A DNA stretch of 36,591 nt, from contig JAFAPB010000084.1 in assembly GCA_019247335.1 (NCBI GenBank), forward strand, positions 1 through 36,591, given 5' to 3'. Source of the DNA: Candidatus Kaiserbacteria bacterium (GTDB taxonomy: Bacteria > Patescibacteriota > Minisyncoccia > Phycocordibacterales > UBA2100). The position numbers and the translations under genes were made by a program. This document shows positions 1 to 36,591 of this stretch, in pieces. The stretch's first letter is position 1. Each line of letters begins with the position of its first letter. The notes beneath the pieces are model-generated. The model had not been told where the DNA came from. It ran no database searches and worked only from the letters and a program-made list of their open reading frames with translations.

Positions 1-1069
1 TTTCCTTCTGCAAAAATTCGCTCATGAGCGAAAGTCCTGCAGCCTCATTGGGTCCGCCGCGCCGAACAAACACTTTAATGTCCGCATCGCGTAATTCCTG
101 TGCGCCCTCGGTGAGCGCATCGATAATTCCGGCAAACGTTTTTTTCACGTCGGTGAAATTTGCGACGCCGCCGGCGATAACAAGCGCTTTTTTCGGGGCC
201 TTCGAGTCGAGGAGGAGCTGCACGATCTCGCGCGCGTATAAATACGTCTCCTCGCGCGACGGCCCGCCGCTGTACTCGCCGTAATTGCCGACGCGGTCGC
301 TCATGCCTTCGAGCGCCGCCTCATCTGCGATCACGATCGATCCCCCACCACCTGAGAGGAGAAAAAAGAGCGCGCCGTCGGGGTTGAGCACCGAGAGCTT
401 GAGCGAGGCCGGAGTCGTCGCCGCGAGCGCCTCGATGCGTTCCTCTGCCGGATGTTTTGCGCGTGTTTTCACCACATTCGCCGCGCTCCACGTGCCGCGC
501 ACGAAAAATTCGCCGGCACTGTCGACAAGCAGCGCGGCATCGAGCAGATACGCCGATCCGTCTTTCACAACAAGCGGGTTGATTTCGAGAAAAGCGAACT
601 GATTTTTCTCGAACGCATCGTAAAGCATTCGAAGAAATTCGCCGGGAAGGCCGGTCGTACGCGCGGTTTCCTCTATATCGGCAGGACTCGTAATCGTATG
701 TTGAGCGACCTTTTCAGGATGCGCCTCGATATCGACGCCACCCTCTGCGGCGTGCAGTAGGCGCAGTCCCTCGCGAACGCGCTCCAGTGAGAGGTACTGC
801 TCTTCCGAAGCTTCATGCGAAAAGTACGGCTCGCCCAAAAATCGGTTAAATCCTCTCGCTTCCCACTCTTTCATCCGTGCAGCGGCAGTCTCGCCATCCA
901 CATCGATCGCGATGAGCCCCTGCTTGAAGCGCTTTTTCACCCCCTGATCGACTTTCACAACCCACTGCCCTTTCGGCAACGCGTCTTTTGAAGAAAGCGC
1001 GATGCCCTGGTAGGCATCGCCGAGAATGAGGCGTTTCGCCTTATATTCGCTCAATTTAACCCGCGCCAT
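1..1069 (-). CDS. ATP-citrate lyase / citryl-CoA synthetase beta-type subunit (ATP-grasp, succinyl-CoA-ligase-like), partial at left edge
   Basis: Manual reverse translation from ATG at 1069: MARVKLSEYKAKRLILGDAYQGI...FLEINPLVVKDGSAYLLDAALLVDS...LKLSVLNPDGALFFLLSGGGGSIVIADEAALEGMSDRVGNYGEYSGGPSREETYLYAREIVQLLLD...IAGGVANFTDVKKTFAGIIDALTE...VFVRRGGPNEAAGL. Strong resemblance to the N-terminal part of ACLY/AclB (NYGEYSG.P, GG.IANFT.V..TF.GI, IFVRRGGPN). Confidence 0.8.
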   Translation of the reverse strand, partial: MARVKLSEYKAKRLILGDAYQGIALSSKDALPKGQWVVKVDQGVKKRFKQGLIAIDVDGETAAARMKEWEARGFNRFLGEPYFSHEASEEQYLSLERVREGLRLLHAAEGGVDIEAHPEKVAQHTITSPADIEETARTTGLPGEFLRMLYDAFEKNQFAFLEINPLVVKDGSAYLLDAALLVDSAGEFFVRGTWSAANVVKTRAKHPAEERIEALAATTPASLKLSVLNPDGALFFLLSGGGGSIVIADEAALEGMSDRVGNYGEYSGGPSREETYLYAREIVQLLLDSKAPKKALVIAGGVANFTDVKKTFAGIIDALTEGAQELRDADIKVFVRRGGPNEAAGLSLMSEFLQKE

Positions 1070-1070
1070 A

Positions 1071-1694
1071 TCAGCTCTTTACGAGCAATATGCGTCCGTT
1101 TTCCGCGCGTCGACCGTAATTGACGAAGCCGAGCTTTTCGGTGAGCGCGAGGACCTGCACATTGTCCTGATTGGTCTGCATCCAGAGGCGCCGCTCGGGA
1201 GCGAGGCGGTGATACGCGTTCCACGCGAAATTGAAAAAGGGCCGCATGAGGCCCTTGCCGCGATGCGGTATGTACGAGCGAAGTGCGGTCGTGTCCCAAT
1301 CGCCCGAGATATCGGTGATCGTCTGTTCGCTATCGGTCGGGACCGGCTTTGGGCCGAACCAGATGAGCGCGGCAAGCTGCTGCGCTCCGTCGACGAGCGC
1401 GAACGGCACTCGCCCCTGCGAGTACCACTCTTCGTATGAATTCAGACCGAATCGCTCGTGGTCGGAGGTCTTCGATTGCAATTCCGTGTCCGACTGGTCG
1501 AGCGCGCGCGCCTTGAGCTGTGCGGCAAGGTCTTCGGTGAGCCCCGCGACGATCGTAAAAAATTCTCCGGTTTTCGCGCGCAGCTTCCCGAGTGCGATCG
1601 AGGCGTATAGGGGGATCGTAAGGTCAGTGAGCTCCGCGAGTGTTTCGACGTCCGGCATTGCCATGAGCGTACCGCTAAGGACGGGGCCTTGCAA
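1071..1694 (-). CDS. GNAT-like N-acetyltransferase
   Basis: ORF with C-terminal RGKGLMRPFFNFAWNAY...LWMQTNQDNVQVLALTEKLGFVNYGR, GNAT-like; likely start MAMPDVETL; 1 nt from next gene. Confidence 0.6.
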   Translation of the reverse strand: MQGPVLSGTLMAMPDVETLAELTDLTIPLYASIALGKLRAKTGEFFTIVAGLTEDLAAQLKARALDQSDTELQSKTSDHERFGLNSYEEWYSQGRVPFALVDGAQQLAALIWFGPKPVPTDSEQTITDISGDWDTTALRSYIPHRGKGLMRPFFNFAWNAYHRLAPERRLWMQTNQDNVQVLALTEKLGFVNYGRRAENGRILLVKS

Positions 1695-1696
1695 TA

Positions 1697-2272
1697 TTAG
1701 AGCTGCGTCTGCGCGATCGCGCGGTTGATCGAGGCGAGCAGTTTCTCGCGCATCGCTTCCGCTTCCGTGAGGTGCTCGCCGGCGTAGGCGGTGTGAGTGA
1801 AGAGCGCGGTCTCGAGGGCCTCCGCCGAAAGATACCCGAGCGCGTAGAGTACGCGTGCGACGCAGACAATCTCGATCGTCGCGAACGATTCGACATGGTC
1901 GCGCATGAGCGCGTCGTGCGCCTCGGCAAGCGCCGCAAAGAGATATTCGTTCTGCTCCTCCCCGTGCACGAGCCGGACCGTAAGTTCAGCGATGCGTGCG
2001 AACGCGGAAACGCCGAGCGGATCGCGGCCCGCTATATGTACCGCATTCGCTCCCGCCGCGCGCCAGCCGCGGCGCCCTTTGACGAGCGAAACGAACGAGC
2101 GCGTGTAGATCTGGACCGCATAGCGCATTTTTGAGTTTTCCGCGCGTACCGCGCTTCCGCGGGCGCGCAGGAGTCCGAAATCGCGCGTGTAGAAAAGGAG
2201 TGTTCGGTCCGCTTCCCCGCTTTCCTTTGCGCCCAAGACGAGCGCTTCGGTCGTATATTTCTGATACATCAA
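1697..2272 (-). CDS. recO: DNA repair protein RecO
   Basis: MMYQKYTTEALVLGAKESGEADRTLLFYTRDFGLLRARGSAVRAENSKMRY; RecO OB-fold N-terminus; overlaps ileS by 4 nt. Confidence 0.75.
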   Translation of the reverse strand: MMYQKYTTEALVLGAKESGEADRTLLFYTRDFGLLRARGSAVRAENSKMRYAVQIYTRSFVSLVKGRRGWRAAGANAVHIAGRDPLGVSAFARIAELTVRLVHGEEQNEYLFAALAEAHDALMRDHVESFATIEIVCVARVLYALGYLSAEALETALFTHTAYAGEHLTEAEAMREKLLASINRAIAQTQL

Positions 2273-5130
2273 TCGAATTGTATCTCGGTATTCGTCGTCT
2301 TCAGAATCTGGGCCGCGTGCTTCTCAAGGATGGCGCGATCCTCCGCGGAGAATGAAGCACGATAGGTGGCCGGCTCGCCCGGCTTCAGATTCTGCGCCTT
2401 ACGATATGCCTGGATCTCGCGGACCGTCTTACGAACGAAACCTTCTTCTTTCAATTCCGGTGTGATGGATGTGTCGAGCGAGAGGCCCGGTGTCGGCGTG
2501 AACGCGACCTCTTTCACATTGACCTCGTCTTTGATGAGTTCGACGTATTCCGCGATACGAGAGACGTTTTCAGAGAGCGCGTCCTGCATGCCGAGCGTGA
2601 GGCGAGGCAACGGTTGGCGCACGTTGATGCCGGCCGTTTCCCGCTCTTTCAGGGCCTGCGACACCACGGCGCGCACCGCGAACATGCGCGTCAAGATATC
2701 GGTCGCGTCGGCAGCAAGCGCCGGGATTTCGGGCCACCGCGAGAGATGTACGCTCTCCTCGTCCTCTGATTCGCGCACCGCCTGGAATAAATATTCAGCG
2801 TAGAACGGCATCGAAGGCGCGGTCACGCGCGAAAGGGTATGCAACACGTATCGCAAAGTAGCCAGCGCAGCCGTCTGATCCGGTCCTTCCTCTTTGAAGC
2901 GATCGCGCGAGCGTCGCAGGTACCAGACCGAGAGATCGTCGATAAAAAGCGGGAGCGCCCGCACCGCATCATCGAGCGCGTACGATTCGAGTCCGTCGGT
3001 CGTCTCCCCGATGAGCGCGGCGATGCGCGCGAGGATCCACTGATCCAGAATATGAGTGCTCGCGAAGCTGCGCGGTGTGCCGTCGGCGTAGAGTTTGTAG
3101 AACTCGAGCACGTTGTTGAGGCGCCCGATATTTTTCTTGAGCGTCTCGTCGACGCCGCTTTCCGAGAAGTTGAGATTTTCCGCTTTCAAAAGCGGCGACG
3201 AGAGCATGTAGAGGCGCAGCGCGTCCGCTCCGTATCGACTGATGACATCCATCGGATCGGGGTAGTTTTGCAATCGCTTCGACATTTTCTTGCCGTCTTC
3301 GGCGAGCACAATGCCGTGCGCGACCACATTTTGAAATGCATTCGTATCAAAGGTCGCGCCGGCAAGCACGTGTAAGTAGTAGAACCAGGCGCGGAATTGA
3401 CCCGTGTATTCGGTAATGAACTGCGCGGGGAAGGTCTTCTCGAACCGCTCTTTGTTCTCGAACGGGTAGTGCACCTGGCCGTACGGCATCGACCCCGAGT
3501 CGAACCAGGTGTCGAGCACGTCCGGTACGCGGTGCATGGTATTGCCGCACTCACACGGCACGGTTACCTCATCGATGATGTGCTTGTGGAGGTCATCGAT
3601 CTTCACGCCGCTCGCTTCTTCGAGCTCCGCGACAGAGCCGAAAACGCGCTGTTTTTTGCACGAATCGCAGACCCACATCGGGATCACGCTCGCCCAGAAT
3701 CGCTGGCGGCTGATGGACCAGTCGCGCGCTCCCTCGAGCCATTTTCCGAACAGTCCTTCCTTTATATGCGAAGGCGACCAATGCACATTTTGCGCGGTGC
3801 GCATGAGCTCGTCCTTGAGCTTCGTGACCGAAACGAACCAGGAACTGGTCGCATAATTAAGGAGTGGCGTGTCGCAACGCCAACAATGCGGATACGAGTG
3901 CGTAATATTCTCTTTCGCAAAAAACAGTCCGTGATCCTGTAAATATTTCAAAACGGCGATGTCGGTGGCAAGACGTACCTTATCTTCAGCATTCGGCTTT
4001 ACTTCCATGCCGGCAAAGTCCGTCACCTCCGGCTTCATCGTTCCGTCGAAATTAACGTGCTGCACGAACGGCAGATTATTTTCTTTCAAAAGCTCCCAGT
4101 CATCGGCGCCGAATGCTGGGGCTTCCTGCGCGATGCCCGTACCATCTTCCGCAGTAACAAAGTCAGCCGCATACACTTTCCAGCCGTTCTCACGATTCTT
4201 CAGATTCTGGTCCTTGGCGTAATAGTCGAACAGCGGCTCATATTCAATACCAACAAGTTTTTCGCCACTTATATAAGTCATCCCCGAACCGGTACCGCGT
4301 ATAACATTCGGTACCCGATTAAAAGCAAGGACGATATTTTTTGGTCGCTCATTATCTTCCGATTTGAAGTCTTTAACGAGGACGTATTGAATATTCTTAC
4401 CGACTGCTAAAGCAACGTTACCGGGCAGTGTCCATGGAGTAGTGGTCCACGCAAGAAGATAGGTATTTTCTGGCAAGCCATGTTTCCCCGGATTTTTAAC
4501 TTTAAATTGTACTGTTACGGCGATATCTTTGATGTCTTTGTAGCCCTCACTCACCTCCTGCTGGGAAAGTGTCGTCTCGCAGCGCGTGCAGATGTGCATC
4601 GAGCGGTAATCCTCGTAGACGAGCCCTTTGTCGTAGATCGTCTTGAAGACCCACCACACGCTCTCCATGTAGGGCTTATCCATCGTTCGATACGCGTGCT
4701 CCATATCGACCCAGCGCCCGGTGCGCGGGATGATCTTTTCCCACTCGTGCGCGTAGGTCATCACCTGCGCGCGGCATGCTTCGTTGAATTTTGCGATGCC
4801 GAAATTCTTGATGTCTTTCTTGTGCTTGAAGCCGAGCTGCTTCTCGACGATGTTCTCGATCGGGAGACCGTGACAGTCCCATCCCCAAACGCGAGGCACG
4901 CTGTATCCGCGCATCGTCTTGTAGCGCGGTATCACATCCTTGATGAGTCCCGTCACGATGTGTCCATAGTGCGGCAGTCCCGTGGCGAACGGTGGCCCAT
5001 CATAAAAAGCGTACTCACCGTTGGGCGCGTCCTGGGCAACCGATTTTTCGAAAATTTTGTTCTCGTTCCAAAAGGCGAGAATTGTTTCCTCGCGCTTGGC
5101 GACGTCCGATTTTTGCGGTGTTTCAGCCAT
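2269..5130 (-). CDS. ileS: Isoleucyl-tRNA synthetase (eukaryotic-like type 2)
   Basis: 953 aa; DGPPFATGLPHYGHIVTG, GWDCHGLPIENIVEKQLG, KMSKRLQNYPDP. Confidence 0.95.
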   Translation of the reverse strand: MAETPQKSDVAKREETILAFWNENKIFEKSVAQDAPNGEYAFYDGPPFATGLPHYGHIVTGLIKDVIPRYKTMRGYSVPRVWGWDCHGLPIENIVEKQLGFKHKKDIKNFGIAKFNEACRAQVMTYAHEWEKIIPRTGRWVDMEHAYRTMDKPYMESVWWVFKTIYDKGLVYEDYRSMHICTRCETTLSQQEVSEGYKDIKDIAVTVQFKVKNPGKHGLPENTYLLAWTTTPWTLPGNVALAVGKNIQYVLVKDFKSEDNERPKNIVLAFNRVPNVIRGTGSGMTYISGEKLVGIEYEPLFDYYAKDQNLKNRENGWKVYAADFVTAEDGTGIAQEAPAFGADDWELLKENNLPFVQHVNFDGTMKPEVTDFAGMEVKPNAEDKVRLATDIAVLKYLQDHGLFFAKENITHSYPHCWRCDTPLLNYATSSWFVSVTKLKDELMRTAQNVHWSPSHIKEGLFGKWLEGARDWSISRQRFWASVIPMWVCDSCKKQRVFGSVAELEEASGVKIDDLHKHIIDEVTVPCECGNTMHRVPDVLDTWFDSGSMPYGQVHYPFENKERFEKTFPAQFITEYTGQFRAWFYYLHVLAGATFDTNAFQNVVAHGIVLAEDGKKMSKRLQNYPDPMDVISRYGADALRLYMLSSPLLKAENLNFSESGVDETLKKNIGRLNNVLEFYKLYADGTPRSFASTHILDQWILARIAALIGETTDGLESYALDDAVRALPLFIDDLSVWYLRRSRDRFKEEGPDQTAALATLRYVLHTLSRVTAPSMPFYAEYLFQAVRESEDEESVHLSRWPEIPALAADATDILTRMFAVRAVVSQALKERETAGINVRQPLPRLTLGMQDALSENVSRIAEYVELIKDEVNVKEVAFTPTPGLSLDTSITPELKEEGFVRKTVREIQAYRKAQNLKPGEPATYRASFSAEDRAILEKHAAQILKTTNTEIQFD

Positions 5131-5162
5131 ATTTTTGCTTATCGTAACAAAGAGGTTTCCGA

Positions 5163-5639
5163 TTAGCGACTCAGAAGCGCGCGAATCTGACCGATGAGTT
5201 TTTTATTATCTCCATCAAAATGTATCGCCTTCATGCCCGCATCCGTTGCTGCTGAGAGATTATCATCTTGGTCGTCAATATAAACTATATCTGGTGGTGC
5301 AGCGCCTATCTTTTCTGAAACGAGGATATAGGCGTTAGCTGTTTTTTTATCTACCCCAAGTTCATTTGCTGAGAAAATATGGTCAAACGTTTCTTCGAGA
5401 ACAGGTCGAACATGGGGATGATTCTGGATTATGTCCGTTGTAAAAATACTTACAGGATATATTCCTTTAAGAGAGCGGTAAAAATTGAGAAGTTCAGTGT
5501 TGAATTCGAAATAATTCAATATCTCGTACTCACCTCCGTACTCGGCATGCAATTTCTTATGTAGCGCGTTTAACCCGCCGGTGTAATTCGGGTCCTTTGG
5601 ATAAAAAAGTGTGCGCGAAAAGTCGGAAAGTACCATCAT
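5163..5639 (-). CDS. HAD-family hydrolase
   Basis: MVLSDFSRTLF N-terminal HAD motif, IFTTD, DIVYIDDQDDNLSAATDAGMKAIHFDG. Confidence 0.75.
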   Translation of the reverse strand: MMVLSDFSRTLFYPKDPNYTGGLNALHKKLHAEYGGEYEILNYFEFNTELLNFYRSLKGIYPVSIFTTDIIQNHPHVRPVLEETFDHIFSANELGVDKKTANAYILVSEKIGAAPPDIVYIDDQDDNLSAATDAGMKAIHFDGDNKKLIGQIRALLSR

Positions 5640-5641
5640 AC

Positions 5642-7286
5642 TTACATCTGCTGCGGCGCGGGAATGCCGAGCGTCCAGAGACCCTTTTCCAGGGTCGCGC
5701 GTACCGCATCGACGATCGCCAGCTTATGTGGCGCCTCGCTCGAACCGTCCAAAATATGCACCTGTGCGTACCAGGAGTTGAAAGCGGAGGCGAGTTCGAT
5801 CAAATGATTGACCAAAAGGTGCGGCTCGAGCTTTTCCGCCGCATACGCGAGAGCATCCGGGAAGCGATGCAAGGTGCGCACGAGATCGGTCGCCTCTGCG
5901 TTCGGGTCGAGCTTCGCTTCAATGCCTTCGCTCCGGGCCCGCTCCATCACACCAGCCGCGCGCGCATGTGCATACTGCAAATACGGCCCCGAATCACCCT
6001 CGAGCGAGAGCGCGCGCTCGCGATCGAAGATGATGTCCTTGCCGGCCCCCTGTTTCAAAATCTGATATTTGATCGCGGCGACCGCGATACTCTGCGCGAG
6101 CCCTTCCGGATCGGCGGCGCGGCTTTCGCGCGCCCGCGCCTGCGCCGCTTCGGTGAGATCTTCGATAAGCGATTCGCCGGTGATCACATTTCCCTTGCGC
6201 GACGACATCTTCCCTTCCGCAAAGCGCATCATGCCGTGTGCGACGTGCGTCGTTTTCTCCGCGACCTTCGGCATGACGAATTCCATTGCCTTAAGAACGA
6301 CTTTGAAATAGTCGCTCTGCTCGCTCGCGGTCACGATGATCGATTCATTGAGATCCGGCACTTTTTCGAATTTCGCGCGATTGAGACCGAGTTCCTTCGC
6401 CTCATATGTGGGTAATCCTTTTGAAGTGAGAAAGACGCGCGTGTGCAGGCCGTACTTTTCGCCCGGGAAGATAACAGCGCCATCGCTCTCGGCAAAAACG
6501 CCTTTTTCTAAAAACTCACGAACGATCTTCGGCCCCTCCATGCCTTCGATGCCCTCGAAGAAATAAAAGTCGAACTTCGTGCCGAGAATCTTATAGATGG
6601 CTTCGAAATGCTCGAGCGACTCCCGCCGCCCGCGTTCGTACAATTCGTTGATAGCGGGATCGGTATGGTCGTATACCTGTTTATTGATGGTATCGATCGC
6701 TTCTTTATGCGCCTCATAGTGTTCGGATCCGTAGGTATACGCCGCGCCCCACGAGAGTTCGGGTTGCTGCATTTTGCCCCAGATCGCTTTGGCGACGTGC
6801 TGTCCTACGTCCCCTTGCCAGTTGGCGCGCACGACGCGCGCGCCACTCATTTCAATAAGGCGGGCTACGGATTCACCGATCGCGTTCGACATTAAATGTC
6901 CGATGTGGAATTCCTTGAAGGGATTCGGGTCGGTGTACTCGACCATGACCTTCTTGCCGTCTAGCGATGCGTTCTTTCCCCATGCTTCGCTCTCACGCGC
7001 GCGGTCGATCGCTTTCGCGAACGCAGCCTTGGCCAAAAAGAAATTGATGAACCCCGGTCCCGCTATCTCAACTTTTTCGACGCCTTCGATCGGGCCCACT
7101 TCGGCAACGAGCTTCTCGGCGAGCGCGCGGGGATTCGTGCCGGCAGCTTTCGCATAGCGAAGCGCCGTGCCGGTTGCATAATCGCCGTTCTTGAGCTCGG
7201 CAGGATGCTCCAGTTCGACGACCGCATCGGAAACGCCGACACGCTCAAGAGCGCGGCGCAAAGCCTCAGCGATCGTCGCTTTCATA
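5642..7286 (-). CDS. argS: Arginyl-tRNA synthetase
   Basis: MVEYTDPNPFKEFHIGHLMSNAIGESVARLIE and GMMRFAEGKMSSRKGNVITGESLIEDL; start chosen at MKATIAEALRR. Confidence 0.93.
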
Positions 7287-7301
7287 CAGGGATTGTACCG
7301 C

Positions 7302-7952
7302 CTAGCGCAGTTTTTTCGACACTTCGCGCCAGATGCGCTCATGGATCTCGCGCGGTGAAAGCAGTCGCCCCTTTTCGACGCAGGGAACACGTTTCCAGCC
7401 GGGACGTTTGGCAAGCTGCTCATAGAGCCGCGCCACCTCTTTTTGAAACGCGCGGTCGCGCTCGTTCTGATCTTTTTTCTTCCCCTCTTTGCTTAAAAGC
7501 CGCTGCGCGGCTGTCGTCGGCAGCGAGAGATAGAGGACGAGATCTGGCTTCGGCACGCCGAGCTGTTTGTATTCGAGATCTTCGAAAAATTTCTGGAACT
7601 TCGCTCGCTCGCTCGGTTTGCATTTGGCGGCGCCGAACGCGAGCGCGCTCGTCGTGTAGCGATCGCAAATGACGGGACCCTTCTTGAGCGCTTGCTGCAG
7701 CTGCGGGAGCGCGACCGCGCGATCGAGCGCGTACGGTATCGACGTAAGGTATGCGTCGAGATTTCGAAAATCACCGTGCTTTCCTTGCAGGCTCTCGCGA
7801 ATAATATTGCCGACCGGTGTGCCGTAGCGGGGGAAGCTAAAAACACTCGCCGCGCGGCCTTCTTTTTTGAGCCGCGCGGAAAGTAGCTTTACTTGCGTCG
7901 CCTTGCCGGCGCCGTCGATGCCTTCGAGGACGATGAGAGGATTACGCCGCAT
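7302..7952 (-). CDS. tmk: Thymidylate kinase
   Basis: [25 protein letters not shown]-loop, [15 protein letters not shown]. Confidence 0.88.
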
Positions 7953-8361
7953 CGATACCCATACTGCGCGCGGTGCCCGCGATGATCTTCTTCGCCTGTT
8001 CGAGATCGGAGGCGTTCAGATCTTCCATCTTCTCTTTCGCGATGTCTTCGAGCTGCTGCTTCGAGAGCTTGCCGACTTTATTCTGCGGCTTATGCGAGCC
8101 CTTCTCGAGATTGAGCGCTTTCAAAATCAGGCGCGAGGCCGGCGGCTTTTTGACGATGAAGGAGAACGTGCGGTCCTTGTAGACGGTGAGGACGACCGGA
8201 ACGATCTGACCCATCATCGGGCGCGTCTGCTGGTTGAATTGATTGACGAATTCGCCGATATTCACGCCCGCCGGGCCGAGCGCCGTGCCGACCGGCGGCG
8301 CGGGCGTCGCGGCGCCCGCCGCGATCTGGAGCTTGATCATTTTTGTGATTTCTTTTGCCAT
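7942..8361 (-). CDS. rplK: Ribosomal protein uL11
   Basis: [41 protein letters not shown]. Confidence 0.95.
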
Positions 8362-8368
8362 AGGAATT

Positions 8369-8914
8369 TTATACGCGCTGCACCTGATCGGCTTCGAGCT
8401 CGACCGGCGTTTCGCGTCCGAACATCGGAACTAAGACTTTAACCTTTCCGCGCTCTTCGTCAATCTCTCCCACCTTGCCTTCGAGATCCTTAAACGGGCC
8501 GTCGATGATAATAACCGCATCGCCGGGCGCGAGATCGATCGCGTGGCGCACCGTGTCCCCTTCCGAGCGGCGGAGGATCTTTTCGACTTCCTCGGGAGAG
8601 AGCGGGACGGCCTGATTCGCCGTGCCGACGAAACCGGTCACCTGCGGCGTGTTGCGCACGACCGACCACGCATCGTCGGTCGCGATCATATCGACGAGCA
8701 CGTAGCCCGGAAATATCTTTTCTTTCGTCTCGGTGCGGCGCCCGTTCTTGATCTTGATCTTCTTCTCGGTCGGCACGACGACGTTAAAGATCTGCTCGCC
8801 CATGCCGAAAGACTCGATGCGCTGCTTCAGATTGCGCGCGACCGCGTCCTCATAACCTGAATAGGTGTGCACCGCATACCACTGCCTTTCCTGTCCGTAC
8901 GTCTGTTTCGCCAT
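8369..8914 (-). CDS. nusG: Transcription termination/antitermination protein NusG
   Basis: [25 protein letters not shown]...[79 protein letters not shown]; start at MAKQTYGQ. Confidence 0.95.
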
Positions 8915-8915
8915 A

Positions 8916-9188
8916 TTAGATCTTGAAGTTAACCGGCGTTGAGCTGCCGTTCTGCGGTGCGGTCGTCGTTGCCTGCGTCTGTGTCTGCGTCGGAGCGCTC
9001 GGAAGGACGCCGAGCGTCTTTGAGAGCGCGCTCGTGAATACGTAATCGAAAAGGCCCAGGTAGAGCGCGACGCCGACAGAAATGGCCGCGACGAGAATCG
9101 TATAAACGATCGTCTGCGTGCGGGTCGGCCAGGCGACATGCCGGAGTTCACCACGCGTTTCTTTCAAATATTGCCCGAATCCAGCCAT
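8916..9188 (-). CDS. secE: Preprotein translocase subunit SecE
   Basis: FGQYLKETRGELRHVAWPTRTQTIVYTILVAAISVGVALYLGLFDYVF; upstream of nusG. Confidence 0.9.
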   Translation of the reverse strand: MAGFGQYLKETRGELRHVAWPTRTQTIVYTILVAAISVGVALYLGLFDYVFTSALSKTLGVLPSAPTQTQTQATTTAPQNGSSTPVNFKI

Positions 9189-9216
9189 ATTCTTGATATT
9201 TAAGCTGCCATTTTAA

Positions 9217-9234
9217 AAACGCCTTCCGGCGTTT
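9217..9234. terminator. Stem-loop AAACGCC-TTCC-GGCGTTT
   Basis: 7-bp perfect stem between ArsR-like gene and secE. Confidence 0.45.
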
Positions 9235-9269
9235 CAATGAGGGCATTGTACCGCCTGGGAGCCCTCCGT

Positions 9270-9292
9270 CAAGCCTCTCTAGGAGAGGCTTG
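9270..9292 (-). terminator. 10-bp stem-loop overlapping the ArsR-like stop codon
   Basis: CAAGCCTCTC-TAG-GAGAGGCTTG, spans stop codon at 9279-9281. Confidence 0.45.
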
Positions 9293-9572
9293 AGAGGAAT
9301 TTGATGAGCGCTTTTGCCTCTTTTCCGGAGGCAATGCGATAGCACATGAGGCGCCCGAGCTTCTTCGACGAGACGATGTTCGCCTCGCTTAAAAGACCCA
9401 GCTGATGACTGACCGCGGAATGCGTCATGTTCAAGTTCTTTGCGATGTCCTGCACCGATAATTCCTTTTTCTTCATGAGCGTCGTCAAGATGCGAACGCG
9501 CGTCGCGCTTGAGACAAGTCCGAATAGCTGCGCTGCGTGTTCCGCGCGCGCTTTGTGCGCTTTTGAGATCAT
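9279..9572 (-). CDS. ArsR-family winged-helix transcriptional regulator
   Basis: AAQLFGLVSSATRVRILTTLMKKKELSVQDIAKNLNMTHSAVSHQLGLLSEANIVSSKKLGRLMCYRI. Confidence 0.85.
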   Translation of the reverse strand: MISKAHKARAEHAAQLFGLVSSATRVRILTTLMKKKELSVQDIAKNLNMTHSAVSHQLGLLSEANIVSSKKLGRLMCYRIASGKEAKALIKFLSSLS

Positions 9573-9585
9573 ACGAGCGCCTATC

Positions 9586-10398
9586 TTACCGTATTTCGTA
9601 GGTGACTGTCACGTCCGAGACCACTTTGTTCTGTCCGACCGCGATTTCCGGGGCCGGAGCCGGTGCTGCGCCGCTTGCCTGGAGCGAGACATCTGCAGAC
9701 TTCGCGTAATAGATGCGATTATTGCCGCCTTCGTCGAAGCCGACGACGCGTACGATGGAGACGCCCAGCGAGCGAGCGAGCGTGTTCGCCTTGTCTTTTG
9801 CCGCCTGGATCGCCTTATCGCGCGCCTGCGCCTCGATGAGATCCTGATTCGCGACCGTGAAATTGAGACCGGAGACATTGGTCGCACCGCGTGAGCCAAC
9901 GCCCGAAAGAAGGTCGCCCGCTTTTTTGGTGTCGCGTACTTTGACGGTAAGCGTTTCCGAGACGTCGTAGCCGGTAATCGTCTGTTTGCCCGGACAATAC
10001 CCTCCTGCGGGGCAAGTCGTTGCGCTCCATTCGTAGTGCGGATTTACGCTGTAATCGGTGGTCTGGATGTCCTTCTCGTCGATACCCGCCTGTTTGAGGT
10101 AGTCGATAATATCGTTCGCTTTAGTATTGACTTGCGTCTGTGCCGTCGTCACGTCTTTGCCGGTCTGCATGACGCTGAACGAGAACTCGCCGGTATCCGG
10201 CACCGCATAGACGATCCCCTCACCCGAGACGGTGATGGTGTTGGTCGCGGTCACACCCGAGCCGATGTAACGGTAACCCTTGAGCTCGCCGAGTGATGCA
10301 AGCAGGAGAAAAAGCGCGAGCATCGCGAGCGCGGCGCTGCCGAAGGTGCGCGGCCAGTGCGTCGCAGTGATAATGTCACGTACCGATTGTTGTTCCAT
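9586..10398 (-). CDS. SIMPL (DUF541) domain protein, membrane-anchored
   Basis: N-terminal TM then ITVSGEGIVYAVPDTGEFSFSVMQTGKDVTTAQTQVNTKANDIIDYLKQAGIDEKDIQTTDYSVNPHYEW. Confidence 0.85.
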   Translation of the reverse strand: MEQQSVRDIITATHWPRTFGSAALAMLALFLLLASLGELKGYRYIGSGVTATNTITVSGEGIVYAVPDTGEFSFSVMQTGKDVTTAQTQVNTKANDIIDYLKQAGIDEKDIQTTDYSVNPHYEWSATTCPAGGYCPGKQTITGYDVSETLTVKVRDTKKAGDLLSGVGSRGATNVSGLNFTVANQDLIEAQARDKAIQAAKDKANTLARSLGVSIVRVVGFDEGGNNRIYYAKSADVSLQASGAAPAPAPEIAVGQNKVVSDVTVTYEIR

Positions 10399-10417
10399 AT
10401 ATATAAATCGTAGCACG

Positions 10418-10636
10418 CTATTGCGTGAGCGAATTCATATCGAGATTGTCGATGTTGCCGTACTGTGCGACGAACGACGGGATCACGAAGACGAGCCCGA
10501 CCGCCGGCAAGACGATGAGCGCGATCGTGACGACTCCCGTCCAAAAGAGATACTTGCGCACTTTCTCCGCGGCCTTGTATGTCGCATCTACCTTTTGCTC
10601 GAGCGTTTCGAGCCGTCGGCGCAATTCATCATCCAT
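10418..10636 (-). CDS. Small membrane protein (coiled coil plus one TM)
   Basis: MDDELRRRLETLEQKVDATYKAAEKVRKYLFWTGVVTIALIVLPAVGLVFVI. Confidence 0.6.
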   Translation of the reverse strand: MDDELRRRLETLEQKVDATYKAAEKVRKYLFWTGVVTIALIVLPAVGLVFVIPSFVAQYGNIDNLDMNSLTQ

Positions 10637-10648
10637 AGAGAAAGTGTA

Positions 10649-11125
10649 TCAGACTGCACGGCTCCGTATGTGGTGCCGGTACTCGTAGTAGATGAGCCAC
10701 ATAACGACGAGATCGAAGAGTGTGAGCAAAAGGAGCGCGGTCGAATACCGCTCCCAGAGTTTTACGATCTGATAGAGCGCAAAGAGCGCGAAAACAATGA
10801 GCGCCGCGGGATATGCCCAGCGCTTGCCGCGCAGCAGATTCCATACGAGAAACCCTTTCACAATGCCGTGCGAGAAGAGATAGAGGCTTCCATATAGCTG
10901 CACGTGCGGATCGAGATACGGCGCGAACGCATTGATGTGGCGCGCGAAGAAATCATCCGGGTCCTCAATGAGCTCGTTCTGTACCAGCGCGAGAATGAGA
11001 TCACCATGCTGCGCCGTGAAAAAAAGAACTGCGCTTAAGATGATCTCGAGCGCGGCATTCGCGCCCTTGAGGAGGATCGATACGTAGAATGCCTCGTCGA
11101 TTCCGGCTTCCCGCCAGCGCCGCAT
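10649..11125 (-). CDS. DUF2127-like membrane protein
   Basis: FYVSILLKGANAALEIILSAVLFF... LYLFSHGIVKGFLVWNLLRGKRWAYPAALIVFALFALYQ. Confidence 0.65.
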   Translation of the reverse strand: MRRWREAGIDEAFYVSILLKGANAALEIILSAVLFFTAQHGDLILALVQNELIEDPDDFFARHINAFAPYLDPHVQLYGSLYLFSHGIVKGFLVWNLLRGKRWAYPAALIVFALFALYQIVKLWERYSTALLLLTLFDLVVMWLIYYEYRHHIRSRAV

Positions 11126-11126
11126 A

Positions 11127-11777
11127 TCAATCGCACTCCGCCTCGAGGAACAATCGGCGGTGTCGCGCGAAGATCACGCATGCGATTTGGTAGATGCCAT
11201 ACGTGATGAAAAATGCGGAGGCGACGTCGATCGAATAATGGATATGCCCTAAGAGCACAACGGTCGCAAAATAGACGGACGCCGCCAGGAAGAAATAGCG
11301 CAACAGCGGCTTATGCCAGAAACCGAGCGCGCCCAAAAACGGCATGCCGGTGTGCGCCGAGAAGAATTGATCCGCACCGAAAAATGCGCTCGCGATCGTC
11401 TTGCCGAAATCCGTCGGATACTCGATCTCCGGGGGGCCCAGGTGCGTGAGCAGCGTGAAGGCCGAGCGGATGACGATAAAGAGCGCGACCGAGAGGAGCG
11501 CGAACGGAATTCGCTTCGGCCGCGTGAGCACGAGAAAGAGCGAGACGAGGATCACGAAAGCCGTGCCGTAGACGAAAAAGTCGTCGACCTGAAAGATCGG
11601 GACATTGGAAAGGATCGCATCGGTCACAGAATTGCTCGCGCGCTCGGTCGCCTGCCGGATCGCCCAGAAATTAACGACGAGCGATGCCACGAATGCCGCT
11701 ATGGAAATAAGCGTCCAGCCCACGAAATCGAGGTCGGAAAATGCCGCGCGATACCGGGCGATGAGGCGCTTTCCCAT
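11127..11777 (-). CDS. PAP2/sphingomyelin-synthase-like membrane phosphatase family protein
   Basis: Multi-TM; FFSAHTGMPFLGAL ... GHIHYSIDVASAFFITYG; start at MGKRLIARY. Confidence 0.65.
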   Translation of the reverse strand: MGKRLIARYRAAFSDLDFVGWTLISIAAFVASLVVNFWAIRQATERASNSVTDAILSNVPIFQVDDFFVYGTAFVILVSLFLVLTRPKRIPFALLSVALFIVIRSAFTLLTHLGPPEIEYPTDFGKTIASAFFGADQFFSAHTGMPFLGALGFWHKPLLRYFFLAASVYFATVVLLGHIHYSIDVASAFFITYGIYQIACVIFARHRRLFLEAECD

Positions 11778-11799
11778 ATAGGGCGAGTATACTATCTGA

Positions 11800-12399
11800 A
11801 TGGATGCCACGACCATCGTCGGACTTGTCGCGATCCTGCAGCGCTTCAAGTACCCGATCTTGATCCCCCTCGCGGCGATTGAGGGCCCGATCCTTATGAT
11901 GCTCTGCGGCCTCGGCGCACATCTTGGCTACATCAGTTTCTGGCCGGCCTATATCTGCCTCGCGCTCGGCGATCTGGTCGGGGACGCTTTTTGGTACTGG
12001 CTCGGCTACCACTATGGTGAGCGGTTCGTCGGACGTTTCGGCTCCTATTTCTCAATTACGGAGACACATATCGATGCGGTGAAGCGCATCTTCCATCGTT
12101 ATCGCGTCTATATCCTTCTCATTTCGAAAGTGACGGCAGGCTTCGGGCTCGCGCTCGCGACGCTTTTCACCGCCGGGATGACGCGCGTCCCCTTCCCGCT
12201 CTTTATCGCGCTCAATGCGGTCGGCCAGCTCGTTTGGACGGGTATACTGATGGGGATCGGGTTCTTTTTGGGGACGTTCTATACGCAGGCGAATAATATT
12301 TACGGCAAGGTGACGGCCGTCGCCGCCATATTCTTCGTTTTCCTGCTCTTTATCGGATTCAGCAGATATATCCGATCACGTTTCGAACGCACGCTATGA
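11800..12399 (+). CDS. DedA-family membrane protein
   Basis: PLAAIEGPILMMLCGLGAHLGYISFWPAYICLALGDLVGDAFWYWLGYHYGERFVGRFG. Confidence 0.8.
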   Translation: MDATTIVGLVAILQRFKYPILIPLAAIEGPILMMLCGLGAHLGYISFWPAYICLALGDLVGDAFWYWLGYHYGERFVGRFGSYFSITETHIDAVKRIFHRYRVYILLISKVTAGFGLALATLFTAGMTRVPFPLFIALNAVGQLVWTGILMGIGFFLGTFYTQANNIYGKVTAVAAIFFVFLLFIGFSRYIRSRFERTL

Positions 12400-13088
12400 T
12401 ATCCGTCGTCATCCCGACGTTGCAGGAAGAAAACTATATCGAAGACACGGTGCGGCAGTTCACGCGCCTCTCGATCCCGCATGAAGTGATCGTCTCCGAC
12501 GGGGGGTCCGCCGACCGCACCGTCGAGATCGCAAGGGCTGCGGGCGCGCAGATCGTGCTCTCCGCTGAGCGCAAAACTCCCTCGCACCAACGAAACGCCG
12601 GCGCAAAGCAAGCGAAAGGCGAGGTTTTGCTTTTTATCGACTCATCGGTCGTCCTCCCCGATACCGAATCCTTCCTCACCGCAGCGCTGAAGCATTTCGA
12701 AGATCCGGCGGTACTCGGCTATGCGGTTCCGCAGTGGATCGATCCGAAGAAAGCGACTTTTTCGGACCGCGTCGTCTGCACGATCGTCAACTGGACGCTC
12801 GCTCTCTCGAAAGGCGGATCAGGAAAATTCGTCATGGTGCGTCGCTCGGCATTCGAAGCGCTCATGGGTTTCCGCGAGGATCTCGTGACGCGTGAGGACG
12901 GCGATTTTTATATCCGACTCAATAGGATGGGCGAGGTCGTTTTCGACAAGTCACAATTCATCTATTACTCCGGCCGCCGTGAACATGCCTATGGCTGGCC
13001 GAAACTCCTCTCGATCTGGATGATCAATGTGATCTGGGTGACGCTCTTCAATAAAGCACTCACGAAAGAATGGACGCCAGTACGCTGA
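12396..13088 (+). CDS. Glycosyltransferase family 2
   Basis: ISVVIPTLQEENYIEDTVRQF...EVIVSDGGSADRTVEIARAAGAQIV...GEVLLFIDSSVVLP. Confidence 0.85.
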   Translation: MISVVIPTLQEENYIEDTVRQFTRLSIPHEVIVSDGGSADRTVEIARAAGAQIVLSAERKTPSHQRNAGAKQAKGEVLLFIDSSVVLPDTESFLTAALKHFEDPAVLGYAVPQWIDPKKATFSDRVVCTIVNWTLALSKGGSGKFVMVRRSAFEALMGFREDLVTREDGDFYIRLNRMGEVVFDKSQFIYYSGRREHAYGWPKLLSIWMINVIWVTLFNKALTKEWTPVR

Positions 13089-13089
13089 T

Positions 13090-14163
13090 ATGAGCATGGA
13101 GGGCAAAATGGACCGGCGCAACTTTCTTAAAGGTGCGGCGGCTATTGGGGCGGCCGCGCTGCTCCCGGATGTTACAGTGAGCGACATGCAGGAGAAGTTG
13201 GAGGCCGCGCGCGTTCCGACGGCACTCGAAAAACGCTTCGGCTCTCGGATGGAATTCGACGGTAATGCTACCGATATTATTGATATTCAGCCGGAACAAC
13301 CGTCAGATAAGCCTGACATATTAGTCGCCCCGGGTTTCAACGCATCGATACACACAAATGCTCCCGTTCTCGAAATGCTGGCGAAAGACGGACGGCGTGT
13401 CATGTCGCTCAATCACCCGCACGCCGGACGTTCGCTGAGAGAAAGCGCTGATTCTAAAGAAAGTCGCGCCAAATTCCCGCTCACGGAACTTCGAAAGGCA
13501 TCGAACTTGCTGGATTTAATAGATGCAAAGAGTCCGGAGAAACCTGTCGATTGCTTTGCCTTTTCCGAGGGAGCGCTCAATACGATGCTGGCGGCATATC
13601 TCCACCCTGAAAAATTTAACAGCATCATACTTTCCGCTCCCGCGGGACTCATCGGCGATGATTCTCTCATAACACTCGCCGGACTCCAGAACAAGGAATC
13701 CGGCGGTCTCATGCAGCGTTTTTCGGCACAATCAGAGAGCGATAATGCTGCAGCCCGGCTTCCCGCATACTCTTCGGATGAAGCCTTACGGCAGGAAGAG
13801 ATGGAAATGTTCAAGCACATCGCATCGACTTGGGAAGCGGACGAGGAAACGGCTAAAAAGCACTTAGTCGCGACGATTGAAGACCTTTGGGCACTTTCTC
13901 ACATGCGCATTGACGATATGGTGGCATTCGTGCGGGCCGCAGGGGTAAAGGTCGCGGTTATCTCGGGCGTTGAAGACAAAGTATTCCCGACGGAACGTAT
14001 GGCGCGGCGTCTGCCGAAAGATTCGTTGGACGGATTCATGGCGACGCAGGGCGCGCATGGGCCGCACTATTCTGCGCGAGCCATCACCTATATTTTTGGC
14101 CTGCTTGACGCCAAGCGAGAAAAGGAGCGCGAAGAGCGGGCCGCCGCGAAGCAAAATCAATGA
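13090..14163 (+). CDS. Alpha/beta hydrolase with predicted twin-arginine signal
   Basis: MDRRNFLKGAAAIGAAALLP Tat-like signal; VDCFAFSEGALNTML nucleophile-elbow-like; VAVISGVEDKVFPTE; GAHGPHYS His. Confidence 0.7.
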   Translation: MSMEGKMDRRNFLKGAAAIGAAALLPDVTVSDMQEKLEAARVPTALEKRFGSRMEFDGNATDIIDIQPEQPSDKPDILVAPGFNASIHTNAPVLEMLAKDGRRVMSLNHPHAGRSLRESADSKESRAKFPLTELRKASNLLDLIDAKSPEKPVDCFAFSEGALNTMLAAYLHPEKFNSIILSAPAGLIGDDSLITLAGLQNKESGGLMQRFSAQSESDNAAARLPAYSSDEALRQEEMEMFKHIASTWEADEETAKKHLVATIEDLWALSHMRIDDMVAFVRAAGVKVAVISGVEDKVFPTERMARRLPKDSLDGFMATQGAHGPHYSARAITYIFGLLDAKREKEREERAAAKQNQ

Positions 14164-14873
14164 CGCCGGTCGGTATATTCGTGCGTGACGGACCGGCCAA
14201 GAAAGATATGTGAGAGGAAATTGAGCGTGTAGTTGCCGGAGGTACGGACCAGTCCGTCGTGCTGGAAACGCCGCATCGACGTATAGATCACCATATGCAT
14301 ACGCAGATATACGGACCCGACCTTTGAGAGGCGTCGGCCGATGTCCGCATCTTCGCCGTAGAATTTGATCGATTTATCGAACTCCCCCGCCGCCTTGATA
14401 GCACTTTTTTGGGCCACGAAATTTCCGCCGATCAAGAGAAATCCCGTCATCCAATACGTGATCGGCAGCACGATCCATTCCACGAATTCTACGAGAACGC
14501 GCAGGTAGACCGGGCCGTCGAAATACTGGACCGGGCCCGTGAGCGCGACCGTCTCCGGATACGCACGGAAATGTTCCCGCACGACGTACGACCAGCCATC
14601 GGCCATGCGGCAGTCGGCATCGATGTAGGCAATGAGGTCGGTCGATGCGCTCTCATATCCTTTTTGGCGCGCGTGGGTGAGCCCTTTTTCATTTTCGCGC
14701 ACGACCCTCACAGGAAATTTTGCCGCGATGTCTCCCGTGCCGTCGGTTGATGCGTTGTCAACGACAATTATTTCCTTAAAAAATCCCGGTGCGTTTTTCT
14801 GCACGGATTCAATACACGGGCCGATGTGCTCCGCCTCGTTGTACGCCGGGATGATAAGTGTGATCTCAGGCAT
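14157..14873 (-). CDS. Glycosyltransferase family 2
   Basis: MPEITLIIPAYNEAEHIGPCIESVQKN...EIIVVDNASTDGTGDIAAKFP...DLIAYIDADCRM. Confidence 0.88.
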   Translation of the reverse strand: MPEITLIIPAYNEAEHIGPCIESVQKNAPGFFKEIIVVDNASTDGTGDIAAKFPVRVVRENEKGLTHARQKGYESASTDLIAYIDADCRMADGWSYVVREHFRAYPETVALTGPVQYFDGPVYLRVLVEFVEWIVLPITYWMTGFLLIGGNFVAQKSAIKAAGEFDKSIKFYGEDADIGRRLSKVGSVYLRMHMVIYTSMRRFQHDGLVRTSGNYTLNFLSHIFLGRSVTHEYTDRRH

Positions 14874-15636
14874 GAGCGAAGCGCGCGACGACGTCGAGAT
14901 GTTCTTCCGTCATGCCGCCGAGCCGGAAGATCGTGACGGCGCCGACGCCGATTTTTTGCAAGTCTGTAAGATCGTTTTCAAGCTCGGCCGCCGTCAGTAT
15001 CTGCTCGTGTCCGATGTGGCCCTCGGCGGTCGCGCCGAGACCGACCGAGATCGCTTCCCCCGCCTCGTTACGAGCACGAATGCGGTCGCGCATTTTTCGC
15101 AATACGAAATCCTGTAGCGACCCGGTATACGAGCGGATCATACTCGTATAGTACCTAGGTATTCGCGCGTGGGAACCCGCGTAAGCGATCCCAAGGGCGC
15201 GCTTGATCGACTCGGAAAAAACGCCGATCGCCGGATATTCCGCCGTCGCGATCGTGAGACCGCGCGTACCATGGAGCGCGAGGATGCGCGCGGTCAGTTG
15301 CTTGTTCTTATGGAAACGAAAAAGATTACGGAGAAACAGGCGCGGCGTGAGTATCGGAAGCTCGAGATCAATGAGTACCTGCAACGGAGCGCCGGCGTAC
15401 GACTGCAGTTCGATAAGCAACCGCTCAAGCTCGTCGGTAAAGGAGAAGGGCGAGATCCAGTACGATCTCGAAAAGATCGCCCAATACGCGGGAGTCGCAC
15501 CACGGACCGATGCGGAGAGCGCCTGAAATTCATTGAGCGAACGGGACGCGAGATATATCGTCGACGGAAAGCCGAGCGAAGCGGTTTTCGCCAGATTATT
15601 CGGCGTAGGAGTTTCCTCGAAAAAATCGATGCGCAT
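14866..15636 (-). CDS. Conserved hypothetical protein, possible TIM-barrel-like
   Basis: ORF starting MRIDFFEETPTPNNLAKTASLGFPSTIYLASRSLNEFQAL; overlaps GT2 gene by 8 nt. Confidence 0.6.
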   Translation of the reverse strand: MRIDFFEETPTPNNLAKTASLGFPSTIYLASRSLNEFQALSASVRGATPAYWAIFSRSYWISPFSFTDELERLLIELQSYAGAPLQVLIDLELPILTPRLFLRNLFRFHKNKQLTARILALHGTRGLTIATAEYPAIGVFSESIKRALGIAYAGSHARIPRYYTSMIRSYTGSLQDFVLRKMRDRIRARNEAGEAISVGLGATAEGHIGHEQILTAAELENDLTDLQKIGVGAVTIFRLGGMTEEHLDVVARFAHA

Positions 15637-15675
15637 AGCGCTGTGCGTTAGACCAAAGTCTAGCATTGCCGCGGG

Positions 15676-15748
15676 GGCGATCGCCGGGAATCGAACCCGA
15701 ATCGAGGGCTCCACAAACCCTAGTGTTAACCGTTACACCACGATCGCC
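15676..15748 (-). tRNA. tRNA-His (GTG)
   Basis: Complement folds to cloverleaf GCGATCG/CGATCGC with G-1:C73, anticodon loop TTTGTGG, T-loop TTCGATT. Confidence 0.93.
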
Positions 15749-15788
15749 ATCAAACACTAGATTTATAGCACAAAAGCCGTAAACGACA

Positions 15789-15812
15789 GCGCCGCCCCTT
15801 TCGGGGCGGCGC
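15789..15812. terminator. Strong GC-rich stem-loop GCGCCGCCCC-TTTC-GGGGCGGCGC
   Basis: 10-bp perfect stem between tRNA-His and the DUF4383 gene; no adjacent T-run. Confidence 0.5.
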
Positions 15813-15834
15813 GTGAGTTTTCGCTGCTGCGAGA

Positions 15835-16236
15835 TTACATCGCGCCGGCCGGCGAGTTCATCGCCATGCTGCCCGATGACTCCTTCATCCAGAAGCCCGC
15901 CCAGAGCGCGATGACCGCGATCAGGACGTGGAGGACGTTGTCCGCCATGTTGACCCCGATGAGGCCGAGGACCGTTGAGCCCTGTACGAATCCGACGATC
16001 GCGACGAGCGCGTAGACGATACCGAAGATCTTGAAGTAGAGATTCACATACGCACCCGAGCCGAGCGCGACCAGGATCGCGACGATGCCGGTCGCGAGAT
16101 GGATAATGTTGTGAATCGCGTCCACCTGGAAGATACCAAGGAGGAGCCCGTCAGCTGAGGTCACGCCCGGAATGAATCCGAGAATGCCGACGACGGTCAA
16201 GATGATACCGAACGCCCATGCCAATTTCTTAGCCAT
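15835..16236 (-). CDS. DUF4383-like four-TM membrane protein
   Basis: GIILTVVGILGFIPG...GIFQVDAIHNIIHLATGIVAILVALGSG...FKIFGIVYALVAIVGFVQG...NMADNVLHVLIAVIALWAGF. Confidence 0.75.
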   Translation of the reverse strand: MAKKLAWAFGIILTVVGILGFIPGVTSADGLLLGIFQVDAIHNIIHLATGIVAILVALGSGAYVNLYFKIFGIVYALVAIVGFVQGSTVLGLIGVNMADNVLHVLIAVIALWAGFWMKESSGSMAMNSPAGAM

Positions 16237-16346
16237 AATGTTTATTTTTTTAGATGCTACTAATGGTAAAACTTCATGATTTTCGACCCGTATGGCTCTA
16301 TTGTGTACCCGCCGTGCCCGCAGTCAAGCCGCTTTGCGGCGTGTAT

Positions 16347-17447
16347 TTAGCGGGTGAATTCGGTCAATACGGGGGTCGTCGTCGCGTCGCTCACAGTGAA
16401 CGAGACGCGCCCGATGATGTCCCCCGTGCTCGTCAGCACGTTGACCCGCCATTTGCCGGGCTCGACGGTCGTTTTTTGCGAGTAGCCGCGGTAACCTCCC
16501 TCGCGGCCACCAGCGACCGGAAAGCTCACGACGCCCTCGGTGAGCCACGTTTTTGCGCTCTCGTCATAATGCTGCCATTGGTGAATGATCGTCGTCGAAA
16601 GCCCCGTCGGCGCGAAGATCGCCGTGTAAACATACACACTCTCCCCCGGCGCACGGTGGAAGACCCGCGCGTACGTGAGGAGCGATTCCAGCCACGACGT
16701 CGGCTCACCGCTCAAAAGGTAATCCGTCCCCTCGCGCGTCACCGAGTGATAGACGCCCGCGTCTTTGAGCGCGAGGGGAAGCGGCGGTATCGCATGCGTA
16801 AAATAGAGCACGTTGAAAAGCGCGTACACGATCGCAACAGCGCGTGCCGCGCGCATACGCCCCTCCCGTTCCGCTTCGGGTACGACGAGGTGCAGCACAT
16901 ACATAAGGAGCGCGACGAGTACGAGCGCGGTAATCCCGCTCAAAAGGAACATCAGATCGCCGATCCGGTGCATCACAACAGGCAGGAAGAAAATGAGAAA
17001 TGCGAACAGCGTCGTGAAATAGATTCCGATCTGGAACGGGAGGCGTACGTAGAGTCGCGTGAAGCGCTCGTTGCCAATCAAGAGCCCCGCGACCAGCAGT
17101 ACGAAGATCCAACTGCCCGCAAAGCCGACGCTTCGCGAATAGAGCGAAACGAAGCCGCTGAAGAGTCCGCCGAAGGAGAATTGGATGACGACGGGAATGA
17201 GCGGCGCGACAGAGAGGAAGATACGGTGCCGCAGCTTACCCGTCTCGATCATATGAATAAGCACGATGCCGAGCGCGGCGACAAAAAGATAGCTGATGAG
17301 AAGAACGTTGCTGCGCAACGTATCGACGCGGCGCAAAAGAATGAGGTTGTCGGCGATAAAGCCGGCGATGAGCGAGAGCGGCGAGATGTAGCGCTCGTAC
17401 CAATGGACGAGGTCCGCGACACTCTTGGGCAGATACCGACGGATCAT
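16347..17447 (-). CDS. Multi-TM membrane protein with C-terminal DUF2914-like domain
   Basis: Start MIRRYLPKSVADLVHWYERYISPLSLIAGFIADNLILLRR; C-terminal VYVYTAIFAPTGLSTTIIHQWQHYDESAKTW...GGYRGYSQKTTVEPGKWRVNVLTSTGDIIGRVSFTV; 4-nt overlap with upstream gene. Confidence 0.7.
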   Translation of the reverse strand: MIRRYLPKSVADLVHWYERYISPLSLIAGFIADNLILLRRVDTLRSNVLLISYLFVAALGIVLIHMIETGKLRHRIFLSVAPLIPVVIQFSFGGLFSGFVSLYSRSVGFAGSWIFVLLVAGLLIGNERFTRLYVRLPFQIGIYFTTLFAFLIFFLPVVMHRIGDLMFLLSGITALVLVALLMYVLHLVVPEAEREGRMRAARAVAIVYALFNVLYFTHAIPPLPLALKDAGVYHSVTREGTDYLLSGEPTSWLESLLTYARVFHRAPGESVYVYTAIFAPTGLSTTIIHQWQHYDESAKTWLTEGVVSFPVAGGREGGYRGYSQKTTVEPGKWRVNVLTSTGDIIGRVSFTVSDATTTPVLTEFTR

Positions 17448-18001
17448 GCGGAATACTGGGGCGGCTTCTCTTCCACCCCGGCCTCGTGATTGGCGAAGCG
17501 CGTGAGGGCGTACAGGAGCGAGGAGAGGCGGTTGGCATATGCGCGGCTCGACGGGCTCACTTCCCGCTCGCCGCTTTCGTGCAGAGTGACCAGCCGCCGC
17601 TCGGCGCGGCGCGATACCGCGCGCGCGATGTCGAGCCGCGCGGAGAGTTCCGTGCCGCCCGGTACGAGAAATGATTTCACCTCCGGCAAACTCGCCTCGA
17701 CGCGCTTGATGAATTCCCCCATATGCTCGACGGTCGAGAGCGGCACTGATTTCTGCGCGCCGGCGACCTCCGCCTGGATCGTGAACAGATTGTCCTGCAC
17801 GTCGTGCAGGATGCTTTTCATGGTACGCCCGTCGATTACGCTCTCCCCGCTCGCTGCTTTGCACCAACCGACGAGCCCGTTCAATTCATCGAGCTGTCCC
17901 AGGCATTCGAACACGGGCGATGACTTCGACACGCGCTTCCCCGGCTCCGAATCGAATAGTTTCGATGTCCCGCCGTCCCCTTTGCCCGTAAAGAAGGCCA
18001 T
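17444..18001 (-). CDS. ATP:cob(I)alamin adenosyltransferase (PduO/CobO-type)
   Basis: FTGKGDGGTSKLF...VFECLGQLDELNGLVG...VPGGTELSARLDIARAVSRRAERRLVTL. Confidence 0.88.
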   Translation of the reverse strand: MAFFTGKGDGGTSKLFDSEPGKRVSKSSPVFECLGQLDELNGLVGWCKAASGESVIDGRTMKSILHDVQDNLFTIQAEVAGAQKSVPLSTVEHMGEFIKRVEASLPEVKSFLVPGGTELSARLDIARAVSRRAERRLVTLHESGEREVSPSSRAYANRLSSLLYALTRFANHEAGVEEKPPQYSA

Positions 18002-18087
18002 AGTGAAATGATAGCAAAAAGCTGATCCGTACCCTTATACTGTGAAAAGGTGGCGACTATCAATGCCTAGAGAGTGAGGGAACGAAC

Positions 18088-18555
18088 ATGCGTCTCATGC
18101 CCGCTTTGCTACTCGCATGCCTTTTGTGCGGCGATGCCGCTTATGCCGCGCTCGTCGAAGAGCCGCTCAACCCGCTCCTTATGACCCCGAAGCAGCGCTT
18201 CATGGCGGCAGAGAAAGCGGTTTCCGTTGCGACACGGTGTGTGATCGATAAGCTCGCAGCGGATCATCGCTTCGTGGAAGAGCTGCACGCGTCCGGGATC
18301 AAGGCAGAAGAAGTACGGCCGACGCCTCTGTGCATCCCGCAGCGCTCGCGCGCTGGCAATGGAAAGGCGACGCCGCTCTCGAATATGATCATGCACGCGA
18401 TCAATGCATGCGGCGGCGCCATGCGCCGCGTGCGCGAGACCTGCGACGATCTCGCAGGTAACGGAAGCGGCGAAAAATATGTCGACGCGCCGTATCTCGA
18501 CGACCTGCCGACCGTCGTCATTCACGCGATCGAGGAACTCGCCGGCCCCCCTTAG
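18088..18555 (+). CDS. Secreted hypothetical protein with signal peptide
   Basis: MRLMPALLLACLLCGDAAYAALVEE Sec signal; four further Cys in mature part. Confidence 0.5.
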   Translation: MRLMPALLLACLLCGDAAYAALVEEPLNPLLMTPKQRFMAAEKAVSVATRCVIDKLAADHRFVEELHASGIKAEEVRPTPLCIPQRSRAGNGKATPLSNMIMHAINACGGAMRRVRETCDDLAGNGSGEKYVDAPYLDDLPTVVIHAIEELAGPP

Positions 18556-18570
18556 GGCCGGTTTCCTTTT
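18542..18570 (+). terminator. Intrinsic terminator overlapping the stop codon of 18088-18555
   Basis: CCGGCCC-CCCTTA-GGGCCGG followed by TTTCCTTTT. Confidence 0.7.
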
Positions 18571-18705
18571 AGATATTGAGTGCGCGCTCCTGGACGACTT
18601 TAGAACTGTTAACTGGTTAGAGGAATACCCGTTCTCGACCGTCGCCCTCTCCGAAATATTCTCGCTGACACAAGGCTATTGACAGAACAGAAAGTTTGTC
18701 GCCAA

Positions 18706-18734
18706 TGCCTGTGCGTTGTTGCAACGCGCAGGCA
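18706..18734 (+). promoter_or_regulatory. 13-bp inverted repeat upstream of the XRE regulator; candidate operator
   Basis: TGCCTGTGCGTTG-TTG-CAACGCGCAGGCA, one G-T mismatch; 20 nt before ATG. Confidence 0.4.
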
Positions 18735-18754
18735 CTTCTGATAGGGTACGGCTG

Positions 18755-19072
18755 ATGGACAAAGAAAACGAACTTGGAGAATTGCTCAAACGGCATCGCG
18801 AGAAAGCCTTTCCAGACGAGGGATTAAGGCGCGTCGCGGAGAAAGTCGGGATTGATTATGCGCACCTCTTCCGCCTTGAGGCAGGGCAATATGTGCCTAC
18901 CGATGAAAGTCTGCAAAAGATAGCGAACGCCTACAAGCTCGACGCTCAGGCGCAACTTCTGATGTTCAATCTTGCGAGGCTCTCGGACCACCACTTGAGG
19001 ATTATCGAGCGCGCGGGCGAAGACGCGGTCGTCGGGGCGTTCTTTCGCAAATCTAAACGCCCCCAAAAATAA
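18755..19072 (+). CDS. XRE-family HTH transcriptional regulator
   Basis: LLKRHREKAFPDEGLRRVAEKVGIDYAHLFRLEAGQYVPTDESLQKIANAYKLD. Confidence 0.8.
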   Translation: MDKENELGELLKRHREKAFPDEGLRRVAEKVGIDYAHLFRLEAGQYVPTDESLQKIANAYKLDAQAQLLMFNLARLSDHHLRIIERAGEDAVVGAFFRKSKRPQK

Positions 19073-19073
19073 T

Positions 19074-19754
19074 ATGAGCGATTTCACCCCGTATTATTCC
19101 GCCGCAATGATTGAAGAGCAGGCATGGCAAGACCTCCTCAACTACCGACGTAAATCTTCGCGGGTCACTCCGTTCCCGATTTACGTTGACGAGGTGCTGA
19201 ACAAGCTATGGAACGTCGAGGTACGGTATATGGACAATGTGCGCGATGCCGACGGAGAGATCGCGCTCGCCGCGTTCTCGCCCGAGTTGCGAGCCGTGTT
19301 TCTTAACACCAGTGCTCGCGCCAACGAGGGTCAGGTTTCTTACAGCCTCGCACATGAAGCGGGCCACGTATCCCTGCACGCATTTCTCGATAAACTCGGA
19401 CACGAAAAGTGCTTCTGTTCCCCGAACCCGCTCTCGCCCGAGAGCAGGGCCAATATTTTGGAATCACATGCCGACCAATATGCGTCGGCATTTTTGATGC
19501 CTAGAGATGCCGTAAAGGAAGCGGTCGAGCGATGCAAGCCCGATTTGCGCGCAGGGCTCGATTTGAAAAAATACGGCAGGGCATTGCGCGACCTTTTCGG
19601 CGTTTCGCACCAAGCGCTCGAAATACGCCTATCGAATCTCGGCATCAAAACTGCGGGCGGTTTTTACAAGACATCCGCTCCTCGCCGCACCGCCGCAAGA
19701 CGGGAACTCGACGCTATGGATGAGGAGCGCGAATTTTGGTCTTTATATCAGTAA
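19074..19754 (+). CDS. ImmA/IrrE-family metallo-endopeptidase
   Basis: SYSLAHEAGHVSLHAF (HExxH) and ESHADQYASAFLMPRDAV; paired with upstream XRE gene. Confidence 0.85.
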   Translation: MSDFTPYYSAAMIEEQAWQDLLNYRRKSSRVTPFPIYVDEVLNKLWNVEVRYMDNVRDADGEIALAAFSPELRAVFLNTSARANEGQVSYSLAHEAGHVSLHAFLDKLGHEKCFCSPNPLSPESRANILESHADQYASAFLMPRDAVKEAVERCKPDLRAGLDLKKYGRALRDLFGVSHQALEIRLSNLGIKTAGGFYKTSAPRRTAARRELDAMDEEREFWSLYQ

Positions 19755-19787
19755 TATGCTTCGCAAAAAAACAGACGTTCAGTAACG

Positions 19788-19816
19788 GCAAAAACCGCCT
19801 TGCGGGCGGCTTTTGC
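19788..19816. terminator. Intrinsic terminator after ImmA/IrrE gene
   Basis: GCAAAAACCGCC-TTGC-GGGCGGCTTTTGC. Confidence 0.75.
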
Positions 19817-19959
19817 GGGTACTGAACTGTATCCGAAACGAAAACCTTAGGATTTAACGATGATGGTTGATGCCCCTCTCTCGTTTAATCCTGGTCGATC
19901 GGTTTTTCGTTTCCCGCATCATAACAGGCGGTACCCCGTTAGCAAGCAAGGAATTCATC

Positions 19960-20127
19960 ATGCTTACAGCTGCGTTCTACTCGGTCAACGAGGCCAAGAA
20001 GGCACCTGCGCATCGTGTCTACCACAACAATACCGCATGCCCTCCAGGCCGCGACATTCCGCATCACGAACGTCGCGCTGGAACTGGCGGGTATAGGTTG
20101 TGTCACGACTGCCAGGCGCGCGATTAA
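19960..20127 (+). CDS. Small Cys-containing protein (55 aa), possible zinc-binding
   Basis: SD AAGGA upstream of ATG; MLTAAFYSVNEAKKAPAHRVYHNNTACPPGRDIPHHERRAGTGGYRLCHDCQARD. Confidence 0.5.
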   Translation: MLTAAFYSVNEAKKAPAHRVYHNNTACPPGRDIPHHERRAGTGGYRLCHDCQARD

Positions 20128-20134
20128 TCTCGAA

Positions 20135-20168
20135 GAGCTGGGGGCGTCTGCGCGTGCGTCCCCAGCTC
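20135..20168 (+). terminator. Stem-loop after the small Cys protein
   Basis: GAGCTGGGG ... CCCCAGCTC 9-bp stem, no T-tract. Confidence 0.4.
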
Positions 20169-20357
20169 ATTCGTATTCGGCCGTGGAACCAGCCAAAACC
20201 AACAGGATCCCACGAGAAACCACAATAAACCGCAAGAATCGCGCGATATCGCCACGAGCTTGGCCCATCGGGGAAAAGATTACCTCAATAAGTATGCAAG
20301 CCTTAGCGGGCGGAATTTCCCGCCATGTCGCCGCGCGATCTCCCTACCAGTAGTGCG

Positions 20358-20550
20358 GCTGCTCCTATCGCATATTTTTTCGAACCTGCTACTGAAAGAC
20401 GGAGAAGTGGCTTATACATTGAAAGCTCCCGTAAAGAAACTGGCCGAGCGCCTTCAACAGCGCCTCGATTCGGAGAAAACTTTAGAACTCTCGAATGTTG
20501 CTTCAAACTCTGGAGAAAGCGGCAACTTGGGCTCACTCCATCCAGCCTTG
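20358..20550 (+). pseudogene. Possible C-terminal remnant of a serine recombinase next to tRNA-Leu
   Basis: Frame reads LLLSHIFSNLLLKDGEVAYTLKAPVKKLAERLQQRLDSEKTLELSN and continues into antisense tRNA-Leu; resembles recombinase tails (SN-LKDGK---KP). Confidence 0.3.
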
Positions 20551-20634
20551 TGCGCAGGGGGAGACTCGAACTCCCATGCCCGTGAGGGCGCTACCACCTC
20601 AAGGTAGTACGTCTACCAATTTCGCCACCTGCGC
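20551..20634 (-). tRNA. tRNA-Leu (GAG)
   Basis: Complement: GCGCAGG/CCTGCGC acceptor, loop TTGAGGT, long variable arm. Confidence 0.93.
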
Positions 20635-20671
20635 GTGCGCGTATTCTAAACAATAGGACGAAGTCGGGCAA

Positions 20672-21115
20672 TTACTCCTGTGCAGCCACAGCTTCCTTTT
20701 CGGTTTCCTGCGTTTCCGCTGCAGGCGCGGCTTCCTCCCCTTCCGCATCTGCCTCGGCGGCAACCATCATGCGAGTGCGGCGCAATTGGCGGCGCGCCTC
20801 GCGTGAGACCTTCTCGCGGATGAAGTAGAGCTTGGCGCGGCGCACGCGCGAGCGCTTCACGATCTCGATCTTGTCGATCATCGGGGAATAGAGCGGGAAG
20901 ATCTTCTCGACGCCGACGCCCGAGGCGACGCGACGGACGGTGATGGTCGCGCCCGGCTCCGTGCCGTGCTTGCGTGCGAGCACGAGGCCTTCGAAGATCT
21001 GGATGCGGAATTTGCCTTTTTCCTCGATCTTCTGGTGCACGCGAACGGTGTCCCCCGGACGGATGTCGAGGTTTTTGCGGGCTGCCATATCGATCGGCGA
21101 ATGCGTCACTGCCAT
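20672..21115 (-). CDS. rplS: Ribosomal protein bL19
   Basis: DIRPGDTVRVHQKIEEKGKFRIQIFEGLVLARKHGTEPGATITVRRVASGVGVEKIFPLYSPMIDKIEIVKRSRVRRAKLYFIRE. Confidence 0.95.
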   Translation of the reverse strand: MAVTHSPIDMAARKNLDIRPGDTVRVHQKIEEKGKFRIQIFEGLVLARKHGTEPGATITVRRVASGVGVEKIFPLYSPMIDKIEIVKRSRVRRAKLYFIREKVSREARRQLRRTRMMVAAEADAEGEEAAPAAETQETEKEAVAAQE

Positions 21116-21156
21116 ACGTGCGCGGCACTATAACATCGCTCCCAGCCGGAGGCAAC

Positions 21157-22197
21157 TTAGGGGTGGAAGAAAAAGGCAACGCCGATCACGACATACGCCG
21201 CCAAAAGTTGCGCCCCCTCAAGCCAGTTGCTTTCCCCGTCGGCAACGACGAAGTTGACCACGAGAACAGAGAATACGATCGACACAAGTTCGAAGATCTC
21301 AAAGATTAAATTCATGGGCTTTCCGAGCACGATCGAGGCGAGGACGAGCGCCGGCGCGACGAAAAGGGCGATCTGCGTCGCGGAGCCGACGGAAATGTGG
21401 AGCGCAAGATCCATGCGGTTTTTCATCGCCACGGTCACTGCCGAGTAATGCTCCGCCGCATTCCCGATGATCGCGATAAATATGACGCCGATAAAAAGCG
21501 TCGACCAGCCCAGGCTGCCGACGACCGGCTCGATCGCGCCGACCAGTACCTCGCTCATCAGCGCGACGAACATGGTCGAGATCGAAAGAACGGTGATGCT
21601 GTATGCCACGCTCCATTTCGGCTCGTGTATTTCAGTCTCGGTATAAAGATGTCGATGCGTATGCAGAATGAAGTAGAGCTGCGCTGCGTACATGATGAGC
21701 AGCACGAACGAAACGATGAGCGAGAGCGGCTCGATGAGCTCCGCCTTGCCGGGAACGGCGATCGCGAAGATCGCGGGCAATATGAGTGCGATCGTCGAGA
21801 GCAGGAGCGTCGAGGCACTCGCGAGTGCGCCGGCGCGATTGAATTTCTGATGTTCGCGCTTGAGTCCTCCCATGAACATCGCAAGACCGAGAACGAGCAG
21901 CAAATTTCCGATGATGGAGCCCGTGATCGATGCTTTCACGACCTCCACGAGTCCGGCTTGAAGCGCGAAAAATCCTATGATGAGTTCCGTGGCGTTGCCG
22001 AAGGTCGCATTCAAGATCCCGCCGATCGCCGGATTCGTGCGCGACGCAAGCTCCTCGGTGGAATCGCCGATGTATTTCGCGAGCGGCACGATCGAAAGCG
22101 CAGCGAGAAAGAAAACAACCGTACCGGAGAAGCCGCTATAGAGCGCCGCGAGCGTGAGCGGGATAAAGGCGAGCATCCCGAGAAATATGCGATCCAT
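21157..22197 (-). CDS. Calcium/proton (CaCA family) exchanger
   Basis: [62 protein letters not shown] and second repeat [38 protein letters not shown]. Confidence 0.9.
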
Positions 22198-22261
22198 CGC
22201 AAAAACTCTAACAGAGTTTGACCGCAGAATCACGCACGGCTACGATTGATATGTTCTCATC

Positions 22262-22333
22262 GCCCCTGTAGCACAATGGATAGTGCAGGACTCTTCTAAG
22301 GTCTTGATGTGGGTTCGATTCCTACCGGGGGCA
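22262..22333 (+). tRNA. tRNA-Arg (TCT)
   Basis: GCCCCTG/CGGGGGC acceptor, anticodon loop CTTCTAA, T-loop TTCGATT. Confidence 0.9.
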
Positions 22334-22339
22334 TACGGT

Positions 22340-22361
22340 CAAAAACGCAACCGCGTTTTTG
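22340..22361 (+). terminator. Stem-loop downstream of tRNA-Arg
   Basis: CAAAAACGC-AACC-GCGTTTTTG; flanked by outer GCATACG/CGTATGC arms. Confidence 0.6.
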
Positions 22362-22479
22362 TACACGTATGCCAGGCGGAGCGTTGTCGCGTCAGCCGAG
22401 GCGACCGCGAGCCGGGGTCGCGGAAATTTCCGGGCGTCGGCGAGGAAATTATCTGCGACCATGGTATGAATGCTCTGTG

Positions 22480-22551
22480 GCGCGCTTAGCTCAGGGGTAG
22501 AGCAACGCTTTTACACAGCGAAGGTCGGGGGTTCAAATCCCTCAGCGCGCA
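22480..22551 (+). tRNA. tRNA-Val (TAC)
   Basis: GCGCGCT/AGCGCGC acceptor, loop TTTACAC, T-loop TTCAAAT. Confidence 0.92.
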
Positions 22552-22881
22552 CTACTTGGAAGGATCGGCAAAGGTTTTCGGCGATGCATCGAGCGCATTG
22601 AATGCGGCCTCGCGGTCACGGATGGCGGAGAGCGTCGATTCGAGGCTCGCGCGGTTGAGCACCGGCGGCGGCTTCGAGACGCTATTGCCTGCAGAATTCA
22701 GATTTTCGATCACGACCCAAAATTCCCAAACGCCGAAGACGATAATGCCGACCACGGCGCCGAAAGAGATCACGAGGAGCGTCCGCCAAATGATCTCCGC
22801 CAACGGACGCGCATACTCCGGCTCGTTGCGAAGTCCATAAAATCGACGCGCCCGCTGCCATATGTTGCCGTTTTCTATCAT
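22552..22881 (-). CDS. Membrane protein at the end of the pilus-like cluster
   Basis: MIENGNIWQRARRFYGLRNEPEYARPLAEIIWRTLLVISFGAVVGIIVFGVWEFWVV; 4-nt overlap with PilO-like gene. Confidence 0.6.
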   Translation of the reverse strand: MIENGNIWQRARRFYGLRNEPEYARPLAEIIWRTLLVISFGAVVGIIVFGVWEFWVVIENLNSAGNSVSKPPPVLNRASLESTLSAIRDREAAFNALDASPKTFADPSK

Positions 22882-23429
22882 AGCGATGTTTGCGTGACCG
22901 ATGTCACGCGGATGCGCGCGGTCATATGCCATCCGGTCGCGGGTGCCGTATCGGTGTCAGGATCATGTTCGATATCGAGATCATCGATATGCACGGCGAG
23001 CGGGAGGCGTTCATAGAGAGAGACGGCGCGCATGAGCTGTTGGAATGATCCTTTTGCGGACAGCGTAAAGACGACGGGCTGTAAATTCTCCCCGCCGGGG
23101 AGTGCGACACCGTTTCCGGCGGCGGACGCGTCGGACACCTGGGCTCCCGTCCCGGTCTTCTTGCCGACATCTTCGAGCATCTGTACGAGCGTGACGATGT
23201 CCATGTGCGCGAACGTATCGAGCTGCGCGCGTTCGTCCTTGGTTTCTGCGGCGAGCGAGTGTAGACGCTCGTTGTAAGCGCTCTTATCGCTCTCTTGCGC
23301 CGATTGCGCGATCTCGTTCGCACGATCGAGCGCGCTCGATTGGATCGAAAGCGCGCCGTAGATGAGCGCGCCGAGAAGCGCGACGGAGGCGGCGAGCGAT
23401 ACCCACGAGAGATAGGCGAAGCGCGGCAT
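22878..23429 (-). CDS. PilO-like type IV pilus inner-membrane protein
   Basis: N-terminal TM, coiled coil; VVFTLSAKGSFQQLMRAVSLYERLPLAVHIDDLDIE; order PilM-PilN-PilO. Confidence 0.55.
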   Translation of the reverse strand: MPRFAYLSWVSLAASVALLGALIYGALSIQSSALDRANEIAQSAQESDKSAYNERLHSLAAETKDERAQLDTFAHMDIVTLVQMLEDVGKKTGTGAQVSDASAAGNGVALPGGENLQPVVFTLSAKGSFQQLMRAVSLYERLPLAVHIDDLDIEHDPDTDTAPATGWHMTARIRVTSVTQTSL

Positions 23430-23432
23430 AGG

Positions 23433-23957
23433 TTAAAAATTTCCGTCGATCGTTATAGAGAAATGCCCTCCATCGGCGCCGACGAGCGCGCCGACCGGCA
23501 CCGAGACGGAGTTGAAAGTGTGGTCAGCCGTGAGCGCATCGCGATACGCGGCGACGCGCTCACGCGAAGCGGTACCCACGAGCTGAATCTCGCCCGTCGA
23601 GCTTTGATCGGCGGCTTTATAGCTGATGTGTGTGATCGCAACGCCGCTCGGGCGCTCTCCGAGCGCGCGCATGATGATCGTTGAGGGCGAGGAGCTGCCG
23701 GCGAGGAGCGGAGCGAGCTGCGTGACCAGCATCTGTGAGCGCGCGATCGATATCGCATCATCAGGCGCTCCCTTTGCGTCCGGTTGCGCGGCCGGCTGAT
23801 CCGGCGCGGCGAGCGAGATCGCAAGATAGCTCGGCGCGAGCGCGAGCGCGATGAGCGCGGAAGCGATAAACAGCATGACCGAGATGGCTATGAGAAAGCG
23901 CGCGCGATACAGGCGCCAGACATCTCGTTGTGCATCAAGCGGAAGGACGTTTGCCAT
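23433..23957 (-). CDS. PilN-like type IV pilus assembly protein
   Basis: MANVLPLDAQRDVWRLYRARFLIAISVMLFIASALIALALAPSYLA; directly downstream of PilM. Confidence 0.6.
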   Translation of the reverse strand: MANVLPLDAQRDVWRLYRARFLIAISVMLFIASALIALALAPSYLAISLAAPDQPAAQPDAKGAPDDAISIARSQMLVTQLAPLLAGSSSPSTIIMRALGERPSGVAITHISYKAADQSSTGEIQLVGTASRERVAAYRDALTADHTFNSVSVPVGALVGADGGHFSITIDGNF

Positions 23958-23958
23958 A

Positions 23959-25086
23959 TTATGCGCCGCGCAGGGCGAGACCGATCGCCGTCGCGTACTG
24001 GAGCGATATGCGGCGATCGATGGGTGGAATGTATTCGTCGAAATTGGCGACATGTCGCCACACCTCGCCGCGCTCGACCTTGGATTGCACGCGGCCCGCG
24101 ATGTATTCGGGCAAGCCTTTGAGATTCGCGTTGCCGCCGACCAAGACCACGTCGCCGACCGGCGTCATGCGATCGCCCCGGTCGTTGCGCCGTGTATCCC
24201 AATAGTGGTAGTGCCGCGAGATCTCATCGGCGAGCGCGGATGCGGTTCCGGAGATCGCTTCGAGCGCAGCCGACTCCCCTTTGGCCGCCATGAGACCCTG
24301 CTCGTTTTTGAATTCGGCGGCTTGCTCCGCAGTGAGGTGCGCGCCGTCGACGAGCGCGTGCGTGATCGCGTCGCCGCCGACCTCCACGGTCGACGTAAAG
24401 ATGGGGACACCGCGTTTCAGTACCGCAAAACCCGTACGCGCGCGGCCGAAATCAACGACCAGTGTCACCGGTTCCTCCTGCCCGCCGGACGAGACCGCAC
24501 GCGCGATCGAACTGGCTTCGACTTCGAGTGAAAGAAGCGTGAGCCCTGCCATGCGGAATGAGTCAACATACGCCTGTGCGATATCGCGCGGGAAAACCGT
24601 GACGCTGATCTCCTCCTGCTCGCTTGCGCGCGCCGGAATGAAATTAAAATCGTAGACCGCGGCGGAAGGCGGGATCGGCACACGGCCTTCGAACTCGAAT
24701 TCGATCATGCGCAGTACCTGCTCGCGCGGTGTCGCATGCGGCACGGTCATGCTGAAGACGTATGCCGCTTCTTCCGGGAGCGCCGCGTGCGCGGATCGGA
24801 TGCCGCCGAGGTGTCCGCGCACCTCCGCGAGCGCCTGCGCGAGCGCACGCGTATCTTGAATCACGCCTGAGATGACGATGCCGTCCTTGAGCGGTACCTC
24901 ACCGTAGGTGCGGATGCGCTTCGCGTTGCCGTATGGCTCAAGCACGAGCCATTTCACCGACGCATCGGAGATGTCGATCCCCGCCGCAGGCGGCAGGAGC
25001 GATTTTGGCATGGGGAATGCGCGCGAGAGCGCGCGAGAAAGATCGCTCATGCGCTCGCCGAGCGAGATGGAAGCAGTGAGCCGCAT
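23959..25086 (-). CDS. pilM: PilM-like type IV pilus assembly ATPase
   Basis: LLPPAAGIDISDASVKWLVLEPYGN...VEASSIARAVSSGGQEEPVTLVVDFGRARTGFAVLKRGVPIFTSTVEVGGDAIT. Confidence 0.85.
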   Translation of the reverse strand: MRLTASISLGERMSDLSRALSRAFPMPKSLLPPAAGIDISDASVKWLVLEPYGNAKRIRTYGEVPLKDGIVISGVIQDTRALAQALAEVRGHLGGIRSAHAALPEEAAYVFSMTVPHATPREQVLRMIEFEFEGRVPIPPSAAVYDFNFIPARASEQEEISVTVFPRDIAQAYVDSFRMAGLTLLSLEVEASSIARAVSSGGQEEPVTLVVDFGRARTGFAVLKRGVPIFTSTVEVGGDAITHALVDGAHLTAEQAAEFKNEQGLMAAKGESAALEAISGTASALADEISRHYHYWDTRRNDRGDRMTPVGDVVLVGGNANLKGLPEYIAGRVQSKVERGEVWRHVANFDEYIPPIDRRISLQYATAIGLALRGA

Positions 25087-25101
25087 TCAATACAGTATAT
25101 A

Positions 25102-25449
25102 TCACTTGATGCGCGCGCCCGGAGAAATATCGCGATCCGGTTGCAGCAAAACAACGCCGCTCTCATCGCTCGCGGCGAGCAGCATGCCTTGGCTTTCAAT
25201 TCCCTTGAGCATGCGCGGTGCGAGATTGAAAATATAGGGCAGTGATTTGCCGACGAGCTCTTCCGGCGATTTCCACGCGGCGATACCGGAGACGATGGTG
25301 CGCTCCCCTGCTTCGCCGAAGTCGATGGTGCATTTGATGAGCTTATCGGTCTCGGGCACGCGGTCGGCCGCGATGATCTTTCCAATCCGGATATCAAGCT
25401 TTGCGAAGTCCTCGTACTGGATCTCGGCGGGTTTTTGCGTCTCTTCCAT
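25102..25449 (-). CDS. Stand-alone tRNA-binding domain protein (MetRS C-terminal/beta-like)
   Basis: EDFAKLDIRIGKIIAADRVPETDKLIKCTIDFGEAGERTIVSGIAAWKSPEELVGKSLPYIFNLAPRMLKGIESQGMLLAA. Confidence 0.88.
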   Translation of the reverse strand: MEETQKPAEIQYEDFAKLDIRIGKIIAADRVPETDKLIKCTIDFGEAGERTIVSGIAAWKSPEELVGKSLPYIFNLAPRMLKGIESQGMLLAASDESGVVLLQPDRDISPGARIK

Positions 25450-25453
25450 ATGG

Positions 25454-25867
25454 CTACTCTACTCTTTTGCCGCGCGAATCCAAATAGCGCTGCAGAATGA
25501 TCGCCGCAGCGGCGCTGTCGTCATGCTCCTGTCCTTTCGGCGCGAGGCGCGAAGCCTCGATCGAACTCCACGCCTCCCAGACGCGCTCGATCAGAAGCCC
25601 GGTCTCGCGCGCAAGCATTTCAGCAAAAGCAGCTGCTTCTTTCGAAATAGGATTTTCAAGCCCGCCGGGAGCTTTGGTGTCGCCCATGATGATCGCACCG
25701 ACCTTTTCCGAATCGATCAGACCGCGGATATGCGCGAGCGCGTCCTGATTTTCGATGGTGCCGCGCGGAAAAGCGATCGCGCCGCTCTCGTCGGAGAGAG
25801 CGAGGCCGATGCGCTTCGCGCCATAATCGATACCGAGGTATTTCACGAGCGCAGTATAGCGCTTCAT
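25454..25867 (-). CDS. ruvX: Putative pre-16S rRNA nuclease / Holliday junction resolvase YqgF-like
   Basis: KYLGIDYGAKRIGLALSDESGAIAFPRGTI ... DDSAAAAIILQRYL. Confidence 0.87.
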   Translation of the reverse strand: MKRYTALVKYLGIDYGAKRIGLALSDESGAIAFPRGTIENQDALAHIRGLIDSEKVGAIIMGDTKAPGGLENPISKEAAAFAEMLARETGLLIERVWEAWSSIEASRLAPKGQEHDDSAAAAIILQRYLDSRGKRVE

Positions 25868-25885
25868 TAAAAAGGCGAAATGCGC

Positions 25886-25955
25886 GCGGCCCGCATGTCG
25901 GGGTCAGGACATGCGGGCCGCATCCGGTGTCTGTATGCTGATCAGAGGGATCAGC
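25886..25955 (-). terminator. Two adjacent perfect stem-loops between FAD-synthase-like gene and ruvX
   Basis: GCGGCCCGCATGTC(8 nt)GACATGCGGGCCGC (14 bp) and GCTGATC(5 nt)GATCAGC (7 bp). Confidence 0.45.
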
Positions 25956-25985
25956 TACCTTTGATACGTGCGCCGCTGCGTTTTA

Positions 25986-26399
25986 TTACGTTCCGCTCAA
26001 TCGCGACGTCTTGTAGATCTCCGGATGATAGGGCTTGAGACGGACCACTTTCGTTTCGAGCCCTGCCGAGCCCAAGTCTCCTTCCAAATGATCCACATAT
26101 TCGCCGCGCTGATCGTAGCCGAGCGCGATCACATCGGGCTCGAAGAGTTTGATGTGCGCCATATAGCCTTCTTCGTCGCCCAAGGTCGCTTCGTCCACGA
26201 GATCGCAGGCTTCAACGAGCGCGAGGCGCTCGAGTTCTCTGCGCCTCGGAGCTCCGCCTTTCACCCGCGCAACTGCGCTATCGCGTGCGACGGAGACGAT
26301 AAGACGCGGCACCGGAACGAGCGCTCGTGCCTGTCGGAAAAAATCGAGGTGCCCCTCGTGGAGCATGTCGAAGGTACCGAAGACCATGATGCGCTTCAT
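25986..26399 (-). CDS. Cytidylyltransferase-fold nucleotidyltransferase, FAD-synthase (RibL)-like
   Basis: [27 protein letters not shown]...[43 protein letters not shown]. Confidence 0.75.
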
Positions 26400-27340
26400 G
26401 CGGCCGATTCGCTGTTGACCCGCGTCAGCATGTAGAGCGCAAAAAGAAGGAGCGCGGTGCCCACCCACTGCCCGATGTAGAGGCCGACGTACGTGCCGGC
26501 GGGCCATGCGCCCGGAATGAAATAGGCGTTCACGAACACGGCGGCGAGCGGAAAGCCGAGTTCGCAGAGCGTCGCGATCGAGGCGCGCGTGTATTGCAAG
26601 CCGTAATAGTAGAGGTAGAGCGAAAAGACACCGGATGCGAGCGCGATGATCGCGATGAAGAGCCAATCGGTCGGCGTGACGCTTCCCCACGCGGGATACG
26701 TGTGCTGCACGGCATTCAAAAATCCGAGAAAAACGAACGCGACGATGAAGCGTAAGGCAGTAAGCGTCTGGAATGATGCCGCGCGCAGCGCATATTTGCC
26801 GAGCACGGTCGACGCGCCCCAGAGGAGCGCCGCGAGGAGCGCGAGGAGCGCACCGTAGACGTTAGGATTAAAGCTCTCGCCGTCGTAGAGCTTGGGTACA
26901 AGATGCGGGAATGTGACGAGGTATGCGCCGAAAAGCGCGACGAGCGCCCACAGCCAGAAATTCCGGCGCAGCCGCTCTCCCAAGAATGCGGCTGCGAGCG
27001 CGATCGCTAGCAAGGGCTGCACTTTTTGCAGCAGAATCGACACCGAAGGATTCACATAGTGGAACGACTGCGTGAAGGCGATCGACGCGAGTGCCGAGCC
27101 GCCGATCGCGATCACGAGAACGGCGACCCACTCGCGCCACGACAGTTTTTTGAGATCAGCCCACGACCAGATCAAGATCGGTACCGCAAAGAGAATGTCG
27201 ACACCGTGCTCCGCAAAGACGATGAAATTGGACGAGAGCGCTTGCGTGAGATGGGCGCGGAAGGGCGCGTCCGTCGCCCACAGGACCGCCGCAAAAAAGA
27301 CGAGTCCGGGCCCCCAGGTCGCAAGAGATCGGGCGTTCAT
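26396..27340 (-). CDS. EamA/DMT-family transporter
   Basis: Ten-TM pattern with two EamA repeats; overlaps both neighbours by 4 nt. Confidence 0.85.
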
Positions 27341-27681
27341 AAGGAAAAGTATTGTCGCACGGCGCCTATATCTTCCGCAATCGCCTGCTTGAGCGCCTCG
27401 TCCGTATCGAAACTCTTCGCCTCGCGGATCTTTTTCAGGATCTGCACGTCGAGCTGCTTGCCGTACGCGTCGCTCGAGAAATCGAGGAGGTGCACTTCGA
27501 GAATGCCGCGCGCGGGATCGGCGAATATCGCAGCGCGATATTCATCATGCCCGAGCCAGGCATGACCGGCGTAGATACCCGCGACGTCGCTCCCGGGCGG
27601 GAGCGGGATATTGAGCGTCGGATAGCCGAGCGCCGTCCCGCGCCGCTTCCCTTTGATCACGATCCCAGTGAAGACGTGCAT
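27337..27681 (-). CDS. Stand-alone riboflavin kinase
   Basis: FTGIVIKGKRRGTALGYPTLNIPLPPGSDVAGIYAGHAWLGHDEYRAAIF...LEVHLLDFSSDAYGKQLDVQILKKIREAKSFDTDEALKQAIAEDI. Confidence 0.87.
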   Translation of the reverse strand: MHVFTGIVIKGKRRGTALGYPTLNIPLPPGSDVAGIYAGHAWLGHDEYRAAIFADPARGILEVHLLDFSSDAYGKQLDVQILKKIREAKSFDTDEALKQAIAEDIGAVRQYFSL

Positions 27682-27682
27682 A

Positions 27683-28684
27683 TCAGTTGATCTCGATATC
27701 GATGTGGCGAATAGACGGATACGCCTCTCGGATCTTCTCTTCGATCTCATCGATCTTCTTGCCCATGAGGCGCGGAATACGGTCCGCATATTCGACGCAG
27801 AACTTTTTGAATTCCTCATAGTCGTTGCGGATCTCGTCGAACTGCGAGCGGAGGCCTTCCTGCTGATACTGTTCGTCGAGGAGCGACGAGCCGTTGAACT
27901 CGACTTCACACTTGATGCGGTGCTCACCGATGCCGATCACCGTCGATTTGAAATCGATCACGCGTTCGATTGAAGGCTCTTTCTTCAGGATCTCAAGGAT
28001 CGCCTCTTTCTCCCACTCCGGGATCGCGCGACCGATGAGGTAGACGCGATTTTTCATAATGAGGATCACGGCGGCGACGGCAAGTAGGATGCCGATCAGG
28101 ATTGAGCCCGCCGCGTCCCACATGGTGTTCTGCGTCACATATGAAAACGCGATCGCAATGCTGGCGATCAAGACGCCGATGACCGCGATGCCGTCTTCAA
28201 GGCAGACTGCGAGTGTCGAGGGGTCCGCCCGATCGAGCCGGTCCCACCACGAGAGGTCGGGGTAGGCGCGCACGAGTTCGCGTGTCGCGACGCGGAAAGT
28301 CCAGAATTCGATTACGAAGGAAACGAAGAGCACGAGAAAAGCATAAAAATCGATGGCGACGCTCTCGGGATAGAGGAGCGCATGCAGTCCGCGCCAGATC
28401 GTGATGCCCGCGCCGACGAAGAAAATCCCGCACGCGGAAATCACCGCCCAGAAGAAGCGTTCGGAGCCGTAGCCATAATTGAATTCCCCCTCTGGTTTTT
28501 TGCGTGATCGCCACACGCCGATCAAAAGCAGTGACTGATTGAGCGTGTCGGCGAAGGAGTGCACTGCCTCGGAGAACATCGCGCTCGATCCCGAAAAAGC
28601 CGCGACGATCGCTTTGATGATGGTGACCACAATGTTGCCGAGGAGCGCGAGCGCGACCGGCACGGAACCCTTCGGTTGCGACAT
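27683..28684 (-). CDS. Cation diffusion facilitator (CDF) family transporter
   Basis: NIVVTIIKAIVAAFSGSSAMFSEAVHSFADTLNQSLLLIGVWRSRKKP and second TM bundle. Confidence 0.88.
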   Translation of the reverse strand: MSQPKGSVPVALALLGNIVVTIIKAIVAAFSGSSAMFSEAVHSFADTLNQSLLLIGVWRSRKKPEGEFNYGYGSERFFWAVISACGIFFVGAGITIWRGLHALLYPESVAIDFYAFLVLFVSFVIEFWTFRVATRELVRAYPDLSWWDRLDRADPSTLAVCLEDGIAVIGVLIASIAIAFSYVTQNTMWDAAGSILIGILLAVAAVILIMKNRVYLIGRAIPEWEKEAILEILKKEPSIERVIDFKSTVIGIGEHRIKCEVEFNGSSLLDEQYQQEGLRSQFDEIRNDYEEFKKFCVEYADRIPRLMGKKIDEIEEKIREAYPSIRHIDIEIN

Positions 28685-28743
28685 CCCGGAACTCTAGCAT
28701 GTGCTTATTGTCGTGGTACAACGGAGCGTACAGGAGGTTGGCT

Positions 28744-28797
28744 ATCAATCGCGGCGGTACCGCGATTGATCCGAGCTTACGGTGAGCCGAAGGCTCA
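28744..28797 (+). repeat. Tandem stem-loops upstream of tRNA-Ser
   Basis: ATCAATCGCGG-CGGTA-CCGCGATTGAT (11 bp) and TGAGCC-GAA-GGCTCA. Confidence 0.5.
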
Positions 28798-28815
28798 GCA
28801 CACCTCCGACCGAAG

Positions 28816-28900
28816 GGAGGGGTGGCTGAGCGGTCTAAAGCACCGGTCTTGAAAACCGGCGTGTCGAAAGGCACCGTGAGTTCGAATCTCACCCCCTCCG
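28816..28900 (+). tRNA. tRNA-Ser (TGA)
   Basis: GGAGGGG/CCCCTCC acceptor, anticodon context CTTGAAA, long variable arm, T-loop TTCGAAT. Confidence 0.94.
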
Positions 28901-28939
28901 CCCGAAGAAAGAAGTATCGGAGATATGTTGACGGTTAGA

Positions 28940-28959
28940 CCCCCGAGGCGACGCGGGGG
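28940..28959 (-). terminator. Stem-loop downstream of CD-NTase gene
   Basis: CCCCCG-AGGCGACG-CGGGGG; no T-run. Confidence 0.35.
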
Positions 28960-28976
28960 CTATCCATACTGCTTCG

Positions 28977-30302
28977 TTACTGCCCAAACACCCACTGAAG
29001 GACTACGTCTTGGCGTGAACGCCCGATGCACACTCCACTCTTGATTGCATAACATTCCACGTAGTGTCTGCCGTTATATGCGGTATTTTCCGGGTCATTC
29101 ATGGTCCCGTGATCAGTGATCTCGCCTCGTGGTTGCTTTGATTTGTTATCGTTCTTTACTTTCCATTTGTACAGGGTTGCTGCCGGAGCGTCATCGCCGC
29201 GTCGAAATTCAATCTGACGATCGACTTCTATCAGGCCGACCGCGTCTAATATTCTGCCCCTAAAGCCCCCATCTCTTGGAAGTACTCGTCCGATCACGGT
29301 AAATTCGTGCTCTACGAGCATCGGTATTCGCGAGTCAAAGAGATATTCTTCGGTGTCGCTGGCTCGCTCATGTTCTCCGGCTTCCAGCAAATCGGATATA
29401 TCCGCGCCGTTCTGGATGTTCTCAAGCTTGATGAGGAAGAAGTCCCTCATACGTTTGATTTGATCCTTCTGTGATTGAGTAAGACCTGAAACGTAGGCAT
29501 CTATTTTCTTGCTAGAGTCAGCGCGGTCAGGGATTTGGGGTTTTTCAATAAGCTCAGGGAGTCCGCAGAAGAAATTGAATACAGCGTCGAATATCTCAAG
29601 TCCAGGTTTTCTCTGGAAATCGCAGGTCACGGCTTGTTCGAGGTGGAAAGATTTTAGCGGAAAATCATCGTCTGCTTCTTTGCATGAAGCTCGCCAGCCC
29701 TTTATAAGCTTTACGGCTTTGCGAAAATCCTCACTGGCCTGATTCACCTGAGTCGCGACACTGATGTACCCGCGCGGATCCGATTTGATCCATGCCATCT
29801 GTCGGGATCCCTTCGACACTTCCGCAACTATGCGGCGTCTATCACTGTGAGATTTTGCGGCTATTTCCGGAACGACATACATATCGCCGCCGAATTCGTT
29901 TCTGCCGGATATGTATGCGGGTACGATATCAACGGAAAAAATCTCTTCGCCCGCATCGCTGAATACGATCGTTATTGAGTGTGTTTGTCGCCCTATTTCT
30001 ACATCGTATTGCGTAGGGTTGTCGTATTCAGATTCGAGGCGCGACTGGAGATCATTCAACGCGTCAGACGGGTCAAATGATGACGCATTCCATGCGCCGA
30101 GGATATAAAGCACATCAAGGTCGTGCAGGGGTGTTATCGATGTGAAGCGAGGATAGGATCCGATCTGAAGGCAGCTGGACTCGCCGAGGACATTCTGGAC
30201 GGATTCATAGACGGTGGATACGAAGTCTCGCTCCCTCGGTGTCGGAGAAAGGTGGTCCCGCACGTAAGAACGGAACAGCTCATTGATGTTACTTTTTTTC
30301 AT
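28977..30302 (-). CDS. CD-NTase (cGAS/DncV-like nucleotidyltransferase) with AGS-C-like sensor domain
   Basis: GSYPRFTSITPLHDLDVLYIL (GS...DxD), FSVDIVPAY third acidic residue, SDPRGY...FRKAVKLIKGW...LKSFHLE, C-terminal LYKWKVKNDNKSKQPRGEITDHGTMND...GRHYVECYAIKSGVCIGRSRQDVVL. Confidence 0.88.
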   Translation of the reverse strand: MKKSNINELFRSYVRDHLSPTPRERDFVSTVYESVQNVLGESSCLQIGSYPRFTSITPLHDLDVLYILGAWNASSFDPSDALNDLQSRLESEYDNPTQYDVEIGRQTHSITIVFSDAGEEIFSVDIVPAYISGRNEFGGDMYVVPEIAAKSHSDRRRIVAEVSKGSRQMAWIKSDPRGYISVATQVNQASEDFRKAVKLIKGWRASCKEADDDFPLKSFHLEQAVTCDFQRKPGLEIFDAVFNFFCGLPELIEKPQIPDRADSSKKIDAYVSGLTQSQKDQIKRMRDFFLIKLENIQNGADISDLLEAGEHERASDTEEYLFDSRIPMLVEHEFTVIGRVLPRDGGFRGRILDAVGLIEVDRQIEFRRGDDAPAATLYKWKVKNDNKSKQPRGEITDHGTMNDPENTAYNGRHYVECYAIKSGVCIGRSRQDVVLQWVFGQ

Positions 30303-30807
30303 AGCCTGTAGTGATCATGCTGACGACAATATCGTTCAGAAGGCGACCACGAAAATTATTCACTACGACATTGCGCTTTTTTTCGAGCGCATGCATGACA
30401 GGCTGCGGTATGAATCCGTGCTCTTGGGGCGCGTACACGATCAGAGCGGTGCTGTCTTCTTTGTGGGCGAGTATTTTCTCCATGTCGTCGTTATCTTTCC
30501 AGTCGGGCCAGTAGACGAGAAATAGGCTCGCTTGCTCGGCGATCCCGAGATCGCTTTCGCTCGGGATTTTCAGAATGTTAGTGCGGTTGAAGAGTTTGGA
30601 GTCATGCAGCATGTTCTCAAGTCCGATCAGCGCATCGCCTTTAGCGATGATGGCTATTTTGCGCTTCCACAGCCCATTGCCGAGCCGTATAAGGACAGGG
30701 ACGAAGCCACGGAAGCAGAGGACCGTCGCTACAATCGCCGACAGGATAACGATCACCGTGCTTATGTATCCCAGGACGTTCAGTACTTCTAAAATGGTGT
30801 CGAGCAT
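30289..30807 (-). CDS. TM-anchored protein with cytosolic alpha/beta domain; candidate CBASS effector
   Basis: LGYISTVIVILSAIVATVLCFRGF TM then KRKIAIIAKGDALIGLENML...LFLVYWPDW...TALIVYAPQEHGFIPQPVMHALEKKRNVVVNNFRGRLLNDIVVSMITTGY; start 14 nt inside the CD-NTase overlap. Confidence 0.6.
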   Translation of the reverse strand: MLDTILEVLNVLGYISTVIVILSAIVATVLCFRGFVPVLIRLGNGLWKRKIAIIAKGDALIGLENMLHDSKLFNRTNILKIPSESDLGIAEQASLFLVYWPDWKDNDDMEKILAHKEDSTALIVYAPQEHGFIPQPVMHALEKKRNVVVNNFRGRLLNDIVVSMITTGYEKK

Positions 30808-30820
30808 AATTCTTAATGGG

Positions 30821-31621
30821 CTAGTTGATATCGGCCGCCACTTTCTCGATCAGCGCACTCAGCGACGCGCGATCCAAAGTGATGATTTTTTTCGTGCCAT
30901 AAGCGAGGTTCAGCTCCTTCATCAAGGTGCGTATGCTTTCGCGGGACTGAGCGAATTTCTTATTCTTCCCGAGGAAGTCCAGCACCGAGATCAGGACGCG
31001 GTTAGAGCGGCCCATGGCGCGTTCAAGGACCTGCTGATAGATATCCTGCGTTGAAAGCAGTACGCGGGTGTAATAGTAAGGATCTTTGTTCTTCAGGTCT
31101 CCGAAAAACTCAGGGTCTGACTCCCATGGTGCGTACGTCAGATGCGCTGCCCACCAAAGACGCGCGATAGCATGGCGGCGCAGATCGCGGTCGTTACCGC
31201 TTATGAACCAGTGTTCGAGTAGATAATTTATCGCCTTTGTCTTTTCCGCCGCATCTTTAAGATCCTTGTACGTTCCGTCGAGTCCCCAGCGTACGAGCGA
31301 ATACTTCCTGAATTCGACGTGGCTGAGATAAACCCAAAGGCGCGGATCCGATGCTTGCGTCTCATCAAGATTGCGATAGTGCTCATAGAGCGTAATCGCA
31401 TTATCTATGTCAGCTGATACGGGGTCGCTCTTCGGAGCTTTTAAGACCGGCGCTTTTGTCTGGAGCACGATAGTGGAAGGCAGAAGCTCTTTTTCTTTGG
31501 CCGGAAAAGATTCTTTGAAGTAGCTCTCAAGGGAAGCACCCGAGCGCAGCTCGTTCCGCATGTGCTCGACTACGTCGCGCCTATATATCTTCTGTGCAAG
31601 AGGTTTAGTCATAGATTTCAT
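30821..31621 (-). CDS. DUF6339-like protein of defence loci
   Basis: DPRLWVYLSHVEFRKYSLVRWGLDG...RDLRRHAIARLWWAAHLTYAPWESDP motif pattern; function unknown. Confidence 0.6.
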   Translation of the reverse strand: MKSMTKPLAQKIYRRDVVEHMRNELRSGASLESYFKESFPAKEKELLPSTIVLQTKAPVLKAPKSDPVSADIDNAITLYEHYRNLDETQASDPRLWVYLSHVEFRKYSLVRWGLDGTYKDLKDAAEKTKAINYLLEHWFISGNDRDLRRHAIARLWWAAHLTYAPWESDPEFFGDLKNKDPYYYTRVLLSTQDIYQQVLERAMGRSNRVLISVLDFLGKNKKFAQSRESIRTLMKELNLAYGTKKIITLDRASLSALIEKVAADIN

Positions 31622-32447
31622 CGTCTGACATGCTGGTAAGCGTATCGATGCCCTTCAGGCTGCGGGTAGCCGGGTTATCGAGTATCCTCTGTGCCGCTTC
31701 GAATTCGTCCTTGTCCTCAAGGCTTTTTGCTTCGAGGATGGCAGCCAGTCGCCCGTACCAATTTGCTCCCTCATAGTCGGTCGAGTTTCTGATCTTGTAG
31801 ATAGCATCTACAAGCGTCGGGAAGACGATAGAGCCGTGCAGGATGCCTTGGGCAGCTTTCTGTCCGCGAACTTCAAGGTAATTTTTCCAGTCCGCCTTGG
31901 AGAGTACGACGGTTATTTTTTCCTGATCGTAATCTATCTGCATCGGCCCCTCATGGTGGAAGCCTTCGGTAATCGACATGAATGACGATACCGGCGGACG
32001 GAGAGGATCGAAGCTCTTCTCTGCGACGAAAGACGAGTATCCTCCGACCGCCAGCACGTCTCCGGCATCTACATCGAACGTCGCGCCTTCGTAATCAGCA
32101 TGCGGTTCTGTCGGCCGGTATCCTTTAATGTCTTGATCAGCGCAGATATAGAATCCGACCGTGACTCTTTCGCGCAGGGACTTTGCCGGTATGGAGAAGC
32201 GCTCGTTGGCGTTGCGCGTAGAAAAGCTCTTGCGGAAGAAAGTGCTTCGGCACTCTACTTCAGCAATGAACGACGCCCTTCCTTTTTTAATCAGCTCCTC
32301 GATGCCTGAATTTTTAAGTCCGAACGTAGGATTGAGGATGACTTCTTCTCTCCCAAGCTCGTATGGAAACTCCACTTTGAAGAATCCTCCGAGGTCGTCC
32401 CCGTTGCCGAGCACAGGATGAGGATATGATTTCGAATTAACCTTCAT
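31605..32447 (-). CDS. Hypothetical protein between GHKL ATPase and DUF6339-like protein
   Basis: 280 aa, SKSYPHPVLGNGDDLGGFFKVEFPYELG; overlaps both neighbouring genes. Confidence 0.65.
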   Translation of the reverse strand: MKVNSKSYPHPVLGNGDDLGGFFKVEFPYELGREEVILNPTFGLKNSGIEELIKKGRASFIAEVECRSTFFRKSFSTRNANERFSIPAKSLRERVTVGFYICADQDIKGYRPTEPHADYEGATFDVDAGDVLAVGGYSSFVAEKSFDPLRPPVSSFMSITEGFHHEGPMQIDYDQEKITVVLSKADWKNYLEVRGQKAAQGILHGSIVFPTLVDAIYKIRNSTDYEGANWYGRLAAILEAKSLEDKDEFEAAQRILDNPATRSLKGIDTLTSMSDDEIYD

Positions 32448-34311
32448 AGTTTTCTATTCCGAGCGTGTATTTCCGGCTAGAAGAGAGGCGCACAACGATC
32501 TTAACCGCCTTGCCGCTCTCTATGACAAGCCCCTTGATAAGAGAATCGCCGATTTCGTACCGCTCTCCTGACTTAACATCTGTCGCGGATTCAATCTCTA
32601 TCGGATAACTGCCGTCATCGCCGACCGCGACAAGCCGGATTGCTCCTTCGCAATCTTCGCGCCCGGTGATAGCGAGGAGGTATTCAAGGCCTTTCTTGCT
32701 GCTCTGCGCGAAGCTGCGAAAGCTGATCGATGAAGTGCTGATGCGTGCACCTTCTTTTCCTTCTCCTTCCGGTCCAGTAGCGCGGCCACGTGGTCCCTTA
32801 CCGGGGCCTTCGGGCGGCGTTGGTGTGACTGCGCCTTGCTGCTTGTTTGTAACGACGCTCTTTCTGATAACGGTTTCTATTTCTCCGTTCTCCGCGTCTT
32901 TGTCTGCGCCGATTTCGCGTCCCGATTCCTCGCTGCTCGAAAGCCCCGTCTCTTCATATGCTTCCCCGAGATTCGAGGGGAGATAGTCGCGGTCTTCGCT
33001 GTCTGGTAGGTAGCGGTCCAGACCCGGAATGTCCTGTGGCTCGCTCGTGAGCGAATCTCCCATGCTTTTGAGGGATTTTTTCATAAAGATATCCAGCTCT
33101 CGCAAAGCGACGGGGCCGGTCGCAGCGCGATCCTTATCCCACTTATCGTGCTGCGGGGGTTCCAAATCGCGCAGGAGTTCGTTGCCGCGATCGTTATCGC
33201 ATATCATCACGCCAGCATAGGGTTCTCTGAGCACGCGGTAGGCTTTTTCCTGCACTACCATCTTGGGCTTGCGAGCCATCATGACGCGCCCTGGGTAGCT
33301 GTCGTCTTTGCGGACCCACAAAGTGACTTTTCCTAGATGCTTCAGTTCTTCCTCGAAAGTGCTGCTTGGATTAGTAACTGCTTCGTAGAAGCATCGCGCA
33401 TCCTGCGCGTCGTATTCTTCCAAACACTTGCGCAGGGTGTCTTTTGTGATGCGGATATCCGAGCCGTCGCGCACTATCACCTCCAGCGTGCCGTGGTGTA
33501 TCGCAAGCCAGAAGTTGTCGAGCACTGACCGTATGAGTTTGTGCTCCCAATCTCCTCCGGATTTGTAGCCAAGTACGAAGATGTCGGTGCCTCGCTCTTC
33601 TCGCTTGAACATCTGTGGAACGAGGCTGCTTTTCCGCACAGCGTTGTATCCGTTGATTCCGTAGAAGCCGATTCCGCGACGCACATCGCGCTCGTCATCA
33701 TGATGGCTTACGAGGCGGGCTTTTCCTTGAAAGACCAGTTCGTTCTTGTCGTTGATGCTGGAATAGAAGACTGTGCGCAATGCAGACGCTGCAATCGGAG
33801 CACCTTTGCCGATTCCGAACGAGCCGCCCTTCACTCCTTTGGGAGAGCTGGTGCCCGCGGCTTTGACGAGGCGGTACCAATTGCCGTTAACATCGTCGTC
33901 GGATCCGAAAAGTCCCTTTGTATTGAAATCGCTTATCTTCAGTATCGGTATCGTCTTGCCTTTAAGAAGTGAGATGGCAGCTTTGAAAAATATCTCGGCT
34001 TTCTCTTGTCCTTTTACAAACGCGAGGCAGCGGCTCATGCGGCTAGCAAGCTCTTCATGGCCCGGAATAGTGGAGGTCGGTACAGAAAGCTTTTCGAACA
34101 CCACAGTTACCGGTGTGTCGTAGTCCAGGCGCGCATCGACCGCGTTCTGGATCGCCTCACGGGCTATGAAACGCTCGTGGTCTCCTTGGAAGTATTCAAG
34201 CTGCGAATCTGCGAAGCCGTCGTTCTCTCCGTGATCCGTCGTCGGAAAGTACCAGCACAGCGCGTCTGCGCTCTTTTTCTGCGATGCCGGCGCTTTCTTC
34301 TTTTTAGCCAT
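32437..34311 (-). CDS. GHKL (HATPase) ATP-binding protein of restriction/defence type
   Basis: FIAREAIQNAVDARLDYDTPVTVVFEKL, ILKISDFNTKGLFG, GVKGGSFGIGKGAPIAASALRTVFYSS. Confidence 0.82.
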   Translation of the reverse strand: MAKKKKAPASQKKSADALCWYFPTTDHGENDGFADSQLEYFQGDHERFIAREAIQNAVDARLDYDTPVTVVFEKLSVPTSTIPGHEELASRMSRCLAFVKGQEKAEIFFKAAISLLKGKTIPILKISDFNTKGLFGSDDDVNGNWYRLVKAAGTSSPKGVKGGSFGIGKGAPIAASALRTVFYSSINDKNELVFQGKARLVSHHDDERDVRRGIGFYGINGYNAVRKSSLVPQMFKREERGTDIFVLGYKSGGDWEHKLIRSVLDNFWLAIHHGTLEVIVRDGSDIRITKDTLRKCLEEYDAQDARCFYEAVTNPSSTFEEELKHLGKVTLWVRKDDSYPGRVMMARKPKMVVQEKAYRVLREPYAGVMICDNDRGNELLRDLEPPQHDKWDKDRAATGPVALRELDIFMKKSLKSMGDSLTSEPQDIPGLDRYLPDSEDRDYLPSNLGEAYEETGLSSSEESGREIGADKDAENGEIETVIRKSVVTNKQQGAVTPTPPEGPGKGPRGRATGPEGEGKEGARISTSSISFRSFAQSSKKGLEYLLAITGREDCEGAIRLVAVGDDGSYPIEIESATDVKSGERYEIGDSLIKGLVIESGKAVKIVVRLSSSRKYTLGIENYEG

Positions 34312-34312
34312 A

Positions 34313-34528
34313 TTAAAGTTTGAACTCCTTATCGCGGTTAGGGAAGCTGAACTTCGCTTTGGCCTCGCGCAGCTTCTTCTCCACTTCGGAAAAGATCTTG
34401 GCCACCTCTTCTTCGGTGTAATCATAGTGGCTGCGGTTGCCGCAGTTGCCGAGGATTTTGATCCGGCGAAGGAGTTCGTTGGTCCGCTTCGCAGCCAGCC
34501 TTTTAAAATTATCTCTTCGGTCGTCCAT
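34313..34528 (-). CDS. Small helical protein (71 aa)
   Basis: MDDRRDNFKRLAAKRTNELLRRIKILGNCGNRSHYDYTEEEVAKIFSEVEKKLREAKAKFSF; 1-nt gap to GHKL gene. Confidence 0.7.
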   Translation of the reverse strand: MDDRRDNFKRLAAKRTNELLRRIKILGNCGNRSHYDYTEEEVAKIFSEVEKKLREAKAKFSFPNRDKEFKL

Positions 34529-34537
34529 ATACGTCCG

Positions 34538-34567
34538 AATATATCATAGGCTGTTAAAATATGTCAA
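34538..34567 (-). promoter_or_regulatory. Sigma70-type promoter with extended -10
   Basis: Complement: TTGACA-18 nt-TATATT preceded by TGA; -35 at 34562-34567, -10 at 34538-34543. Confidence 0.65.
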
Positions 34568-34610
34568 ATAGAGCAATATCTACACAAGAAACGCCTATAT
34601 TGTATTGAAA

Positions 34611-35018
34611 TTAAGGCTTAAGAAAGCGCTGTATTCTCGCTAGAGTCTGCTCGGGCTTTTTTACGAGTTCGTGGCCCCATACGCGCATGACCTTCCAGCC
34701 TTTCCTGCGGAGCGCGCGGCGATTCTTTGTATCTCTCGCGATATTGGATGCGATTTTTTCCCGCCAGTACTCTCTCGGGATTCGCCGACGCCATTGATCA
34801 AACTTGTAACCGTGCCAGAAATCGCCGTCGATGAAGACGGCGATTTTCTTTGAAGGGACCGCGATATCTGGTTTGCCGGGCACCTTGGAATAATGCCGCT
34901 GGAAGTGAATCCTATTCTTTCTGAGATGGGAGAATACTTTTTTCTCTATGCCCGTATTCTTCGCGCGTATGAGCGACATGATTTCGCTCCGCTTTTCCTT
35001 CGTGAATACATCGGCCAT
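34611..35018 (-). CDS. Very-short-patch (Vsr) mismatch endonuclease family protein
   Basis: FTKEKRSEIMSLIRAKNTGIEKKVFSHLRKNRIHFQRHYSKVPGKPDIAVPSKKIAVFIDGDFWHGYKF...RRIPREYWREKIASNIARDTKNRRALRRKGWKVMRVWGHEL. Confidence 0.93.
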   Translation of the reverse strand: MADVFTKEKRSEIMSLIRAKNTGIEKKVFSHLRKNRIHFQRHYSKVPGKPDIAVPSKKIAVFIDGDFWHGYKFDQWRRRIPREYWREKIASNIARDTKNRRALRRKGWKVMRVWGHELVKKPEQTLARIQRFLKP

Positions 35019-35022
35019 GGCC

Positions 35023-35991
35023 TCATGACTCTAATGCAATTCTGATATTTTCTGCGATACGCGAAATCACCGGAACGGTCACGGAGTTGCCGACCTGTTT
35101 ATAGAGATGCGACTTCGCTTGATTGGTAGGAAATTTGAATGATTCTGGAAAACCTTGCAGTCTTGCGCACTCGCGGGGCGTCAGTCTCCTGACTCCTTTT
35201 GCATCTCGAATGAGCGGTACGTTATGGCCTCCTGCCCCCATGCTTGCAGTCAGAGTCGGGGCCATGCCGTTCTTCAGTTCTCGCACGTAGATCCTGCGGT
35301 ATTGGTAAAAGCTATCGCGATTCTTCACGGCTTTCTTGATTCGCGTGTAGATTTCGCCGAATCTTTCGTCATAGTAGTGTTCGTCATCCACGTTCTTTTC
35401 GAGTATGTGGGACATTTTCTTCGTAAGCGGAATCTTGTCTGGAAAACGGAATTTCATAAGCGTTCTCGGAGATCGGAATGCAACGATATATATTCGCTCG
35501 CGGTTCTGCGGCACGTTGCCATGCGTCATGCTGTTCATTACCTCCGCCTTCATGTGGTACCCGGCTTTCAGCAGCTCTTCCTGTATGCGCTTGAACGTCT
35601 TTTCGTCGTCGTGATTTTTCAAGTGTTTTACGTTTTCGAGGAATACCGCCCGTGGCTTTCTCTTCTTTAGGATCTCGATGACATTAAAGAGTAGGTTGCC
35701 TCTGTTAGCGTCAGCAAATCCTTTTTTATTTCCCGCGACAGAAAAGGGCTGGCAAGGAAATCCTCCGAGGAGGATGTCGAATTTTTTGGGTATCTTCTTC
35801 ATGCCTCTTTCCGCCGTTACTTTGATCAGGCTCGTGTCGTCGATTTCTCCGTAGTTCAGCCGGTATGTCGCAGCTGCGTTTTTATCAAAATCGTTAGAGT
35901 AGATGGTCTCAAAGCCAGCCGACTCGAAGCCGATGCGAATACCGCCGATGCCGGCGAAAAGATCTATTGCCTTCAGCTTTTTCTGATTCAT
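35023..35991 (-). CDS. DNA (cytosine-5) methyltransferase
   Basis: KAIDLFAGIGGIRIGFESAGF, GGFPCQPFSVAGNKKGFAD, VFLENVKHL, PQNRERIYIVAF, RRLTPRECARLQGFPESF, YKQVGNSV. Confidence 0.95.
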   Translation of the reverse strand: MNQKKLKAIDLFAGIGGIRIGFESAGFETIYSNDFDKNAAATYRLNYGEIDDTSLIKVTAERGMKKIPKKFDILLGGFPCQPFSVAGNKKGFADANRGNLLFNVIEILKKRKPRAVFLENVKHLKNHDDEKTFKRIQEELLKAGYHMKAEVMNSMTHGNVPQNRERIYIVAFRSPRTLMKFRFPDKIPLTKKMSHILEKNVDDEHYYDERFGEIYTRIKKAVKNRDSFYQYRRIYVRELKNGMAPTLTASMGAGGHNVPLIRDAKGVRRLTPRECARLQGFPESFKFPTNQAKSHLYKQVGNSVTVPVISRIAENIRIALES

Positions 35992-36001
35992 AGTCGGTAG
36001 G

Positions 36002-36591
36002 CTAATTATAGCGGGTTTCAATGTTTTCCGCTGCGGGGACATCTATGGTGACTATGCCCCTAGTAATCTTGATCTTCGACCTGAAGCATCCCATCAACTC
36101 CCGCTTCTCCTGATCCGTCCCTTCCTTTAGCGTGTATTTCGCATAGGTTCGTAGATCCACTTCTTCGTGCGCTGTTTTTGACCCAGAGAATCCGAGCACA
36201 CCGCGCTGGAACTTATTGAACCGTCGCAGCTCCTCCTCGAACTTGTGCTGCATGCCCAGATTGTTGAAGTCGATCTGATCGAGTGCCTGTATCAGCTGGT
36301 CGACCAGTTCTTCTTCGCGCAGATATGTGTTCTTGCAGTGCAGATCGCGCGCGCGACCGCACCCATAGTAGATGTACTTCGCCATGGTGCCATCCTTCAG
36401 TTGCTTGTACTTCTCTTCTGCGCTGAACATCGATCCGCATAGACCACAAGTGATGAGCTTCGTGAACGAGAACTCATGCGTCTGCCGCACGATGCTGTCG
36501 CGTTTCAACTGTTCCTGCACCTTGTCGAACAACTCCTTGGAAATCAATGGTTCGTGCTTGCCGTTGTACCAGTTGCCGCTCTTCTTCGGGA
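36002..36591 (-). CDS. Large serine recombinase, C-terminal part, truncated at right edge
   Basis: PKKSGNWYNGKHEPLISKELFDKVQEQLKRDS...FSFTKLITCGLCGSMFSAEEKYKQLKDGTMAKYIYYGCGRARDLHCKN (recombinase zinc ribbon); frame open past 36547. Confidence 0.9.
   Translation of the reverse strand, partial: PKKSGNWYNGKHEPLISKELFDKVQEQLKRDSIVRQTHEFSFTKLITCGLCGSMFSAEEKYKQLKDGTMAKYIYYGCGRARDLHCKNTYLREEELVDQLIQALDQIDFNNLGMQHKFEEELRRFNKFQRGVLGFSGSKTAHEEVDLRTYAKYTLKEGTDQEKRELMGCFRSKIKITRGIVTIDVPAAENIETRYN

What the first reader, a model, noticed from the sequence alone, without database searches (positions are those of the whole stretch)
30821..34311. GHKL ATPase plus two poorly characterised partners as the restriction core
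The GHKL protein has N-box-like AREAIQNAVDAR and G-box-like GGSFGIGKGA motifs but no nuclease domain that I can recognise. The 280-aa and 266-aa partners have no recognisable catalytic motif, so the only visible nuclease in the locus is Vsr-like. How DNA is cleaved, or whether the outcome is signalling only, is open. Comparable GHKL/MutL-like loci exist (for example mza-type), but I see no Z1 or AIPR protein here.
Basis: partly seen in the sequence, partly recalled or inferred. Interest (0 to 1): 0.6.

Follow-up and report, generated by a model that had tools for sequence, protein, structure and literature searches.

The report
Methylase-linked GHKL defence module, no nuclease
Next to a DNA-marking enzyme, this bacterial genome carries a four-gene module built around a shape-changing ATP-driven protein; it is a catalogued but untested candidate anti-virus system that appears to contain no DNA-cutting enzyme of its own, and one small gene of it had been overlooked.

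Summary
In detail: a 624-aa GHKL ATPase (A) plus 280-aa (B) and 266-aa (C) partners lie at 30821-34311. They are full-length members of PADLOC's phage-defence candidate PDC-M33 (A E=9e-140, B 1e-59, C 3e-37; C is also Pfam DUF6339). A carries the ExxxH motif (invariant in 35 of 35 homologues) by which Iyer et al. 2008 define paraMORC2, and lacks the MORC motif. AlphaFold, Foldseek, profile searches and residue conservation show no known nuclease in B or C.

'Restriction core' is not established. Vsr is dispensable: four genomes with the module have no Vsr at all. Other copies sit beside unrelated restriction enzymes (EcoRII, Sau3AI/MutH, AlwI) or inside Mza-like operons (Z1 + DUF4420). Dcm lies within 8 kb in 14 of 15 unbiased loci (about 0.16 expected).

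New here: a fourth gene S (34313-34528, 71 aa, no Pfam/PADLOC/PHROG family), whose own promoter starts a separate S-A-B-C(-CBASS) transcription unit. In 9 of 9 random proteobacterial hits S lies immediately or one gene upstream of a GHKL-type ATPase.

Most likely working (inferred, about even odds): a methylation-licensed, ATP-gated DNA clamp that immobilises unmarked DNA or hands it to any available nuclease.

The parts
35023..36042 (-). Dcm: C5-cytosine DNA methyltransferase; the conserved start is probably the ATG at 35991
   Evidence: Pfam DNA_methylase 1.4e-87, TIGR00675 297.7 bits against a cut-off of 100.65; the only Dcm in the held genome
34611..35018 (-). Vsr endonuclease, 135 aa, 4 nt after Dcm; optional companion
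   Evidence: TIGR00632 vsr 109.7 bits, above the curated 97.85; absent from the genomes G380, G383, G362 and G508 that carry the module
34538..34567 (-). sigma-70-like promoter of the S-A-B-C unit: TTGACA-N18-TATATT, 9 nt before the S start codon
   Evidence: 11 of 12 matches, the only promoter-like site found in 28700-36591; promoter score upstream of S averages 9.9 of 12 over 16 loci against 5-6 upstream of A, B, C
34313..34528 (-). S: overlooked 71-aa protein, probable dedicated partner or regulator of the GHKL ATPase
   Evidence: Conserved across phyla; no Pfam, PADLOC or PHROG family; 9 of 9 random Pseudomonadota hits lie just upstream of a GHKL-type ATPase
32437..34311 (-). A: GHKL ATPase, 624 aa, PDC-M33A, paraMORC2-like
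   Evidence: PADLOC 9.1e-140; N-, D- and G-boxes and ExxxH (E384, H388; 35/35) conserved; hhalign of its profile to a MutL/HtpG/MORC profile, probability 87.5%
31605..32447 (-). B: 280 aa, PDC-M33B; predicted beta-sandwich plus helices, conserved unstructured N-terminal SYPHPVL..DD tail
   Evidence: PADLOC 1.4e-59; AlphaFold pLDDT 75.6, pTM 0.47; only weak FN3-like fold matches
30821..31621 (-). C: 266 aa, PDC-M33C / DUF6339; predicted mostly helical, no known fold match
   Evidence: Pfam DUF6339 4.7e-42; PADLOC 2.6e-37; AlphaFold pLDDT 87.9; no PDB or viral fold match with E<1
30289..30807 (-). Downstream cargo: CBASS transmembrane effector, 172 aa, 13 nt after C
   Evidence: PADLOC CBASS effector 8.7e-60
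28977..30302 (-). Downstream cargo: CD-NTase (SMODS + AGS_C), 441 aa
   Evidence: PADLOC Cyclase 1.7e-191; Pfam AGS_C 5.6e-14, SMODS 2.5e-6

Best explanation
This is a mobile, methylase-linked defence module of the PDC-M33 / paraMORC2 type: Dcm (with optional Vsr) plus a separately transcribed unit S-A-B-C. Dcm marks host DNA. A dimerises on ATP as GHKL proteins do and, with B and C as fixed partners and S as a small ATPase partner or regulator, closes around or bridges incoming DNA that lacks the Dcm mark. The module has no nuclease of its own: the outcome is immobilisation, looping or compaction of that DNA (MORC-like), and, where a nuclease is present (a restriction enzyme, Vsr, or the DUF4420 protein of Mza-like relatives), delivery to it. 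Shown by sequence: identity, gene order, ATPase motifs, Dcm linkage, interchangeable or missing nuclease, A-B-C co-inheritance, separate promoter-like site. Inferred: sensing of missing methylation, clamp action, antiviral outcome, role of S.
For: PDC-M33A/B/C full-length matches. GHKL boxes and ExxxH invariant, MORC S5 motif absent, as in paraMORC2, whose R-M context and looping role were proposed by Iyer et al. (PMC2292703). Dcm within 8 kb in 14 of 15 unbiased loci against about 0.16 expected. A, B and C co-vary over long distances (Mantel r 0.61-0.70, p<0.001), but S, Dcm and Vsr do not, or only weakly. Vsr absent from four module-bearing genomes. Neighbouring nucleases differ: EcoRII-C, MutH/Sau3AI, AlwI, type I/MmeI, Z1+DUF4420. 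No nuclease fold or conserved catalytic set in B or C. Nuclease-free ATP-driven DNA clamping and compaction is documented for MORC2 (PMC12216690).
Against: No experiment on any member was found. A's GHKL domain is recognised by motifs and a weak profile match, not by Pfam or PDB searches, and its structure was not predicted. The B model is of modest quality (pTM 0.47). C could be an enzyme of unknown fold. Some copies sit beside type I or other methylases rather than Dcm, so the methyl mark read, if any, may vary. Mere sharing of defence islands could explain part of the varied company.
Confidence: 0.5

Rival explanations
1. Nuclease matchmaker: A-B-C works like MutL, using ATP to load or activate a partner nuclease (Vsr here, restriction enzymes elsewhere) so that unmodified DNA is cut. 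The hosts lack MutL, so A may be Vsr's partner.
For: Vsr lies in the same locus in five of the seven complete close-clade loci, window included; no MutL (PF01119) in seven module genomes although the control panel is detected; restriction enzymes of several families lie beside other copies; MutL precedents are discussed in PMC2292703.
Against: G380, G383, G362 and G508 carry the module without any Vsr. The L002 locus has only Dcm-S-A-B-C and no restriction gene seen nearby. The nuclease is not co-inherited with A.
Confidence: 0.25
2. B or C (DUF6339) is itself a nuclease or other toxic enzyme of an undescribed fold, switched on by A.
For: C is always present in complete close relatives and has a confident, unmatched fold (pLDDT 88). 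C has conserved R151, Y104, Y179, T182.
Against: Conserved polar residues of B and C do not form PD-(D/E)XK, HNH, GIY-YIG, PLD or HEPN sets. The HEPN-like RDLRRH of C is lost in several homologues. No profile hit.
Confidence: 0.15
3. Abortive signalling: A-B-C senses unmethylated or perturbed DNA and triggers the linked CBASS effector or dormancy.
For: CBASS genes follow C after 13 nt; L008 also has a CD-NTase downstream (2e-110).
Against: Most copies have no CBASS. What follows C varies (DUF6119 in L004, PLD-type protein in L061), as expected of a cargo slot.
Confidence: 0.07
4. Not defence: an accessory that maintains or repairs Dcm-modified DNA (mismatch or very-short-patch repair helper).
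For: Dcm + Vsr + GHKL is the composition of very short patch repair in E. coli; the hosts lack MutL.
Against: Mobile setting (serine recombinase at 36002, plasmids, prophages), defence neighbours, Vsr-less copies, partners unrelated to repair.
Confidence: 0.03

Closest known systems
PADLOC candidate PDC-M33 (models PDLC04582-04587)
   Same: All three proteins, same order, full-length matches
   Different: The S gene has no PADLOC model; no published functional data found
paraMORC2 GHKL family (Iyer, Abhiman, Aravind 2008, PMC2292703)
   Same: GHKL motifs, invariant ExxxH, lack of the MORC motif, cytosine methylase/Vsr neighbourhood
   Different: No superfamily II helicase here; direct alignment with the published members was not possible. 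The passages read do not describe B, C or S
Mza system (MutL-like, Z1, DUF4420, AIPR)
   Same: GHKL ATPase in a cytosine-methylase locus; two relatives (L057, L058) join an A-like GHKL and B/C-type partners with Z1, and in L057 DUF4420
   Different: Window has no Z1, DUF4420 or AIPR; no Z1 anywhere in the held genome
Eukaryotic MORC2 / C. elegans MORC-1
   Same: GHKL ATPase thought to act on DNA structure without cutting; works-like comparison only
   Different: The MORC S5 motif is absent in 35/35 homologues; no CW or coiled-coil parts seen
GHKL-Shedu (VcSduA)
   Same: GHKL ATPase in phage defence (PMC12137116)
   Different: VcSduA carries a fused DUF4263 nuclease; A has none

Membership tests
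PDC-M33 (PADLOC) | M33A, M33B and M33C proteins | tested here: met
   E = 9e-140, 1e-59, 3e-37, near full length
PDC-M33 (PADLOC) | The three genes adjacent on one strand | tested here: met
   Overlapping genes 34311-30821
PDC-M33 (PADLOC) | Anti-phage activity | not testable with these tools
   Candidate only; no paper found
paraMORC2 | GHKL motifs intact | tested here: met
   N-, D-, G-boxes conserved; profile match to GHKL set, probability 87.5%
[quoted passage not shown]
   E384 and H388 invariant in 35/35; the S5 boundaries themselves were not verified
paraMORC2 | S5-fold domain after the GHKL domain | not tested
paraMORC2 | R-M gene neighbourhood | tested here: met
   Dcm within 8 kb in 14 of 15 loci
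MORC proper | GhXhhpXXRhl motif in S5 | tested here: not met
   0 of 35
Mza | Z1-domain protein | tested here: not met
   None in the window or the held genome
Mza | AIPR and DUF4420 proteins | tested here: not met
   No Pfam match among the eight proteins of the locus
Type II restriction-modification | Cognate restriction endonuclease | tested here: not met
   No REase among the proteins of the locus; Vsr is a strand-nicking repair family and is dispensable
CBASS (neighbour) | CD-NTase plus effector | tested here: met
   1.7e-191 and 8.7e-60

The most novel reading that the evidence does not exclude
S-A-B-C is a nuclease-free 'restriction' machine: a bacterial MORC-type clamp that silences or sequesters DNA lacking the Dcm mark, with S as a general small partner of several bacterial GHKL-ATPase defence families.
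Probability: 0.3. Interest if true: 0.82.

Novelty: new member of a known kind. Interest (0 to 1): 0.5.

Why it matters
Bacterial MORC/paraMORC ATPases were predicted to work in restriction systems in 2008, but I found no mechanism established for them. This locus and its relatives give minimal versions (Dcm-S-A-B-C with no nuclease gene) in which the question can be tested directly: does a GHKL machine block unmethylated DNA without cutting it, as eukaryotic MORCs silence DNA? The S gene adds a marker that finds further GHKL systems which PADLOC misses.

Tried and rejected
HEPN RNase in C (RDLRRH resembles Rx4H): rejected, the H is lost in several homologues. Vsr as the restriction nuclease: disfavoured, absent genome-wide in four carriers. 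Pfam, NCBIfam, PHROGs and PDB sequence or profile searches for A, B and C: nothing beyond DUF6339. hhalign of A against one MORC-like protein failed, and a first script attempt found nothing; a profile against a MutL/HtpG/MORC set worked. Foldseek of B gave only weak FN3-like hits (TM 0.2-0.27) that I do not treat as homology; C gave nothing. The sister genome G257 has the same tRNA-Ser without the island, but gene order differs enough that the insertion site is not proved.

Full report
What is there. On the - strand the window holds, in order, the end of a serine recombinase, Dcm (35023-36042), Vsr (34611-35018), a 71-aa ORF that I call S (34313-34528), the GHKL protein A (32437-34311), B (31605-32447), C (30821-31621) and a two-gene CBASS (30289-30807 and 28977-30302), ending beside a tRNA-Ser at 28816-28902.

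Identity. PADLOC calls A, B and C PDC-M33A, B and C with E-values 9e-140, 1e-59 and 3e-37; Pfam knows C as DUF6339. The trio is therefore a catalogued phage-defence candidate. No held paper contains 'PDC-M33' or 'DUF6339', so I found no functional study. Pfam and PDB searches do not recognise A as GHKL, but in 35 diverse homologues the N-box, D-box and G-box residues are invariant or nearly so, E384 and H388 (ExxxH) are invariant and the MORC-specific S5 motif is absent in all. A profile of its N-terminal part matches a MutL/HtpG/MORC profile with 87.5% probability. Iyer et al. 2008 define paraMORC2 by a conserved ExxxH in the S5 domain and place paraMORCs in R-M operons with cytosine methylases and Vsr (PMC2292703). 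I file A as paraMORC2-like, with the caveat that the S5 fold was not tested and the published members could not be aligned.

No nuclease found. AlphaFold predicts B as a beta-sandwich plus helices (pLDDT 75.6, pTM 0.47) and C as mostly helical (pLDDT 87.9, pTM 0.85). Foldseek gives B only weak FN3-like matches and C no match better than E=1.6 in the PDB or 2.9 among viral proteins. Conserved polar residues of B (D17, D18, C66, R72, Y110, S155, Q253) and C (D68, N71, Y104, R108, R151, T159, Y179, T182) form no known nuclease set. The most conserved part of B, its N-terminal SYPHPVL..DD, is predicted to be disordered (pLDDT<50), which suggests a docking peptide (inference).

Context across genomes. 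The order S-A-B-C recurs in Patescibacteria, Omnitrophota, Alphaproteobacteria, Deinococcus, Arthrobacter, Priestia, Planococcus and prophage contigs; haloarchaeal and lactic-acid-bacterial plasmids carry A and C, with or without a recognisable B and S. Two genome searches of 380 and 399 genomes drawn evenly from two phyla gave 15 loci that could be judged; 14 have a cytosine methylase within 8 kb, against about 0.16 expected from the number of such genes per genome. Eight of these 15 matches cover only part of the A model, so they are relatives rather than strict M33A. Vsr is not essential: G380, G383, G362 and G508 have the module and no Vsr anywhere; in L002 the unit is just Dcm-S-A-B-C. 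Plasmid copies lie beside EcoRII-C, MutH/Sau3AI, AlwI or type I/MmeI genes. In L057 and L058 a divergent A with B/C-type partners sits with Z1 (MzaC 5e-91 and 7e-86), Dcm and Vsr; in L057 also with a DUF4420 protein and a recognisable DUF6339. These are intermediates between PDC-M33 and Mza. Distance matrices of A, B and C agree across remote loci (Mantel r 0.61-0.70, p<0.001), whereas A-Dcm is weak (0.36, p=0.03) and A-S and A-Vsr are not significant. A-B-C thus behaves as one machine with exchangeable methylases and nucleases.

The S gene. S has no Pfam, PADLOC or PHROG family. Searching 399 Pseudomonadota genomes with its profile gave nine hits. All nine lie immediately upstream, or one gene upstream (G440), of a GHKL-type protein: five M33A-like, two HATPase_c proteins without a nearby Dcm hit, and two 825-852-aa proteins with an N-box (L107) or D-box (both), beside an N6/N4 methylase. 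The GHKL assignment of the last two rests on motifs only. S is also preceded by the promoter: TTGACA-N18-TATATT in the window, 11 of 12 matches, the only promoter-like site found. Over 16 loci the best promoter score upstream of S averages 9.9 of 12 against 5-6 upstream of A, B and C; it beats shuffles of the same DNA (p<0.05) in 11 of 16. Three relatives show a terminator-like hairpin between Vsr and this promoter (by eye, L004, L005, L007). Methylase and effector units are thus probably transcribed separately, as expected if the methylase must act first. S may be a regulator or an ATPase partner; its constant company is the ATPase, which favours the latter (inference).

How it most likely works. 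Established: ATPase motifs, fixed A-B-C set (usually with S), Dcm linkage, optional and interchangeable nucleases. Inferred: A closes on DNA in an ATP-dependent way, B and C give specificity or bridging, the Dcm mark licenses host DNA, and the result is immobilisation, looping or compaction, or delivery to a nuclease when one is encoded. MORC2 gives a precedent for ATP-driven DNA compaction without a nuclease (PMC12216690); Iyer et al. proposed looping for paraMORCs. The MutL-like matchmaker is the main rival: seven carriers lack MutL, but Vsr-less carriers count against Vsr as the obligatory partner. I give the clamp reading, in the broad form that includes hand-over to a nuclease, 0.5, and the strictly nuclease-free form 0.3.

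Verdict. Real, conserved and probably defensive, but a member of a catalogued candidate kind. The new points are the S component and its general link to GHKL ATPases, the separate promoter, the demonstration that Vsr is dispensable, and the Mza bridge.

Noticed in passing
28977-30807: Two-gene CBASS (TM effector + SMODS/AGS_C CD-NTase) starts 13 nt after C, so it may be co-transcribed with S-A-B-C; L008 also has a CD-NTase downstream of C, suggesting a variable cargo slot.
   Followed up: partly
36002-36589: C-terminal part of a serine recombinase (zinc ribbon, Recombinase) cut by the contig end directly upstream of Dcm; L006 has a complete 504-aa serine recombinase in the same position, so the module probably travels on such an element.
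   Followed up: partly
28816-28902: tRNA-Ser(TGA) borders the island; the same-genus genome G257 has this tRNA without the island, but flanking gene order differs.
   Followed up: partly
L106:6347-8417 and L105:5796-7934: S beside a ~610-aa HATPase_c protein with no methylase detected nearby: a possible separate, uncatalogued GHKL system (no PADLOC match).
   Followed up: partly
L107:3459-7515 and L108:5476-9443: S followed by an 825-852-aa GHKL-like protein and an N6/N4 DNA methylase: another methylase-linked system without a PADLOC model for the large protein.
   Followed up: partly
L008:11493-11786: A second, divergent S-like ORF overlapping the end of C, upstream of a CD-NTase.
   Followed up: no
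L057:4279-11536 and L058:5042-12221: Hybrid of Mza (Z1; DUF4420 shown in L057) and PDC-M33 (A-like GHKL with B/C-type partners) with Dcm and Vsr.
   Followed up: partly
G000 (window genome) and six other carrier genomes: No MutL (PF01119) found, so Vsr in these hosts has no MutL partner.
   Followed up: yes
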